64,000 nucleotides of DNA from Syntrophobacterales bacterium (GTDB taxonomy: Bacteria; Desulfobacterota; BSN033; WVXP01; G020346125). Position 1 is the stretch's first letter. Each line of letters opens with the position of its first letter. The stretch covers positions 1,208,094 to 1,272,093 of the forward strand of contig CP070774.1 of the NCBI GenBank assembly GCA_020346125.1, written 5' to 3'. The position numbers and the translations under genes were made by a program. Shown here in pieces: positions 1 to 64,000 of the stretch. The notes under the pieces were generated by a model, which was not told the DNA's origin, did no database searches, and saw only the letters and a list, made by a program, of their open reading frames with translations.

Positions 1-3
1 CAA

Positions 4-462
4 TCAAAATTCAAATTCTAGGTTGGCCTTAGCCACATTGGCGAGAGGTATGTGAAGGACTTGCCCTCCCACCTCGATTTGAATCAACCCTTTCGTGCAA
101 CCCAACAGTCTTCCCTTAAAGTTCCTCCTCTTCCCTATGGCATTATGGGTACGTATCCTCACCGACCTATCCTTGAATCTATTGAAATCCCTCGCTTTCT
201 TCAAGATTCTGTTGAGCCCTGGGGAAGAAACCTCCAGCGTATAGGGCGATTGAAAAAGACCCTCGACATCTATTACCGTTCCGACTTCGTTGCTGACTAA
301 AACACAGTCATTCAGGCTTATTCCACCCCTTTTATCGATGTAGATCCTAAGCACCCATCCCCCAGCCCCTCTCTTATATTCCACATCGACCAACTCCATC
401 CCCTGGGAAATTACGATGGGTTCGACGATTTCACTAACTACGCGCTCCGTCTCTTTCTCCAT
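4..462 (-). CDS. rimP: Ribosome maturation factor RimP
   Basis: 152 residues, the usual RimP length. RimP binds the 30S subunit in the cytoplasm and assists its late maturation. The N-terminal half carries the family pattern around GMELVDVEY and LRIYIDKRGGISLNDC, and the middle has the typical YTLEVSSPGLNR segment near residues 74-85; the C-terminal half is the small SH3-like domain ending in ANLEFEF. The ATG at 460-462 has only a weak ribosome-binding site. In many bacteria rimP opens the rimP-nusA-infB operon; here that operon would continue leftward beyond the window edge. A strong terminator lies about 50 bases upstream, which separates rimP from the phosphorylase gene before it. Identification is confident. 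Confidence 0.95.
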   Translation of the reverse strand: MEKETERVVSEIVEPIVISQGMELVDVEYKRGAGGWVLRIYIDKRGGISLNDCVLVSNEVGTVIDVEGLFQSPYTLEVSSPGLNRILKKARDFNRFKDRSVRIRTHNAIGKRRNFKGRLLGCTKGLIQIEVGGQVLHIPLANVAKANLEFEF

Positions 463-512
463 CTTGGCGCAGCGAGATTAGTTTTTTGCCCAAAAACAAG
501 GATCCGAATAAA

Positions 513-535
513 AAAGTGGGCCAAAAGCCCACTTT
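513..535 (-). terminator. Rho-independent terminator
   Basis: Perfect 9-bp inverted repeat (513-521 with 527-535, loop 522-526). Read on the minus strand the hairpin is followed by TTATT, so it would end leftward transcripts coming from the phosphorylase gene before rimP begins. On the plus strand it is followed by only a short T run. Confidence 0.75.
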
Positions 536-651
536 CTCAGTAGACTCAAATAATACTAAATTAGCATAAATAAATAGACATTGCAAGTGAAAAAAGGTAT
601 CGAATTTCCTGACTTTATGAAAAATACTGTTGTTCCTGAGCGCAATCTTTT

Positions 652-832
652 GGAGAATTGGAATGATGGATTATTGGGAAGAGACCACATGGAATTTTGG
701 AATAATGGAATACTGGAATAATGCGTTTAAAAGAAGAAAAAGAATTAATAAGCTTATTCGTTTTTGATAACCAATATTCCAACATTCCATCAATCCACTA
801 TTCCGACTGGTATTCCAGTTGGGATGTTCCAG
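652..832. repeat. Facing arrays of 8-nt TGGAATNN repeats
   Basis: Positions 652-723 contain TGGAAT at roughly 8-nt spacing on the plus strand (TGGAATTT, TGGAATAA, TGGAATAC). Positions 770-832 contain the complement (ATTCCA) in the same rhythm, so the two blocks are inverted around an A-rich centre. The whole 463-913 gap (about 450 bases) otherwise holds only the terminator at 513-535; I see no gene in it. Confidence 0.6.
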
Positions 833-913
833 CTGTGGCACAGCCCTTGAGTTTTTCTATGATCAACGGGCTGTAGGATATTTCTCCAAATGTGAGGAAA
901 TTTTGGGAAAAAA

Positions 914-1723
914 TTAAAGACTCCATAGATTTCCTATTCGTTGCACGATAGTTTGGCAAACCATTCGCATTACTGCTCGCACCTTCTCGGATGAGAAACT
1001 GCCTTCCCAAGATGACTCCGAAAATTCATCTGTAACAACCATTGCCGATCCCACACGGATGTTCCGATATATCCCTAAGCAGAAGATCGCTGAGGTCTCC
1101 ATGTCAACGGCCAATACCCCCTTGGATCGATAGCGTCTAATCTTCTCCTCAGTTTCCCGGTAGAGGGCGTCCGTGGTCCAACACATCCCCACATAGGGCT
1201 CGATCCCGCATTCCAATAACCCGTTGTGTATGAAGCTCTGAATACGTTGGTCTGCGTGACAGCTCATCCCTTTTGGGAAGTAATGGTATGAGGTACCCTC
1301 CTCCCTTATGGAATATGTGGGCAGCATGACCTCCCCGACTCCAATATGTCCTTGTATTGACCCACAGTATCCAAGGAAGACCGCCTTTTTCACCCCGAAA
1401 GCCACCAACTCCTCGAGGAGAATGACCGCATTAGGAGCTCCATACCGGGATTGGGTTAAGATACATCCCTCTCCCCCTGCCGTCCCCCGATACAACCTGT
1501 CATTCCTCCCGCTCCAGGCCTTCACCCTTCGGGCCCCCGTTTCCTCTACGAGGATGAGGAGATCGCGTCGGGTGAAGGTAATAATGGCCACATCATCCAA
1601 CGCCAATGCCTGCTCCGTTACCTCCTTCTCTGAGAGAGAGGCTCTCACCACCTCTCGAGGTGTTATAACTGACCCTTTCTCAAGACTGAGGAAATCCATT
1701 CTTTCCTCAAATCCTCTCAGCAT
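914..1723 (-). CDS. Nucleoside phosphorylase (uridine phosphorylase-like)
   Basis: About 269 residues. The protein matches the PNP/UDP phosphorylase superfamily, which cleaves nucleosides with phosphate in salvage. Visible marks are the glycine-rich stretch LGYCGSIQGHIGVGEV in the middle, the nucleoside-binding segment with VDMETSAIF near residue 210, and the late VVTDEF segment with the conserved acidic residue. The VDMET pattern fits uridine phosphorylase-like members. I chose the ATG at 1721-1723; a TTG two codons upstream has tighter spacing to the AGGAG at about 1734-1738, and a downstream Met (MDFLSLEKG) is also possible. It lies 26 bases after the IHF-like gene and may be cotranscribed with it. 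Substrate specificity cannot be read from the sequence. Confidence 0.8.
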   Translation of the reverse strand: MLRGFEERMDFLSLEKGSVITPREVVRASLSEKEVTEQALALDDVAIITFTRRDLLILVEETGARRVKAWSGRNDRLYRGTAGGEGCILTQSRYGAPNAVILLEELVAFGVKKAVFLGYCGSIQGHIGVGEVMLPTYSIREEGTSYHYFPKGMSCHADQRIQSFIHNGLLECGIEPYVGMCWTTDALYRETEEKIRRYRSKGVLAVDMETSAIFCLGIYRNIRVGSAMVVTDEFSESSWEGSFSSEKVRAVMRMVCQTIVQRIGNLWSL

Positions 1724-1748
1724 AACCAAAAGGCTCCTGAGGGGGAAT

Positions 1749-2024
1749 TCAGGAATTTACTCTTTTCTTCAGCTCTTTTCCAACTTTAAAAAAGGGTAAT
1801 ATCTTGTCCGGGACTTTAATGACCTTCCCCGTTTTGGGGTTCCTACCGGTATACGCCTTATATCTTCGGTTCATAATACTGCCAAACCCCCTGATCTCGA
1901 TTCGTTCGTCCTTCAATAAGGCCTCTTTCAAACTCTCGATCACTGTTTCCACGATCATCTTTGCCTTTTTGTTGGTCAGATTTAATCGCTGCGCCAAAAT
2001 CTCACTCAATTCAGACTTCGTCAT
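1749..2024 (-). CDS. ihfB: IHF/HU-family DNA-bending protein, IHF-beta-like
   Basis: 91 residues from an ATG with a strong AGGAGGGG site just upstream. An in-frame extension of 22 codons exists, but the start chosen fits the family length. The N-terminus MTKSELSEILA and the segment ERIEIRGFGS followed by TGRNPKTG resemble IHF beta more than HU. The RNP arm near residues 60-70 carries the proline that intercalates into DNA. The protein would bend DNA in the nucleoid, as a homodimer or with an alpha partner not seen here. It follows the HIT gene by 49 bases and likely shares its transcript. A separate, more HU-like paralogue lies at 5855-6127. Confidence 0.85.
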   Translation of the reverse strand: MTKSELSEILAQRLNLTNKKAKMIVETVIESLKEALLKDERIEIRGFGSIMNRRYKAYTGRNPKTGKVIKVPDKILPFFKVGKELKKRVNS

Positions 2025-2073
2025 AAATCCCCTCCTCAATAAATTCGGCCATTTGTGGATACGAATTCGATCC

Positions 2074-2556
2074 TTAAGATCCTCTGACAAAGGAAATTAA
2101 CCTTTCATACGTCTTCTCAAGATATTCCGGCATTACCTTGGTCTCAAATAAAACGGGCATGAAATTGGTATCCCCATTCCATCGTGGAACGATATGGAAA
2201 TGCATATGATCCTCAATTCCGGCTCCTGCCCCTCTTCCGATATTCATTCCTACATTAAATCCATCCGGTTTAAACGCCCTCTTCAGAACGAAAATGGATT
2301 TCTTCAGCAATGCCATTAATTCCATCATTTCCCCTTCATCAAGCTTATCTATGGAGGCCACATGTCTGTTGGGTGACACCATGAGGTGACCGCTTGTGTA
2401 CGGAAACCGGTTCATGATAATAAAGGATCGGCTGCTTCGATATAAGATGAGGTTCCCCTTATCGTCCGTTTCCTTTACTGTGGAACAGAATAGGCACCCC
2501 TGCTTTCGATCATCCTCGATATAGGTCATGCGCCATGGCGCCCAGACAACCTTCAT
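2074..2556 (-). CDS. HIT-family nucleotide hydrolase/phosphorylase
   Basis: 160 residues from an ATG preceded by AGGAG at good spacing; an upstream in-frame start is possible but has no good ribosome-binding site. The histidine triad is H117-x-H119-x-H121 in DHMHFHIVPRW, and the N-terminus MKVVWAPWRMTYI with a C21-x2-C24 pair is typical of the bacterial AP4A phosphorylase-like HIT branch. Proteins of this type act on dinucleoside polyphosphates or nucleoside phosphoramidates in the cytoplasm. It is the first gene of a short minus-strand set with the IHF-like gene. A strong terminator (2744-2773) ends the upstream HNH unit, so a promoter should lie between 2557 and 2740. Confidence 0.88.
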   Translation of the reverse strand: MKVVWAPWRMTYIEDDRKQGCLFCSTVKETDDKGNLILYRSSRSFIIMNRFPYTSGHLMVSPNRHVASIDKLDEGEMMELMALLKKSIFVLKRAFKPDGFNVGMNIGRGAGAGIEDHMHFHIVPRWNGDTNFMPVLFETKVMPEYLEKTYERLISFVRGS

Positions 2557-2743
2557 CCTTTTCTCCTTTTTCCGGGGACTTACTGCTTCCCTTCCTACCA
2601 TTCAGCCCCCGGATTGTCAAGGGGATTACTTGCATTTGTTACACGAAAATTAAAAGTCGACATTTTAATCTCCTCTAAAATACGAGGCCTTCATAATCTC
2701 CCTCTTAATGAAATGCCTTTCGTCACCAATCTCTAAAAAAAGG

Positions 2744-2773
2744 GAATGGGTCCCCCCCTTGGGGGACCCATTC
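2744..2773 (-). terminator. Strong rho-independent terminator
   Basis: A 13-bp perfect stem (2744-2756 with 2761-2773) with a 4-nt loop. On the minus strand it is followed by CCC and seven T, so it ends the HNH gene transcript, whose stop lies about 24 bases before it. Confidence 0.9.
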
Positions 2774-2796
2774 ACCCCTTCGGCAAAAAAAGAGAG

Positions 2797-3321
2797 CTAA
2801 CTCTCCACACTAACGCTCCAATAGAGATATGGACGCCATGATACCGGGGTCTCCTGAATCCCTATGGTTATAGTTAAAATCGGAGGCCATGGGGGCTTTT
2901 TGGGTGGCCTGATTAACCTCATCCCCGCTTCTTTTGGGGTTCTACCGCCTTTCCTGCGATTACACGCTCTACAGCAGGTCACGATATTCGCCCAATCAGT
3001 CAATCCTCCTTTAGATCGTGGGACCACGTGATCATATGTCACCTGGTCACGATAATAATTCTCCCCACAATACTGACACATGCCCTTATCCCTTAGGTAT
3101 ATATTCTGTCTCGAGAATTTAATGGAGGTAGGCCTCCTCTTGATAAATTTGATAAGGCGAATTACCGAAGGAAGTTTAATGGAAAAAGAGACCCCGTGGA
3201 TTACCCGGTCGTATGTCTCAATAACCTCCACCTTGCCCAAGGTGAGCATGATGATGGCCTTCCTCCACGATACCACCTTAAGAGGTTCATAGGTCGCATT
3301 GAGAAGCAACGCCCTTTCCAT
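2797..3321 (-). CDS. HNH endonuclease family protein
   Basis: 174 residues. The core is a zinc-bound HNH fold: C82-x2-C85, H98 in the TYDHVVPRSKGG segment, N112, then C117-x2-C120. The N-terminal LLLNATYEPLKVVSWRKAI segment is typical of a widespread chromosomal HNH family annotated only as HNH endonuclease. The catalytic His and metal ligands are intact, so nuclease activity is plausible, but the cellular role is unknown; I see no partner methylase or defence gene nearby. The gene is flanked downstream by the terminator at 2744-2773 and upstream by a dispersed repeat. Confidence 0.85.
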   Translation of the reverse strand: MERALLLNATYEPLKVVSWRKAIIMLTLGKVEVIETYDRVIHGVSFSIKLPSVIRLIKFIKRRPTSIKFSRQNIYLRDKGMCQYCGENYYRDQVTYDHVVPRSKGGLTDWANIVTCCRACNRRKGGRTPKEAGMRLIRPPKKPPWPPILTITIGIQETPVSWRPYLYWSVSVES

Positions 3322-3442
3322 CTGTTCAGGTCCTCAGGCTCCCATTCGCTAAAATGAAAATCACATATCTCATGGAATTTTCAAGGCTTATACCGATTTT
3401 TGGGCTCCCTGTCAAGAATTTTTTTATGAAATTGCTGAAAAC

Positions 3443-3574
3443 CGGAAAAGGAGCTCTGAGCGCGAAATTATAGTGAATTACATTAGATTTGTACTGCCCC
3501 AACTGTTTGACTGCAGCACCGAAGAATCGCAGCACCAATGTTCCGGCGGCGAAGAGCGACTTTCCAGAGTCCTC
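3443..3574. repeat. GAGCTCTGAGCG-family dispersed repeat, copy 1
   Basis: This block begins GGAAAAGGAGCTCTGAGCG and continues through a segment with TAGTGAATT, TTTGTACTGC, GACTGCAGCAC, CGCAGCACCAAT and GGCGAAGAGCGACTTT. The same order of segments recurs at 35590-35724, and the first segment again at 18912. It fills most of the 346-base gap between the HNH gene and the selB stop. No reading frame in it looks like a gene. Confidence 0.75.
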
Positions 3575-3667
3575 TTGATCTTGGCTTCAATCCATTTTTC
3601 GGACGTGGAGGTTTTAGCCGCGATTACTCGTGACCAACGAAGGTGTCCGGTTCCTCCCATAATCGAT

Positions 3668-5578
3668 CTATTCCCCCCTCAGAAGCCTTTTCTCACCTAC
3701 CCTGATGGTTATTTTGCTATTATCGAAATATTCAATGAGGGGTATTGCATATTTTCGTGAAACCTTGGTCATCTCTTTGAATTGGGCGGTTGTAATCTCA
3801 TGATGGATACGAAGAAACTGGATCAACTGTCCTTTAAGCTTTTCAACGGCCTCCCTATGGAAATACATATCCTCCTTTGCCTTAATAATCGCCCCCTCCT
3901 CCATCAACAGGCGAACCACATTTCGTACCTCAGAATCATCTGCTGAGAGTTTTGAGGCGAGTTCCTTGAGGGATGGAGATTGGAGCCCCCCCTTTGCGAA
4001 GAGCCCTGCAATCCTATTTTTCAGCCTCTTTTGATCATCTCTCAGGGATACCCGGTGGGTGGATAGCCTTAGCTTATCCTTCTCTACCAATACCTCCTTT
4101 GAATCCACCAGTTCCTTCAGCATGTAATGAAATAATTTCGCTTCAACGTTTTTGGGCAATTTCGACTTCACCTCTTCCTTCGACGGACCAAGCCGTAGGG
4201 GATAGCTTTCATGAAATTCGAGGATATAGGATAGGATCTTCTTCTTTAGCTGTTCGTATTCTGTACGATGAATGAACCTCCCCTCATCTCCATCGATCGT
4301 CACGATCTCCGCTCTTGTCAGCAATTCCCTGAGGAGTTTCGATAATCGGTCGGGGGAAACATTCACCCTCTCCCTCAGTTCTCGAAGGCTCATACCCTTC
4401 CCGCCTGAGTGCACCAGATGGTGACTGACAATCTCCTCTTCCGTTCCATCCCTTAGGATCATGAGTCCGGCTACAACATCCTTTGCAAGCCTCTTATGTT
4501 TGGCTGGATGAGAATCGATGACAACGCCTCCTCCCAGGGTCTGAATGGCTGAAGAACCCCTGATGACGAATCGATCTTGAGGTAAGGCCACCATGGGTTT
4601 CTCGAACCTCAGTTGAACGAAACCTTCCTCTCCCGGGGCCAATTCCTCCCTGTCTAAGAGAACGATTGTGGCCAAAATTGAGCTGGTGCCGATATGAAAT
4701 CGCTGCTTTTTCCTGTTACGCACAGGGCGAGGCGAAGTGGTGAGATGTTCGAGATAGGCATCCACCATATAGGTAGGTGTTATGGCTTGGGGACGGACTA
4801 AGACATCGCCTCGATTTATACGGGATTTCTCTATCCCCTGCAGATTAACCGCCGTCCGTTGCCCCGCTCTTGCCATCTCAACAATTTCATTATGGACCTG
4901 AATACCACGAACCTTCCCTTCTCTCGATGAGGGGAGTATTTGAACCGTATCACCAACCGAAATGCTCCCAGAAACGAGGGTGCCCGTAACCACTGTCCCG
5001 AATCCTTTCATAGTGAATACGCGATCGATGGGCAAGCGAAAAAGGCCCTCGGATGTCCTCCCTTGAACTTCATTTGCCAACCTATCCAAGGTGGTCACCA
5101 ATTGGGTAATCCCCACGGCATTGAGGGAGGAAACGTTAACAATGGGAGCCCCATCCAAAAACGTTCCCTTGACCAATTCCCTCACTTCTTCATCAACCAA
5201 CTGTACCAACTCGGGGTCAGCCAAATCGATTTTACTCACTACTACCAAACCTTTTTTAATTGCCAATAACCTGCAGATATCCAAATGTTCCCTTGTTTGG
5301 GGCATAATTCCCTCATCGGCGGCCACGACTAAGGCAACCAGATCGATGCCCCACGCTCCAGCAACCATGTGCTTAACGAACTTCTCATGGCCCGGGACAT
5401 CCACAATCCCCATTCTTAAGCCACTGGGAAGCATGAGAGAAGCAAATCCCAATTCAATGGTAATTCCCCTCTCTTTCTCTTCCTTCAATCGATCCGTATC
5501 AATACCCGTTAGTGCTTTGATCAAGGCAGTTTTCCCATGATCAATGTGCCCGGCCGTTCCCAAAACAATCTGTTTCAT
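3668..5578 (-). CDS. selB: Selenocysteine-specific elongation factor SelB
   Basis: 636 residues, normal for bacterial SelB. The N-terminal GTPase has the P-loop GHIDHGKT at residues 10-17, the DVPGH switch and an SKID motif in the G4 position. EF-Tu-like domains 2 and 3 follow ([14 protein letters not shown]), and residues from about 380 onward form the winged-helix array that binds the SECIS hairpin of mRNA. SelB brings Sec-tRNA to in-frame UGA codons. No selA, selD or selC is visible in this window, so those must be elsewhere if the system is complete. The gene stands alone, with a repeat downstream and a mostly repeat-bearing gap upstream. Identification is firm; it is not a plain EF-Tu because of the long winged-helix tail. 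Confidence 0.95.
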
Positions 5579-5688
5579 TCCCTTGCTCCAAACCCCGACA
5601 TTGCAGGGCCGAAAAGGTTCAATCCGGCATCATTATTTATGTTACCGCCTTAGCCAGTTGCGGATAATTCAAACAAGGATTAAGTTCT

Positions 5689-5731
5689 AAATCGACTCGG
5701 CCGATCCTTCAACCCTGAGGACTTCGGTCAC
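5689..5731. repeat. AAATCGACT...CTGAGGACTTCGG repeat, copy 1
   Basis: The segment shares the order AAATCGACT, GGCCG, CTTC, ACCCTGAGGACTTCGG with positions 9696-9736. It lies in the 276-base gap between selB and HU. Confidence 0.6.
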
Positions 5732-5817
5732 TTGAATGTGTTTTTCATTTAGAAATTAGGGTTTGGGATTTCCTGTTATTCTCCTTTTCGGGTCTTATTC
5801 CTTCCTTTAAAAAAAAA

Positions 5818-5835
5818 GGAGAACCGAAGTTCTCC
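5818..5835 (-). terminator. Rho-independent terminator of the HU gene
   Basis: A 7-bp stem, GGAGAAC with GTTCTCC, closed on the minus strand by a TTCG tetraloop and followed by a run of nine T. It lies about 20 bases after the HU stop codon. Confidence 0.9.
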
Positions 5836-5854
5836 CCTACCTAAGAAAGAGCCG

Positions 5855-6127
5855 TTATTTCACGGAAACCCTCAATTTATTTCCCGGCTTGAATTTGGCG
5901 ACCTTTGTAGCAGGTATCTTGATCTCCTTTCCCGTTCTTGGATTGCGCCCCGACCTCGCCTTTCTCTTTGCAACCATAAAGGTGCCAAAACCGGTCAGAG
6001 TCAATTTATCCCCCTTTTTTAACGCCTTTGTCACGTTGCTTGCAAAGGAATTTAATGCCTTTTCCGCCGCCGCCTTCGTAATCTTAGCATCCTTTGCAAT
6101 ACTCAAAATGAGTTCAGCCTTGGTCAT
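5855..6127 (-). CDS. Nucleoid protein HU
   Basis: 90 residues, exactly HU-sized. The sequence MTKAELILSIAKDAKITKAAAEKALNS... has the HU start, GTFMVAKRKARSGRNPRTGKEI forms the beta-arm with its proline, and KPGNKLR closes the body. HU compacts and bends DNA non-specifically as a dimer. An AGGAGG site lies just upstream of the ATG. It is a single-gene unit: a consensus-like promoter at 6202-6230 and a UUCG terminator at 5818-5835 frame it. The untranslated leader contains a small hairpin, AAAGCCC with GGGCTTT (6164-6184), next to the predicted transcription start. Confidence 0.95.
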   Translation of the reverse strand: MTKAELILSIAKDAKITKAAAEKALNSFASNVTKALKKGDKLTLTGFGTFMVAKRKARSGRNPRTGKEIKIPATKVAKFKPGNKLRVSVK

Positions 6128-6201
6128 TCCTTTTCACCTCCTTTTTTACTTTAGATCTCTCTAAAAGCCCAGAATAAGGGCTTTAGAAATACAATGAGCA
6201 C

Positions 6202-6230
6202 ATACTAAATAGTTTCATAATAAATGTCAA
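6202..6230 (-). promoter_or_regulatory. Sigma-70-type promoter of the HU gene
   Basis: On the minus strand a TTGACA (6225-6230) is followed by 17 bases and TAGTAT (6202-6207). Transcription would begin near 6195, about 70 bases before the HU start codon. Confidence 0.8.
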
Positions 6231-6352
6231 CTAAAAATCTTCCTTATCTTCTTTTTTTTCTTAATCTTTTCATAATCTTCTCACCATTCCCGATTCTAAT
6301 AGATGCTAAATAGCACACACGGTGATTTAAAATAACTAAAGATTTCAGAAAC

Positions 6353-7522
6353 TTATATATACCTTTCCATAAGGTCTGCGATGGTCTCTTCAACCTTTTG
6401 GGGTGATGCGGCCCCTATCCTCTTGAGGGTATCCTGCACCCTTTGGAATAGCATGGGATTGTTGAGGTCGTCCAATTTTCGATAGATCCCAGCGCGTCTC
6501 CCTAGGCGATAATTGAGCTTCTCCTCCTCTGAAAGGATGAGATATCGGTCGATGATCCCCCTCATCTTATGCTTGTCCCCCGGCAACTGGCCTTCCACCT
6601 CCTCCAGGAGATTGAGAATGTGATCACTGGTAAAATAGCTCTTAATGCCATGGAGTCCATCGATGAGCAGCCCCTCTTCCCTTATGATTTCGTCATCGGA
6701 AGACAAAACGAATTCATTTGCCTCCACCTTTCCATACAACGGCATATCCCTGAGAACCTTTAACGTTCTAACCCGAATGAAATGAGGGGCGATCTGGTTC
6801 AGGACCTTAGCCGTCTTAATGGCATGGGGTTTCCACATTCCTTTGCCCCCCAATCCCAAGATCACATATTCGGAAAGCTCTAGACCGGATGCCTTCACCT
6901 TCTTTCCCGCCTCGATATGCTCCCGCGCCGTTACTCCCTTCTTCATGAAGGCCAGAAGGCGATCATATCCCGACTCCAGGCCGATATGGAGCCTTGAGAG
7001 TCCCGCCTCATGAAGCGCCTCGAGCTTTTCGAGTGCCGTTTTATAAACGGTCTTCGATCTCGCATAGGTGGTAATCCTTTGGACATCCGGAAAGGTATCC
7101 TTCAGAAAGGCAATGATTGCCGTTAGGTCATCGGCCCGCATCCGCAGGCTATCGGCGTCTTGAAGAAAGACGTGTTTGCCCCCACCATAAAGCCAAAGGG
7201 CAACCCTCCGATAGGCCTCATTGTAAAGATCAGGCCTGTCAAAGATCGTCTGGACCATTGAGGCATCGATCTCCCCCGCAAGACCCTCGTTCCATGAGAT
7301 CGCCTTTATCTCCTGGCTGATCTCCCTGACCGTCTTGATATCCTCCTTGACCTCATCCACCGACCTTGTGCTAAACCGCTCCCCCTTGTAGGTTCGACAA
7401 AAGGCACATCGATTCCATGGACAATTGCGGGCAACCCGGATAAGAAGACTATAAGCCTCGTTAGGAGGCCTAATGGGACCCTGTTCAAAGGTATATCGCA
7501 TCTTCCGTAAACTCCCGCTCAT
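6353..7522 (-). CDS. Radical SAM protein of unknown substrate
   Basis: 389 residues. Cysteines C34, C39 and C42 in NCPWNRCAFC would bind the 4Fe-4S cluster; the spacing CX4CX2C differs by one residue from the common CX3CX2C. The barrel continues with DADSLRMRAD and LHIGLESG patterns typical of the B12-binding/Elp3-type radical SAM group, but no cobalamin-binding domain is present in front. The reaction is unknown. Its start codon overlaps the stop of the upstream HD-domain gene (ATGA), so the two are translated together and probably act in one pathway. An internal Met at residue 8 is an alternative start. The tail of about 80 residues after the barrel is mainly charged helix. Confidence 0.8.
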   Translation of the reverse strand: MSGSLRKMRYTFEQGPIRPPNEAYSLLIRVARNCPWNRCAFCRTYKGERFSTRSVDEVKEDIKTVREISQEIKAISWNEGLAGEIDASMVQTIFDRPDLYNEAYRRVALWLYGGGKHVFLQDADSLRMRADDLTAIIAFLKDTFPDVQRITTYARSKTVYKTALEKLEALHEAGLSRLHIGLESGYDRLLAFMKKGVTAREHIEAGKKVKASGLELSEYVILGLGGKGMWKPHAIKTAKVLNQIAPHFIRVRTLKVLRDMPLYGKVEANEFVLSSDDEIIREEGLLIDGLHGIKSYFTSDHILNLLEEVEGQLPGDKHKMRGIIDRYLILSEEEKLNYRLGRRAGIYRKLDDLNNPMLFQRVQDTLKRIGAASPQKVEETIADLMERYI

Positions 7523-8100
7523 CTCTGGGGTGCAGCCAACTTCTCCGGCTCGATATCCAATTTCGAACAGATCTTGTTCTCAATGCGGTAAGAGAGCGCT
7601 TCCAGTCGATCCATCCACTCCTTTTGGCCTTCATCCTTGCAATATCTAACCCTGAGATCATCGAACCGATCCCTCAACGTTACGATTTGATCGTGACGGA
7701 CTCTCTTGTCCGAATAATTAACCACCTCCTCCTCGGAAACCCATGCTGAATCTGGATGCTTCAGGAGAAAAACATGCTGGCGAACGATCTCCGCTATGCG
7801 ATTATGGCCCAGCTTCCTCAATAATTGATAAGCCGTAAGGGAATGATCCTCACCGGAATCAAGACTTTCAGCCTTGGTGATATCGTGAAGCAGGGCCGCG
7901 GCTCCCACCAGATTCAGGTTCAAATTCTCACCCCTTCGGTTAAGCGCCGTAGAAATGGAAAGGGCAAGCTCGGCCACCTTGATACAGTGTCGAATAATAT
8001 GTTCCCTCCCATTGTACCGTCTCAAGAGATCCAAACACTCACCTTTCGATGGGACTTTCGTGGGCCGATTCCGCTGTTTTCCCAAAGGGTCCTCTCTCAT
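7519..8100 (-). CDS. HD-domain metal-dependent phosphohydrolase
   Basis: 193 residues. The HD core is visible as HIIRHCIKVAELAL, then ALLHDITKAES with the HD pair, GEDHSLTAYQLL, and a final VVNYSDKRV aspartate. This is the HDIG arrangement, so a phosphohydrolase acting on a nucleotide or phosphate ester is likely; the substrate is unknown. The gene overlaps the radical SAM gene by four bases and is the first of the pair. Upstream lies the repeat-rich divergent region shared with the threonine aldolase gene. Confidence 0.8.
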   Translation of the reverse strand: MREDPLGKQRNRPTKVPSKGECLDLLRRYNGREHIIRHCIKVAELALSISTALNRRGENLNLNLVGAAALLHDITKAESLDSGEDHSLTAYQLLRKLGHNRIAEIVRQHVFLLKHPDSAWVSEEEVVNYSDKRVRHDQIVTLRDRFDDLRVRYCKDEGQKEWMDRLEALSYRIENKICSKLDIEPEKLAAPQR

Positions 8101-8198
8101 CCTTGAATAACAGCGATCTTTTGATTAAAAGCATATACTTCCCCCTGGACCCTGTCAAGTTAAGCACCTGAGGCCTTTGGATTTCTCCCTTTGAACTT

Positions 8199-8440
8199 TG
8201 ACATTGACTCTCGTGTACGTGTTTCGTGTCCGTGAAACGTGTCCGTGTTCGTACTCGTGCTCGTGGAGCGTGCTGGTTTTCCTTTCCCATTACCCATCAG
8301 TCATTTGGCATTTGGACTTTGACATTTCGCCTTAATCTTAACCTTAACCTCAACCTTAACCTTCCCCCGGCTCTCTTTGACATTTGACATTTTACCCCCG
8401 CCTTCAGCCTCCAACCTTACACCTTTGCGCTCAGACCCCT
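8199..8440 (+). repeat. Pyrimidine-rich and CGTG-hexamer repeat tract
   Basis: The region starts with TTTGACATTGACTCTCGTG, also found near 34530, and runs into a hexamer array NNCGTG (8212-8270). It continues with TTAACC/TCAACC-type hexamers (8335-8365), TTTGACATTTGACATTTT and CCTCCAACCTTACACC. It occupies the divergent gap between the HD gene and the threonine aldolase gene and has no coding look. Confidence 0.7.
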
Positions 8441-8447
8441 TTTTCCC

Positions 8448-8476
8448 TTGAATCGTATTGGGTGCCGGTGTATATT
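8448..8476 (+). promoter_or_regulatory. Promoter of threonine aldolase gene
   Basis: TTGAAT (8448-8453), 17-base spacer, TATATT (8471-8476). It directs transcription to the gene starting at 8525. Confidence 0.65.
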
Positions 8477-8524
8477 GGCCCTCATGGAAAATCATTTTAT
8501 TCCTTAAATGTGGAAGGACCCCCT

Positions 8525-9607
8525 ATGGAAAGGATCATCGATTTACGAAGTGATACGGTAACCAAACCAACAGATGGCATGAGGGAGGCCATGAAGGATG
8601 CAGAGGTGGGAGACGATGTCTTTGGTGAAGATCCCACTGTCAATGCCCTCCAGGAAAAAGTGGCCAGGCTTCTGAATAAGGAGGCTGCGATTTTCGTCTG
8701 TTCGGGTACCATGGCCAATCAGGTGGCCATCCGAGCCCATACCCAACATGGCGATGAAGTTATCATCGAATCGGAGTCTCACACCTTCAACTACGAGGGG
8801 GGAGGAGGAGCAGCCCTTTCGGGCGTTCAATATCACCCGATAAAGGGGGATAGAGGCGTTCTCGATCCCGCTCAGATCGAGGATGCCATCAGACCCCATG
8901 ACCATCACTTCGCGCCCACTCGTTTGATCTGTTTGGAAAATACCCATAATCGGGCGGGAGGAAGGATCTACCCCATCGAGAAAATAAGGGGAGCCCACCA
9001 CATCGCAAAACGAAACGGGCTAGCCATGCATCTCGATGGGGCAAGGCTTCTGAATGCCAGCACGGCATCGGGGATTCCCCCCGATAGGTATGCTCGATAT
9101 TTCGACTCCGTCAGTATTTGCCTCTCAAAGGGGCTGGGAGCCCCCATAGGATCGGTAACCGCGGGATCTCGTGAATTCATCGATCGGGTCCATCGCTTCA
9201 GGAAGATGTTTGGTGGAGGGATGCGTCAGGTAGGCATCATCGCCGCTGCCGGAATCTACGCCCTTGATCACCACGCTGATCGATTAGGCCTGGACCATGC
9301 CAACGCGAAGAGGTTGGCCCAAGGACTTTCTCAAATCGATGGGGTCCAGATCGATCTAAATATCGTGGAAACCAATATCGTCGTTTTCGATGTATCCGAG
9401 ATGGGCATCGATCCTCACCACATAGCGGAGTCCCTTAAGGAGCGGCGAATCTTGATGATACCTTTTGGAAAGGCCCTCATCCGAGCAGTGACCCATCTCG
9501 ATGTGAGTGCCGAAGATATTGAAAGAAGCATTGAAATAGCAGCCGACGTCTTCTCAAGCCTTAAACGAAGGCCGGGGACAAATTCCCCATCTCGAAAAAT
9601 GAGCTAA
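8525..9607 (+). CDS. ltaE: Low-specificity L-threonine aldolase
   Basis: 360 residues from ATG 8525, preceded by AAGGA; this start gives the family N-terminus MERIIDLRSDTVTKPT. The enzyme is PLP-dependent and splits L-threonine or allo-threonine to glycine and acetaldehyde in the cytoplasm. The PLP lysine is in SICLSKGLGAPIGS, the phosphate-binding region near CSGTMANQVAIRAH, and the histidine-rich EDPTVNALQE segment follows the usual order. The longer reading frame back to 8384 runs through repeat DNA and the promoter, so it is not used. The gene is monocistronic. Confidence 0.93.
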   Translation: MERIIDLRSDTVTKPTDGMREAMKDAEVGDDVFGEDPTVNALQEKVARLLNKEAAIFVCSGTMANQVAIRAHTQHGDEVIIESESHTFNYEGGGGAALSGVQYHPIKGDRGVLDPAQIEDAIRPHDHHFAPTRLICLENTHNRAGGRIYPIEKIRGAHHIAKRNGLAMHLDGARLLNASTASGIPPDRYARYFDSVSICLSKGLGAPIGSVTAGSREFIDRVHRFRKMFGGGMRQVGIIAAAGIYALDHHADRLGLDHANAKRLAQGLSQIDGVQIDLNIVETNIVVFDVSEMGIDPHHIAESLKERRILMIPFGKALIRAVTHLDVSAEDIERSIEIAADVFSSLKRRPGTNSPSRKMS

Positions 9608-9695
9608 ACACGAAGATGGAGGACGGCTTCATCCGACCTCACTTCGCGCATACGCGCGGATGGAACTACATGTATCATCTTAAATAGTTGTGCCT

Positions 9696-9940
9696 AAATC
9701 GACTAGGCCGTCTTCGACCCTGAGGACTTCGGCGTGAGCAACTCGAGATGAACTCGTCGACATGTCTCGAGGTAGAACGCTCAGACCCGAAGCGAGCCTC
9801 AGCCGAACTGCTCAGGTCGCGGGCCGAAGCACTAAATACTAAACAATATCTAAATCCAAATGATCAAAAGATTATCTTTATAAATCATACTGTTTTGAGT
9901 TTTTATGTTTGGTCATTTGAATTTGTTTAGAGTTTAGATA
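9696..9940. repeat. Intergenic repeats (TGAGGACTTCGG type and AT-rich inverted type)
   Basis: The 464-base gap 9608-10071 holds two repeat types. Positions 9696-9736 repeat the segment at 5689-5731. Positions 9833-9940 are an imperfect inverted repeat: ACTAAACAATATC...AAATGATCAAA on the left is answered by TTTGGTCATTTGAATTTG...TTTAG on the right. A related copy lies at 32519-32579. No gene is seen in the gap. Confidence 0.6.
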
Positions 9941-10071
9941 TGAATATTTGGAATTTGCTTGTATTCTTTCCTATACGCAAATATTTATGTCGTCATATAT
10001 GAATATTACATCTCCTGACCCATGGGGGCCCTCTACAAAGCCTATCGATGGTCCTTTGCCTTATGGATCCC

Positions 10072-11046
10072 TTAGGAAACCCCCATCCGCGCAATTTTAA
10101 CCGTGAGATAAAGGTCCCCGCGTTCCCCATGGGAGGAGCTCCTCCCCATACCTCGAAGCCTGAGGCGGGTTCCGTCGCTCATCTCGGGAGGAATCGTGAC
10201 CACAACCGTCCTCCTTCTATACGGAATGGTTACCAATTTGCGAGCTCCCGAAAGGGCCTCCCTTGGGGTAACAAAAATAGTTCCATGCGTGTCCAGATCC
10301 TTCTCCACCTGGGGACGGATATGTTGAAGCCGTGGCGTACTGCGCCGTTGTAGGGAACGGGTAAGCCTCTGGCTGATGCCGCTTCTCGGAAAGGTCAGGA
10401 AGAGTTTTATGGTGGCCAAACCGAAAATAAATCCCCCTATATGAGCCCACCAGGCGACTCCGCCCGCTTGTCCGTGACTAAGCGACGCATAGAGGAATTG
10501 AATGACAACCCAGTAGCCGAGGAAGAAGACGGCCGGTAACTCGAAGAGAAGGGGAAATATGAATATGGGGACCATTGTGAGCACCCTCGAACGGGGGAAA
10601 AGGAGAAAATAGGCCCCCATGACGCCGGCGATGGCCCCGCTTGCCCCTATCGTTGGAAGAGGGGAATTCCAGTTGGTCGTTAGATGAATTAATGCGGCGG
10701 CCATACCGCTCAGGATATAGAATGCGAGAAACCGCGATGCACCAAGCCTGTCTTCCACGTTGTCCCCAAAAATATAGAGAAACCACATATTCCCGAGCAG
10801 ATGGAGGAATCCTCCATGGAGGAACATATAGCTGAAGAATGGAACGAGCTGTTGCAAAAAGGTGAACTGCCCCGATATTCCCGGATCTGAATATCGAATC
10901 GGAACCATACCATAGAGGTTAAAGATACTCTTAAGATCTGGCCCCTGGCCCAATTGCCAGAGGAAAACGATGACATTGATTCCGATTATGGTGTTTCTGA
11001 TGATAGGATAGGTCTTGGACTGAATCGTATCCCGTATGGGAATCAT
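10072..11046 (-). CDS. Rhomboid serine protease with DnaJ C-terminal-like domain
   Basis: 324 residues. Residues 1-220 are a six-helix rhomboid: H82/N86 in HLLGNMWFLY, catalytic S136 in GASG, and H202 in AHIGG. It would cut transmembrane helices in the inner membrane. After a basic linker (220-250), residues 255-320 read like the second C-terminal domain of DnaJ: FVTPREALSGARKL, then VTIPPEMSDGTRLRLRGMG, then GDLYLTVKI, the order seen in DnaJ substrate-binding domains. There is no J domain. The extra domain would lie in the cytoplasm if the topology is the usual one, and may bind client proteins. The start ATG follows TATGGG sequence with only a weak ribosome-binding site. Confidence 0.88.
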   Translation of the reverse strand: MIPIRDTIQSKTYPIIRNTIIGINVIVFLWQLGQGPDLKSIFNLYGMVPIRYSDPGISGQFTFLQQLVPFFSYMFLHGGFLHLLGNMWFLYIFGDNVEDRLGASRFLAFYILSGMAAALIHLTTNWNSPLPTIGASGAIAGVMGAYFLLFPRSRVLTMVPIFIFPLLFELPAVFFLGYWVVIQFLYASLSHGQAGGVAWWAHIGGFIFGLATIKLFLTFPRSGISQRLTRSLQRRSTPRLQHIRPQVEKDLDTHGTIFVTPREALSGARKLVTIPYRRRTVVVTIPPEMSDGTRLRLRGMGRSSSHGERGDLYLTVKIARMGVS

Positions 11047-11131
11047 GAATGCTCCTTTACTGCCACAAAATCAAGATAGGACACCACCCCGGCCTTGTCA
11101 AGAAGTTTCCCAGGCAGCTTCATCTTTCCCC

Positions 11132-11160
11132 TTGAATCCACGGAGGCAAGATGGTATATA
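11132..11160 (+). promoter_or_regulatory. Promoter of cutA operon
   Basis: TTGAAT (11132-11137), 17-base spacer, TATATA (11155-11160), about 60 bases before the cutA start. Confidence 0.65.
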
Positions 11161-11222
11161 GGGGTCGTCTCATTGAGTAGGTAAAAAGGTGGAATTGATG
11201 ATGAGATTTCTGGAGGAACACT

Positions 11223-11561
11223 ATGGCTAAGGAACCAAGCCAAGAGGAATTTGTGCTCATTCTGGTGACTACAAGCTCACAGGAGGAGACGGAGCGCATT
11301 GCCCGTTCCCTGGTAGATTCGAGGCAGGCCGCCTGCGTCAATATTATCTCAGGCCTTCGTTCCATCTATCGATGGAAGGGAAAGATCTGGGACGAGGGGG
11401 AGCTCCTCTTGTTCATCAAGACCCGGATTTCCCTATTCGAGCAAGTGGAAGCCAAGATCAAGGAAATCCACAGCTATGAAGTACCGGAAATAATAGCCAT
11501 TCCCATAACCCGGGGGTCTAAAACCTACCTAAATTGGCTAAGGGAATCAACCCTTTTATAA
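11223..11561 (+). CDS. cutA: Divalent-cation tolerance protein CutA
   Basis: 112 residues, the normal CutA size. The trimeric ferredoxin-like fold is indicated by VLILVTTSSQEETERIAR, RQAACVNIISGLRSIYRWKGK and HSYEVPEIIAIPI, all signature segments. Its role is loosely tied to copper or other metal tolerance; the biochemical function is not settled in the family. The stop is 28 bases before the flavodoxin start, so both probably share the promoter at 11132-11160. Confidence 0.92.
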   Translation: MAKEPSQEEFVLILVTTSSQEETERIARSLVDSRQAACVNIISGLRSIYRWKGKIWDEGELLLFIKTRISLFEQVEAKIKEIHSYEVPEIIAIPITRGSKTYLNWLRESTLL

Positions 11562-11589
11562 GGGAGTGATCTCGTTGAAAGGAGGGTTT

Positions 11590-12012
11590 ATGTCTCAAAT
11601 CCTCATCATCTATTATTCCCGCACGGGAAATACCAAAGCCATGGCCAAGGCCGTTGAAGACGGTGTGAGATCCGAGGGCCTCGAGGTCCGATGCAAGGAG
11701 GTTAAGGATGTATCGGTCAAGGAGCTTTTGGAGTACGAAGGCATTGTCATCGGTTCCCCCACCTATTATGGAACGATGGCGGGAGAGATCAAGCTTCTCT
11801 TGGATAAAAGCGTCAAGTACCACGAGAAGTTAGCCGGGAAAGTGGGAGGGGCCTTCTCCACTTCGGGGGTGCTGGGTGGTGGAAATGAGACCACGGTTTT
11901 AGACATCCTAAAGGCTCTTCTCGTCCATGGCATGATCATCCCGGGAAACCCCATGGGGCCTCATTACGGCCCCGTGGCTATCGGAAAACCAGATGCGGAC
12001 GATCTGAATTAG
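11590..12012 (+). CDS. WrbA-like flavodoxin-family protein, C-terminus cut by TAG
   Basis: 140 residues from ATG 11590 with AAAGGAGG just upstream. The FMN-binding loop SRTGNTKAMAKAV is at residues 10-22, GSPTYYGTMAGEIK forms the second flavin loop, and the late HYGPVAIGKPD segment is typical of WrbA-like quinone reductases. After DADDLN an in-frame TAG (12010-12012) interrupts the gene, but the same frame continues for 16 codons, CLNVGKRIAQLVKRLS, to a TGA at 12061-12063. That stretch matches the last helix expected in relatives. The gene is therefore a recent nonsense truncation or is read through; a sequencing error is also possible. The flavin site is complete, so the short form might still fold. 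Confidence 0.8.
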   Translation: MSQILIIYYSRTGNTKAMAKAVEDGVRSEGLEVRCKEVKDVSVKELLEYEGIVIGSPTYYGTMAGEIKLLLDKSVKYHEKLAGKVGGAFSTSGVLGGGNETTVLDILKALLVHGMIIPGNPMGPHYGPVAIGKPDADDLN

Positions 12013-12179
12013 TGCCTCAACGTGGGCAAGAGGATCGCCCAATTGGTCAAAAGATTATCCTGATATCTCCGAAAGGCCCTTATCCGCCATAATTTTTCCC
12101 TTGGCCAAGTTGAAATGCGTGCCGTACGGGCAGAACATCAGTTATTAAATCGCAGCGCTGCAACACTGAGGACCGAATC

Positions 12180-13643
12180 TCAACCGAGCTGTGGTCGTTT
12201 CAGGTGCCAATCGGTTCGCTGTTCATAGGTATAGGCCACCCGCAGAATCTTCTCCTCATCGAAATGGTTTCCGATAATTTGAAGCCCAATGGGGAGTCCT
12301 CCGCTGCTGAAGCCGCACGGGATGGAAATTCCTGGAATTCCCGCCAGATTGACCGGGATGGTAAAGATATCGGAAAGATACATTTGGAGGGGATCTTTCA
12401 CTTTTTCCCCTATCAGGAAAGCCGGTGTGGGTGAGGTTGGAGTCAGAAGGGCATCATAGTGCTCAAAGGCTCGGTCGAAATCCCCTTTGATGAGCGTTCT
12501 CACTTGCTGGGCCTTCCTATAATAGGCATCATAATATCCCGCCGATAATACGTAGGTCCCCAGCATGATCCGCCGTTTTACCTCGGGCCCGAATCCCTCG
12601 GCCCGGGTTTTTGCGTACATGTCTATTAAACCATCGTAGCCTCTTGAACGATGGCCGTATTTCACCCCATCATACCGAGCCAAATTGGAACTTGCCTCGG
12701 CCGTGCAAATGATGTAGTAAGTGGCGACGGCATACTCCGTATGGGGTAGGGAGACTTCCTTGACAGACGCACCCCATTGCTCCAAGAGCTTAATAGCCTC
12801 CCATACTGCCTTTTCAACATCTCGATCCATTCCTTCCACGAAATATTCCTTGGGGATGCCCAACTTCATCCCCTTCACGTCGTTGATCAAAGCCCTTTTG
12901 TAATTTGGCACCTCGATGTCCACTGAGGTAGAATCATTGGGGTCGTGCCCGCTTATGACATTCATCAATATGGCGCAATCGGTTACATCTTTTGTTATGG
13001 GCCCTATTTGATCCAGGGAGGAGGCAAAGGCAACAAGGCCAAACCGGGAAACCCTGCCATAGGTCGGCTTCATGCCCACTACCCCACAGCAGGCTGCGGG
13101 TTGCCTTACAGAACCCCCAGTATCTGATCCCAACGAGGCTATACACTCATCGGCGGCAACAGCTGCGGCGGATCCACCGCTGGACCCGCCTGGGATACGA
13201 TTTAAATCCCATGGATTTCGGGTAATGGCGAATCCGGAGTTCTCCGTAGATGAGCCCATGGCGAACTCATCCATATTCACCTTCCCCAAAAAGACCGCCC
13301 CATTCTGCCTTAACCTATGAACCGCTGTTCCATCATAAGGAGGGCGAAAGTATTCCAATATTTTGGATGCGCACGTGGTCCTCATGGATTTCGTACAAAG
13401 GATATCCTTGAGGGCAAGAGGGATTCCCATTAATTCGGATACTTCATCCCCCTTTACGATCCTCTCATCAGCCCGCTGAGCCTGCTGGCAGGCCTCCTCT
13501 TCAGTTAAGGTAAGGTAGGCTGATACTTTTGAATCCGCATTTTTAATCCAGCGATAAAAGGACTGGGTCAATTCCAAAGATGAGAATGACCTCTTCATCA
13601 ACCCTTCGTGGGCTTCATGTGCCGTTAGTCGAGTCCACTCCAT
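12180..13643 (-). CDS. gatA: Asp/Glu-tRNA amidotransferase subunit A
   Basis: 487 residues. GatA releases ammonia from glutamine and passes it to GatB to convert Glu-tRNA(Gln), or Asp-tRNA(Asn), to the amidated form. The amidase signature [13 protein letters not shown], the catalytic lysine in PLALKDILC, and the serine in [14 protein letters not shown] are present. It lies 29 bases after gatC, the usual order; gatB is not in the window. Presence of GatCA suggests indirect tRNA amidation. No anomaly seen. Confidence 0.97.
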
Positions 13644-13672
13644 GATCTTTTCCTTCCTGGATTACGCCTCCC

Positions 13673-13960
13673 CTACTCTATGATCTTAGGGACCTTATAA
13701 AAACCCTTCTCCGCCTCTGGCGCATTCCCCAGAGAAGGTTCCCGGGGGAGAGATTCACGGACGTTATCCACCCTGAAGACGTTCTTAACGGGAATAACGT
13801 GGGAGGTAGGTTTAACCTCTTTTGTATCCAGCTCATTCAGTTTATCCATATAGGTCAATATATCGTTCAATTGTTCCGTAAACTCATCCTTTTCCTCATC
13901 AGAGAGCGTCAATCTGGCCAATCGAGCAACATACTCCACTTCTTTTACCCCTATCTTCAT
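13673..13960 (-). CDS. gatC: Asp/Glu-tRNA amidotransferase subunit C
   Basis: 95 residues from ATG 13958-13960 (a TTG two codons upstream is in frame). GatC is a small chaperone-like subunit that holds GatA and GatB together. The family segments VEYVARLARLTLSDEE, LNDILTYMDKLNELDT and VKPTSHV are all present, and the C-terminal FYKVPKIIE matches. It leads the gatC-gatA unit. A terminator-like hairpin (13973-13993) sits directly in front of it. Confidence 0.95.
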   Translation of the reverse strand: MKIGVKEVEYVARLARLTLSDEEKDEFTEQLNDILTYMDKLNELDTKEVKPTSHVIPVKNVFRVDNVRESLPREPSLGNAPEAEKGFYKVPKIIE

Positions 13961-13972
13961 TCCCAACCCCCC

Positions 13973-13993
13973 AAAAAAGCCCCCTCTGGGCTC
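13973..13993 (-). terminator. Hairpin plus T-run just before gatC
   Basis: On the minus strand AGCCC, a 5-nt loop, GGGCT and six T (13973-13992). The stem is short. It lies 238 bases after the valS stop and only 12 bases before the gatC start, so it could end valS transcripts or act as an attenuator in the gatC leader. Confidence 0.55.
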
Positions 13994-14230
13994 ATTATTG
14001 AACTAAATGGACGAGCGTCAAAATACATCACTCTCCTCCAAGAGATAAAGAAATCGTCTGATCATCTCATCTCGAAAATTCGAGCGGATGTAACGAAGGT
14101 TCTTAACGGAATGATCTTTTAAGAAACTCTATGCGACTGATAATGTGAAGGTATCTTGTGGATCTGGCGTGCCCTATTGATGCCCTATTAGTCCCCTCTC
14201 GCCTTCCCCCCGCCTTTCTCATACCTCCTT

Positions 14231-16909
14231 TCAAGCTCCTGGACCGTCTGGATCTCCAATCTCCAGGATTTTCCCGAGGCTTTCCGTGAGCTTCCTATCC
14301 CTGATCAGCAATGCATCCTTCTTGGCCTTCACCTTCTCCACTATCTCCGCGGGCGCCTTGGAGATAAATTCATCATTGGATAGCTTTCGATCCGCAATCT
14401 CCAACTCCTTGTGAACCTTTTGAACCTCCTTCTCGAGCCTCCTGACCTCTCCACCAAGGTGCATGTCCTTTGCCATGGGGATAAAAATCTCCACATCACC
14501 AAGGACGGTTGTTGCCGCATCTCGGGGCTTCTCACCCGAGGTAATGAAGGAAAGGCTATTAATCCTTGCCAGATGCGTGATGTATGTCCGATATTGCTCC
14601 AGCCTATCCCGGACCTCAGCCCTTTCGGCCAACAGGGACACATCTAATCGTTTGTGAGGAGCAATATCCATCTCTCCCCTGATATTGCGAATTCCCCATA
14701 TTGTCCTCATCACCAAATCCATATCCACCAAGGCCTCCTCATCCTTCAGGCCTGCGTTGTATTGGGGAAAATCCGCTATCATAATGGCCTTCCCCTCGTG
14801 GGGAAGCCTTTGCCAGATCTCCTCTGTAATGAAGGGCATAAAGGGATGAAGCACCCTCAAGGCTCCGTCCAATACCCTTATCAGGACGTATTGGGTAACG
14901 GCACGCTCCTGTGGATCGTCTTTCCCATAGAGAACCGGTTTGATCAACTCCAAGAACCAATCACAGAATTCATGCCATATGAAATGGTAAATTGCCTGAG
15001 CGCCTTCGTTAAATCGATACTCCTCTAAGGCCGCGGTTACCTCTCTTACCGTCTCATTGAACCTGGACAATATCCATCGATTGGCTAAGCTCATTTCGTG
15101 AAGGTCAATCTCGTGGGTGATTCCCGGAAAATCGGCTAAAGTGGACAACGAAAAACGCGAAGCATTCCATATCTTATTGGCGAAGTGGCGATACCCTTCT
15201 ATCCTCTCTTCGGATAGGCATATATCCCTCCCCTGAGCGGCGAAAGCCGCCAAGGTAAATCGAAATGCATCAGTTCCATATTCCTCCATAACCATTACGG
15301 GGTCAATAACATTGCCCCTCGATTTACTCATCTTACGGCCTTGGATATCCCTCACCAAGGCATGGATGTAAACATCCCTAAAGGGAACATTTCCCATAAA
15401 CCTTACCCCCATCATCATCATCCGGGCTACCCAAAAAAAGAGGATGTCGAAGCCAGTAACCAGGACCGAGGTGGGGTAAAAAACCTTGAGCTCCTCTGTT
15501 TCCTCGGGCCAACCTAACGTCGAAAAGGGCCACAGGGCTGAGCTAAACCAGGTGTCGAGAACATCCGCCTCCTGTCGTAATTCCCTTTTACCGCATCGGG
15601 TACAGGAATGGGGCTCCTCCCTTGAGACAATGGTCTCGTCGCACTCCTCACAATACCAAGCGGGAATCCGATGCCCCCACCAGATCTGTCTTGAAATACA
15701 CCAGTCTCGAATGTTATTCATCCATTCGAAGTAAGTCTTTTCCCAAACCGGGGGAACGATCTTCGTTCGACCATCCTTCACAGCCTGAATGGCCGCCTCA
15801 GCTAATGGTTTAGTTCGGACAAACCATTGTTTTGACAAGGTCGGTTCGATGATGGTCTTGCATCGATAACAATGGCCTACATTATGCCTGTAAGAATCCA
15901 CCTTCAATAGAGTTCCATCTCGTTCAAAATCCCCTATGACCCTCTTCCGACATTCAAAACGGTCCATGCCTCGATATGGCCCAGCTTCTCTCGTCATCTT
16001 ACCGTCCTCATCGATGACCTTAACCATTTCCAACCCGTGGGCCAAGCCAATCTCAAAATCATTTACATCATGAGCCGGGGTCACCTTTAAGGCGCCCGAA
16101 CCGAAATCCGTATCCACATACTCATCGGCGATAATGGGAATCTCCCTATGCAGCACGGGCAAAATCACCCTCTCGCCGATGAGTTTGTGATACCTATCGT
16201 CCTGAGGATGGACGGCAACAGCAGTATCTCCCAACATCGTCTCCGGCCGAGTGGTAACTACGGTAACTGATCTTTCTCCACCCTTTAGGGGGTAGGCGAG
16301 GTGGTAAAGCTTTCCGGATTCCTCCTCATATTCTACCTCTAATTCCGATAGGGCGGTTCGACACCGAGGACACCAATTTATGATATAGTTTCCCTTGTAT
16401 ATGAGGTCCTCTTGGTATAGTCTCACGAAGACCTCCCTCACCGCCTCGGATAAACCCTCATCCATGGTAAATCGCTCTCGACTCCAATCGCACGAGGCCC
16501 CTAGCTTTTTCAACTGCTTGGTAATCACTCCGCCATACTGTTCCTTCCACTGCCAGACGCGCTCGATGAACTTCTCCCTTCCCAGGCCGTGGCGATCGAT
16601 GCCCTCTTCGGATAGCTTCTTCTCTACCACGTTCTGGGTAGCAATCCCGGCATGATCCGTTCCCGGCATCCACAAGGTGTTAAAGCCTTGCATGCGCTTA
16701 AAACGAATCACAATATCCTGCAGGGTATTGTTGAGGGCATGTCCCATGTGGAGGGAGCCAGTTATATTAGGCGGTGGGATGACGATTGAATACGGAATTT
16801 TAGTGGAATGTGTATCTGCCTTAAAATATCCCCTCTCCATCCAGAATGCATACCACTTATCCTCAACGGCGCGGGGGTCATACGCTTTACTCAAGATCTT
16901 CGCGTCCAT
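14231..16909 (-). CDS. valS: Valyl-tRNA synthetase
   Basis: About 892 residues from ATG 16909; a TTG seven codons upstream is also in frame. The class I signatures are clear: PPPNITGSLHMGHAL (HIGH site) and GRKMSKSRGN (KMSKS). Between them lie the editing domain (TTRPETMLGDTAV) and zinc-like cysteine pairs (CYRCKT, CEECDE...CTRCGK). The tail ends in the valine-specific coiled coil (LEKEVQKVHKELEIADRKL). It charges tRNA(Val) with valine and removes mischarged threonine. The gene follows the receiver/acidic protein by about 30 bases and may be cotranscribed with it. Confidence 0.97.
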   Translation of the reverse strand: MDAKILSKAYDPRAVEDKWYAFWMERGYFKADTHSTKIPYSIVIPPPNITGSLHMGHALNNTLQDIVIRFKRMQGFNTLWMPGTDHAGIATQNVVEKKLSEEGIDRHGLGREKFIERVWQWKEQYGGVITKQLKKLGASCDWSRERFTMDEGLSEAVREVFVRLYQEDLIYKGNYIINWCPRCRTALSELEVEYEEESGKLYHLAYPLKGGERSVTVVTTRPETMLGDTAVAVHPQDDRYHKLIGERVILPVLHREIPIIADEYVDTDFGSGALKVTPAHDVNDFEIGLAHGLEMVKVIDEDGKMTREAGPYRGMDRFECRKRVIGDFERDGTLLKVDSYRHNVGHCYRCKTIIEPTLSKQWFVRTKPLAEAAIQAVKDGRTKIVPPVWEKTYFEWMNNIRDWCISRQIWWGHRIPAWYCEECDETIVSREEPHSCTRCGKRELRQEADVLDTWFSSALWPFSTLGWPEETEELKVFYPTSVLVTGFDILFFWVARMMMMGVRFMGNVPFRDVYIHALVRDIQGRKMSKSRGNVIDPVMVMEEYGTDAFRFTLAAFAAQGRDICLSEERIEGYRHFANKIWNASRFSLSTLADFPGITHEIDLHEMSLANRWILSRFNETVREVTAALEEYRFNEGAQAIYHFIWHEFCDWFLELIKPVLYGKDDPQERAVTQYVLIRVLDGALRVLHPFMPFITEEIWQRLPHEGKAIMIADFPQYNAGLKDEEALVDMDLVMRTIWGIRNIRGEMDIAPHKRLDVSLLAERAEVRDRLEQYRTYITHLARINSLSFITSGEKPRDAATTVLGDVEIFIPMAKDMHLGGEVRRLEKEVQKVHKELEIADRKLSNDEFISKAPAEIVEKVKAKKDALLIRDRKLTESLGKILEIGDPDGPGA

Positions 16910-16941
16910 AACATGTACCCGCCCCGGCAATACAAGCTGCG

Positions 16942-18798
16942 CTATATATCAAGGTCCTCTCCACGTTTGAGTCTTTCCAACCTCCGTATCTCCTTTTGAA
17001 TGGCTTCCTCTGCCATTTCAGGTACTATTTCCTGGACCATCTTTTCGATCCTTTGGGAAACGGTGGAGGCAATGGCCTCTGTAACTTGAGAAAGTATTTT
17101 TCCACTCAGGCCTTCTACTAATTCCTTAACCGCTCCGGAGATCTCCTCTTGAATCGGCCTCTCCTGAGAAGGTTGGACTCCCATCTCTTCTTCCTCCCTC
17201 ATCGTCTCCCCGGTAAATTCCTCTATGGCCTCCGCTAAAGCACCTTCAGGGATTTCCTTCGTTTCCTCGTCTCTTGCGGCCTCTTCGGCTAACTTCTCCA
17301 GTTCTCCCTCCTTGAATACCTCTTCATGAAACTCCTCCAATCCCTCTTCCTTCAGACCTTCTTCGCTAAAGGGTTGAAAATCCTCTTCTTTCAACACCCT
17401 TTCGGCCATGCTCTCCAAATCCATCTCCTGAGAAACTTCTTGTGCCGGCCCCTCAAGCTCCTCTGTGGATACTTGCACTCCTGGGAACTCTCCCAATTCT
17501 CCCTCCTCAAGAGCCTTCCCAGGTATTTCGCTTACCGCCTCTTCTAGTACCTCTTCTTCCTCCTTCAGCACTTCGGTCTCTTCCCCGAACTCCTCTAATT
17601 CCTCAAACTCCTCCCTCCCCTCATCATGTGCGTCCTCCCATTCCCCAAGGGGTTCTTTCCGCTCCCTCCCGCCAAGGAGATCCCCCGCTAATTCCTCGAT
17701 CTCCTCCGCTAAGGCCTCTTCCAAACCCTCCCCTTTCAGGACATCCTGGGGCAACTCTCCCACTCCCTCTGTGGGAAGCTCTTCCGTAATCTCTTCAGCT
17801 CCTAATTCCCCCGTTTCTGGTTTAGCCGCTTCCTCAACCGGCAATTCCTCGATCTCCTCCGCTAAGGCCTCCTCTAAGCCCTCCCCTTTTAGGACATCTT
17901 GGGGCAACTCCACTGTTTCCTCAGGAGGAACCTCCTCCGTAATCCCTTCAGCTTCTAATTCCCCCGTTTCGATTTCAGTAGTTTCCTCAAGGGGGCCCCC
18001 AATTTGTTCTTCCGTGGCGCTTAACTTTGCTATCTCCTCTTCGGGGGAAATCCTATCCTGCACCTTAGCCGACTCCTCATTGAAATCCACCTTCTCAGAG
18101 ACCTCAGATCCCAGGTCGAGCCCTTCCATCTCCGGGGGTTGGATTGCTTCCTCCGCCTTTGGGAACCCCATATCATCCGGGAGTTCAAGATCGGCAATGT
18201 CTTTCCCCCCCAACAGTCCCTTTTCCTCCAACTCCGTTGTCTCTCCCCTCTTCACAGCTTCTTCGGGAGCTTTAGGGGGGGGCTGTTCAGGCTCGGCTAC
18301 GGTTTCCTCGACAATATCCGATAGCTCTATTATCTCCTCATCCCCCTGTGATGTCGCCGCTTCGGTTACCTCCTCCATGGGTTGTAACTCCAGGATCTCC
18401 TCTTCAACTTCCCGTGTCCCCTCAACTGGTTCAGCCGTCAGCAATCCATCCACTAATTTTAAAATAGGTTCCCTCTTCAGAGGCTTCGTGATAGTCCCAT
18501 TGGCCCTCACCTGGTTCTTTTCCTCCTCGATTTCCTCATCGAAAGGGCCTCCCAAAAGGATAAAAGGGACTTTATCCATATTGGGGTCTCCTTTCAGCAT
18601 CTGGCAGAGTTCTTTCCCATTCTTGTCGGGCATGGTGATATCAGCAATGACAATGGCCGGTTTGAACAATTTCATCTTAAGAAGGGCATCTTCGCCGTTT
18701 TCGGAAAAAATGAGATTGTAATCGGTTTCCTTGAAGACCTCCTCGAAAGCCTTATGGGCCGCTTTATTGGGATCGGCAATGAGAATCTCCCTTGCCAT
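16942..18798 (-). CDS. Degenerate receiver-domain protein with long acidic tail
   Basis: 618 residues in three parts. Residues 1-120 form a CheY-like receiver: D53 (VIADITMP) and K105 (ITKPLK) are present, but the acidic pair is reduced to D9-P10 and the Thr/Ser after strand 4 is glycine (LLGGP), so normal phosphorylation switching is doubtful. Residues about 125-550 are a Glu-rich, low-complexity, probably disordered tail with a tandem duplication: LPQDVLKGEGLEEALAEEIEE occurs near 297 and again near 346. Residues about 553-618 return to ordered amphipathic helix, ending with MVQEIVPEMAEEAIQKEI, a pattern that recalls polar scaffold C-termini such as PopZ. A promoter lies at 18856-18883. Function unknown; a scaffold or polar organiser is my inference. 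Confidence 0.8.
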   Translation of the reverse strand: MAREILIADPNKAAHKAFEEVFKETDYNLIFSENGEDALLKMKLFKPAIVIADITMPDKNGKELCQMLKGDPNMDKVPFILLGGPFDEEIEEEKNQVRANGTITKPLKREPILKLVDGLLTAEPVEGTREVEEEILELQPMEEVTEAATSQGDEEIIELSDIVEETVAEPEQPPPKAPEEAVKRGETTELEEKGLLGGKDIADLELPDDMGFPKAEEAIQPPEMEGLDLGSEVSEKVDFNEESAKVQDRISPEEEIAKLSATEEQIGGPLEETTEIETGELEAEGITEEVPPEETVELPQDVLKGEGLEEALAEEIEELPVEEAAKPETGELGAEEITEELPTEGVGELPQDVLKGEGLEEALAEEIEELAGDLLGGRERKEPLGEWEDAHDEGREEFEELEEFGEETEVLKEEEEVLEEAVSEIPGKALEEGELGEFPGVQVSTEELEGPAQEVSQEMDLESMAERVLKEEDFQPFSEEGLKEEGLEEFHEEVFKEGELEKLAEEAARDEETKEIPEGALAEAIEEFTGETMREEEEMGVQPSQERPIQEEISGAVKELVEGLSGKILSQVTEAIASTVSQRIEKMVQEIVPEMAEEAIQKEIRRLERLKRGEDLDI

Positions 18799-18855
18799 AA
18801 TAAACCCTCCTTACCTAAGGTGGAAAAAGTTGAGGGAGAATCTAAACTTATAACA

Positions 18856-18883
18856 AGTATCACATAGATTGAGAGAATGTCAA
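18856..18883 (-). promoter_or_regulatory. Promoter of receiver/acidic protein gene
   Basis: On the minus strand TTGACA (18878-18883), 16 bases, GATACT (18856-18861), with a TG upstream of the -10. It lies about 60 bases before the start codon, which has an AAGGAGGG site. Confidence 0.65.
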
Positions 18884-18911
18884 GCTTCCATGATAAGATC
18901 TCTAAACGTCT

Positions 18912-19015
18912 GGGGAAAGGAGCTCTGAGCGAGTTGTGGTTATGCGGTGTTGCAGAGCTTCGGTCTTGCGATAAACCGAACTTCAGAATGGTCGAAAACT
19001 ATTTTGACCAGCGAA
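18912..19015. repeat. GAGCTCTGAGCG-family repeat, diverged or partial copy
   Basis: GGGGAAAGGAGCTCTGAGCG at 18912-18931 matches the first segment of the repeats at 3443 and 35590, then the sequence diverges (TGCGGTGTTGCAGAGC and CCAGCGAAGAT remain similar in style). The gap 18799-19115 (317 bases) contains this and the promoter at 18856-18883; no gene is seen. Confidence 0.5.
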
Positions 19016-19115
19016 GATCTCCATTTTCAGGGATTTCGTGATCATTCTTATTTCAAGCCCAGTTTTGTAGTATTAGGCGGAGGTATCAGTCACGGGGGGA
19101 GATAAAGGAGGGCCT

Positions 19116-20162
19116 TTAAAAAATCACCCACGGAAGGGGGAGAAAAATCTTCTCGTACAGTTTAAAGGCATACCGATCCGTCATGCCTGCGATGAAATCA
19201 CACACGCAGCGTTCCAGGGGATCGTAGAGTTCCTCCTTGCCTATTTCCTTTAAAAATGCCTCCTCGTTTTCGATGAAATAATGGTAGAGTTCCTCTACGA
19301 TTTTTGAGGACTTGATGAAATCCCCGTGAACCTTGTCCACATCGTATACCTGGTCATAAAGGAAATCCCGCAGTTTAACCATTGCCTTCGAGATTTCCTT
19401 CGAGAGAGAGAGTTCAAATCGTGATTTCTCGAGCGTGGTGGCAATGAGATCGACCACCATGGTATTGATCCGCTGGGAGTGACTATATCCCAGAATCTGG
19501 GAACAGTCCTCGGGAATATCTTCATCCCTAATGATTCCGCCCCGAAGCGCATCATCGATGTCGTGATTGATATAGGCAATAATATCGGCGATTCGAACAA
19601 CCTGTCCTTCTGGGGTTATTGGCATCTCGGACAAATCTTCACAAATTATCTTTCCCTTCCCCTTCGAATGCCTCAAGATCCCATCTCGGACTTCAAAAGT
19701 TAAGTTTAATCCCATGCCCTCCCGTTCCAGCACATCCACCACCCGCAAACTCTGTTCCGCATGATGGAAACCTCCCGGAACGAGCTTGTCAAGAACCTCT
19801 TCGCCTGCATGGCCGAAAGGCGTATGTCCCAGGTCATGCCCGAGAGCAATGGCCTCGGTCAAATCCTCATTAAGCCGGAGGGATTTAGAGATCGTCCTCG
19901 CAATTTGAGATACTTCCACGGTATGGGTTAACCGGGTGCGATAGTGATCCCCAGTCGGGGCCAAAAATACCTGCGTTTTGTGCTTTAAACGGCGGAAAGC
20001 CTTGGAATGGATGATCCGGTCCCTATCATGCTGAAATGCAGGACGGATGTCGCACTCCTCCTCTTGAACCATCCGCCCTTTACTATTACTGCTCAAGCTT
20101 GCGAAAGATGAAAGAAGCGTGCGTTCCTGCGCTTCTAACTGCTCCCTCACCTTCAGTGGCAT
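19116..20162 (-). CDS. dgt: dGTP triphosphohydrolase-like HD protein
   Basis: 348 residues from ATG 20162 ([17 protein letters not shown]), preceded by purine-rich AGGGGG/AGGGA; a start 21 codons upstream is in frame but less family-like. The family cleaves dGTP (or other dNTPs) to nucleoside and triphosphate, affecting dNTP pools. The HD metal site is seen as [21 protein letters not shown], then [16 protein letters not shown] and [15 protein letters not shown]. The C-terminal part [12 protein letters not shown] is also typical. It stands alone between repeat DNA and the divergent CCA-adding gene. Confidence 0.92.
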
Positions 20163-20408
20163 CAACCGTTTCCCTATCCCCCTTCCACTTAAGCAACCCC
20201 CAGGGACCTTCATGCCATATCTCATGGTAAGGGGTTTCCCGTCGCAGTGGAAGGCTTGGATTCGTAAAACCCTTCCTCCAAGTAAAATTCTCCCAACAAC
20301 CGTAAGGGTGCAAACAATGGCGTTCCATTGACAATAGCCCCGCGTTGATCTAATCTGATCAGTAAATCCCTATCACAAAACCCCATATTTTTCAACTCGA
20401 TTACTGCT

Positions 20409-21806
20409 ATGCTCAAACTCCAGAAAGTCATCGAAAGGATTCATGAGGATCGAGTGCTGATGGCACTTGCCTCCATTGCGGAAACCGAAAAGGTGGAGGT
20501 TTTCCTGGTTGGAGGTACCATTCGGGACCTAACCCTCGGCATGGTCCGGCAGGATTATGATTTCGTCCTTCACCAAAGGGATATAACCTTTGTTCAGAGG
20601 GTCCGACAAGAGTTCAAAGGCCATCTCTTCTCCATGGGAAGGGATGAGAAACAGAGGGTTTACCGAATCCTCGCGGGCAATGAGATCCTCGATTTCAATG
20701 CGATGGATGGATCTACAATCCAAGAGGACCTCAAGAAAAGGGACTTCACCATCAACGCAATGTCTTATTCCCTGCATGAACATCGATTTTACTTCCATCC
20801 GGGATCCGAGGAAGACATCGATAAAAAAATCATTCGAATGGTCTCGCCGGAGGGATTCGATCAAGATCCCGTTCGGATGATAAGGGGGATTCGATACCTC
20901 TGTATTCTTGAGGGCTTTCGATTGGACGAAAAGACGAAAGGGATTATCCGTCGAAAGGCAAGCCTGGTTAGGAGCGCCTCTGTGGAGAGGTTGAAGGTAG
21001 AGATGGATAGGATCCTCCTCTCCCCAAAGCCCTTCTTGGCTATGAGGGAATTGGCCGCTCTTGGTCTACTCCCAGAGATTCTCCCCGAACTCCGGATACC
21101 TCAGGATGGGAAACGCATGGCCCTCTTCAGAATGGGTGCCTTTTCTCACTACCTGCGATTCCTCAGGTGTCTCACCCAATGGAATGGATGGGAGGGAGAT
21201 TTGCCCTTACACACGGATGAAAGGCTTATTCTCTCTTATGTCGCCCTATTTACCGGTATGGGAAGAATCCTTAATACAGGCCATCAATGGGCTGGAGAAA
21301 GGCCCATTTCCCAGGAATTCACTTACCATTTGGCCTATGAAATAATGACCAGGATGAAATTTTCAAATCCATTCAAGGAATTGGTAAAAAAGCTCATGGT
21401 TTATCATGGGAGGTTATTGAAGCTCTCCAGATCGACGGTGGATCAAAAGGCATTGAAGCAATTTATCTATCAAGTAGGGACTCCCGTGAGTCTGCTGATC
21501 ATCTTCTCCCTCTTGGATCAACGGGCAAGCTCAAATGATGAGCTATCCTGTAATGGCCAAAACCTGGTTCAACTTTGCCGTCGCATCAAGGCCCTCTGCA
21601 AGGGAGGGGATATCATAAGCCCCCCTACTCTCATCACGGGAAGGGATGTGATGAGGCTGGGGTATGAAGCGGGCCCCATTGTTGGCTACATTCTTCATTG
21701 CATTCGGGAAAAACAGATACGGGGGGAAATCGGAGATCGCGTACAAGCCCTGACCTTTCTCCGGGAAACCTTTGGGAAGCAGCATGGTTCACAAGCTTTA
21801 CCCTGA
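20409..21806 (+). CDS. CCA-adding enzyme / poly(A) polymerase family protein
   Basis: 465 residues. The nucleotidyltransferase core has FLVGGTIRDLTLG followed by DYDFVL, then RRDFTINAMSYSLHE-type segment (KKRDFTINAMSY), and the RNA-binding helix EGFDQDPVRMIRGIRY with the ERL pattern (SVERLKVEMDRIL). The C-terminal half is an HD-like region, though the HD pair itself is not clear. It would add or repair the 3'-CCA of tRNA; A-adding or poly(A) activity cannot be excluded by eye. The start has a weak ribosome-binding site. It is divergent from dgt. Confidence 0.88.
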   Translation: MLKLQKVIERIHEDRVLMALASIAETEKVEVFLVGGTIRDLTLGMVRQDYDFVLHQRDITFVQRVRQEFKGHLFSMGRDEKQRVYRILAGNEILDFNAMDGSTIQEDLKKRDFTINAMSYSLHEHRFYFHPGSEEDIDKKIIRMVSPEGFDQDPVRMIRGIRYLCILEGFRLDEKTKGIIRRKASLVRSASVERLKVEMDRILLSPKPFLAMRELAALGLLPEILPELRIPQDGKRMALFRMGAFSHYLRFLRCLTQWNGWEGDLPLHTDERLILSYVALFTGMGRILNTGHQWAGERPISQEFTYHLAYEIMTRMKFSNPFKELVKKLMVYHGRLLKLSRSTVDQKALKQFIYQVGTPVSLLIIFSLLDQRASSNDELSCNGQNLVQLCRRIKALCKGGDIISPPTLITGRDVMRLGYEAGPIVGYILHCIREKQIRGEIGDRVQALTFLRETFGKQHGSQALP

Positions 21807-21849
21807 GTCTTTGACCCTGAGACTTCAACATGAGTCGCCCCTCGCCATC

Positions 21850-21872
21850 GCTGGAGACCCCACTTCTCCAGC
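21850..21872. other. 8-bp hairpin between CCA-adding gene and galE
   Basis: GCTGGAGA (21850-21857) pairs with TCTCCAGC (21865-21872) across a 7-nt loop. There is no T run after it, so it is not a classic terminator. It lies in front of the galE promoter. Confidence 0.45.
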
Positions 21873-21934
21873 ACATTACGCTCAGGGATAAGGAAGCACC
21901 TCAGAAAATTAGGAAACTCCAGCGTTGCTTTGTG

Positions 21935-21964
21935 TTGACAGGAAAAAGATCAATGCATTATAAT
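21935..21964 (+). promoter_or_regulatory. Consensus sigma-70 promoter of galE
   Basis: TTGACA (21935-21940) and TATAAT (21959-21964) are both exact consensus hexamers with an 18-base spacer. Transcription would begin near 21971, about 36 bases before the GTG chosen for galE. It is the best promoter match I see in the window. Confidence 0.85.
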
Positions 21965-22006
21965 CGACATAGTCTTGTATCCCTTGAATTAATAGGAGAG
22001 TCAGGG

Positions 22007-23029
22007 GTGGGCGAGATTCTTATAACCGGAGGAGCTGGTTATATCGGCAGCCATATCGTAAAAAGGCTTTTAGAAAAGGGGATGCAGATCATCGTCCTTG
22101 ACAACCTGCAAACGGGACATCGGGAAGCCATCATTGGGGGAACATTTATCCAGGGCGATATAGGCAATGAACGAATCCTCAGCGAAATCTTCGGCGTCCA
22201 TGAAATCGATTCAGTCATCCATATGGCGGCCGATTGCTTGGTAGGCGATTCGACAAAGGATCCGTTGAAATACTTCAACAATAATGTCAGTAAAGGCATA
22301 AAGCTCTTGGGTGTAATGCTCAAGCATAAGGTGAAAAAGATTGTATTCTCCTCCTCGGCCGCCGTGTACGGGAATCCCCCCCGAGTTCCCATTGAGGAAG
22401 ATTTTCCGCCCTTCCCAATAAATCCATATGGGGAAACGAAGCTCATCTTCGAGAAACTCCTCGAGGGCTGTAAGGTTGCTCATGGCCTTCAATACATATC
22501 CCTGAGGTATTTTAACGCCGCTGGCGCAGATCCTGATGGGCGTATAGGCGAGGATCATCATCCCGAAACTCACCTCATCCCTACCGTGTTGAGGGCCTTG
22601 CTGAGGAAAGGACGAAAGGTCCCTATTTATGGAACCGATTACGACACCCCTGATGGAACCTGTATTCGGGATTACATTCATATCCTAGACATCGCCGAGG
22701 CTCATATCTCGGCCCTCGAGGCACTTCATGCAGGTGTGGAGTCCGAGATTTTTAACCTGGGAAATGGACAAGGCTTCTCCGTTAAGCAGATCATCCAAGC
22801 TGCCTCAAAGGTAACGGGTAGGACGATACCCGTCATAGAGACTCAACGAAGGCCGGGAGATCCCCCAATATTAGTCGCATCCTCCGAAAAGATCGAGAAA
22901 AAGTTGGGGTGGTCCCCCCGGCATGAAAAATTGGACGAGATTATCGATACTGCATGGCGTTGGCATCGAACTCACCCGCATGGATTCAGATCCAGTTCAT
23001 TGAAGAAGGGGGTGGCGAGGTGGACTTGA
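22007..23029 (+). CDS. galE: UDP-glucose 4-epimerase
   Basis: 340 residues from GTG 22007, which gives the family N-terminus GEILITGGAGYIGSHIV and has AGGAGAG upstream; the longer frame back to 21830 would run through the promoter at 21935-21964. GalE is an SDR enzyme that interconverts UDP-glucose and UDP-galactose with bound NAD, feeding LPS and capsule sugars. The GGAGYIG cofactor loop, the serine in FSSSAAVYG, and the catalytic pair in YGETK are intact. The stop overlaps the beginning of pyrE's possible GTG start, so the two genes are coupled. Confidence 0.94.
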   Translation: MGEILITGGAGYIGSHIVKRLLEKGMQIIVLDNLQTGHREAIIGGTFIQGDIGNERILSEIFGVHEIDSVIHMAADCLVGDSTKDPLKYFNNNVSKGIKLLGVMLKHKVKKIVFSSSAAVYGNPPRVPIEEDFPPFPINPYGETKLIFEKLLEGCKVAHGLQYISLRYFNAAGADPDGRIGEDHHPETHLIPTVLRALLRKGRKVPIYGTDYDTPDGTCIRDYIHILDIAEAHISALEALHAGVESEIFNLGNGQGFSVKQIIQAASKVTGRTIPVIETQRRPGDPPILVASSEKIEKKLGWSPRHEKLDEIIDTAWRWHRTHPHGFRSSSLKKGVARWT

Positions 23030-23031
23030 GG

Positions 23032-23568
23032 ATGCGCCTCTTGGAAATTATAAGGAATAAATCCTATGAAGAGGGAGAGGTGACGCTAACCTCGGGGAGA
23101 AAAAGCCACTTCTACGTTGATGGAAAACAGACTACCTTGGACTCGGAAGGGGCGTACTTAGTCGGAAAGCTCTTTTATGAGATGATCAAACGATCGAAAA
23201 TCCCTGTTGAAGCTGTAGGAGGGCCCACATTGGGAGCAGATCCTATTGTAACCGCCATATCCATTGTCAGCTACCTGGAGGGCGTTCCAATCCCGGCCTT
23301 TATCATCCGAAAAGAGCCTAAAAAACATGGAAAGGCCTTATGGATTGAGGGCGATAAAAGCCTAAGGTCGGGAACCAATGTAGCCATCATTGAAGATATC
23401 GTAACCACTGCGGGATCCACCTTGAGGGCTATTGAGATTGCGAAGGCCCAGGGATTGCAGGTGGTCCAGGTACTGGCTCTCGTCGATCGGGAGGAGGGGG
23501 GAAGGGAAAATCTCGCGAGGGAGGGTTACATCCTCGAGTCAATCTTTACCAAAACGGATATAGTATGA
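23032..23568 (+). CDS. pyrE: Orotate phosphoribosyltransferase
   Basis: 178 residues from ATG 23032; a GTG at 23020, overlapping the galE stop, is an alternative start. PyrE joins orotate and PRPP to make OMP in pyrimidine synthesis. The family segments are EGEVTLTSGRKSHFYVDGK at the N-terminus, GGPTLGADPIVTA in the middle, and the PRPP loop VAIIEDIVTTAGS near residue 122. The gene follows galE directly and is followed after 39 bases by a small conserved protein, so all three are probably on the galE transcript. Confidence 0.94.
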   Translation: MRLLEIIRNKSYEEGEVTLTSGRKSHFYVDGKQTTLDSEGAYLVGKLFYEMIKRSKIPVEAVGGPTLGADPIVTAISIVSYLEGVPIPAFIIRKEPKKHGKALWIEGDKSLRSGTNVAIIEDIVTTAGSTLRAIEIAKAQGLQVVQVLALVDREEGGRENLAREGYILESIFTKTDIV

Positions 23569-23607
23569 GATATCCCATCTTGGGAAACCATTGAATGGAC
23601 TGCGAAG

Positions 23608-23856
23608 ATGTACAAAGCCAGGGTCAAGAAGGAAAAAATCACCGTTAAGATTCAGACTCTTCAAAACAGGATTGAGGGAAACGTCTATCTCCTTCCGAAT
23701 GCCCGCATCACGGACATGCTCAATCAGGAGGGTTCCCAGTTCATCCCCATCACCGATGCCAAAATTTATTCCCTCAAATCCGGTAGCCTGGTCGATGAGG
23801 CGGAATTCGTGACCATCAATAAAAATCAAGTGGTATTAATCGTGGAAAAGAGATGA
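23608..23856 (+). CDS. Small conserved protein of unknown function
   Basis: 82 residues beginning MYKARVKKEKITVKIQ. The pattern is beta-rich: an N-terminal strand pair, then RIEGNVYLLPNARITDMLNQEG, then a strand with FIPITDAKIY and a final VTINKNQVVLIVEK. I have a memory of similar small proteins as conserved unknowns in several phyla, but I cannot name the function. No signal peptide, membrane segment or metal motif is visible. It lies 39 bases after pyrE and likely ends that transcript; the ribosome-binding site is weak. Confidence 0.7.
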   Translation: MYKARVKKEKITVKIQTLQNRIEGNVYLLPNARITDMLNQEGSQFIPITDAKIYSLKSGSLVDEAEFVTINKNQVVLIVEKR

Positions 23857-23987
23857 ATCCTTTTCCCTCACCTTCATGGCGGATTTGCCCTAATTAAACC
23901 CAATGGAATTGAGGCTTGAAATGTAATCCTCTTTCGAGCGGAGACGTGGCAAAAAGGGAAAGGATTATTTCGTCTCAGGGAAGTGAT

Positions 23988-25082
23988 TCAAACGTTGAAC
24001 CTGAAGTGGATGATATCGCCGTCTTGAACCACGTACTCCCTCCCCTCCAACCGAAGAAGACCTTTCTCCTTGGCCGTTTGTTCTGAACCACACTGGATGA
24101 AATCCTCGAAGGAAACCACCTCTGCCCGAATAAACCCCCTTTCCATATCCGAATGAATCCTCCCCGCGGCCTTCTGGGATTGGATACCCTTTACCACCGT
24201 CCATGCCCTCAATTCATCGCTGACGGTGGTAAAAAAGGTGATCAGCTTCAGTATCTCATAGCCTACCTTGACTAGTTGATCAAGCCCTGAGCTTTCGAGG
24301 CCTAAACTTTCCCGAAACGTATCCCTATCTTCCATGTCCAGTTGAGCAATTTCCGATTCCAAATCCCCACAAATAACAACCACTCGGCTTCCATGCTCCT
24401 GGGCGAAGTCCCTCACCTCTTGAATATAGTGACCATCCCCTTTGAGCTGGGCTTCATCCACATTGGCCACATAGAAAATTGGCTGAGCCGTGAGAAGGCA
24501 AAGGTCATCGAAGATGTCCCTCTTACTGCCCTCATATCTCAGGCCAATGGCCTTTTTCCCCTGGTTGAGTACCTCCCAAACCTCCTCATAAAGCTCCAAT
24601 GCCTCCGCCTCTTTTTTACCACCGACCTTGGCCAACCTCCCTACCTTAGCCCTCCGTTTCTCCAAAACCTGCAGGTCGCCCAATATAAGCTCCGTTTCCA
24701 CCACCTCGATATCTCTTCTGGGATTGATGGAGCCATATTCATGCGAGACATTTTCGTTATCGAAACACCTGACGATATGGGCTATTGATTCCACATTGCG
24801 GATATGACCGAGGAACTGATTTCCCAGCCCCTCCCCTTTACTGGCCCCCTTCACCAATCCAGCAATGTCAAGGAATTCCAATGTCGTCGGGATCACCTTT
24901 TTAGGATGGATGAGATTGGCGATTTGCTCCAGTCGTTTATCAGGGACGTTTACGACCCCAACATTGGGCTCGATTGTTGTAAACCGATACGCCGCCACCT
25001 CAGCTCCCGCAAAGGTCAGACCATTGAAGATGGTGGACTTTCCCACGTTGGGCAGGCCAACAATGCCACATCTAAACCCCAT
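23988..25082 (-). CDS. ychF: Ribosome-associated ATPase YchF
   Basis: 364 residues. YchF is an Obg-related P-loop protein that prefers ATP and binds ribosomes. The P-loop is GLPNVGKST, the switch motif DIAGLVKGASKGEGLGNQFL is complete, and the G4 position is NVDE instead of NKxD, which explains the ATP preference in this family. The C-terminal TGS domain is seen in LITFFTTVSDELRAW and ends VQDGDIIHFRFNV. In many genomes ychF follows pth; here the two are separated by the cyclase and pyrophosphatase genes. It is convergent with the gene ending at 23856. Confidence 0.96.
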   Translation of the reverse strand: MGFRCGIVGLPNVGKSTIFNGLTFAGAEVAAYRFTTIEPNVGVVNVPDKRLEQIANLIHPKKVIPTTLEFLDIAGLVKGASKGEGLGNQFLGHIRNVESIAHIVRCFDNENVSHEYGSINPRRDIEVVETELILGDLQVLEKRRAKVGRLAKVGGKKEAEALELYEEVWEVLNQGKKAIGLRYEGSKRDIFDDLCLLTAQPIFYVANVDEAQLKGDGHYIQEVRDFAQEHGSRVVVICGDLESEIAQLDMEDRDTFRESLGLESSGLDQLVKVGYEILKLITFFTTVSDELRAWTVVKGIQSQKAAGRIHSDMERGFIRAEVVSFEDFIQCGSEQTAKEKGLLRLEGREYVVQDGDIIHFRFNV

Positions 25083-25217
25083 TCGTACCCCCTTGCTCTC
25101 CTGGCCTCAGACCGAATTGCTCAGTCAAAGCCCTCGAGACTCAATTCTGAGCGAGCAAACCACGCCCAAAAATGTCTAGCCGAATGTGTGATTCGAAACG
25201 CTCAGCATGGGAAAATA

Positions 25218-25246
25218 TTGCTTTCGGAAAGCCATTATAATATAAT
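25218..25246 (+). promoter_or_regulatory. Promoter of diadenylate cyclase gene
   Basis: TTGCTT (25218-25223), 17-base spacer, TATAAT (25241-25246); a second TATAAT overlaps it at 25236-25241. It lies about 85 bases before the start codon. Confidence 0.65.
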
Positions 25247-25331
25247 CCACTTTAGTACGAAATAAAAAAGTGAGCCGAAAGAATATAAACGGGTATCGAA
25301 AATTCTTTTGGCCAAGGGGTAGAGGAAGTAA

Positions 25332-26204
25332 ATGAGGAAGGAAAACAAGTTGATGCTTGAAATTGCTTGCACCATTGCCGAACGGACAAAGGCAAAGGCC
25401 ATTTTGGTCTACGCAGATGTCTGTGAGGATTATGAGGCCCTTATTGAGATGATTCAATCCGCCAAAACCGATATTATCGCTGCGGCCAAAGACGAATCCA
25501 TTTATCAAGAGGCCCTGCCCATCATTAAGAACCTATTGAAAGTTCCGCAAATCGAACTGAGCCGAACGAGTCAGATAAAGGTCGCCCTCATAGAAGGCCT
25601 CTCCTCCGGGATTATTCAGAGTGGGGATAAGCTCGTGTGCCTATCGGGGATCTCCAGGTTCGGCATTCTCGACACCCTTATTATTTTAGAGATAGGAAAG
25701 GAGCTCGAAATATTATCCACAACAGACCTCCCCGTCGTCTCTGAGGTCGTCAAGCCCGAGGTATTCGATAGGACCCTCGGTATCGCCCTCGAACTCTCAA
25801 CCGAGGGGAGGGAAGGGAGACCTGTGGGTTCAATTTTCGTGTTAGGGGATCACGAGGAGGTCTTCAAGTTTTCCCACCAGATGGTCATCAATCCCTTCAA
25901 GGGTTATCCCGAAGAGGAAAGAAACATCCTCGATCCAAAGCTTAAGGATACCCTTAAGGAGTTTTCTACCATTGATGGCGCCTTCATCATCAGGGAGGAC
26001 GGAGTAATCCTAGCCGCCGGAAGGCATCTCGATGCCTCAGGGAAGAAAATCGAGATGCCTATGGGTCTGGGCAGTCGCCATCTGGCAGCGGCGGGGATTA
26101 CCAACGTTGCTCAGGCCATCGCCCTCGTCATTTCCGAATCCACCGGTAGCGTGAGGATCTTTAGCAAGGGGAAACTGTTCATGGAGATCGAGCGGGGCGA
26201 GTAA
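25332..26204 (+). CDS. Diadenylate cyclase (DAC-domain protein)
   Basis: 290 residues. The C-terminal part (about 145-290) is a DisA_N/DAC domain that makes c-di-AMP from two ATP: DGAFIIREDGVILAAGRHL carries the DGA motif, and GSRHLAAAGIT stands for the usual RHR motif, here RHL. The N-terminal part (1-135, MRKENKLMLEIACTIAERTKAKAILVYADV) resembles the alpha/beta domain fused to DAC in archaeal DacZ-type enzymes, not the membrane helices of CdaA or the DNA-binding tail of DisA. It is therefore a soluble cyclase. It has its own promoter and is convergent with hppA, 11 bases away. Confidence 0.82.
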   Translation: MRKENKLMLEIACTIAERTKAKAILVYADVCEDYEALIEMIQSAKTDIIAAAKDESIYQEALPIIKNLLKVPQIELSRTSQIKVALIEGLSSGIIQSGDKLVCLSGISRFGILDTLIILEIGKELEILSTTDLPVVSEVVKPEVFDRTLGIALELSTEGREGRPVGSIFVLGDHEEVFKFSHQMVINPFKGYPEEERNILDPKLKDTLKEFSTIDGAFIIREDGVILAAGRHLDASGKKIEMPMGLGSRHLAAAGITNVAQAIALVISESTGSVRIFSKGKLFMEIERGE

Positions 26205-26215
26205 ACCCACCGGCA

Positions 26216-28261
26216 TCACAAGAGCCCGGGAAATTTCGCTAAGACCGGCGCGAATACCAGCGCAATGATGGACATGAGCTTAATCATGATATTCAGGGAT
26301 GGCCCCGAGGTATCCTTCATCGGATCTCCAACGGTGTCGCCCACAACTCCTGCCTTGTGAGCCTCGGATCCTTTTCCCCCGAAATTTCCCTTCTCAATCC
26401 ACTTCTTTGCATTGTCCCAAGACCCCCCTGCATTTGCCATGGTAATAGCCAGAATGAACCCACTAGCGATGGCGCCCACCAAAAAACCACCGAGGGCCAG
26501 CGGGCCGAGGATAAATCCGATGATAAGAGGGGCAGCAACGGTCATCAATCCCGGGGCTAACATCTCCTTGAGGGCTGCCTTGGTACAAATATCAACACAC
26601 TTCCCGTATTCGGGCTTCGCCTTGCCCTCCATCAATCCGGTAATTTCGCTGAATTGCCGGCGAACCTCGTTGATGATGGAAAAGGAAGTCCGACCGACTG
26701 CCGTCAGCGTCATGGAGCAGAAAATGGCGGGCAACATAGCCCCTATAAAAAGTCCCACGATCACCCTGGCATCCAAAAGGCTGATCTCGGACACCTCGAT
26801 TCCCGCGGCATTAGCATAGGATAACATCAAGGCAAGGGCTGTCAGTGCCGCTGCGCCGATGGCAAATCCTTTGCCCGTTGCCGCCGTTGTATTCCCCAGT
26901 GAATCGAGGGCATCGGTTCGCTCCCTGATCTCAGGTGGAAGCCCCGACATTTCAACAATCCCCCCGGAGTTGTCGGCCACCGGCCCATAGGCATCCGTGG
27001 CCAGGGTAATTCCCAACGTGGAAAGCATTCCAATCCCAGCAATTGCCACGCCGTAAACATCTGCAAAATGGTGGGCAACGATAATCGCGATACCCACCAA
27101 TATAATGGGGGCAAAAGTACTCATAAGGCCGTTGGCAAATCCCCTCACCACCGTGGTTCCCGCCCCCGTTAAAGAGGCCTCCGAGATACGTCGAGTCGGG
27201 GAATAGGCATAAGAGGTATAGTAGTTAGTGCTCTCCCCAATGAGGACACCGGAAACCAACCCTGCAAGGATGGCATAGAAGATTCCTAGATCGGCCTTGA
27301 GCATTGAGACAGCCAGATATGCGAAGATGGCGGTGAGGATGGAGGCCGAGAAGGTGCCGCGACGAAGCGCCGTAAGCAGTGCCTCCATTTCCGGTTTGTC
27401 CCCCACTCGAACAAGGAGGGCCCCTATGATGGATGCGATAATCCCCCCCGAAGCCACCAGCATGGGTAGATACCATGCCACCTTCTCATCCGGAACTAAT
27501 GGCATGCCGCCTTTTATACTGGGCAGCATGGCAATCATGGCCAAGGTAATGGTTGCGATGATGGAGTCGACATAGGACTCAAAGAGATCAGCCCCCATTC
27601 CGGCTACATCCCCCACATTATCCCCTACGAAATCCGCTATAACGGCGGCATTCCTCGGGTCATCCTCGGGGATTCCCTTTTCCACCTTTCCCACTAAGTC
27701 CGCCCCCACATCGGCCGCCTTCGTATAAATACCTCCCCCCGCCCGAGCGAAGATAGCAACCGAAGATGCCCCGAACCCAAAGCCTGGCAGGATGGTCATA
27801 AAATCCGGTCGATTTCCGAAGAGGAAGTAAAGGGCGCTGAGGCCGAGGATGCCAATGCTGACGACGCACATCCCCATCACGCCTCCACCTCGGAAGGAGA
27901 CCCGAAGCCCATGGTTCAGGCTTTTCTGGGCGGCAGAGGCCGTGCGAGCATTGGAGCGGATGGCTATATTCATCCCGATGTACCCCGCAAGGGCTGAACA
28001 GATAGCCCCGAAGACGAAGGAAAGAGAAACCAGCCAACCCAGTATGGGAACAAAACCCAAGATTATGGCCACAGCCACTACAAAAACGGCCAGAATTCGA
28101 TACTCCCGTCCCAAAAAGGCCATTGCGCCTTCCTGGATGGCAGCGGAAATTTCCCTCATCCTCTCCGATCCCTCATCGTTCTTCAAGACGTAGAGGGCGA
28201 GAAAGAGCGCGAAGATCAACCCCAAGATTCCCGAGATGATGGCAATAAACATCTCATCCAT
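26216..28261 (-). CDS. hppA: Membrane-bound ion-pumping pyrophosphatase
   Basis: About 681 residues from ATG 28261, which follows AAGGGGGG; a start ten codons upstream is possible. The protein has about 16 membrane helices and uses pyrophosphate hydrolysis to pump cations across the inner membrane. The substrate site shows YTKAADVGADLVGKVEKG and NVGDVAGMGADLFESY. Alanine in GNTTAATGKG marks the K+-dependent class. The glutamate in DLFESY is in the position found in Na+-pumping members, so Na+ (or mixed Na+/H+) transport is more likely than plain H+; this is an inference. The gene is convergent with the cyclase gene. Confidence 0.95.
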   Translation of the reverse strand: MDEMFIAIISGILGLIFALFLALYVLKNDEGSERMREISAAIQEGAMAFLGREYRILAVFVVAVAIILGFVPILGWLVSLSFVFGAICSALAGYIGMNIAIRSNARTASAAQKSLNHGLRVSFRGGGVMGMCVVSIGILGLSALYFLFGNRPDFMTILPGFGFGASSVAIFARAGGGIYTKAADVGADLVGKVEKGIPEDDPRNAAVIADFVGDNVGDVAGMGADLFESYVDSIIATITLAMIAMLPSIKGGMPLVPDEKVAWYLPMLVASGGIIASIIGALLVRVGDKPEMEALLTALRRGTFSASILTAIFAYLAVSMLKADLGIFYAILAGLVSGVLIGESTNYYTSYAYSPTRRISEASLTGAGTTVVRGFANGLMSTFAPIILVGIAIIVAHHFADVYGVAIAGIGMLSTLGITLATDAYGPVADNSGGIVEMSGLPPEIRERTDALDSLGNTTAATGKGFAIGAAALTALALMLSYANAAGIEVSEISLLDARVIVGLFIGAMLPAIFCSMTLTAVGRTSFSIINEVRRQFSEITGLMEGKAKPEYGKCVDICTKAALKEMLAPGLMTVAAPLIIGFILGPLALGGFLVGAIASGFILAITMANAGGSWDNAKKWIEKGNFGGKGSEAHKAGVVGDTVGDPMKDTSGPSLNIMIKLMSIIALVFAPVLAKFPGLL

Positions 28262-28299
28262 CTTATCCCCCCTTGCTGTTAATTTTTTCACAAAAAAGT

Positions 28300-28857
28300 C
28301 TAATTAAACCGGGACATGGCTATTTGCAACCCTTCGCAGATAAGCGTTTCCACCGATTCGGCCGCACGGCTGATGATTCCCTCCAGCAGGATCTTCTCAT
28401 CATCGCTAAAGGGTTCCAAGACGTAATCGCTGGTATCCTTATATCCTTTGGGTCTTCCAAGCCCGACCTTGATTCGGGAAAATCCTGAACCTGCCAAGAA
28501 CTCCTGAATTGACTCAATCCCCTTATGGCCCCCAGGGCCGCCACCCTGGCTAATCTTTATCCTCCCGAAATCGATATCCACATCATCGTGAATCACGATC
28601 AAATCCTGCTCCGATAAATTGAAGACCTTCATGATGCGGCCCACTGATAATCCGCTAAGGTTCATGAAGGTCAATGGCTTGGCCACAATGGCCTCGTGCT
28701 CCTTGATCAGTCCTCTGCCGAAACGGGTTTTATACCTCCTCTCCCCCAGGCCGATTCCATTTCTCCTTGCTAATTCATCGATAACCAGAAAACCCGTATT
28801 ATGTCGGGTGAACCGATATCTCCTCCCTGGGTTTCCCAAACCAATGATCAAATTCAC
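28300..28857 (-). CDS. pth: Peptidyl-tRNA hydrolase
   Basis: 185 residues. Pth recycles tRNAs released with a peptide attached. The N-terminal IIGLGNPGRRYRFTRHNTGFLVID contains the catalytic histidine in RHNTGF, KPLTFMNLSG and IHDDVDIDFG carry the asparagine and aspartate, and QGGGPGGHKGIESI is the standard glycine loop. The gene is 11 bases after rplY and ends the ispE-spoVG-prs-rplY-pth series. No anomaly. Confidence 0.96.
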   Translation of the reverse strand: MNLIIGLGNPGRRYRFTRHNTGFLVIDELARRNGIGLGERRYKTRFGRGLIKEHEAIVAKPLTFMNLSGLSVGRIMKVFNLSEQDLIVIHDDVDIDFGRIKISQGGGPGGHKGIESIQEFLAGSGFSRIKVGLGRPKGYKDTSDYVLEPFSDDEKILLEGIISRAAESVETLICEGLQIAMSRFN

Positions 28858-28868
28858 AAAAAGACCTA

Positions 28869-29531
28869 CTATTTGTTGCCCTCCGGCTCCCCCTCGACCT
28901 CTTCCGCGCCTTCCTCGGCCTCCTCTACCTCAGCTATCTCTTCCTCGACCTCCTCTTCAACGACCACCTTCTCTACCGTAGGCGGTACTACGGTAGCAAG
29001 GGTGGTAGTGGGATCGACAAGGGCTTTTCCCTTCTCCAGCTGGATATCGCCGATATGAATTGTATCCCCTATTTCCAGGTGACGTACATCTACCTCTATG
29101 TTTTGCGGAATATCCCCGGGAAGACACTCCATCGTAATCTCCCTCGTTATCTGCTCCAGGACCCCCCCCATCTTAACACCTTCGGGTTTCCCCACAAGGA
29201 CGATGGGCACCTCCACGCTGATCTCCTCATCCATCACTACTTCGAATAGATCGGCATGGATGCATTGATCCTTAATGGGATCGATCTGTAAATCCCTTAC
29301 CACTACCACTTTCTGAGCCGCCTTCTTCCCGTCTTGAATCATCAGATCGATGAGCACGTTCTCTCCCATTTGAATGGTCTTCATCAACTCCTTGGGGTCT
29401 ATGGTAAGGGGGACCGGGTCCGTCTTAGGGCCATAACAAATGGCTGGTGCCTGTCCCTTCTGGCGCAGTTTTTTTGATGCCTCCTTCCCAAATTGGGTTC
29501 GTAATTTAGCCAAAAGCTTTGGTCTGGGCAT
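28869..29531 (-). CDS. rplY: Ribosomal protein L25 (Ctc/TL5 form)
   Basis: 220 residues from ATG 29531, with AGGAGG at good spacing. This is the long CTC form: an N-terminal 5S rRNA-binding L25 domain (about 1-90) and a TL5-like beta domain (about 95-185, VEVPIVLVGKPEGVKMGG), followed by an acidic Glu-rich tail of about 35 residues. It binds 5S rRNA in the central protuberance of the 50S subunit. The acidic tail is common in this form. It follows prs by 19 bases. Confidence 0.95.
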   Translation of the reverse strand: MPRPKLLAKLRTQFGKEASKKLRQKGQAPAICYGPKTDPVPLTIDPKELMKTIQMGENVLIDLMIQDGKKAAQKVVVVRDLQIDPIKDQCIHADLFEVVMDEEISVEVPIVLVGKPEGVKMGGVLEQITREITMECLPGDIPQNIEVDVRHLEIGDTIHIGDIQLEKGKALVDPTTTLATVVPPTVEKVVVEEEVEEEIAEVEEAEEGAEEVEGEPEGNK

Positions 29532-29550
29532 CCTCTCCTCCTTCAAATCC

Positions 29551-30522
29551 TCAAACGAAGAGCGAGCTCACCGATTCATCCAGATGAATCCGCTTAATGG
29601 CCTCCGCTAATAAGGGAGCCACGGTTAAAACCTTCAATTTTTTACATGAGACCGATTCGCCCCTCAAGGGAATGGTGTCGGTAACGATGACCTCCTGCAA
29701 GGGAGATTCCATCAGTCTATCTACGGCCCGTCCGGAGAGGACTGGATGGGTGCAATAGGCATAAACATTTTCGGCACCTTCCTCCTTCAGGGCAAAGGCC
29801 GCATTGAATAAGGTTCCCGCGGTATCGACCATATCGTCGAGGAGAATCGAGTTCTTCCCCCTTACATCGCCAATAATGTGCATCGCCTTAGCCACGTTGG
29901 GAATATCGCGCCGCTTATCGATAATCGCCAGGGCGACGTTTAACCTCTTCGCAAAAGCCCGAGCCCTCTCCACGCCTCCCGCGTCGGGGGATACGATCAC
30001 CAGATCGCGTTGAAATTGCTCCCCCAGGTAGTCCAATAAGATAGGAGATGCATAGAGATGATCCACGGGTATGTTGAAGAAGCCTTGGATTTGACTGGCG
30101 TGGAGCTCTATCGTCAGAATTCGCGAGGCCCCTGCCGCGGTAATGAGGTCGGCAACCAATTTAGCGCTGATGGGGGCCCTGGGGAGCACCTTCTTATCCT
30201 GTCTGGCATAGCCATAATAGGGAATCACCGCATTGATCCTCGCGGCCGAGGCCCTCTTCAAGGCATCGATGAGGATTAATAGTTCCATCAAGTGATCGTT
30301 CACAGGCGGGCAGGTGGATTGAACGGCGAAAACGTCCATTCCCCTCACGCTTTCGTTGATCTCCACATTAATCTCCCCATCGCTGAATTTTTTAACCTGA
30401 GCTTTTCCCAGGGGAATGCCGAGGTGTTCACAGATCATTTGGACGAGGGAGACATTGGAACTCCCCGTAAATACGCGCAATTTATTGAAAATGCCCAATC
30501 CCCCTTCCCTATCAAACTCCAT
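29551..30522 (-). CDS. prs: Ribose-phosphate pyrophosphokinase
   Basis: 323 residues, class I PRPP synthetase, which makes PRPP from ribose 5-phosphate and [11 protein letters not shown] near the start, the flexible loop [26 protein letters not shown], and the ribose-phosphate loop [13 protein letters not shown] are all present. The ATG at 30522 has an AAGGTGG site. It stands 68 bases after spoVG in a conserved order. PRPP is used by pyrE and by the purine pathway upstream of purC, both in this window. Confidence 0.96.
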
Positions 30523-30590
30523 AAAGCCACCTTACTAATCTCAAGAATGATCGGATCGCTAAACGTGAAAAAGTTATTCTACCCACAATA

Positions 30591-30854
30591 TTACTCCATT
30601 CTCCCAATCTCCCTTTCGTACTCGGCCAGAACTTTGGACTCAATTATCTCCCTCGTTTCGTTATTCAAGGGGTGCGCTATATCCCTGAATGTGCCGTCCT
30701 TTCTTTTCTTGCTGGGCATGGCGACAAACAACCCGTTATTTCCCTTTATCACCTTCAAATCCCTTACCACGAAGCACCTGTCGATGGTAATCGTTACATA
30801 TGCCTTTAGCTTCTCTTCATCAACGGGAAAAACCCTCACTTCTGTAACTTCCAT
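30591..30854 (-). CDS. spoVG: SpoVG family RNA/DNA-binding regulator
   Basis: 87 residues. The family segment [59 protein letters not shown] is complete. SpoVG proteins bind nucleic acid and act as global regulators in firmicutes; they also occur outside spore formers, including deltaproteobacteria, where the position between ispE and prs is conserved. It follows ispE by 24 bases. Confidence 0.95.
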
Positions 30855-30878
30855 GTTCGCCCCCTTTGTATGAGGATA

Positions 30879-31742
30879 TTAAATGCATTTGGCCAGATAA
30901 ACCGCCCACCTCCTTTCCCCGTATTTGGAATTCAATTTTCGATAAGCGTTTTCAGCTCTCCTTTTATGGGAAAAGAGCCCGAAAACTATCGGGCCACTTC
31001 CCGTCATCAACGAGCCCAGAGCACCTTGTGAAAGCAGATCCCCCTTAATCCCATCAATTTCTGGATATGCCGCAATGGTAACGCTCTCCAGATCATTGTG
31101 CAGGATACGGGTAAGGTGGCCGATATCATTGAAAAATAAAGGAAGTTTAATATGGATAGGCCTCTTTGTCAACTCAAAATTTAATCCTTCATAGGCCCAT
31201 CGGGTGGATACCTCCCAGCCGGGATTGACCAATACAAGCCAGATAGAGGAAGGGATTTCCACGGGTTCAAGCTTTTCCCCAATACCGGTAGCAATTGCCG
31301 TCTTCTCAAGGATGAAAAAGGGAATATCAGCGCCGATCCCAGCCCCTATCGCCATGAGCCGCTCCTTGGAGAAATTGAGTTTCAAGATCCCGTTCAACCC
31401 CATCAATGTACTAGCCGCGTTGCTCGATCCACCACCGAGACCTGATGAGATGGGAACTTTCTTCTGAATGTGGAGATCAATTCCAATTCTGGCCTCCGCC
31501 GCCTCTAAGAGGGATGAGGCCGCTCGATAGGCAAGGTTTCCCTCTTTAACCGGAAGGCGAGGTGAATCGGTGCTGACCGATATCCCCTGTTCTCCCTTTA
31601 ACGATATTCTCAACGTATCGCATAGACTGATCCTCTGTAATATTGTCCTAATCTCATGATATCCATCTCCGCGCTTCTTGAGGACCTCAAGCCTCAAGTT
31701 CACTTTCGCTGGGGAGAGGAGTTCTATAGAAGGGAGGGACAC
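30879..31742 (-). CDS. ispE: 4-diphosphocytidyl-2-C-methyl-D-erythritol kinase
   Basis: 287 residues. IspE phosphorylates CDP-ME in the MEP isoprenoid pathway; IspG of the same pathway is at 47908-48972. The GHMP fold is shown by LLSPAKVNLRLEVLKKRGDGYHEI, the ATP loop VPISSGLGGGSSNAAS, and TGSGPIVFGLF. The GTG at 31742 is very close to its purine-rich site (AGAGGAG), so the exact start is uncertain. It opens the ispE-spoVG-prs-rplY-pth series. Confidence 0.94.
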   Translation of the reverse strand: MSLPSIELLSPAKVNLRLEVLKKRGDGYHEIRTILQRISLCDTLRISLKGEQGISVSTDSPRLPVKEGNLAYRAASSLLEAAEARIGIDLHIQKKVPISSGLGGGSSNAASTLMGLNGILKLNFSKERLMAIGAGIGADIPFFILEKTAIATGIGEKLEPVEIPSSIWLVLVNPGWEVSTRWAYEGLNFELTKRPIHIKLPLFFNDIGHLTRILHNDLESVTIAAYPEIDGIKGDLLSQGALGSLMTGSGPIVFGLFSHKRRAENAYRKLNSKYGERRWAVYLAKCI

Positions 31743-31841
31743 GTCTCCTCTTACCTCATTGCGTAGCTCTTCCTATGCGACATCCATTTTTTCCATCGAT
31801 GGGGAAAAAGAGAGGGATCTCGGGGGAAAAATGTATGGCGT

Positions 31842-32306
31842 TTATTGGGATTCAATTGGCCCTACCCTCACCTCCACTTTCGCCCTCTCCATACCAGTGG
31901 GCAGAATAGTGATCACACACCCCCATCCCGGTTTGTTAAAGGTTAGCAGGGCATCATCCCTTTCAAAATTGCTGACTAATCTCCAGCCATGAATAACCAT
32001 ATTTTCTTTAAAGAATTGGGCCAACTCCCCCAGCTTTGCCTTTCCCGCGTAGACCAAAATGCCCGCCTTAATCGCTTCCGATTCGTAGATAAATGATTCC
32101 TTCTTCTCAATCCCAAGGGAACGGGGGATGGGGACGTCTTCGAAACGATACGTACCAGCGGGTGTTGGAATCATCTCGCTTCTCTTAGCCTCAGGGGTTT
32201 GGGCGCATCCAATCACCGTTGCCAGCACCAAGGTCCCGGCCAATGCGACATACCAACAACCCTTTGGACAAGATTCCACCTTCGTCACTTTTAGCCAAGA
32301 ATTCAT
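31842..32306 (-). CDS. Putative lipoprotein of unknown function
   Basis: About 154 residues from ATG 32306. A hydrophobic signal (WYVALAGTLVLATVIGC) ends in the lipobox VIGC near residue 34, so the mature protein would be lipid-anchored. The globular part has IPRSLGIEKKESFIYESEAIKAGILVY, then LAQFFKENMVIHGWRLVS and DALLTFNKPGWGCVITI. That pattern resembles a small lipoprotein group I recall in deltaproteobacteria, without known function. A TTG 11 codons upstream is an alternative start. The gap to ispE is 99 bases. Confidence 0.65.
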   Translation of the reverse strand: MNSWLKVTKVESCPKGCWYVALAGTLVLATVIGCAQTPEAKRSEMIPTPAGTYRFEDVPIPRSLGIEKKESFIYESEAIKAGILVYAGKAKLGELAQFFKENMVIHGWRLVSNFERDDALLTFNKPGWGCVITILPTGMERAKVEVRVGPIESQ

Positions 32307-32518
32307 CGTCGTACCCCCAACTAAGTTAATGGAAAACAACCACTGAAATATTGAACTATATATAGGAAATCACGAAATCTTTCAAGGTTTTATTGTGAGA
32401 ACTCTCCTAAGTTTCTGGAGAACAACGACTATCGACGACCGTCATATAGTATGCGAGGGCAAACAGAACCGGGGACCCACATAAATATTTTTGTATGGGA
32501 AGGGATACAGGAAAATTC

Positions 32519-32579
32519 CAAATACTAATATCTCAGGTATAAACAATATCAAATGACCAAAACGTTTAGGATTTAGTTA
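32519..32579. repeat. AT-rich AAATGACCAAA-type repeat
   Basis: AAATACTAATATC...TAAACAATATCAAATGACCAAAA resembles the arm of the inverted repeat at 9833-9940. It lies in the 337-base gap 32307-32643 between the lipoprotein and ferredoxin genes; nothing else is seen there. Confidence 0.5.
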
Positions 32580-32643
32580 GTTGAATTGAGGATGTGGAGC
32601 GACGCGACTTTAGGATTTAATCCTCGTCTCGAATGCAAAGGGT

Positions 32644-32826
32644 TTAATCATCAACCATTGCGATGGCACTGACGGGGCACTGGTCTTCACAGGCCCCACA
32701 TTCGATACATTCCTCCAGATCTATCGCTTCTGGCATTTCATTTATCCATTGATAAACGTCGCTTGGGCAAATCTCAACGCAAACGCCACAGCCGTTGCAA
32801 GCCTCCTTATCGAGTTCCGGATGCAT
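32644..32826 (-). CDS. Two-cluster 4Fe-4S ferredoxin
   Basis: 60 residues from ATG 32826 (MHPELDKEAC); a GTG 14 codons upstream is an alternative start and neither has a strong ribosome-binding site. Two complete cluster motifs are present: CNGCGVCVEICP and CIECGACEDQCP, giving two 4Fe-4S clusters. It would carry electrons in the cytoplasm. The gene follows the NifU-like gene by 75 bases, and trxB lies further upstream, so a redox/Fe-S grouping is suggested. Confidence 0.88.
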   Translation of the reverse strand: MHPELDKEACNGCGVCVEICPSDVYQWINEMPEAIDLEECIECGACEDQCPVSAIAMVDD

Positions 32827-32901
32827 GGAGCGTCTCTTCAACGAGCGAAACGGGTAAATCGGTTCCACAAAAATCCCGGGATAAAAAGCATACCCGACGG
32901 G

Positions 32902-33120
32902 CTAAATGGTCTCTACTCCCTTTACCTCGGGGACTTCTTGTTTTAATACCCGTTCCACGCCCATCTTGAGGGTCATCTGTGACATCGGACAGTCACCGCA
33001 GGCACCGGTCAGCTTAACCCTCACCACTCCTTCTCGGATATCGATCAACTCGATATCGCCTCCGTCGGCTTGCAGGGCCGGCCTGATCTTCTGCAAGGCC
33101 TTTTCCACGTCTTCCCTCAT
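32902..33120 (-). CDS. NifU-like Fe-S scaffold domain protein
   Basis: 72 residues, a stand-alone NifU C-terminal (Nfu) domain. VEKALQKIRPALQADGGDIELI and VRVKLTGACGDCPMSQMTLKMGVERVL are the signature; C-G-D-C is the cluster-binding CxxC pair. It would assemble or carry an Fe-S cluster to target proteins, possibly to the ferredoxin encoded next. It lies 130 bases after trxB. Confidence 0.93.
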   Translation of the reverse strand: MREDVEKALQKIRPALQADGGDIELIDIREGVVRVKLTGACGDCPMSQMTLKMGVERVLKQEVPEVKGVETI

Positions 33121-33250
33121 CTTGCCTCCTCCCTGTATTCGCGTTCAGCCCCTTCTCCCTTTGTATTGCCTAAGCCTAATCGACCGGGATTTTCTTCTTT
33201 AAAGCTTCAGGTACTCTTTATCAAAGTATATCGAGATGAGGGGGATGAGT

Positions 33251-34219
33251 TCAAGTGTTTTCCCGCTCCTCCAGGTACTTTTCCACCGCGAAGGCAGCCG
33301 TCGCCCCATCCCCCACAGCTGTTGCCACCTGCCTCAGCATTTTTTTTCGGGCATCTCCCGCCGCGAAAATGCCATCTACCGATGTTTGGAGGTTGTTTTC
33401 GTCGACGAGTATATATCCACTTTCATCCAATTCGACCACGCCCCTGAGAAATGCCGTCTTGGGCTCAATCCCGACGAACATAAAGACACCTTCCGTTGGG
33501 ACCTCGCTCACCTCACCAGAGGTGACGTTTTTTACGAGGATGCTCTCCACAGTTTGATTCCCCTTAATCTCCTCGACAACGGAATTCCAGAGAAAATTGA
33601 TCTTGGGGTTCGAAAAGGCCCTCTCCTGATAGATCTTCGTAGCCCTCAGGGCATCCCTCCTATGGATAATGGTAATTTCCTTTGCGAATTTGGTTAAGAA
33701 GAGCGCCTCCGTCAATGCAGAATCCCCTCCTCCCACGACTACGATCTTGTTATCCTTGAAGAATGCCCCATCGCACGTCGCGCAGTAAGAAACCCCACGC
33801 CCCGTAAATTTGGCTTCCCCGGGAATGCCCAGTTTCCGGTATTCCGTCCCCGTGCAGATGATGATGGCCTCCGCTCGATACTCTCTATCAACCGTCTTTA
33901 CTAGTTTCTCGCCGCTCGTCAATTCGAGGCCGATTACCTCCCCCATTTCCGTCATCAGACCGAACCGTTTGGCGTGCTCCTCCATGATGGCGGTCAAATC
34001 TGCCCCGGAAATCCCTTGCGGAAAACCCGGGTAATTCTCGACAATATCCGTGGTCATCATCTGCCCGCCCACGCTTATCCCCTCTAAAAGGAGGGTATTG
34101 AGCCTTGCCCGAGATGCATAGAGTCCTGCCGTTAAACCCGCGGGTCCCCCCCCGACAATGACGACATCATAGATTTCTCCACCGCGGTTTTTTTCGGATT
34201 TGGTTAATGTCCGGCTCAT
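33251..34219 (-). CDS. trxB: Thioredoxin reductase
   Basis: 322 residues from ATG 34219, with AAGGAG upstream. The FAD loop VVIVGGGPAGLTAGLYASRA, the redox pair CATC in SYCATCDGAFF, the NADPH loop VVGGGDSALTEAL, and the final FAD segment GIFAAGDARKK are intact. It passes electrons from NADPH to thioredoxin in the cytoplasm. It may lead a transcript with the NifU-like and ferredoxin genes. Upstream is the long repeat region 34240-35142. Confidence 0.95.
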   Translation of the reverse strand: MSRTLTKSEKNRGGEIYDVVIVGGGPAGLTAGLYASRARLNTLLLEGISVGGQMMTTDIVENYPGFPQGISGADLTAIMEEHAKRFGLMTEMGEVIGLELTSGEKLVKTVDREYRAEAIIICTGTEYRKLGIPGEAKFTGRGVSYCATCDGAFFKDNKIVVVGGGDSALTEALFLTKFAKEITIIHRRDALRATKIYQERAFSNPKINFLWNSVVEEIKGNQTVESILVKNVTSGEVSEVPTEGVFMFVGIEPKTAFLRGVVELDESGYILVDENNLQTSVDGIFAAGDARKKMLRQVATAVGDGATAAFAVEKYLEERENT

Positions 34220-34409
34220 TCCTTCTCCTTTCTTCAAAATCCTCTCGCTGAACTACAAAGAAATTTATATGGTATTTATCAGAACGTGTCAAATCGAATC
34301 CAGCTGCAGTTTCCGAGAACGCTGTTGTCTTCGTATGCAATCTGCCGACGAGGGTGATTCAGAAGGGGAAATCCAAAACATACTTCTCCCCTACCCTGCC
34401 TACTGTTTA

Positions 34410-35045
34410 CCCTTTAGCCTTTAGCCTCCAACCTCAGGCATTACCCAGACCGCAACACTGTTATTCGACTGCATCACCGCAGAACCATAGTACAAATTGC
34501 CTTTAATCTCTCCATTTGAACATTGAACTTTGACATTGACTCTCGTGTTCGTGATGATTAGGACCGAAGACGGCGGACGGCAGACCGCGTTAGAGGATCG
34601 TGTTCGTGATCGCATGTTCCATGCTCGTGATATGTGTCCGTGCTCGGGGTTCGGACCTCGTCATTTGTCATTTGAACTTTCCATTCTTAACCAATTTAAC
34701 CAATTAAACGAATGAAACCAAGCAACTAATTCACTTATGTCATTTGATATTTGAAATTTTGCCTTCCGCCTCTAACCTTTGACCTCTGCCTCAAGCTTAA
34801 CCTCAACCTGCTTTTTCTTACTGCCTACTCCTTACTCCCTACTCCTTACCCTATCCTCTCTGCCTTAACATCTTAATTCTTCACTCTCCATTCTTCATTC
34901 TCAATTATCAATTCTTACTCCTTCCCCTCAACCCTTACTTCTTCACTCTTAATTCTCAATTCTTCAGTCCCCATTCTCCCCTCAACCTTAACCATAACCT
35001 TAGCCTCTCTTCTCCCTCCTCTCAACCTCGGCCCCTGCCCCTGAG
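34410..35045 (+). repeat. Composite repeat region: pyrimidine-rich 7-nt-period tracts and CGTG array
   Basis: The 923-base gap between trxB and ndk is almost all repeat. From left: CTCCAACCTCAGGCATTACCC (also at 59348), a GC-rich CGCAGAACC piece, TTTGACATTGACTCTCGTG and a CGTG array (34525-34655), then pyrimidine tracts. Positions 34839-34913 are identical over 75 bases to 45103-45177. Within them the units TCTTAAT, TCTTCAC, TCTCCAT, TCTTCAT, TCTCAAT, TATCAAT follow without a break, a strict 7-nt period. No gene is seen. Confidence 0.8.
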
Positions 35046-35062
35046 GGCAACAGAAGGATAAC

Positions 35063-35092
35063 TTGACAAGGCCAGTTGCTCCAATGTACATT
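35063..35092 (+). promoter_or_regulatory. Promoter of ndk
   Basis: TTGACA (35063-35068), 18-base spacer, TACATT (35087-35092). It begins right where the pyrimidine-rich repeat ends. Confidence 0.6.
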
Positions 35093-35142
35093 CTCCTCGT
35101 CCGATCTCTTGAAATTTCCCTCAAGCATTCTCGGAGGTAGCT

Positions 35143-35559
35143 ATGGAAAGGACATTGTCCATCATCAAGCCGGACGGAGTTGAACGGGGGTTAATCGGCG
35201 AAGTGATCAAGAGGTTCGAGGATAACGGCTTGAAGGTGATTGCCATGAAGATGGTGAAGATGTCCAAGGAGGAAGCAGAGGGGTTTTACCACGTTCATCG
35301 GGGAAAAGCATTCTTTGAGAGCCTCACCACATTCATGTCTTCAGGCCCAACCGTGGTCATGGTCTTGGAAGGGGATAACGCAATCCAGAGGGCGAGGGAT
35401 TTGATGGGGGCCACCAACCCTCAGGAGGCAGCCGAGGGGACCCTCCGAAGGCAGTTCGGGTCGAATATCGAAAGTAATACCGTTCACGGGTCCGATGGCC
35501 CCGATACAGCGACATTCGAAATCGACTATTTCTCTAATGACCTTGAAATAAGCCGATGA
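35143..35559 (+). CDS. ndk: Nucleoside diphosphate kinase
   Basis: 138 residues, standard length. Ndk moves the terminal phosphate between NTPs and NDPs through a phospho-histidine; the active-site histidine is in SNTVHGSD near residue 116. TLSIIKPDGVERGLIGEVIKRFE and GATNPQEAAEGTLRRQFG are the other signatures. GGAGG precedes the ATG. It is followed by a repeat and then the methylthioadenosine operon. Confidence 0.97.
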   Translation: MERTLSIIKPDGVERGLIGEVIKRFEDNGLKVIAMKMVKMSKEEAEGFYHVHRGKAFFESLTTFMSSGPTVVMVLEGDNAIQRARDLMGATNPQEAAEGTLRRQFGSNIESNTVHGSDGPDTATFEIDYFSNDLEISR

Positions 35560-35589
35560 AGGACTTCGTATAGAGAACTCTGAATAACT

Positions 35590-35724
35590 GGAAAAAGGAG
35601 CTCTGAGCGCAAAATTATAGTGAATTGAATGAGATTTTGTACTGCTCTAACTGTATGACTGCAGCACTGCGACACCGCAGAACCGCAGCACCAATCTTTG
35701 AGCGGCGAGGAGCGACTTTTTCAT
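35590..35724. repeat. GAGCTCTGAGCG-family dispersed repeat, copy 2
   Basis: It starts GGAAAAAGGAGCTCTGAGCG and then follows the same order of segments as the copy at 3443-3574 (TTATAGTGAATT, TTTTGTACTGC, GACTGCAGCAC, CCGCAGCACCAAT, GGCGAGGAGCGACTTT), with a short insertion inside the CGCAG part. It lies between ndk and the phosphorylase gene. Confidence 0.75.
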
Positions 35725-35833
35725 AGCTTTCTATCGGGGTTTGACACATACCGAAAGATCCCTTAGCATAAAAAGGGGAGGACTTCTTCCCCTCCGAGAT
35801 GCGAATACAGTATTCCTTCACTGGAGAATATAG

Positions 35834-36535
35834 ATGGCGAAGACGGGGGTCATTGCTGGGACGGCCTTTCGGCGGATATGCCTCTCAGAGAATGCGAATC
35901 CGTTGGAGGTTTCAACCCGTTTCGGTAAGACGACTGTTTTGGAGTCCGATGATATCGTCTTTTTACCTCGACACGGGATGGAAGATAATATCCCTCCGCA
36001 TCGAATCAATCACCGGGTTAACCTCAGTGCTTTCAAGGAATTGGGGATACCCAGGATTATTGGGGTCAACTCCGTGGGTAGTCTCAAGGCCCAGATTCCC
36101 CCAAAAACCATCCTCATCCCCCATGATTATATCAACCTCTGGGGGATTCAAACCCTCTTTGACCACGAAATTCACCACATCACCCCGGGATTGGATGAAG
36201 ATTTTCGCCAGCTCATCCTGAGGGTAGCAAAACGAAGAAGGATCGAGGTAACCGGCGGAGGTATCTATATTCAAACCACGGGGCCACGACTGGAAACCCG
36301 TGCCGAGATTCAACTGTTAAGACACTTCGGTGACGTAGTTGGCATGACCATGGGAAATGAGGCTACCTTGTCCGAGGAGCTCTCCATTCCCTACGCAAGC
36401 ATCTGCTCCGTTGACAACTATTGTCATGGGATTTCCAAATCCCCCCTTGCAGCCGAGGAGATTCTTCGAAACGCACGGAGTAATATGGAGAAGGTAAAGA
36501 GACTTGTACTGGCTACTATAGAGGAGGTAACGTGA
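35834..36535 (+). CDS. MTAP/PNP-family nucleoside phosphorylase
   Basis: 233 residues. It belongs to the methylthioadenosine/purine phosphorylase branch: IPPHRINHRVNLSAFKELG, GVNSVGSLK, and GGIYIQTTGPRLETRAEI are its marks. The base-contact region reads MTMGNEATLSEELSIPYASICSVDNY, which differs from typical MTAP, so the substrate could be methylthioadenosine, methylthioinosine or another 6-oxopurine nucleoside. Its stop overlaps the start of the next gene, a deaminase of methylthioadenosine or adenosylhomocysteine, by four bases. The pair could act in series: deamination to methylthioinosine, then phosphorolysis. That order is inferred from context. Confidence 0.8.
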   Translation: MAKTGVIAGTAFRRICLSENANPLEVSTRFGKTTVLESDDIVFLPRHGMEDNIPPHRINHRVNLSAFKELGIPRIIGVNSVGSLKAQIPPKTILIPHDYINLWGIQTLFDHEIHHITPGLDEDFRQLILRVAKRRRIEVTGGGIYIQTTGPRLETRAEIQLLRHFGDVVGMTMGNEATLSEELSIPYASICSVDNYCHGISKSPLAAEEILRNARSNMEKVKRLVLATIEEVT

Positions 36536-37806
36536 GTATCGTAATCAAGGGGGTTATCCTGAATGGACAAAAAAAGGATATCTTTATTCGTGGTAACATC
36601 ATTCAAAAGATCGACGATTCCATTGATCTCTTGGCTGATAGTAAAATATCAGGGGATGGCAAGGCAGCAATACCATCCTTTATCAATGGGCACACCCATG
36701 CGGCCATGACCCTCCTCCGGGGTTACGCAGATGATATGCACCTCCAGGATTGGCTTGAGAAGAAAATATGGGTGGCGGAGGCCCAAATGACGGAGGAGGA
36801 CATCTACTATGGAGCGAGGCTTGCCTGCTTAGAAATGATCAAAACGGGAACCACTTTTTTTAATGATATGTATTGGTTCTGGAAGGGAACGGCCCGGGCA
36901 GTTCAGGAGATGGGGATCCGTGCGGCCATAAGCGCCGTCTTCATCGATTTTTTCAACAAGGAAAAGGCTCAAGAACAAATCGAAATAAACATGAAGCTAT
37001 TCGACGAAAGAGGGAATTTCGGCAACCGGGTCACCTTCACCTTAGGACCTCATGCCATCTATACCGTTTCCGAGGAGAGTTTGAAGTGGATGGCAGATTT
37101 TGCCCGGGAGCACGGGCTTCTCATCCACATTCACCTATCCGAAACCCAAAGGGAGGTGGAGGACTGTATCCGAAAACTGGGAATTCGGCCCATCGAGTAC
37201 CTGGAGAAAATCGGCTTCCTGGGGCCAAATGTCATCGCCTGTCATGCAGTATACCTCAATCATAAGGAGATTTTACTCCTGAAGAAACATGAGGTAAAGG
37301 TGGTCCATAACCCCATCTCCAATATGAAATTGGCCGTAGGAGAGGCCTTCCCGTATGAGAGGCTGAAGACGGCCGGGGTTACCATATCTCTCGGTACAGA
37401 CGGATGCTCATCTAACAACAACCTGGATATGTTGGAGAGTATGAAATTCGCCTCGCTTTTACAAAAATACCACCACAAAGATACCACCGTCCTTCCTGCC
37501 CTCGAGGCCTTTCAGATGGCCACCACCAATGGGGCCAGGGCATTTGGCTTGAATTGTGGCGAGATCAAAGAGGGCGCCCTAGCGGACATCGCCTTGGTCG
37601 ATCTCCAAAGACCCGAATTAACTCCTCATTTCGACCTTTATTCAGACCTGGCTTACTCTGGAAATGGGGCGTGCGTCGACACCCTCATTTGCGATGGGAA
37701 GGTCCTCATGGCCAATCGAAGAGTAGAGAATGAGGAACGGATCCTGGAGGAAGCGAGGCGTTGCGCTTTCGACCTCATAAGGCGGGCATCTCAATCCAAT
37801 GGCTGA
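36532..37806 (+). CDS. mtaD: MTA/SAH deaminase (amidohydrolase)
   Basis: 424 residues from GTG 36532. The amidohydrolase metal site is complete: NGHTHAAMTLLRG, then HIHLSETQREVED, CHAVYLN, and SLGTDGCSSNNNLDM. It matches the 5-methylthioadenosine/S-adenosylhomocysteine deaminase family, which produces the inosine analogue plus ammonia; related enzymes deaminate aminofutalosine. It is translationally coupled to the phosphorylase upstream and overlaps the Mut7-C gene by 8 bases. ahcY and metK of the same sulfur cycle are at 54-57 kb. Confidence 0.87.
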   Translation: MSIVIKGVILNGQKKDIFIRGNIIQKIDDSIDLLADSKISGDGKAAIPSFINGHTHAAMTLLRGYADDMHLQDWLEKKIWVAEAQMTEEDIYYGARLACLEMIKTGTTFFNDMYWFWKGTARAVQEMGIRAAISAVFIDFFNKEKAQEQIEINMKLFDERGNFGNRVTFTLGPHAIYTVSEESLKWMADFAREHGLLIHIHLSETQREVEDCIRKLGIRPIEYLEKIGFLGPNVIACHAVYLNHKEILLLKKHEVKVVHNPISNMKLAVGEAFPYERLKTAGVTISLGTDGCSSNNNLDMLESMKFASLLQKYHHKDTTVLPALEAFQMATTNGARAFGLNCGEIKEGALADIALVDLQRPELTPHFDLYSDLAYSGNGACVDTLICDGKVLMANRRVENEERILEEARRCAFDLIRRASQSNG

Positions 37807-38281
37807 ACGATTCATCGTCGACAGTATGCTGGGGAAGCTGGCGAAATGGCTGAGAATCCTCGGATATGATACCCTCTACTGGCGAGGGAATGATTGGCAG
37901 AGGCTCATGGAAAAGGGAAAGGGCCGGATATTTTTAACCCGCACCACCAAGTTTTCCCGTGGGGGAAGCTTCCAAGGGGTTATCCAGATTCGTGATGATA
38001 ATCCGAACCTCCAATTAAAGGGGGTGATACGGGAGCTAGCCCTGAAGATCGATGAAAAGCGCATCTTTTCCCGTTGTCTCATCTGTAATAGGCAACTGAA
38101 GAAGATGTCCAAAAAGGAGTTGGAGGGAAGGATCCCGAATTTCGTCCTCTCCACCTATTCCGAATTCAGCTCATGTCCCGAGTGTTCCCGAATCTATTGG
38201 AAGGGCACCCACCAAGAGAATATCCGGAGAAAAATCGAGGAGTTATCATCTCTTGGAATAGGGGGTCGAAAACGAGGATAG
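37799..38281 (+). CDS. Mut7-C RNase domain protein with zinc ribbon
   Basis: 160 residues. The N-terminal MAERFIVDSMLGKLAKWLRILGYDT segment, with its aspartate in VDSMLG, is the hallmark of the Mut7-C (PIN-like) RNase domain. Four cysteines follow in pairs, C-x2-C in RCLICNR and C-x2-C in SCPECSR, forming a zinc ribbon. The family is thought to cut RNA; the target is unknown. It overlaps mtaD and is 4 bases before rsmD, so it belongs to the same transcript. Confidence 0.87.
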   Translation: MAERFIVDSMLGKLAKWLRILGYDTLYWRGNDWQRLMEKGKGRIFLTRTTKFSRGGSFQGVIQIRDDNPNLQLKGVIRELALKIDEKRIFSRCLICNRQLKKMSKKELEGRIPNFVLSTYSEFSSCPECSRIYWKGTHQENIRRKIEELSSLGIGGRKRG

Positions 38282-38285
38282 AGGG

Positions 38286-38861
38286 ATGAGAATCATAGGG
38301 GGGAAGGCAAAGGGAAGAAAGCTAATCGCCGGTAAGACGAGAGTGATCCGGCCAACGCGGGACAACGTAAAGGAATCGATCTTCAGTATGATTCAAGGTA
38401 ACGTGGAGGGAGGGGTGGTATTGGATTTGTTTGCGGGAACGGGAAATCTGGGGCTAGAGGCCCTCAGTCAGGGGGCGAAAAAGGCCATTTTCGTTGAAAA
38501 CGACAAAACCCCTCTCGCAATATTAATGAGAAACATAGACCTCTGCGGTTTCCGAGACCGGGCCGAAATCCTCTCCCTGGACGCAGAGTTGGCCCTGAAG
38601 GCCTTGAGGAGAAGGGCTGAGAAGATCGACCTCGTCTTCATAGATCCCCCCTATGGAAGCGGTTATGTGGACAAAACCTTGCGATTCATCAATTCTCATG
38701 ATATGGTAAGCAGAGGGGGAGCGATTGTGGTCGAGCATGGTTCTGCGGAGACCCCCGCCAACCAGTGGGGGAGGCTGTCGCTGAGAAAACGAAAACGGTA
38801 TGGGGATACGGTGATCTCCATCTTTCAATGGCGTTCATCGTCCGATCATCAAAAAATCTAA
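38286..38861 (+). CDS. rsmD: 16S rRNA (guanine-N2)-methyltransferase RsmD
   Basis: 191 residues. RsmD methylates G966 of 16S rRNA with SAM. The start RIIGGKAKGRKL, RPTRDNVKESIFSMI, the SAM loop VLDLFAGTGNLGLEALS, and the catalytic DPPYGSGYV are all typical. It is followed after 16 bases by coaD, the very common rsmD-coaD pair. Confidence 0.96.
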   Translation: MRIIGGKAKGRKLIAGKTRVIRPTRDNVKESIFSMIQGNVEGGVVLDLFAGTGNLGLEALSQGAKKAIFVENDKTPLAILMRNIDLCGFRDRAEILSLDAELALKALRRRAEKIDLVFIDPPYGSGYVDKTLRFINSHDMVSRGGAIVVEHGSAETPANQWGRLSLRKRKRYGDTVISIFQWRSSSDHQKI

Positions 38862-38877
38862 CGGAAGACGGTTCTAA

Positions 38878-39372
38878 ATGGGAAAGATAGCAGTATATCC
38901 CGGGTCCTTTGATCCCATCACCTATGGTCATATCGATATTATCGAGCGGGGCTTAGAAATTTTCGACGGTGTCATCGTCGCCATCGCCGATAACGCCCAG
39001 AAGAAAAACCTCTTTACCATCGACGAGAGGGTCGAAATGGCCAAGATAGCATTGAGGGAAATGCCCGATGTCGTGGTAGAGAATTTTAGCAGCCTTTTGG
39101 TGGATTACGTGGAGAAGACAAACGCTGGCGTAATCCTGAGGGGACTGAGGGCCACTTCCGACTTCGAATATGAATTCCATATGGCCCATATGAATAAGAC
39201 CCTGAACAAAAGGCTGGATACTCTATTTATGATGACCGGCAGGGATTACTTCTTCATATCCTCGAGAACCATCAAAGAGGTGGCCAGTTTGGGAGGGGAT
39301 GTGAATGGGTTGGTCCCCGAGATCGTGGTCGAACACCTCAGGAAGAAGTTTAAAATCCGCCGCTCAAAATGA
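38878..39372 (+). CDS. coaD: Phosphopantetheine adenylyltransferase
   Basis: 164 residues. CoaD transfers AMP to 4'-phosphopantetheine in CoA synthesis. AVYPGSFDPITYGHIDIIERG carries the nucleotidyl-transfer TxGH motif (TYGH), and ISSRTIKEVASLGGDV is the C-terminal signature. It is coupled to rsmD. Confidence 0.97.
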   Translation: MGKIAVYPGSFDPITYGHIDIIERGLEIFDGVIVAIADNAQKKNLFTIDERVEMAKIALREMPDVVVENFSSLLVDYVEKTNAGVILRGLRATSDFEYEFHMAHMNKTLNKRLDTLFMMTGRDYFFISSRTIKEVASLGGDVNGLVPEIVVEHLRKKFKIRRSK

Positions 39373-39495
39373 GCCTCGATTGGTTATGCCCTCCGAGGGA
39401 AAAGGGGGCCCGCCCGTTTCCCCCCCACATTTCATTGGACCTCGAAGACGAGAAGCATCCGCTAAAATGGACGAAAAGGCCGCGGGACAGATGCT

Positions 39496-40773
39496 ATGAA
39501 GCACCTCATCCTCTGTGATTTCGACGGCACTATCAGCCTTCGGGATATGGGCTACGAGCTCTTGAGAGCCTTCGCTAAAGGGAATTGGGAGAAAATCGAC
39601 CGAAAGTACCGGGATGGAGAAATCGGCTCAAGGGAGGCCTATGAGCAGATAGTCGGAATGTGCAAGGGGAGCCCAGAGGAGATAGAAAGCTTTATAATGG
39701 AGAGAGCCCTCATCGACCCGTACTTCGCGGCATTCCACGACTATTGTCTGCGCAGGTCCATTGACCTGAAAATCATCAGCGACGGTTTCGACAGCTATAT
39801 CAGTCGAATCCTGGAACACCACGGCCTCATCACTATACCCATTTTCACAAACCGCATTTCCTTCAAGAGGGACGGGCGGATTGACATCGAGCACCCTTAC
39901 CTTAACCGGGATTGCGGTCTTTGTGGAACTTGTAAAAGGACAATCCTGCTTGAGAACCGTTCCCTCTACGACTGGATTACATACATTGGCAATGGGTATT
40001 CCGACCGATGCGCAGCTCAGGAAGCGGATTGGGTCTATGCCAAGGAGGCTCTCTTCGAGCACTGCGTTCGAGGGGGAACTGATTGTACCTATTTCAATCA
40101 TTTCGGTGAGGTAATGGACGATTTGTCCAGAAAGATCAAGGGGGTAATCTTCGATCTGGACGGAACTCTCATCGACTCCTATGAGGCCATCTATATCGGG
40201 CTCGAGGAAGTCTTTAACCATTTCTCCATACCGCTGTTCCCCTTTCAACAATTGGGGAAATACCTTGGGGGATCGCTGGAGGAGATCTTGAAGCCCTTCC
40301 TTACTCCTCGTCAAATCGAACGGGCAATACCCGTATTCCGTCAAAAATATCTCGAGATTTATCTGGATAAAACTTCCCTTCTGCAGGGGGCAAAAGACGT
40401 CATTGAAGAGCTCTTTCGCCGATCGATTCGATTGGCAGTGGCATCCAACAAGTCGGGGATATTTTGCCGAAAGCTCCTCTCCCATCTTGGAATCGATCAC
40501 TTCTTCACCACCATCATGGGAGTTGGGGATGGCTCGAGGCCAAAACCCTTTCCCGACATGGTGAATGCCGTGATAATCGACTTAGGCCTTCATCCCAACG
40601 AAATCATTATGGTGGGAGATACGGTGGAAGACATCAAAGCTGGAAAGGCAGCCGGGATCGATGTCTACGCACTGGGTAACGGCTACCATCCCCTGGAAAA
40701 GCTCATAGATGAAAAGCCACGACGGATATTGAGGGAATTGAGGGATTTACCTCAAGCCCTTCAGGTTTCGTAA
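39496..40773 (+). CDS. Tandem HAD phosphatase: MtnX-like plus phosphoglycolate phosphatase-like
   Basis: 425 residues made of two complete HAD domains. Domain 1 (about 1-210) has DFDGT at residues 8-12, KIISDGFDSYI, and resembles MtnX/phosphoserine phosphatase-like HADs, with a four-cysteine cluster (CGLCGTC) near residue 138. Domain 2 (about 215-425) has DLDGTLIDSYEAI near residue 220, AVASNKSG, and MVGDTVEDIKAGKAAG, matching the Gph/PpaX type. Both nucleophile aspartates are intact, so both could be active. The gene lies 123 bases after coaD and downstream of the methylthioadenosine-type genes, suggesting a link to methylthioribose phosphate breakdown; this is context only. Confidence 0.8.
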   Translation: MKHLILCDFDGTISLRDMGYELLRAFAKGNWEKIDRKYRDGEIGSREAYEQIVGMCKGSPEEIESFIMERALIDPYFAAFHDYCLRRSIDLKIISDGFDSYISRILEHHGLITIPIFTNRISFKRDGRIDIEHPYLNRDCGLCGTCKRTILLENRSLYDWITYIGNGYSDRCAAQEADWVYAKEALFEHCVRGGTDCTYFNHFGEVMDDLSRKIKGVIFDLDGTLIDSYEAIYIGLEEVFNHFSIPLFPFQQLGKYLGGSLEEILKPFLTPRQIERAIPVFRQKYLEIYLDKTSLLQGAKDVIEELFRRSIRLAVASNKSGIFCRKLLSHLGIDHFFTTIMGVGDGSRPKPFPDMVNAVIIDLGLHPNEIIMVGDTVEDIKAGKAAGIDVYALGNGYHPLEKLIDEKPRRILRELRDLPQALQVS

Positions 40774-40843
40774 TCAGTTATAAGTAATGAGTTATTGGTT
40801 ATTAGTTATCGGTTATAAGTTATTTTTGTGCTTAATACCTAAT

Positions 40844-41132
40844 GATGGTCTCGTAAAAAGTCATAAATCAGACGGCACAGTAAAAAGCTCCAGATGCAAG
40901 GCGCGCGAATCTTTGGGAATGAGGCGTACTTACCAGTACGCTGCAGTGATTTACCCTGTTAAATATTTTCTTTGTTTGATGTTACTGTTTTCAAACAGCT
41001 TCTATATCCCATATCTATTGATATAGCTGTCTTCAATTTAACGGGGCAGGGTATGAAGCGCAACGCCGCCCTTCGGCTTTACTCAGGGCCATGAGCCTGT
41101 CGAATGGCAGATGGACTTTTTACGAAGCCGTC
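40844..41132. repeat. MITE-like element with 19-nt terminal inverted repeats, nested insertion
   Basis: Left end GATGGTCTCGTAAAAAGTC (40844-40862) and right end GACTTTTTACGAAGCCGTC (41114-41132) are inverted with about three mismatches. Inside, 40950-41054 is a second inverted pair (TACCCTGTTAAAT with ATTTAACGGGGCAGGGTA), apparently inserted between CTGCAGTGA and GAAGCGCAACG. A third motif, GAGCCTGTCGAATGG, lies at 41091-41105. The flanks (40787-40826 and 41133-41161) are AT-rich TTATTGGTTATTAGTTA-type repeats in opposite orientation. The element fills the 399-base gap; no transposase is present. Confidence 0.7.
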
Positions 41133-41172
41133 ACCAATAACTATTAACTAATTACACGTAACGAGCACTCAT

Positions 41173-42183
41173 TTAGCTAAAGTGAATCTTCAGGGCGTCT
41201 TTCACAAAGCCGATGGGATTGTGGATGGTGACCTGATCCGAGCCCGCAAAGAGCAAGCCAACCGCCTTATTCCTTTCCTCAGCGACCAGGAGGGAACCTG
41301 AATCCCCACCTTTGGACATGTTCGTGGTGAGGATCTGGTTTGTGAACAGGGCGGTCTTTCCCGCCCCATATTCCACCTGCACCGAGGCATCTAAAAGCTC
41401 AACGGTTCCGGTTGTCAGGCCCGTGGTTCGGCCGCTCTTCTTCACCTCCATGCCCAATTCTGCTTCCGTATCCTCCATCACCGATCCGATCTCCAGAATT
41501 TCATTGCTTACCACGTCGGGGCTTGTAGGTTTTGCCAGGGCACCATCTACCTGATTCGCCTGCTGAATCACCACTGGCAACAATCGATGTTTTGAACCCA
41601 CAAGCCGTGCAAAGAAATTGGTTATCCCGGCCGCAGCCTTGGATACCGAGCAGGGAGATGGAGGCGGTTCCGACTCGAATTGAATGGGGACGAACCGCAC
41701 TAGGTTCGCGATGGTATCCTCGACCTCGGTACCTCCATCGTAGGGCCCTGGCTGTAGGATGGAATCTCCCAGGGTTGCATCATTGCTGTTTGCCATGACG
41801 TGGTTGTTGGATAAGATCAGAATCTCATCCGTTTCAACATCCCTTACCAGGACTCCCAAGGTTCCAGCCGTTATCTTGTAGTGGCCGATGCTCACTCCCC
41901 CGGGGGCTGGCCTCCACCGATCGGTCCTCTCCTGGAGGGCAACAATCTCGCCAACCTCGATGACGTCGGTAATCACCCCCTCGATTTCAGCTGGAATCAC
42001 ATCCCGTTCCCTCAGCTGCTCGACGGATACCTTCCTCCTGACCATCACCACCAGGGCCATATGATCCGTCTTGGCCCCTTTCGTCTCCTTATATCCGATA
42101 CCCATCCCCACCACATTTTTCTTGGCCATTATCTTGGCCCCATGTTTATCCTTGACCTTTCTGATCTCTTCCATCTCAGCCAT
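41173..42183 (-). CDS. Trypsin-fold serine protease, NAL1-like
   Basis: 336 residues from ATG 42183 with AAGGAGGG. A trypsin-like triad can be read: H128 in SNNHVMAN, D214 in VDGALA, S295 in GGDSGSLL. There is no signal peptide or membrane segment, so it is probably cytoplasmic. The arrangement (long N-terminal part with NVVGMGIGYK, then late GLTTGTV) resembles the NAL1-like group known from plants and bacteria, whose bacterial role is unknown. It is separated by 32 bases from purC and likely ends that transcript. Confidence 0.75.
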   Translation of the reverse strand: MAEMEEIRKVKDKHGAKIMAKKNVVGMGIGYKETKGAKTDHMALVVMVRRKVSVEQLRERDVIPAEIEGVITDVIEVGEIVALQERTDRWRPAPGGVSIGHYKITAGTLGVLVRDVETDEILILSNNHVMANSNDATLGDSILQPGPYDGGTEVEDTIANLVRFVPIQFESEPPPSPCSVSKAAAGITNFFARLVGSKHRLLPVVIQQANQVDGALAKPTSPDVVSNEILEIGSVMEDTEAELGMEVKKSGRTTGLTTGTVELLDASVQVEYGAGKTALFTNQILTTNMSKGGDSGSLLVAEERNKAVGLLFAGSDQVTIHNPIGFVKDALKIHFS

Positions 42184-42215
42184 TCTTTTCCCTCCTTGTG
42201 CTCATTTCTTGCCAC

Positions 42216-43100
42216 CTAACTCGCCAACCTTCTCAGCGCCTCAAGGTATCTCTCCCGCGTCTTCTCTATAATCTCCTGGGGAAGCTGAGGCGCCGGCGGT
42301 GACTTGTCCCAATCCAGGCTGAGCAGATAATCCCTTAGAAATTGTTTATCGAAGCTCTTCTGGGCCCCACCAGGACGATACTCATCCCTGGGCCAGAAGC
42401 GCGACGAATCAGGGGTGAGTACTTCATCGATGAGGAGCAGTTTCCCCTCTGCAATCCCGAATTCGAACTTGGTATCAGCGATGATGATCCCCTTTTTCTC
42501 CGCCATTTCGCTGGCCCTCTGATAAAGGGAAACACTTACCGCCTTAACCCGCTCGGCCCTCTCCTTTCCGACGAGCTCCATCACTTGTTCCAAGGAGATG
42601 TTTTCGTCATGGGCTCCGGCTTCCGCCTTGGTGGCCGGGGTGAAAATGGATTCCTCCAATTTCGAGGATTCAACTAAACCCTCGCGCAATCTGATTCCGC
42701 AGACCTCCCCCCTTTTTTGATATTCCCCCCACCCAGACCCCGAGAGGTATCCCCTCACCACACACTCGACGGGTAAGGGCTCTGCCTTTCTAACCCACAT
42801 CGTTCGGCCGGCCAGAATATCATGATAGGGACGACAAACCTCGGGGAAATCCTCCACTTCGGTGGAAATGAGATGGTTGTAAACGATATCCTTGGTGGCC
42901 TCAAACCAAAATCGGGATATCTGAGTCAATACCATCCCTTTATCCGGTATGGGATTGGGCATCACAACATCAAAGGCCGAAATCCGATCCGTTGCCACGA
43001 TCAACAGCGTTTCCCCAAGGTCATAGATGTCCCGGACCTTGCCCCTTCCCTTTAAGGCCAAGTCCTTTAAATTCGTCCGAACGACTACCTGACTTTCCAT
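42216..43100 (-). CDS. purC: SAICAR synthase
   Basis: 294 residues, the longer form of phosphoribosylaminoimidazole-succinocarboxamide synthase, which joins CAIR with aspartate in purine synthesis. [41 protein letters not shown], and [15 protein letters not shown] are signature segments. It follows the ABC-class ATPase gene by 10 bases and precedes the NAL1-like protease. No other pur genes are in the window. Confidence 0.95.
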
Positions 43101-43110
43101 GGTTTCCCCC

Positions 43111-44817
43111 TCAGTGAATCCTTAACGTCCGCATTCGGTTGGTAGCTCCGGCCACCTCGTAAATTCTGGGCCTTGCCAAATTTCCCACCCGGTATGGCAG
43201 GAGCATATCGAGCCCCTTCTCTTTCATGTCTTGAAAGCACCTCTCCAAACCCTCTCTCAATGGTAAACCTTCATGGATATAATGCTGGGCGTAATAGTGG
43301 ATTAACAACCCGATGCTGCGCGTTTGACCCCGGTCGACCAGTTGTTCCAGGTATGATAGATCAATAGCAGTTCGACCGTAGAGGATTGTTCTCAACCCCT
43401 TGGCGTCGATCTTTACCTCCTTTCGCCCCTTGCTGGGGTCGAAGCTTTCGATCCTGGGTCTGCGCGGGGTTACTGTCCCAAAGGTCGTCCCCCCCTCATC
43501 GATCCTCTTGGTAGTGTGGCGTTCGGCTATCTCCTTGGCCCTCTGGGTCACGCATCCGGGCATGTAGCCATCCATCATAATCACCGTATCGGCAACGTCG
43601 AAATAGTCCCCCGATCCCCCCATGACCAGGATGGTGGAAACCTTGAGATCCCGACAGAGTCTCTGAACCTTATCCACGAATGGGGTGATTGGCTCCTTCT
43701 CCTTGGCCACCAGTTCCTGCATCCGTTCGTCCCTCACCATAAAGTTTGTAGCAGAGGTATCCTCATCGATCAACAACACCTTGGCCCCCATCTCGAGGAA
43801 TTCTATTATGTTGGCCGCCTGAGAAGTGGATCCGCTGGCATTTTCCGTTGAGAACTTCACCGTGTCCTTCCCCAGGGGGAGATTGTTGATGAAGGCGCTG
43901 ATATTGACCTTCTCGATGTTTCGGCCGTCTTCCGCGCGGATTTTCACTGCCCCTGGATGGGTTATCACCACCTCGCGACCATCCCCGGGGATATGGTTGT
44001 AGACACCCCTCTCAATGGCGTTTAAGAGGGTGGACTTCCCATGGAACCCTCCCCCCACGATGAGGGTTACCCCCTCAGGAATTCCCATTCCCACTATTCG
44101 CCCCCGGTTCGGAAGTTCAACCTCCACTTCCAATTCCTGCGGGTAACGAAATGGAATGGCATTGCGCTCCAGGGGGCGATCGTCTACCCCGCTCCGTCTC
44201 GGAAGGATGGCTCCATCGCCGATAAAGGCTACCAATCCTTTTTGGGGAAGCGTCCCCCTCAGGTATTCCTGATCCTCGGCAGCATCCACATGGCCTTTCA
44301 CACCGGAGGAGTCGTAGTTTCGATAGAACAAGGCCCTGTCAACGAGAAGGGGAACTTCCCTGAAGAAGATGTCCATGGCCTCCCTTCCCAAAATGGTCCT
44401 CCCCATAGCGGGAAGTCCAACTACGAATCGAGCCTCTAACCAATGATCATCCAGTACCACGGCATTCCTTTCCAGGATCTCTTGCCCCCCGTCATCGATA
44501 TCGATGAGCCCGCTCTTGCCCATTCCCCTCTGTCCTTTAACCACCCCTCTTAGCGCTCGCCGGAATTGTCGGGCGATATAATCCACAAAGGCGATCTTCC
44601 TGATCCCTTTATTGTGGAGGATGGGAGGGAATCCCGCCCGATCGAGGGACACCCTCGCCCTCACCCGGGAAGGGGCGGCAAAGGGATCCCCCTGCACGTG
44701 ATCGATGAACAGGTCGAAAGCCTCGAAGCGATATCCTCCCTTGATATCCTGATAGGCCTTGTAACCCCTGCTGTCGATCCGGGCCAAAATGCCCCGTAAA
44801 TCACCTTCTGTATTCAT
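43111..44817 (-). CDS. Predicted ATPase of the ABC class
   Basis: 568 residues. A single ABC-like ATPase core sits in the C-terminal two thirds: Walker [17 protein letters not shown] near residue 257, a late [14 protein letters not shown] Walker B, and [21 protein letters not shown], which is the mark of the conserved 'ABC class' family (COG3044; the trypanosome protein MRB1590 belongs to it). The N-terminal part (about 1-220) is the family's own domain. No membrane helices are present, so it is not a transporter; the bacterial function is unknown and RNA binding is possible from the trypanosome relative. It likely heads the transcript with purC and the protease. Confidence 0.85.
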
Positions 44818-44916
44818 GGAGTTATGTTAAATGAAATGGATCCGTGTCAGGAGCCTCCCGAGCTTCTGATGAGCGTCTTGATACTTTCCCTTATATACTG
44901 CGGTAGTGAATCTTCC

Positions 44917-45298
44917 GGGATGTACAGTCAACTGTAGCATCCCAACACGTTCTTTTCCTCAGTCTAAGCCTCAACCTTCCTCAACCTCAACCTTCCCCTC
45001 TGCCTCTAACCTTAACCTTTCTCTTAACCTTGACCTTCGCCTTTGCCTTACCCTCAACCTGCTTTTTCTTACTGCCTACTCCTTATTTCTTACTCCTACT
45101 ACCTACTCCTTACCCTATCCTCTCTGCCTTAACATCTTAATTCTTCACTCTCCATTCTTCATTCTCAATTATCAATTTTTACTGCCTACTCTCAACCTTC
45201 CCTTCAACCCTTACCTCTTCACTCTTAATTCTCAATTCTTCATTCCCCATTCTCCCCTCAACCTTCCCCATAACCTTAGCCTCTCTTATCCCTCCAGG
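44917..45298 (+). repeat. GTCAAC hairpin followed by pyrimidine-rich 7-nt-period tract
   Basis: A short inverted repeat, GGGATGTACAG with CTGTAGCATCCC around TCAA (44917-44943), opens a tract of TTAACC/TCAACC and TCTTMAY units. Positions 45103-45177 are identical to 34839-34913, and similarity extends on both sides (about 45060-45290). The tract ends at the stop codon of the HD gene (45299). The 481-base gap 44818-45298 holds no gene. Confidence 0.75.
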
Positions 45299-45865
45299 TC
45301 ATAGTCCCAGCTCATCTGATATGGTGGCCATGGCTTTCAGGCTCAGTTCCGCGAACTCCTCCAACGGAATATTGAGCTTTTCACACTTTCGTATGTGCTC
45401 CCTGTTAACGTTTCGGGCAAATTCCTTCTGTTTCATCCGTTTCAAAATAGATTTGGGCTTCACACTGGCGATCTTTTTGTCCGGATAGACCAGAGTCGTC
45501 GCCACCACCATGCCAGTTATACACTCGGCGCAGGTGAGGGCGATATCCAATTCCGTTTTCCGTTCGATTCCCAACGCCTCGGCATTATGAGCCTTAATGG
45601 CATCGACAATCTCCTGGTTTACCCCCTTCTCCTTGAGGATTACCTCGGTCCTCAAACCATGTTGAGGAGGGTTCTCCTTCGTCTCTTCATAATCGAGGTC
45701 ATGAAGTAGTCCGGCAATCCCCCAAGACTCCGCATCCAAACCCAGCCTCTCCGCCAACGCCCTCATAATGGCCTCCGTTGCCAAGCAGTGCCTTCTCAGG
45801 TTCTCGGGCCGTAAGTATTCCTGCATTAATTCGATGGCCTCCAGCCTCGTTATTCCCGCATCCAT
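45299..45865 (-). CDS. HD-domain phosphohydrolase
   Basis: 188 residues. The HD core is LRRHCLATEAIMRALAE, GLLHDLDYEETKENP, QHGLRTEVIL, then AIKAHNAEALG and an aspartate-containing ALTCAECITG segment. It is the short, stand-alone HDIG type without sensor domain; substrate unknown. The start has GGGAGGAT upstream. Both flanks are pyrimidine-rich repeats, so it is an isolated gene. It is distinct from the HD gene at 7519-8100. Confidence 0.82.
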   Translation of the reverse strand: MDAGITRLEAIELMQEYLRPENLRRHCLATEAIMRALAERLGLDAESWGIAGLLHDLDYEETKENPPQHGLRTEVILKEKGVNQEIVDAIKAHNAEALGIERKTELDIALTCAECITGMVVATTLVYPDKKIASVKPKSILKRMKQKEFARNVNREHIRKCEKLNIPLEEFAELSLKAMATISDELGL

Positions 45866-46008
45866 TTCCCATCCTCCCCTCTCATATTAACGGTACATTA
45901 TCCCGTAAAAGAGTATTTCGTCAACCCCAATGGTTGTTGGACGGTAGAGGTTGGAGGTTTGAGGCAAGGATAATATCAAAGGTCAAAACCTAATTCGCAA
46001 ATCCGAAA

Positions 46009-46165
46009 TGTCGACTCTTAACTCTCCATCTCCCACTCTTCATTCCTCATTCTTCATTCTTAATTCTTCATTCCCAACTCTCCATTCTTCACTCACTCCT
46101 TATTCCTTACTCTTGGCTTCACCCTTGACCTCAACCTCAGCCTTAACCTCAATCTGGATTTCTTG
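46009..46165 (+). repeat. Pyrimidine-rich 7-nt-period tract
   Basis: Units such as TCTTAAC, TCTCCAT, TCCCACT, TCTTCAT, TCCTCAT, TCTTCAT, TCTTAAT follow one another, then CTTGACCTCAACCTCAGCC. It has the same character as the tracts at 34.8 and 45.1 kb. The 374-base gap 45866-46239 contains only this tract and short unremarkable DNA. Confidence 0.7.
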
Positions 46166-46239
46166 ACAAAAAAACCTTATCTTTTTAGAGTAATAATGGT
46201 TATTCCTTTCGGTTGCCTTCATTATTGAAGGGGGTGCAA

Positions 46240-46845
46240 ATGGATAGGGCATTTTCGGAAGCTATTGGATTGGAGGTTCCCAGGGATTGTCTATTGATCT
46301 CCGTTGGACTTCCCGGAAGTTGGAAGAGCCCAGTCACCGAGGAAATCGCCAGAATGAAGGGGCATAAAATCCTGAGGTCGGATTTCATCCGCCGGGAAGT
46401 CTTGGAGGGGAAGGACATCTTCGATGAGAAGGTTGCCTCCAACCCGGACAATAGGAGGAGGGTATATGGGGAGATGTTCAAGCGGGCGGAGGCGATGTTG
46501 AAAGGGGGAACAGGGGGACTGATTTTGGATGCCACCTTCTTCACCCAGGAGTTGAGATCGAGGGCCGCAAAACTGGCCCATGAAGCTTCAAAGCCACTGG
46601 TGATTGCCGAATGCGTCTGCACGGAGAAGGCTTCCATCCGGCGTATCTTAAAGAGGACGAAGGAGAACTATGAGTCCAACGCCTTGACCCGGCAGGCCTA
46701 CCTGAATAACAAGAAGATCTTTGAACCGGTAGATATAGACGAGCTCAAGCGAAATTACAGGGATCTCTCCATCACTCAGTTGGCAATCGATACGGAGTTC
46801 GATGATCAACCCCGCTGGCGCGTAACCACCATCAAAAAAAGATAG
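46240..46845 (+). CDS. P-loop kinase-like protein (COG0645 type)
   Basis: 201 residues from ATG 46240, with AAGGGGG upstream. It resembles the small AAA/kinase domain often fused to an APH-like domain. The Walker A region reads GLPGSWKSPVTEEIA; tryptophan replaces the usual glycine before the lysine, so nucleotide binding may be altered. The pattern ILRSDFIRREVL and GLILDATFFTQELRSRA follows the family. It lies 9 bases before the APH-like gene, so the two parts of the usual fusion are separate genes here, with the kinase first. Function unknown. Confidence 0.72.
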   Translation: MDRAFSEAIGLEVPRDCLLISVGLPGSWKSPVTEEIARMKGHKILRSDFIRREVLEGKDIFDEKVASNPDNRRRVYGEMFKRAEAMLKGGTGGLILDATFFTQELRSRAAKLAHEASKPLVIAECVCTEKASIRRILKRTKENYESNALTRQAYLNNKKIFEPVDIDELKRNYRDLSITQLAIDTEFDDQPRWRVTTIKKR

Positions 46846-46854
46846 GGCCCCGAT

Positions 46855-47874
46855 ATGGATTTACAAGCCCTCCAGCAGGCTCTGTTAAACCCGGCCATGT
46901 ACCCCGAACGCCCGAGAAAAGTCGAATTTTCAGAAACACACATCTCCTTACTCTTCTTTACAGAAAATCACGTATATAAGGTGAAGAAGCCCGTTGATTT
47001 TGGCTTCCTAGACTTCACGGATCTTGAAAAACGTAAATTTTACTGCCATCAGGAGGTAGAGCTCAACAGGCGTTTATCTGACGATGTGTATATAGGGGTG
47101 GTTGAAATATCGGAAGAGGATGGGGACATCTCCCTCGATGGGAGAGGGGAGGTCATCGAGTATGCCGTTAAGATGAGGAGGATTTCAGAAGATCTATTGA
47201 TGAGTCGGCTCATTGAAGAGGGGAAGGTAACTGAGCACATGATCGCAAGGGTAGCCGAAAAGCTGGCTGCCTTCTACCGGGCAGCCGAGACCAATGAGGA
47301 GATAAGGAGTTATGGCAAGGCCGAGCGGATCCTGCAGGATACGGATGAGAACTTCTATCAAACTCGTACCTATATCGGGCTTACCATTTCCCGTAATGAC
47401 TTCGAAGCTATTGAAAGGACAACCAATGACTTCTTAAGGGAGAAACGGGCCTCCTTCGAACGAAGGATTGAAGAGGGGAAGGTCAGGGACTGTCACGGAG
47501 ATCTCCGATCGGAGCATATCTACCTGGAGGATGAGATCCTCATCATCGATTGCATTGAATTCAACCAAAGGTTTCGATATACAGATGTTGCAGCAGATAT
47601 CGGCTTCTTGGCCATGGATTTGGATTATCGGGGGAGGAGGGATCTATCACAGTATCTCATCGATTCGTATATTCGCATGAGCGGGGATGGGGACCTCCCT
47701 GAAGTCCTCGATTTTTACAAATGCTACCGGGCTTATGTGAGGGGAAAAGTGGAGAGTTTTAGGCTTGATGATCCAAACATCTCCCCTGGTGAGAAGAATG
47801 AAGCATTGAGTAGAGCTCGCCGGTTCTTTCGCCTCTCCAATGGCTATGCCGTGGATTTACGGGACAGCGGCTGA
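46855..47874 (+). CDS. Aminoglycoside phosphotransferase-like kinase (COG2187 type)
   Basis: 339 residues. The fold is that of APH/choline kinases: VYKVKKPVDFGFLDFTDLEKRKFYC in the N-lobe with the ATP-binding lysine, VRDCHGDLRSEHIYL as the catalytic loop, and ILIIDCIEFNQRFRYTDVAADIGFLAMDL carrying the metal aspartate. This belongs to a widespread group whose substrate is not known; true aminoglycoside resistance should not be assumed. The catalytic loop has histidine where APHs have asparagine. It is paired with the P-loop gene before it. Confidence 0.78.
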   Translation: MDLQALQQALLNPAMYPERPRKVEFSETHISLLFFTENHVYKVKKPVDFGFLDFTDLEKRKFYCHQEVELNRRLSDDVYIGVVEISEEDGDISLDGRGEVIEYAVKMRRISEDLLMSRLIEEGKVTEHMIARVAEKLAAFYRAAETNEEIRSYGKAERILQDTDENFYQTRTYIGLTISRNDFEAIERTTNDFLREKRASFERRIEEGKVRDCHGDLRSEHIYLEDEILIIDCIEFNQRFRYTDVAADIGFLAMDLDYRGRRDLSQYLIDSYIRMSGDGDLPEVLDFYKCYRAYVRGKVESFRLDDPNISPGEKNEALSRARRFFRLSNGYAVDLRDSG

Positions 47875-47907
47875 GGCTTCTATTTCTCTCCGGGAATTTT
47901 TGGCGAT

Positions 47908-48972
47908 ATGGAAAGAAAGAGGACAAGACAGATTTCCATAGGTGGGGTTAAGGTTGGAGGCGATGCCCCTATCTCGGTGCAGTCCATGACCAAAACCGAC
48001 ACTCGGGATGTGGATAAGACCGTGGCCCAGATTCAACGTCTGGAGGCTGCAGGATGTGAAATTGTGAGGGTGGCCATCCCCGATAAGGTGGCCTGCGAAC
48101 GATTCGGCGAGATTCGGGCAAGAATCGAACTCCCTCTCGTGGCTGATATCCACTTCGATCATCGATTGGCCATCAAAGCCGTGGAAAGGGGAGCCGATGC
48201 CATAAGGATTAACCCGGGCACTATCCGAGGGCGAAGAAAAATAGAGGATGTCGTCGGGATAGCCAAGGGCCGGGGAATCCCCATCCGTATTGGAATCAAT
48301 GCCGGTTCACTGGAGAAGGATCTATTGCGTAAATATGGAGGGGCTACCCCTGAGGCTATGGTGGAAAGCGCTCTGCGCTCGATCCATTTCATGGAAACCT
48401 TGGATTTTCATGAGATAAAGGTTTCCCTGAAAGCATCGGATGTAATAAGAACTATCGAGGCCTATCGGCTCATTTCCCGCGAAGTGGATTACCCCTTACA
48501 TCTTGGGGTAACGGAGGCAGGGACGGTTATTCGCGGCACCATCAAATCCTCTATAGGGATCGGCCTCCTCCTCTATGAGGGTATCGGGGATACCCTGAGG
48601 GTTTCGCTGACCGGGGATCCAGTGGAAGAGGTACGGGTCGGCTTTGGTATATTAAGGGCCCTGAACCTTCGCCAGAGAGGACCAGATATTATCTCTTGTC
48701 CCACGTGTGGAAGATGCGAGGTCGATCTTATTCCCATGGCCGAGGAAGTGGAGAGGAGATTGAGCCACCTGCCCGAACCTATTCGGGTCGCCGTCATGGG
48801 TTGTGTGGTGAATGGTCCCGGTGAGGCCCGTGAAGCCGACGTGGGAATCGCCGGTGGAAGGGGAGTGGGATTACTCTTTCGCGAGGGAAAAGTCCTGAGT
48901 AAATACCCCCAAGAGGAACTCATTCAAGCCCTCATAGAGGAAATTGAGAAGATGTTGAAGGGATATGACTAG
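47908..48972 (+). CDS. ispG: HMB-PP synthase (flavodoxin-dependent)
   Basis: 354 residues. IspG makes HMBPP from MEcPP in the MEP pathway and needs a 4Fe-4S cluster: cysteines in CPTCGRC and VMGCVVNGPGEA are present. ISIGGVKVGGDAPISVQSMTKTDTRD is the N-terminal signature. It is the short bacterial form without the plant-type insertion. Thirty-three bases separate it from the kinase gene. IspE of the same pathway is at 30879-31742. Confidence 0.97.
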   Translation: MERKRTRQISIGGVKVGGDAPISVQSMTKTDTRDVDKTVAQIQRLEAAGCEIVRVAIPDKVACERFGEIRARIELPLVADIHFDHRLAIKAVERGADAIRINPGTIRGRRKIEDVVGIAKGRGIPIRIGINAGSLEKDLLRKYGGATPEAMVESALRSIHFMETLDFHEIKVSLKASDVIRTIEAYRLISREVDYPLHLGVTEAGTVIRGTIKSSIGIGLLLYEGIGDTLRVSLTGDPVEEVRVGFGILRALNLRQRGPDIISCPTCGRCEVDLIPMAEEVERRLSHLPEPIRVAVMGCVVNGPGEAREADVGIAGGRGVGLLFREGKVLSKYPQEELIQALIEEIEKMLKGYD

Positions 48973-48975
48973 GGC

Positions 48976-49581
48976 TCACCCCTGTCCGCCGGATAGGTCC
49001 GTCTTTTCCTTGAGCTGCCTCCACGTGTAGTGGATGCGTTGAATAACGGTGATATGGGTGAATACGGCCAGAATCCAGAGAATGGGCACCATCAGGTCAA
49101 AGAGAGCTCCCACCGCGAGGAGCACTATCCTCTCCGGCCTCTCCAAGAGGCCGACGGTGCACTTTTCGATCACTCCTTCCGCCCTGGCTCGGACATAGGG
49201 AACCAGTGCCGTGCCGATAAGGACCACTGAGGTCAAGACAATTATACTGGTTGACCCCGCTCGCGCATAGAAGAGGAGAATTCCCAGGAGCACAATCAGA
49301 TCGGAATAGCGGTCCATTACCGAGTCGAAGAAAGCGCCAAAAGGAGTGGCCCTCCCCTGATTCCTTGCCATCGCCCCATCCATGAGATCACAGAGGCCCG
49401 CGCCCAGGATGGCTAAACCTCCCCCCTTCGAGTATCCGATCGCCAACAGAAAAGCAGCGCCGGCATTGAGGATAAACCCTGAGAAGGTAAGGAGATTTGG
49501 GTTGACGTTTTTCCCCAGCAAGTATTTGGCCACCTTGTAGACATAGGGATCGAGTCTATGGCCGATTTTAGAGCTGATCAT
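48976..49581 (-). CDS. CDP-alcohol phosphatidyltransferase family protein
   Basis: 201 residues with about five or six membrane helices. The catalytic motif DG-x2-AR-x8-G-x3-D-x3-D is complete: DLMDGAMARNQGRATPFGAFFDSVMDRYSD region. Such enzymes join an alcohol (inositol phosphate, glycerol phosphate or other) to CDP-diacylglycerol in the inner membrane. Which alcohol is not clear by eye. It is convergent with ispG (3 bases apart), and a 282-base gap without visible genes separates it from kdsC. Confidence 0.88.
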   Translation of the reverse strand: MISSKIGHRLDPYVYKVAKYLLGKNVNPNLLTFSGFILNAGAAFLLAIGYSKGGGLAILGAGLCDLMDGAMARNQGRATPFGAFFDSVMDRYSDLIVLLGILLFYARAGSTSIIVLTSVVLIGTALVPYVRARAEGVIEKCTVGLLERPERIVLLAVGALFDLMVPILWILAVFTHITVIQRIHYTWRQLKEKTDLSGGQG

Positions 49582-49863
49582 ACCCTGCTGAGTTCCTCTA
49601 CTAAAATGATTGATAGTATAAAGGGACTTTGGAAAATGTCAAAACAAAATAGAGTGATATCTCACAGGAGATCTGAGATTGAAAAAGGTGACGAGCGAGA
49701 AGGCCAAGTCCAGTTGAAACCACCATATTTCATACCCCTGAATCTTTACTGAAGGTCGGTCGGCTTTCCCGTTCCCATCCCCCAAGATGTTGAATGTATG
49801 AGCAAAATCAAAGTGTGGTTGAACCGAAGGAAACAACTACCAGCTCTCCTCTGGCAGTTTGCG

Positions 49864-50424
49864 TCATGATCTCTTCTCTTTGCTCGACGCAAATAGGCCG
49901 TATACTGCCTCTTTCTGTCCTCTCAGTTCCAGTAACCAGTCAATAACCTCGCGAACGGCACCATATCCACCGGGAGCTTGAGTTACGTAAATACTATGTT
50001 CCTTCACCTCAGGAGAAGCATTATGTACCGCAATCGGCAAGCCAACCCGTTTCATCACGGGGAGGTCAAGTACATCATCCCCCACGTAGGCGACCTGAGA
50101 CACATCCAGAGCGTGCTTTTCAAGTAACAAGTTCAAAGCGTCCTCTTTATAGAAATAACCCTGACAAACTTCATCTATTCCCAGTTCTTCCGCGCGACGG
50201 TAAACAGCGGCAGACTCTCGACCGGTAATGATTCCCACCTTCAGCCCCGCTGTCCGCGCCAAGGTCACGCCCATGCCGTCTCTAACATCAAATCTCTTGG
50301 CCTCGCCTTTTTCCTCTATCAGAATAATGCCGCCGTCCGTCATGACACCATCTACGTCAAAGAGCAACAGATGTAAGCCAACGGCCCGTCGTTTGATCTC
50401 ATCCTGTTCCAGCTCCAGCATCAT
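49864..50424 (-). CDS. kdsC: Kdo-8-phosphate phosphatase
   Basis: About 186 residues from the tandem ATG at 50424/50421, behind AGGGGG; the frame extends 16 codons further into the upstream gene. KdsC is a C0-type HAD that removes phosphate from Kdo-8-phosphate. FDVDGVMTDGGI holds the nucleophile, GIITGRES the second motif, and VGDDVLDLPVM the metal aspartates. It is the last gene of the kdsB-kdsA-X-kdsC operon, 7 bases after the transaldolase-CBS gene. Confidence 0.94.
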   Translation of the reverse strand: MMLELEQDEIKRRAVGLHLLLFDVDGVMTDGGIILIEEKGEAKRFDVRDGMGVTLARTAGLKVGIITGRESAAVYRRAEELGIDEVCQGYFYKEDALNLLLEKHALDVSQVAYVGDDVLDLPVMKRVGLPIAVHNASPEVKEHSIYVTQAPGGYGAVREVIDWLLELRGQKEAVYGLFASSKEKRS

Positions 50425-50431
50425 ATTCCCC

Positions 50432-51454
50432 CTAATCAACCAAACCATCGCGGAGCAAGTCTTGGACATCAATCATTCCCACTGGTTTTTCCTGGACGTC
50501 CACCACGACAAGGTTATCGACCTTAGCCTGGCGCATGAGTTTCACCGCATCTTGTAAGATAGTTTCTTCGGGCAAACATTTTGGATTTCGCGACATAAGA
50601 CGGGCCACTTTCTCGTGGGCCAGATCCTTATGGTCAATCGCACGGCGCAAATCGCCGTCGGTTAGTATGCCGATAAGTCGCCCTTCCTCATTTACCACGG
50701 AGACGGCCCCGAGCTTCGACTTTGTCATCTCGATTGCAGCCTCTGCTATTGTAGCATTCTCGGTAACAATCGGGTTCTCAGGTCGGATGAACTGGCGCAC
50801 GGTGTATGTGGTCAGCTTGGTATGGATGCTGAAGTCGCTGATGCCGTGACCGGTGAGCACATTGTCAGATAGGATCCTAAGGACCTTCCACGGAAAAGTG
50901 ATCGCATGCGCGCCGCAGAGGATAGCCATGCGCACGTGGTCAAGATGGCGTACCGAAGACACCATGACCTTAGCAGGATACCGATATCGCTCCACCATGT
51001 TAACCACTTGTTCGATCAGGGCAAAGGAATCATGTCCTTGATCGTGGAGACGGCCTACCAGAGGACAGATGTAGCTTGCTCCTGATGCTGCAGCCAGATA
51101 TGCCTGGGTGAGGGTATAAACCAAATGAATATTAGTCTTGTATCCCCCTTGAGTTAGGCGACAGGCTGCCTTGAGCCCCTCGTTAGTGACCGGGATTTTG
51201 AAGACTGGTGGTCTTGCGAGCCCTGGCAATGCGGATAAGCGTTCGGCCTCGGCGAGGATTTGTGAATACGTTTCCCCCAAGGCCTCAACGTGCAACTGGT
51301 TAGCAATCTTCGATAATTCTACAATGGTGCTGTCCACGTCTTTGATGCCATGTTGATGCATAAAAGTCGGCGTCGTCGTAATTCCCTCCATAAAACCAAA
51401 CTCGGCTGCGGCCTTGATTTCATCGAAGTCTACTGAGTCAATGAAGAGCTCCAT
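50432..51454 (-). CDS. Transaldolase/F6P-aldolase-like enzyme fused to KdsD-type CBS pair
   Basis: 340 residues. Residues 1-215 match the small transaldolase/fructose-6-phosphate aldolase (TalC/FSA) barrel: D6 in LFIDSVD, K86 in FKIPVT as Schiff-base lysine, R135, and S166 in MVSS align with FSA positions; T28 replaces the FSA asparagine. Residues about 216-340 are two CBS motifs with GILTDGDLRRAI and a C-terminus VQDLLRDGLVD, which is how KdsD/KpsF isomerases end. The SIS isomerase domain of KdsD is absent. It lies 2 bases after kdsA and 7 before kdsC, in the slot usually held by kdsD. Role inferred: supply of arabinose 5-phosphate by aldol chemistry, or regulation of sugar phosphate flow into Kdo. 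Confidence 0.85.
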   Translation of the reverse strand: MELFIDSVDFDEIKAAAEFGFMEGITTTPTFMHQHGIKDVDSTIVELSKIANQLHVEALGETYSQILAEAERLSALPGLARPPVFKIPVTNEGLKAACRLTQGGYKTNIHLVYTLTQAYLAAASGASYICPLVGRLHDQGHDSFALIEQVVNMVERYRYPAKVMVSSVRHLDHVRMAILCGAHAITFPWKVLRILSDNVLTGHGISDFSIHTKLTTYTVRQFIRPENPIVTENATIAEAAIEMTKSKLGAVSVVNEEGRLIGILTDGDLRRAIDHKDLAHEKVARLMSRNPKCLPEETILQDAVKLMRQAKVDNLVVVDVQEKPVGMIDVQDLLRDGLVD

Positions 51455-51456
51455 GA

Positions 51457-52296
51457 TTACACCTCTTTTACGATGGAGTTAATCTCGAGGAGAGGTTTAA
51501 GGTACTCCTCGAGGTCACTAAGATACATTTGGCTCGATGCATCACATTTTGCATCCGGCGGGTTAGGGTGGCATTCAATGAACAGGCCATCCACACCGGC
51601 TGCCACACCTGCGCGTCCCAGAACGGACAGATATTCCCGATTGCCCCCCCGAGGATCAGCACTTGGAATGCCGTACCGGCGTATGGAATGTGTAACGTCA
51701 AAAACAAGCGGATATCCAGTCTGACGCATAATGTGAAAGCTTCGTGGATCAACGATCAGATCGTTGTAGCCAAAGGTGTATCCTCGTTCCGTCACCAGGA
51801 TGCGATGATTTCCCATGCACTCCACTTTCTTGACAGGTTTGGAAATGTTCTCCGGAGCGAGAAACTGACCACGTTTGATATTAATCGCCTTGCCAGTTAG
51901 TGCTACCGCCTCTGTCAAGTCCGTCTGCATGCATAAGTAGGCAGGAATCTGAATCACGTCGAGTACCTGGCCTGCTGTCGGAACTTGTCCAACATAATGA
52001 ACGTCCGACATAATTGGCAAACCAAACGCATGACGGATGCCTTCCAGAATCTTCAAGCCCTCCTCCAGTCCCGGCCCGCGGTAGTGTTCCCTCGCACTCC
52101 GGTTGTCCTTTTGGAACGAACTTTTGAAGATTACTGGTATGTCAAGTCGTCCGCTCACCCGCTCGAGAACTTCAGCAGTGCGTTTCATCACATCATCTTC
52201 TTCGATCACACATGGACCGGAGATCAGAAAAAGTGGAACTTCGCCACACCGTATTCCGCAAATTTCCACGCTTGTCACCTGGCCAATCAGTTTCAT
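51457..52296 (-). CDS. kdsA: Kdo-8-phosphate synthase
   Basis: 279 residues from ATG 52296 behind GAGGA; a TTG four codons upstream is also in frame. KdsA condenses arabinose 5-phosphate with PEP. FLISGPCVIEED has cysteine where E. coli has asparagine, and FDVTHS, FIECHPNP and KCDASSQ give the other metal ligands, so this is the metal-dependent class as in Aquifex. The substrate-binding FKSSFQKDNRSA is present. It sits between kdsB and the transaldolase-CBS gene, 14 bases after kdsB. Confidence 0.95.
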   Translation of the reverse strand: MKLIGQVTSVEICGIRCGEVPLFLISGPCVIEEDDVMKRTAEVLERVSGRLDIPVIFKSSFQKDNRSAREHYRGPGLEEGLKILEGIRHAFGLPIMSDVHYVGQVPTAGQVLDVIQIPAYLCMQTDLTEAVALTGKAINIKRGQFLAPENISKPVKKVECMGNHRILVTERGYTFGYNDLIVDPRSFHIMRQTGYPLVFDVTHSIRRYGIPSADPRGGNREYLSVLGRAGVAAGVDGLFIECHPNPPDAKCDASSQMYLSDLEEYLKPLLEINSIVKEV

Positions 52297-52310
52297 ATCT
52301 ATCCTCAATA

Positions 52311-53078
52311 CTACCCTGATTCTTGCTGTGGTTGTGACGCTAAGATACGGCGCACCTGGGCGAGATCCTCAGCCGTATCCACCGCTATCTGTCGAAACCT
52401 GGTCTTGATGGTATATATGCTGTAACCTGCTTCGAGGAATCGGAGTTGCTCCAGCTTCTCGGCCTGCTCCAATTGACTTGGCGGCAGTGATGCATCGAAC
52501 TCCTCCAACACGTGCCGCCTAAAGCCGTAGATTCCATACTGTGCCCAGAGAGCTGCTCGTTTCGGCCACTCAGCAAGCGGGGCATCGCGCACATGGGGAA
52601 TAGGACTGCGCGAGAAGTACAGCGCACGGCCATCGTTTCCGCATACTACTTTTGCAAGACCCGGGTCAATCCGATCGGAAACCTCGGTAATTCGGAACAC
52701 GGGAGTAACTATATCGGCTCTGTTGTTCTGGAAGCTCCGTACGAGCTCGTCAATCAACTCCGGCTCAACGAGTGGTTGATCTCCCTGAATATTAACAACG
52801 ATCTCGGCATCTATCTTGTTTACAATTGAAGCGATGCGGGCCGTCCCCGAGGGCAGATTGGGGGAGGTCAGTATGACTGCTACTCCCCACTCCCGCACTA
52901 TACGTATCACCTCTTTGCTGTCTGTTGCTACAAGCACACGGTTAATGCTTTGGGCTAAACTGGCGCGCTCGTACACGTGTCGGATCATCGGTTTGCCAGC
53001 TATGTCAGCCAGGACCTTACGCGGTAGTCGAGTGGACTGTAAACGCGCCGGGATAACGGCGACCGCTCTTTTTTCCAT
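52311..53078 (-). CDS. kdsB: CMP-Kdo synthetase
   Basis: 255 residues. KdsB activates Kdo with CTP to CMP-Kdo for lipid A glycosylation. VIPARLQSTRLPRKVLADIAGKPMI is the nucleotide-binding start, VVNIQGDQPLVEPELI the central motif, and ALYFSRSPIPH plus the YGIYGFRR segment follow. It is the first gene of the Kdo operon; AGGTG precedes the ATG. The codon choice of this operon looks different from that of its flanks (more CGC and GCG), a qualitative impression. Confidence 0.95.
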   Translation of the reverse strand: MEKRAVAVIPARLQSTRLPRKVLADIAGKPMIRHVYERASLAQSINRVLVATDSKEVIRIVREWGVAVILTSPNLPSGTARIASIVNKIDAEIVVNIQGDQPLVEPELIDELVRSFQNNRADIVTPVFRITEVSDRIDPGLAKVVCGNDGRALYFSRSPIPHVRDAPLAEWPKRAALWAQYGIYGFRRHVLEEFDASLPPSQLEQAEKLEQLRFLEAGYSIYTIKTRFRQIAVDTAEDLAQVRRILASQPQQESG

Positions 53079-53501
53079 AGCTCAACACCTGATAAGCGTC
53101 AACATCCGGAGACGAAATCGCTCCTTATTCAAAGCACCGCAACGCCATTATTATACCGTGACTCACTCCCCGGTGATAGAATACCTCAAGTTTACAGGCA
53201 GTGCGGCCGTACGTCAACTGTTGTCTGATAAAGTCTCCCCTCACAGCCAGTCCCCGCGGCGAGAAAGTAAGATGGTAAACATCTTCGTAATTCCCAGGAA
53301 GGGTGAGAATCGTGTCACAGGAGATGGGCCGCGTATGATAGTGACCGACAAATGGACCTTTATCGAACATAATAAAACGGAGTGATGAAGGCATCACCAG
53401 CGTATTGCCCCTGAGCTATTGGTTTCGATCCACCGATGCACATAATTTGACACGCCTTCTTTCCTATGATATGGGTCCCATGAGGAGGATTTTTATTAGG
53501 C
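53079..53501. other. Intergenic region upstream of the Kdo operon
   Basis: 423 bases between the divergent kdsB and phosphatase genes. The minus strand has TATAAT (53150-53155 on the plus numbering) as a possible kds -10 element without a good -35. A 90-codon minus-strand frame (53125-53397) crosses it, but I recognise nothing in it. No repeat of the families above is seen here. Confidence 0.4.
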
Positions 53502-54488
53502 ATGCCGCATGAAAAAGAGAAAGAAGTGGTCATTCGCGCATTGATTGCCGCTTCGAACCTCTGCATGAGCATCCAAAACGATTTGATCGGCAAGCACTCC
53601 ATCCAGAAGGAGGACAGGAGCCCGGTAACCGTTGCCGATTATGGTTCTCAGGCGGTTATCTGTAAAATCCTCAGTGACGCTTTCCCCGACGACCCCATTG
53701 TCGCCGAGGAAGATTCGAAGGAGCTGTCGAAACCAGGACATGCCGAAATCCTCTCCCAGGTCACCCATTATGTCAGTGCCTCCTCCTCCCGTGTATCTTC
53801 AGGGGAGGTCTGTCGCTGGATCGACTTAGGCACGGGTTCTATTTCCCGTCGATATTGGACCTTAGACCCCATTGATGGAACCAAGGGATTTCTCAGGGGT
53901 GATCAGTACGCCATTGCCTTGGCGCTCATAGAAGAGGGCACTGTCAGGGTTGGGGCCCTGGCATGCCCCAATATCATTCTCGATGTCCACGGAGGGGAAA
54001 AGAGTCGAGGAGGGCTATTCGTTGCCGCAAGGGGTCAGGGAACCGTTCAGTTCGGCATCAGCGGAAATTCGGGCAGGAAGATCCGCATAGCCAACATCAA
54101 TTCACCTTCGCAAGCACTCTTTACGGAAAGCCTAGAGCCGGGCCACTCCCATCACCACCTTCAACTCAAGCTTGCCAAGAAACTCGGTATCTCCCGGCCA
54201 CCCCTAAGAATGGACAGCCAGGCGAAATATGCCATCCTGGCCAGGGGAGAAGCCTCCATCTATGTACGGATACCATCACCCCAAACTCCCAACTATAGGG
54301 AGAAAATCTGGGATCATGCCGCTGGATCTATTCTCGTCGAAGAAGCGGGAGGTAAAGTCACCGATGCCCTGGACCGAGCGTTGGATTTTACGTGCGGAAA
54401 AAAATTGGAAAACAATTACGGCATCATCGCTACCAATGGATGGCTCCATAGGACAGTTGTCGACGCCTTAGGTCCCCTTCTCCCATGA
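53502..54488 (+). CDS. cysQ: 3'(2'),5'-bisphosphate nucleotidase-like phosphatase
   Basis: 328 residues. The inositol-monophosphatase fold with the HAL2/CysQ arrangement is seen: [43 protein letters not shown] and [19 protein letters not shown], giving the lithium-sensitive metal site. It likely removes the 3'-phosphate of PAP (or PAPS), relieving by-products of sulfation or sulfate assimilation. The length is closer to eukaryotic HAL2 than to E. coli CysQ. Its last 21 bases overlap the end of the convergent ahcY gene. Confidence 0.86.
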
Positions 54489-55799
54489 GGCCAGATACCT
54501 CTGTTGTTCCTCGGTCAATTGGTCGATCCGAACCCCCATGGACTCCAACTTCATCTGGGCAACCGCCCTATCAATATCAACCGGAACTCGATAAACACGC
54601 TTCTCCAAGCTACGGCCATGCAAAGTCAAATACTCCACTCCCAGGGCTTGATTCGAAAAACTCATGTCCATCACGCTCGATGGATGTCCCTCCGCAGAAG
54701 CTAAATTGATCAGCCTGCCCTGACCCAAAACGTAAATCCGCCGACCCCCCTCCAATACATGCTCCTCTACATGCTCCCGAACCTTCCTTTTCGAAACACT
54801 CAGCTCTCCCAACCCCTCCAAATCCAACTCCACATCAAAATGCCCCGAATTGGCCACAATCGCCCCGTCCTTCATCCGCCCAAAATCATCCCTCCCTATC
54901 ACCTTCACATCCCCGGAAACCGTACAAAAAATATCTCCCACCCCCGCTGCCTCCGAAATGGGCATCACCTGATACCCATCCATCACCGCCTCCAATGCCC
55001 TCAACGGATCCACCTCCGTCACCACAACATGTGCCCCCATCCCACGGGCCCGCATCGCCAAACCCTTCCCACACCACCCATACCCACAAACCACAAATAC
55101 ACTGCCCGCAATAAGCCGATTGGTCGCCCGAATAATCCCATCAATGGTGGATTGCCCCGTGCCATACCGATTATCAAAAAAATGCTTCGAATCCGCATCG
55201 TTGATCGCAATGATGGGAAACTGCAATACCCCTCCCGCCTCCATGCTCCGAAGCCGTATCACCCCCGTGGTCGTCTCCTCAGTCCCACCTATGACTCGCC
55301 CTACCAGCTCTTCTCTCTTGCCCGAGGATAAACCCTCCGCCCATCGCCTCACTGCCGGACTGAGCTCCCCCCACTTACCCAAGGCAATAAAATGAAGCGA
55401 TGAAACCAAATCCGCCCCATCGTCCATGGTAACCGTGGGCCCAAACTCCAACGCCCTCCTTATGTGCTCGTAATACCTCTGACTGTCCTCACCCCTCACC
55501 GCAAATACCGGTATCCCCTGCTCCTCCACCAAATACGCAGCCACGTCATCCTGTGTACTCAAGGGATTCGAGGCACACAGAACCACCTCCGCACCGCCCC
55601 CCTTCAATGCCCGAGCTAAATTCGCAGTCTCAGCGGTAATATGAAGACATGCCGATATCCTCACCCCCTGCAAGGGCCGCTCCCGCTCAAACCGCTCCCT
55701 TATGCCCTCCAAAACGGACATCCCCCGACTCGCCCAAGAAACCCTCAGCCTCCCCTGGTCCGCTATCTCACTGTCTTTGATATCGTACTCCACGCTCAT
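54468..55799 (-). CDS. ahcY: Adenosylhomocysteinase
   Basis: 443 residues. AhcY splits S-adenosylhomocysteine to adenosine and homocysteine with bound [28 protein letters not shown], then the catalytic region with [17 protein letters not shown], the NAD loop [21 protein letters not shown], and C-terminal [11 protein letters not shown] are all typical. It is 11 bases after metK, so the SAM cycle enzymes form a pair. The plus strand is remarkably C-rich along this gene. It overlaps cysQ tail to tail by 21 bases. Confidence 0.96.
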
Positions 55800-55810
55800 C
55801 TCCCCTCCCT

Positions 55811-56974
55811 CTACAACCCAGCCGCCTTCCTCAACTCCTGGGCCCGGTCAACCCGCTCCCAGGTGAAATCCGGATCCCCCCTGCCAAAATGACCATAGCA
55901 GGCAGTCTTCTTGAAAATGGGACGAAGCAAATCCAAATACTGGATGATCCCAGCCGGCCTCAGGTCGAAATGCTCCAGGATGATCGGGGCAATCTCATCC
56001 GAGGGAATCTTGCCCGTCCCCCCCGTGTTGATCATCCCAGAAACAGGCTGAGCAACCCCAATGGCATAGGCTAGCTGCACCTCACATTTCTCAGCAAGAC
56101 CCGCAGCAACAACATTCTTCGCGATATACCGAGCCATATACGATGCGCTCCGATCAACCTTGGAGGGATCCTTGCCTGAAAAACATCCCCCCCCATGGCT
56201 CCCCTGCCCACCGTAACTGTCAACGATGATCTTCCGGCCCGTTAAGCCGCAATCCGCCATGGGACCCCCCACCACAAACCGACCAGTGGCATTGATGAAA
56301 TATTTGGTCCTCTCATCCCGTAAATGCTCGGGAATAACCCGCTTGATCACCTCCTCAATGATCCCCTCCTCCAACATCGCCCGACTAACCTCCTCCTTAT
56401 GCTGAGCCGCAATTACCACGGCATCCACCCGAGTGGGCTTTCCATTGACATACTGAATGGTCACCTGCGACTTCCCATCGGGCCGCAAAAAATCGAGGGC
56501 CCCGCTCTTTCTCCCCTCCGCCAGCCCTCTGGTCAACCTGTGGGCAAAGATGATCGGCATGGGCATCAACTCCTCCGTCTCATTACATGCATAACCGAAC
56601 ATCAATCCCTGATCTCCCGCTCCCTGCTCGTGTTCCTCGGTTTCATTAACACCCACGGCGATATCGGGCGACTGGCTATCGATGGAGGTAATCACTGCAC
56701 AGGTCTCCCAATCGAAGCCCATGGAGGAATCGTTATAGCCAATCTCCTTAATGGTCTTTCTCACAATACCGGGAATATCCACGTAACAACTCGTCGTAAT
56801 CTCGCCCGCCACGACTGCCATGCCCGTCGTTACCATGGTCTCACAGGCCACCCTTCCCTTTGGGTCCTGCTCGATGATGGCATCCAATACGGCATCGGAA
56901 ATCTGATCAGCTATTTTATCGGGATGTCCCTCCGTAACCGACTCCGAGGTGAATAGGTAATCCGTCATCGCCAT
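55811..56974 (-). CDS. metK: S-adenosylmethionine synthetase
   Basis: 387 residues from ATG 56974 with AGGAGG; an ATG two codons further in is also possible. MetK makes SAM from methionine and [25 protein letters not shown], the [12 protein letters not shown] motif, the loop [17 protein letters not shown], and [17 protein letters not shown] are intact. It lies between ptsI (26 bases) and ahcY (11 bases). No SAM riboswitch is seen in front of it. Confidence 0.97.
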
Positions 56975-57000
56975 GGATCCATCCTCCTTCCCATAATGAC

Positions 57001-58791
57001 TTATCCCTTCTGGTCCCAATGATAACCCATAGTAAAATCATCGGGAAAGCGCTGCGCCATCTTTGCCTTCACGGAGTCCTCAATCTCACGAGCGGTGGAT
57101 AATCGAAATACCTCTTCCAAGAGCTGCTTAGATTCCTCATAGCTCGAACTTCTCAAGATCTTTTTCACCCGGGGAATATGGAAGGGGTTCATACTCAATG
57201 CGTCAAGGCCCAGTCCCAAAAGGATGAGGATATACACGGGATCGGCGGCCATTTCACCACAAATAGCCACCTCAATACCGGCCTGATGTCCAGCTTCCAC
57301 AATCCCCCTTATCATCCTCAAGATCGCCGGATGGAGGGGTTCATAGAGATAGGAGACGTGTTCGTTGATTCTATCAATGGCAAGGGCATACTGAATCAGG
57401 TCATTGGTTCCTATGCTGAAGAAATCGACCTCATTGGCGAGGGCATCGGCAATAATAGAAGCCGATGGGATTTCGATCATCGCCCCGACTTCGATCCCCT
57501 CGTCGAAGGCAACCCCCTCTGCCTTCAATTCCTCCTTGACCTCCTCCAGGATTGACTTAGCCTTCCTGATCTCAGCAATCCCTGAAATCATCGGAAAGAG
57601 GATCTTCAATTTTCCGAAGGCACTGGCCCTCAACATTCCCCGAAGCTGGATCTTGAAGAGGTTTCGTTCTTTAAGGCTGAACCGTATGGCCCTCAACCCA
57701 AGCGCCGGGTTGACCTCATGATCATAACCATATTTGGAGAGGAATTTATCTCCGCCGACGTCCAGGGATCGGATGACCACTGATCTAGGGGCTATCCCCT
57801 CAACAATTTTCCTGTAGGTGTGGAATTGCTCTTCTTCCGAGGGAAGATCCTCCCGATTCAAATAAAGGATTTCCGTGCGAAAGAGCCCGATCCCCTCTGC
57901 CCCGTGGCTAATGGCCAGGGGAAGCTCTTCTGCCAACTCGATATTCGCCCCCACTCTGATCCGATAGCCATCGCGGGTCTCCGCGGGTAGTGCTGCATAC
58001 TTGAGCACCTCCCTCTCAAGTAATCTGATCCGCTTCCGTCTTTTAATATATTCCTCGGAGGTCTCCTTATCGGGGTTGATGATGACCGTACCCCCATACC
58101 CATCAATGATCAGGAGATCCCCTCCGTTGATCAAGGAGGTTGCCGTCTCCAGTCCCACGACAGCGGGAATCCCTAAGGACCTGGATAGGATAGCGGTATG
58201 GGAGATCCTGCCGCCGATGTCGGTGACAAAACCAGCCACTTGATTGAAGTTCATTTGTATAGTATCAGCCGGTGATAGATCCTGGGCAACTACGATGACA
58301 TTCCCCTTGATCCTGGCCAGATCATCGTATCCCCTCCCCACCAAATTCCGAAAGATTCTCTGGGCCACATAATTTACATCGTTCTTCCTCTCCCTCAGGT
58401 ACTCATCCTCGATGGTATCGAAGGCATCGTTTAGCTTCCCGATGACGATATCCAGGGCCCATTCAGCGTTGATCATCCGGGTTTTAATCACCTCTATGGT
58501 ATCCTGGATCAGCATCTTATCCTCCAAGATCATCAGATAAACATCGAGGATGAAGAAGTGCCTTCTCACCTCCTCCGCTAAAATCTTCTCCTTAATCTCC
58601 TGGAGTTGGTGCTTTGATTTCTCGATGGCACGCTTAAACCGTTTTATCTCCACAGCTATCTGTGGGAGTTCGATCGTCTTATGGAGAATGTTCACCCTTC
58701 CTCGATGTACTAAATAAGCCCTTCCCATGACGATCCCAGAGCTGGCTGCAATTCCCCTGAGCACTTGTTTGGTAGATTGTTGATTGGCCAT
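57001..58791 (-). CDS. ptsI: PTS enzyme I (PEP-protein phosphotransferase)
   Basis: 596 residues. Enzyme I takes phosphate from PEP and passes it to HPr. The N-terminal HPr-binding helices are followed by the active histidine in [21 protein letters not shown], and the C-terminal barrel shows [21 protein letters not shown] and the late [15 protein letters not shown] and GEMAADP motifs. The ATG overlaps the ptsH stop by one base. No EIIB/EIIC sugar permease is in this window, so the set is likely regulatory. Confidence 0.96.
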
Positions 58792-59063
58792 TACTCCTCC
58801 CCGAACTTATTTTTAAAAAGCTTTCCCAATGCGTGCAAGGCCTCCTGAGAGTCGGCCCCTTCCGCCTTAAGGGTCACCCTGGAACCCTTTGCCGCTGCCA
58901 ACATCATAACCCCCATGATGCTCTTCGCGTTCACTTCTAGTCCGTCCTTCTCGATCTTGATGTCGCAAGCGAATTGGTTCGCCTTCTGAACAAGCTGTGC
59001 GGCCGCCCTGGCGTGAAGGCCCAACTTATTTTTAATGACGAAACTCCTAACCTCGATATCCAT
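58791..59063 (-). CDS. ptsH: HPr phosphocarrier protein
   Basis: 90 residues. The histidine phosphorylated by enzyme I is H17 in KLGLHARAAAQ, and the serine target of HPr kinase is S48 in AKSIMGVMMLAA. Both sites are intact, in accordance with hprK nearby at 60698-61660. The ribosome-binding site is weak. The gene starts the ptsH-ptsI unit, separated from the EIIA gene by a repeat tract. Confidence 0.95.
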   Translation of the reverse strand: MDIEVRSFVIKNKLGLHARAAAQLVQKANQFACDIKIEKDGLEVNAKSIMGVMMLAAAKGSRVTLKAEGADSQEALHALGKLFKNKFGEE

Positions 59064-59195
59064 GGCCTGCGAGCCCTGAAGGGGTCACCTCACGAGCTTT
59101 GAAGTGAAGAGAGGTGGGAATTTTCTCATGAAAAAATACTCTACCATAAAATGAATACCTTATCACACTCTCCCCCTCAGTATCGTGAAACTCAG

Positions 59196-59395
59196 CATGT
59201 GCGGTCAACCGCAGCACTAACTCATTGGAGCATTTAATGCCTCTGGCCTCTAACCTCCAACCTCAAACTTTATCCTTTATCCTTTAACCTCTAACCTTGA
59301 ACCTTACCTCTTCACTCTTATTTCTCAACTCTTCATTCTCCACTCTCCCTCCAACCTCAGGCATTACCCGGACTGCGGCACCAATCTTCACCCCG
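59196..59395 (+). repeat. GTCAAC hairpin and pyrimidine-rich tract
   Basis: TGCGGTCAACCGCA (59199-59212) is a short palindrome-like hairpin, then come CCTCTAACCTCCAACC and TCTTCACTCTTATTTCTCAAC units. CTCCAACCTCAGGCATTACCC (59348-59368) also occurs at about 34427. It fills most of the 335-base gap between ptsH and the EIIA gene; no gene is seen. Confidence 0.7.
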
Positions 59396-59398
59396 GGT

Positions 59399-59812
59399 CT
59401 ATTTCTCTTTTACATTCTTCTTCAATATCTCGCTGGCAAGATTGATATTCTTTTGACCGTATGTCTTGATGAACTTCGCCAATCCTGCCAAATCCTTTTC
59501 GCCCTCGTAGGTGGAGAGTTTTAGCAACATGGGCAGGTTCACCCCAGTAATCACCTCGATCTTCCATTCCTCCAGGAAGGAAAGGCTGATATTGGAGGGG
59601 GTTCCCCCGAACATATCCGTGAGAATAAGGACCCCCTTTCCCTTATCGACTTTTCGTATGGCAACGGAGATCTTCTCCGTAATCTCCTCCACCCCCTCTG
59701 TGGGGTTGATGGAAACGGCCTGGAATTGCTTGAGCTTCCCCACGATCAATTCCGCCACGGCCAGTAATTCCTCTCCTAACTTCAAATGGGTAACGATGAC
59801 AATTCCCACCAT
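59399..59812 (-). CDS. PTS EIIA component, mannose family
   Basis: 137 residues. The EIIA(Man) fold is clear: MVGIVIVTHLKLGEELL has the phosphorylated histidine H9, LTDMFGGTPSNIS is the second signature, and VITGVNLPMLLKL follows. Without IIB/IIC partners nearby it is likely a regulatory relay fed by HPr. It is 10 bases after rapZ, in the conserved rpoN-linked order. Confidence 0.93.
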   Translation of the reverse strand: MVGIVIVTHLKLGEELLAVAELIVGKLKQFQAVSINPTEGVEEITEKISVAIRKVDKGKGVLILTDMFGGTPSNISLSFLEEWKIEVITGVNLPMLLKLSTYEGEKDLAGLAKFIKTYGQKNINLASEILKKNVKEK

Positions 59813-59822
59813 CTTCCTTCTC

Positions 59823-60701
59823 CTAACCCTTTCCGATGTCCCTATGAGTCGTTCTCAGGATAACATCTCCCCTGTTGAAATTCTTCCGCAGGTATGCTTC
59901 CATGGCATTCGCCACCACGATGGATCGGTGCCTTCCCCCGGTGCACCCAATGGCAATGGTTAAATAGATCTTCCCCTCCTTTTTATACAGGGGAATCAAG
60001 AATTCTACCAACTTCCAAAACCGACTCAAGAACTCCTGGGTCTCATTCCACTTCAACACGTATTCGGCAACCTGGAGATCCTCCCCAGTCAACCGTTTCA
60101 ACTCGTCTAAAAAGTAGGGATTGGGTAAAAATCTCACATCCATCAGCAAATCGGCCTCATGGGGAATGCCGTAGCTATATCCGAAGGAGAGCAGCGTAAT
60201 TGTCATCTTCCTCTGTCTCGATTCTTTGGAGAAATATTTCCGGATTGCATCTTGGAGCTCGTGAACGTTAAATTCCGATGTATCGATCACTTTATCTGCC
60301 ATATCCCGTATGATTCTCAGCCCCTCTCTCTCCGACTGAATTCCCTCGAGCACTGGCTTCCCAATGGCCAGTGGATGTTGGCGTCGAGTCTCGCTATATC
60401 TTCTCACCAGGATCTCATCGGAGGATTCAAAGAAGAGGATTTCGATGAGATATCCTTCCTCCCGCAACTGTTGAATGATTTGGCGAGACCCCTCTAAAAA
60501 CTCCTTTCCCCGAATATCGACAACCAATGCAGCCTTGGTTATTCGACCAGCAGATTGCGAGCAAAGCTCTATGAACTTGGGGAAGAGCACGATGGGGAGG
60601 TTATCGACACAATAAAAGCCTAGATCCTCCAAGGCCTTGATAGCGGTGGTCTTTCCCGACCCGGAAAGACCGCTGATGAGGACAACCCGCAAATTCCTCA
60701 C
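59823..60701 (-). CDS. rapZ: RNase adapter / nucleotide-binding protein RapZ
   Basis: 292 residues. RapZ (YvcJ) binds nucleotides and, in enterobacteria, small RNAs of the glucosamine-6-phosphate circuit. The P-loop is GLSGSGKTTAIKALEDLGFYCVDNLP; later segments include LLSFGYSYGIPHEADLLMDVRFLPNP and IAIGCTGGRHRSIVVANAM. The start overlaps the hprK stop by four bases. Function outside enterobacteria is less certain. Confidence 0.95.
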   Translation of the reverse strand: MRNLRVVLISGLSGSGKTTAIKALEDLGFYCVDNLPIVLFPKFIELCSQSAGRITKAALVVDIRGKEFLEGSRQIIQQLREEGYLIEILFFESSDEILVRRYSETRRQHPLAIGKPVLEGIQSEREGLRIIRDMADKVIDTSEFNVHELQDAIRKYFSKESRQRKMTITLLSFGYSYGIPHEADLLMDVRFLPNPYFLDELKRLTGEDLQVAEYVLKWNETQEFLSRFWKLVEFLIPLYKKEGKIYLTIAIGCTGGRHRSIVVANAMEAYLRKNFNRGDVILRTTHRDIGKG

Positions 60702-61660
60702 TCTATCTCATCCCCGTGTGGCTTATCCCTTCTCCCCTTGGAGGCGATCTTTTCGGTCAATTTTCTGTCTAACTCCGTCGCCGCGTGGTAACCCATCCCT
60801 TTCAGTAGGTGATTCTTTGCCGCCACCTCGATAATGGTAGCCAGATTCCGACCGGGGGTTACGGGAATCCGCACCATGGGAAGCTCAATCCCGCATATCA
60901 AATACCTCTGCTCCTCCAAGCCGAGACGATCATAATCCACCTGCCATTCGACCAACTCCGCCACTAAATCGACCTTCTTCCCCTGCCGAATCGCCTCCAC
61001 CCCAAAAAGACTCCTGATATCGATGATCCCCAGGCCTCTAATCTCCATATGGTGTTTGACAAGATCGAACCCGCTGCCGAGAATCGTGGAAGGTGGCATC
61101 TTTCGAATATGAACCATATCATCGGCCACTAATCGATGGCCCCTCATAATGAGGTCCAATGCACATTCGCTCTTTCCGATCCCGCTTCGGCCTAATATGA
61201 GCACCCCGACGCCGAAAACATCGAGCAAGACGCCGTGAACGCTCGTTGTGGCCGACAACCTCTGTTCTAAAAACTTCGTGGCCCGCTCGATGAAAAAGTG
61301 GCTGCCGAGCCGCGTCTTGAAAAGGGGAATGGATGCCCTCTCACTCTCTCGAATGAGGGATTTGGGGATGCTTTGTGTTGCCGTGACGACGAAGCAAGAG
61401 ATCTTGAGCGAACAAATCTTCCTGGTGATTTCTTCCCGCTTCTTTGGAGATAATGCCTTGAGATAGGAAAGCTCGGTATTTCCTATAAGGTGAATCCGAT
61501 GGGGTTGGACTTGATCGGTGAAGCCCGCCAGGGCGAGACCGAGTTTATGGACACGGGGGTCAGTGATCTTTTTTTTAAGACCCTTCTTCCCCGCAACCAG
61601 CCTCAAATCCAATCCATATTCCCTCTCCTTCCCTAACTCCTCCAACAAAATAAAGCCCAT
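60698..61660 (-). CDS. hprK: HPr kinase/phosphorylase
   Basis: About 320 residues from ATG 61660; a TTG eight codons upstream is an alternative. HprK phosphorylates and dephosphorylates HPr on serine. The P-loop GRSGIGKSECALDLI, LVADDMVHIRK, the signature IRGLGIIDIRSLFG, and NLATIIEVAAKNH are complete. HPr in this window has the target serine. The gene is between ptsN and rapZ. Confidence 0.95.
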   Translation of the reverse strand: MGFILLEELGKEREYGLDLRLVAGKKGLKKKITDPRVHKLGLALAGFTDQVQPHRIHLIGNTELSYLKALSPKKREEITRKICSLKISCFVVTATQSIPKSLIRESERASIPLFKTRLGSHFFIERATKFLEQRLSATTSVHGVLLDVFGVGVLILGRSGIGKSECALDLIMRGHRLVADDMVHIRKMPPSTILGSGFDLVKHHMEIRGLGIIDIRSLFGVEAIRQGKKVDLVAELVEWQVDYDRLGLEEQRYLICGIELPMVRIPVTPGRNLATIIEVAAKNHLLKGMGYHAATELDRKLTEKIASKGRRDKPHGDEIE

Positions 61661-61698
61661 TACCTCATTCCACCATCCACCCAATAAGGGAGGACCTT

Positions 61699-62160
61699 CT
61701 AAAACTTCTCGTCCTCTTCGGCGATAATTGAGAAGAGATCCTGACGGTCCCTTGCCTCCATTAAGCGATTTCTGAAACTGGGATCTTTCAGAATGCGTGA
61801 AATCCTGGCCAAGGCTTTTAAATGAATTCCCGCCGAATTTTCGGGTGCAACCAGTAAAAAGAAGAGATGAGTCGGTTTGTTATCGATCGATTCGAAATTA
61901 ATCCCCTTAATGCTACGGCCAAAGGAGGTAACCAATCCCTTGATTCCTTTCATCTTCCCATGGGGAATAGCAATACCGTCGCCAATTCCCGTGCTTCCCA
62001 GTTTCTCCCTTTCCAAAAGGACCTCGACGACCTTATCCCGGTCCGGTAGCTTTCCCCCTTGAACCAAGACGTTGGATAGTTCCTCTAAAACCCCCTTTTT
62101 GCTGGTCGAATATAAATCTTGGATGATCGAAGTTTCATCTAGAATATCCATGATCTTCAT
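61699..62160 (-). CDS. ptsN: PTS EIIA(Ntr) protein
   Basis: 153 residues from ATG 62160, the family length; a longer frame exists upstream but is not family-like. The phosphorylated histidine is in IAIPHGKMKGIKG, and VLLEREKLGSTGIGDG precedes it. PtsN links the nitrogen PTS to potassium and stress regulation. It lies 38 bases before hprK and after hpf. Confidence 0.93.
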   Translation of the reverse strand: MKIMDILDETSIIQDLYSTSKKGVLEELSNVLVQGGKLPDRDKVVEVLLEREKLGSTGIGDGIAIPHGKMKGIKGLVTSFGRSIKGINFESIDNKPTHLFFLLVAPENSAGIHLKALARISRILKDPSFRNRLMEARDRQDLFSIIAEEDEKF

Positions 62161-62288
62161 CTCAACCCGCCTCCAATATTTCCAATAATCCCTTCCTGGC
62201 CAAAAAAAAATACCCTCTCTCCCTTTTTTACCGAATACCGGACTGGTATCTATCACCCTTGGGAGTTCAGGCCCCCCACTCAAGAAGA

Positions 62289-62600
62289 TTACCCTTCGGC
62301 CACCTGGCCCGTTTTATGCCTCCTGATTTTCCCGCGGCGTTTTTTGATCTGCCTCCCTATTTTATCCATGACACTATCGATAGCTGAGTACATATCATCG
62401 GACCTTTCTTCACCATTAATGTTCACGCCTTCGCCCTTAATAGTCACCTCTGCGATATTTCTGAACTTCTCCACGGAAAGGACGACATGGGCTTCTACGG
62501 GGCTGTCCATATACTTTTTCATCTTCATCAATTTTTGCTTGGCGTACTCCTTCATGCCATCGTTGGAATCCATATGTCTAAAGGTAACGCTGAACTGCAT
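62289..62600 (-). CDS. hpf: Ribosome hibernation promoting factor (short form)
   Basis: 103 residues, the short HPF/YfiA type without C-terminal dimerisation domain. MQFSVTFRHMDSNDGMKEYAKQKLMKMKKY and VEAHVVLSVEKFRNIAEVTI are the signature, with EERSDDMYSAIDSVMDKIGRQIKKR following. It binds 30S subunits in slow growth. It is 41 bases after rpoN. Confidence 0.95.
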   Translation of the reverse strand: MQFSVTFRHMDSNDGMKEYAKQKLMKMKKYMDSPVEAHVVLSVEKFRNIAEVTIKGEGVNINGEERSDDMYSAIDSVMDKIGRQIKKRRGKIRRHKTGQVAEG

Positions 62601-62641
62601 CCCTGCTTCTCCCCACTATCTTTTATTGATAACGTTGATAA

Positions 62642-64000
62642 TCAGAATAGCCTTCTTCTCTCGTTGGAGGAAAGGATCCTCAGGGACTCCCGATATTTTG
62701 CAACAGTTCTCCTGGCGATATTGATATTGTATCCCCTCAGGACCTTGACGATCTTTTCATCGCTAAAGGGATTCCTCGGGTTCTCCCTGGCGATGATCTC
62801 TCTAATCAAATGCTTAACGCTCTCGGAGGCGAAATCCTCCCCGCGAATGGAACTGATACTGTTGTTGAAAAAGAACTTAAGCTCGAATATCCCCTGAGGG
62901 GTATGAACATATTTATTGTTCGTGGCCCGACTGATGGTTGACTCATGCATCTGAATATCTTCGGCAACATCCCTCAAGACGAGGGGTTTCAAATAATTCA
63001 CCCCCTTATCCAAGAATTCCCCTTGAAATTTGACAATGCTCTCGGTCACTTTATAGATGGTTTTCTGTCTCTGATAGATGCTCTTAATCAGCCAAACAGC
63101 CGACTTCAGCTTATCCTGTATGTATTTTCGATCTCCCTCCTTGGTGTTAGACTGGTTGGAGAGGACATTTCGGTAGAGGGCGTTAATCTTCAGCCTCGGA
63201 ATTTCATCCTCGTTGAGGGTAATCACGTAATCCCCTTCGATCTTATAGATGAAGACATCGGGAATGATGGTTTGGGCCTCATCGGCCGTAAAGGCCCTTC
63301 CCGGTTTCGGCTCTAAATCGGAGATCAATTTGACCGACTCCATCACTCGAGCCAGGGAAATACCCAGTTTCTTCCCGATATGCTGAAAATTTCTATTCTT
63401 GAGATAAGGCAAATAGTGGCTCACAATCTGCTCGGCGATCGGATCTCTTTCATCCAGGTCCCTGACCTGGAGAAGCAAACACTCCTTGAGGTCTTTGGCA
63501 CCCACCCCAACGGGATCGAATTGTTGAATCCCCTTCAGGACTTCCTCCACACGCCGGTCATCGGTTCCCATCTCCCGGGCAACTTCGTCGGCGGTAACCT
63601 TCAAATATCCATCCTCATCGATGTTTCCGATGATCCATCGGCCAATCCGTTGCTCCTCCTCGGTTAAGTCAGAAAGCCGCAGTTGCCACATAAGGTGATC
63701 CACCAAAGTTGTCTTCTTGAAAATGAAATTCTCGAAGGAGGGCTTTTCCTCGGTATTCAAAGAGCCTCGGTAGGAAGCCAAGTTGTAATTCTCCACATAG
63801 CTCTCCCAGTCGAAATCATCGCTCCCTTCTCCCTCGCCTTTTACCTCGGGGGTCTTCTCCTTCTGCACCAAATCCTCGGGCTGGTGATCTCGCTTTGCCT
63901 CATCCTCCTCGCCCAATTCGCTCACTTCCAACAAGGGATTCTCTTTGATCTCGTTCTGGATCAAGTCCACCAACTCCACCCTGGTGAGCTGGAGCAATTT
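62642..64000 (-). CDS. rpoN: RNA polymerase sigma-54 factor, 5' end outside window
   Basis: At least 452 residues; the gene runs off the right edge, since the frame is open to 64000 and the first readable residues KLLQLTRVELVDLIQNEIKENPLLE already lie inside region I, so only some 20-30 residues are missing. The central core-binding region contains KPGRAFTADEAQTIIPDV and the DNA-binding part HESTISRATNNKYVHTPQG, ending in the RpoN box ARRTVAKYRE. Sigma-54 promoters need enhancer-binding activators; none is encoded in this window. Confidence 0.95.
   Translation of the reverse strand, partial: KLLQLTRVELVDLIQNEIKENPLLEVSELGEEDEAKRDHQPEDLVQKEKTPEVKGEGEGSDDFDWESYVENYNLASYRGSLNTEEKPSFENFIFKKTTLVDHLMWQLRLSDLTEEEQRIGRWIIGNIDEDGYLKVTADEVAREMGTDDRRVEEVLKGIQQFDPVGVGAKDLKECLLLQVRDLDERDPIAEQIVSHYLPYLKNRNFQHIGKKLGISLARVMESVKLISDLEPKPGRAFTADEAQTIIPDVFIYKIEGDYVITLNEDEIPRLKINALYRNVLSNQSNTKEGDRKYIQDKLKSAVWLIKSIYQRQKTIYKVTESIVKFQGEFLDKGVNYLKPLVLRDVAEDIQMHESTISRATNNKYVHTPQGIFELKFFFNNSISSIRGEDFASESVKHLIREIIARENPRNPFSDEKIVKVLRGYNINIARRTVAKYRESLRILSSNERRRLF

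What the first reader, a model, noticed from the sequence alone, without database searches (positions are those of the whole stretch)
50432..51454. Transaldolase-CBS fusion in the kdsD slot of a Kdo operon
The operon order kdsB-kdsA-X-kdsC matches common Kdo operons, where X is the arabinose-5-phosphate isomerase KdsD/KpsF (SIS plus CBS pair). Here X keeps a KdsD-like CBS pair and C-terminus (GILTDGDLRRAI, DLLRDGLV) but has a TalC/FSA-type barrel with K86 and D6 in place of the SIS domain. Known chemistry of fructose-6-phosphate aldolase includes joining glycolaldehyde with glyceraldehyde 3-phosphate to arabinose 5-phosphate, the KdsA substrate. This would be a non-orthologous replacement of KdsD that retains its regulatory module. 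I know of no description of it.
Basis: partly seen in the sequence, partly recalled or inferred. Interest (0 to 1): 0.87.

Follow-up and report, generated by a model that had tools for sequence, protein, structure and literature searches.

The report
Transaldolase-CBS fusion replacing Kdo enzyme KdsD
Many outer-membrane bacteria from several phyla seem to have swapped the enzyme that makes the first building block of the endotoxin sugar Kdo for an unrelated transaldolase-like enzyme that kept a KdsD-like control domain, and this window carries one such gene.

Summary
ORF 50432-51454 (minus strand, 340 aa) is a transaldolase/FSA barrel joined to a CBS pair, in a tight operon kdsB-kdsA-fusion-kdsC. 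The genome has a Kdo transferase (KdtA) but no KdsD/KpsF; its only SIS proteins are GlmS and GmhA.

The gene is not a one-off. At least 532 candidate stretches in a species-level genome collection encode relatives, with full-length fusions in Bacteroidota, Pseudomonadota, desulfobacterial, Nitrospira, Ignavibacteriales and Scalindua genomes. kdsA is adjacent in 49 of 65 loci with enough flank. Fusion and KdsD exclude each other: in the window's phylum 0 of 6 fusion genomes have KdsD against 264 of 291 others; in a Cytophagales-containing order 54 genomes have only the fusion, 75 only KdsD, 2 both.

The CBS pair's best sequence-profile and structural match is the CBS pair of arabinose-5-phosphate (A5P) isomerase. 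The barrel keeps Lys86, Asp6 and the phosphate site, but donor-site residues differ invariantly from transaldolase and FSA. New here: fusion-linked KdsA is its own clade with altered residues around the A5P site.

Best reading: the fusion supplies A5P in place of KdsD. Its chemistry (pentose-phosphate epimerisation, glycolaldehyde aldol addition, or a non-A5P product) is untested.

The parts
50432..51454 (-). Transaldolase/FSA-CBS fusion, 340 aa (proposed A5P-forming enzyme replacing KdsD)
   Evidence: AF2 model mean pLDDT 94.2
50816..51454 (-). TAL_FSA alpha/beta barrel, residues 1-213; closest folds are TalC-type transaldolases (TM to target about 0.93, 31-33% identity)
50450..50800 (-). CBS pair, residues 219-335; best match is the CBS pair of arabinose-5-phosphate isomerase (4o9k)
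51197..51199 (-). Codon of Lys86 (Schiff-base lysine of the family; 63/63 homologues)
51125..51127 (-). Codon of His110, invariant in the fusion family; Thr in TalC transaldolases
51457..52308 (-). kdsA of the fusion-linked subclass (KDNRS, LCMQT, SIRRYGIP instead of KANRS, LCRQT, SVQLPG)
52311..53078 (-). kdsB, CMP-Kdo synthetase
49864..50424 (-). kdsC, Kdo 8-phosphate phosphatase (first in-frame ATG after the fusion stop; the ORF finder's TTG start at 50472 overlaps the fusion)

Best explanation
The gene encodes an alternative first enzyme of Kdo synthesis. It supplies arabinose 5-phosphate (A5P) to the adjacent KdsA and takes the place of the SIS-type isomerase KdsD. Shown: the architecture, the operon, the absence of KdsD, near-exclusivity with KdsD, co-inheritance with a KdsA subclass, conserved Lys86/Asp6/Glu57 and phosphate-site Arg135/Ser167/Arg169, and a CBS pair most like that of A5P isomerase. 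Inferred: Lys86 forms a Schiff base with the sugar phosphate; because donor-site residues for dihydroxyacetone are changed (Asn28 to Thr, Thr110 to His, Ser130 to Cys, Phe132 to Leu) the enzyme is neither a transaldolase nor an FSA; the CBS pair provides feedback, probably by CMP-Kdo or a nucleotide. For the chemistry I favour conversion of a pentose 5-phosphate (ribose 5-phosphate, or ribulose 5-phosphate) to A5P within the active site, by Schiff-base proton transfer at C2 or by retro-aldol/aldol at C2-C3 (about 45% within this reading), over net aldol addition of free glycolaldehyde to glyceraldehyde 3-phosphate (about 30%).
For: No SIS protein except GlmS and GmhA in the genome; no KpsF/KdsD over cut-off; KdtA present. 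Own phylum: 0 of 6 fusion genomes have KdsD, 264 of 291 others do (Fisher 1.2e-6; 5e-8 among KdsA-positive genomes). Cytophagales-containing order: 54 fusion only, 75 KdsD only, 2 both, 26 neither (1.3e-19). Of 56 fusion genomes looked at directly, 9 have full KdsD and one more a SIS-only form; in 7 of the 9, KdsD lies next to its own kdsC. kdsA adjacent and on the same strand in 49 of 65 loci. KdtA, KdsB and a KdnA/KdnB-like pair lie nearby in other phyla. Three f4 genomes lack KdsD; two of them (G001, G077) were examined and also carry an ordinary KdsA next to lipid A or LptC/LptA genes, which would need A5P from somewhere. CBS best match is A5P isomerase by profile and fold. The fold can do the chemistry: FsaA makes A5P, and TalB F178Y is reported to form ribose 5-phosphate as a by-product (PMC9947464).
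Against: No activity has been shown. The partner KdsA has lost residues that are invariant in the ordinary KdsA compared here, around the A5P site, so its substrate may differ. Several near-complete KdsA-positive genomes (G167 of the same genus, G081, G258, G173, G082) have neither KdsD nor fusion, so another A5P source can exist. Eukaryotic GFAT, a GlmS relative, has A5P isomerase activity (PMC11301363), and GlmS is present here. The window's genome scores 75.9% complete and some stretches are masked.
Confidence: 0.7

Rival explanations
1. Product switch: fusion and its KdsA subclass make a different aldose phosphate and a Kdo-like ulosonic acid that is not Kdo, later activated by KdsB and transferred by KdtA.
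For: Fusion-linked KdsA is one clade (100/99, stem 1.14) across phyla, even where an ordinary KdsA exists in the same genome. Changes invariant in all 62 rows: Ala to Asp in KANRS, Arg to Met at the position of Aquifex R106, Gln to Arg plus an insertion in the SVQLPG loop. Many linked KdsC-like phosphatases are divergent.
Against: The window's KdsA still passes the KdsA equivalog cut-off (318.8 vs 314 bits) and keeps Asn-Arg-Ser of the KANRS motif; the window's KdsC is ordinary; f4 genomes pair the fusion with an ordinary KdsA and no KdsD.
Confidence: 0.15
2. One reading: an FSA-like aldolase that joins free glycolaldehyde to glyceraldehyde 3-phosphate to give A5P. (A variant of the best explanation, not exclusive of it.)
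For: E. coli FsaA does this in vitro and in vivo (PMC9947464); Lys, Asp and phosphate-binding residues are kept; loss of dihydroxyacetone-site residues would fit a two-carbon donor.
Against: The position that is Tyr in FSA and Phe in transaldolase is Leu in 63/63 (residue identities and my knowledge); no glycolaldehyde-producing gene in the operon; free glycolaldehyde is normally scarce (my knowledge).
Confidence: 0.2
3. A CBS-regulated transaldolase that only tunes pentose-phosphate supply to Kdo synthesis, while A5P is made by GlmS or an unknown enzyme.
For: Fold and Schiff-base lysine are those of TalC; eukaryotic GFATs complement an A5P isomerase mutant (PMC11301363); some KdsA-positive genomes lack both KdsD and fusion.
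Against: The genome already has a canonical TalC (L008) and a transaldolase-like protein. A tuner would not be expected to exclude KdsD. GlmS is near-universal, and E. coli lacking KdsD and GutQ still needs A5P although it has GlmS (the presence of GlmS is my knowledge). Donor-site residues are changed.
Confidence: 0.1
4. Artefact: KdsD is missing only because the genomes are incomplete.
For: G000 is scored 75.9% complete; many records are MAGs; some stretches are masked.
Against: Exclusivity holds over 157 and 297 genomes with p of 1e-19 and 1e-6, includes fusion genomes that are 93-95% complete, and KdsD is found in most other genomes of the same sets.
Confidence: 0.03

Closest known systems
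KdsD / KpsF / GutQ arabinose-5-phosphate isomerase (TIGR00393)
   Same: Position in the kdsA-kdsC operon, a C-terminal CBS pair with TDGDLRR, taxon-level complementarity
   Different: No SIS domain; catalytic part is an unrelated class I aldolase barrel; scores 67 bits against a cut-off of 203.7, through the CBS part only
TalC-type transaldolase (Bacillus subtilis 3r8r, Thermotoga maritima 1vpx, Thermoplasma acidophilum 3s0c)
   Same: Barrel fold, Lys86, Asp6, Glu57, Asn108, phosphate-site Arg135, Ser167, Arg169
   Different: Asn28, Thr110, Ser130 and Phe132 are replaced by Thr, His, Cys and Leu; added CBS pair; separate clade with long stems
Fructose-6-phosphate aldolase FSA (1l6w)
   Same: Fold and lysine; FsaA can form A5P from glycolaldehyde and glyceraldehyde 3-phosphate (PMC9947464)
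   Different: About 24-26% identity in the structural match; below the FSA equivalog cut-off (149.5 vs 245.95 bits); Leu at the Tyr131 position
SIS-only A5P isomerases (Bacteroides fragilis type) and eukaryotic GFAT
   Same: Alternative providers of A5P in nature (PMC11301363)
   Different: Both are SIS-fold enzymes; the fusion is not

Membership tests
KdsD/KpsF (A5P isomerase) | N-terminal SIS domain | tested here: not met
   Pfam finds TAL_FSA plus CBS only
KdsD/KpsF (A5P isomerase) | Whole-protein score over TIGR00393 cut-off | tested here: not met
   66.6 bits against 203.7, residues 219-328 only
KdsD/KpsF (A5P isomerase) | C-terminal CBS pair of the KdsD type | tested here: met
   Best profile hit 4o9k, 99.8 bits; best fold hit 4o9k, TM 0.90-0.92; other CBS families are not far behind
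KdsD/KpsF (A5P isomerase) | Ribulose 5-phosphate to A5P isomerase activity | not testable with these tools
   Needs an enzyme assay or complementation
Transaldolase/FSA fold family (PF00923) | Score over curated cut-off, barrel with Schiff-base Lys and Asp6 | tested here: met
   118 bits vs 27; K86 and D6 in 63/63
FSA/TalC equivalog (TIGR00875) | Score over curated cut-off | tested here: not met
   149.5 vs 245.95 bits
FSA/TalC equivalog (TIGR00875) | Donor-site residues: Asn28 of TTNP, Thr110, Phe or Tyr at 132 | tested here: not met
   Thr, His and Leu, each 63/63
KdsA equivalog (for the partner gene) | Score over TIGR01362 cut-off | tested here: met
   318.8 vs 314 bits
KdsA equivalog (for the partner gene) | KANRS motif and Arg at the Aquifex R106 position | tested here: not met
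   KDNRS and Met in all 62 fusion-linked rows, Ala and Arg in 9 of 9 ordinary KdsA

The most novel reading that the evidence does not exclude
A separate entry route to Kdo, carried as a two-gene module (its own KdsA subclass plus a transaldolase-fold Schiff-base enzyme under CBS feedback) and spread across several phyla, in which a pentose phosphate is turned into A5P by epimerisation or isomerisation on a transaldolase scaffold, a reaction not known to me for this fold, possibly with direct hand-over to the adapted KdsA.
Probability: 0.35. Interest if true: 0.9.

Novelty: new variant of a known kind. Interest (0 to 1): 0.82.

Why it matters
KdsD is treated as the committed first step of Kdo synthesis and as an antibacterial target. 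A widespread unrelated enzyme in its place would explain how many Gram-negative lineages make Kdo without a recognisable KdsD, would correct a large number of plain 'transaldolase' annotations, and would offer a striking case of catalytic-domain swapping with a shared regulatory domain. It also makes testable whether the transaldolase scaffold has evolved an isomerase or epimerase, and why its KdsA partner changed with it.

Tried and rejected
Searched for a hidden KdsD in the genome by SIS and KpsF models: only GlmS and GmhA. Considered that the CBS resemblance is generic: other CBS families score close with single-sequence phmmer, where 2yzq leads only by summing repeats, but with a profile and by structure A5P isomerase ranks first. 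Considered that the fusion marks a second, accessory Kdo system: plausible for 7 proteobacterial genomes with both, where KdsD lies beside its own kdsC, but not for most. Plasmid collection: no match. Rfam: nothing in the window. The held literature gave no description of a transaldolase-CBS protein in Kdo synthesis; subscription papers were not searchable, so novelty is not proven. CMP-Kdo as the ligand of 4o9k rests on memory, since the title is cut off in the output. The role of Aquifex R106 at the A5P phosphate is also from memory; a chain with Gly at that position, shared by five PDB entries, was confirmed by sequence.

Full report
What is there. The minus-strand ORF 50432-51454 encodes 340 residues. 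Residues 3-222 match Pfam TAL_FSA and 219-335 two CBS domains. It sits in the run kdsB (52311-53078), kdsA (51457-52308), fusion, kdsC (about 49864-50424), all on the minus strand; the gaps at the fusion's two ends are 2 and 7 bases. An AlphaFold model built from 63 homologues has mean pLDDT 94.2. Its barrel matches TalC-type transaldolases (1vpx, 3r8r; TM about 0.93 to target, 31-33% identity). A model of the CBS pair alone matches 4o9k, the CBS pair of an arabinose-5-phosphate isomerase, first (TM 0.90-0.92), as does a sequence profile (99.8 bits).

The genome. G000 is one contig of 2.07 Mb (completeness score 75.9%). The SIS model finds only the two GlmS domains and one 192-aa protein that NCBIfam places with GmhA. 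The KpsF/KdsD model finds nothing over its cut-off; its best hit is the fusion's own CBS pair. A Kdo transferase (KdtA, PF04413, 201.5 bits) is present, so Kdo or a close analogue is used. A canonical TalC (L008; TTNPT, NVTLIF, SPFIGRLDD) and a second transaldolase-like protein exist elsewhere, so the fusion is not the cell's ordinary transaldolase.

Spread. In 297 genomes of the same phylum, 6 carry the full fusion. All 63 aligned members have both domains. The barrel tree separates 63 fusions from 25 TalC with 100/100 support and long stems (1.54 and 2.43 changes per site; the bootstrap had not fully settled).

Link to Kdo. Of 65 loci with more than 1.3 kb on both sides, kdsA is immediately upstream in 47 and downstream in 2, on the same strand, and a KdsC-like gene follows in 39. 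Further neighbours are KdsB and two KdtA (L053), KdtA (L041), and in L107 and L179 an aminotransferase and iron alcohol dehydrogenase pair that resembles KdnA/KdnB of 8-amino-Kdo synthesis (the KdnAB reading is from my knowledge).

Exclusion of KdsD. In the window's phylum, KdsD over cut-off is in 264 of 297 genomes and in none of the 6 with the fusion (Fisher 1.2e-6; about 5e-8 if only KdsA-positive genomes are counted). In the order of G303, which includes named Cytophagales, 157 genomes give 54 fusion only, 75 KdsD only, 2 both, 26 neither (1.3e-19). Among 56 fusion genomes examined directly, 9 have full KdsD and one more a SIS-only form. In 7 of these 9 the KdsD gene lies next to its own kdsC, so it probably belongs to a separate housekeeping cluster. 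Related genomes are not independent, so the p values overstate the number of events, but the pattern recurs in two phyla.

A partner with it. The kdsA beside the fusion is a distinct subclass: 59% identity or more to the window's KdsA across phyla against 42-53% for KdsA from KdsD settings or ordinary second copies. All 62 fusion-linked rows form one side of a single branch with 100/99 support (only nine ordinary sequences were compared). Two genomes that hold both kinds (G001, G077) put the second copy with the ordinary group. Fixed differences are Ala to Asp in KANRS, Arg to Met at the position equal to Aquifex R106, and Gln to Arg with a one-residue insertion in the SVQLPG loop. These positions border the A5P site (my knowledge of KdsA structures). 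Either the partner adapted to its supplier or the substrate changed. Against a changed product: three f4 genomes have the fusion and no KdsD, and in the two examined an ordinary KdsA sits beside a lipid A acyltransferase (G077) or LptC and LptA (G001); that ordinary KdsA would need A5P.

Mechanism. Kept in 63/63: Asp6, Glu57, Lys86, Asn108, Arg135, Ser167, Arg169. Changed and fixed: Asn28 to Thr, Thr110 to His, Phe132 to Leu; Ser130 to Cys in 61 of 63. The lysine and phosphate handles of a class I sugar-phosphate aldolase remain, but the pocket for dihydroxyacetone does not, and position 132 is neither Phe as in transaldolase nor Tyr as in FSA. FsaA joins glycolaldehyde and glyceraldehyde 3-phosphate to A5P, and TalB F178Y is reported to form ribose 5-phosphate as by-product (PMC9947464). 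So one scaffold can build both C2 epimers, and running it backward from ribose 5-phosphate and forward to A5P would give an epimerase without free glycolaldehyde. A simple C2 proton transfer through the Lys86 imine, with His110 and Glu57 as acid and base, would do the same. These routes are inference. The CBS pair is expected to sense CMP-Kdo or a nucleotide; no ligand was tested.

Limits. No assay exists. G167, of the same genus as the window and 99% complete, has KdsA but neither KdsD nor fusion, as do G081, G258, G173 and G082, so a further A5P source may exist. Eukaryotic GFATs can provide A5P isomerase activity (PMC11301363). Some genome stretches are masked. Novelty was checked only in the open-licence library.

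Noticed in passing
G167, G081, G258, G173, G082 (whole genomes): Near-complete KdsA-positive genomes, one in the window's own genus, with neither KdsD nor the fusion and SIS domains that look like GlmS and GmhA (plus one further 327-aa SIS protein in G082): a possible third A5P source.
   Followed up: partly
L045:7029-7757, L053:7032-7748, L183:10588-11316: Divergent KdsC-like HAD proteins of about 240 aa follow the fusion in other phyla; they score far below KdsC cut-offs, whereas the window has an ordinary KdsC.
   Followed up: partly
L107:2857-5130 and L179:10409-12684: Aminotransferase plus iron-containing alcohol dehydrogenase next to kdsA-fusion, resembling KdnA/KdnB of 8-amino-Kdo synthesis; in L179 followed by kdsB and a Kdo transferase gene.
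   Followed up: partly
window 48976-49581: CDP-alcohol phosphotransferase closest to archaetidylinositol/phosphatidylinositol phosphate synthases, next to the Kdo operon.
   Followed up: no
window 46213-47874: An AAA_33 kinase-like gene followed by a weak APH-like phosphotransferase gene, no NCBIfam match for either.
   Followed up: no
G001 and G077 (L145, L146, L180): Genomes with two KdsA kinds: an ordinary one beside lipid A acyltransferase or LptC/LptA genes and the fusion-linked one, with no KdsD.
   Followed up: yes
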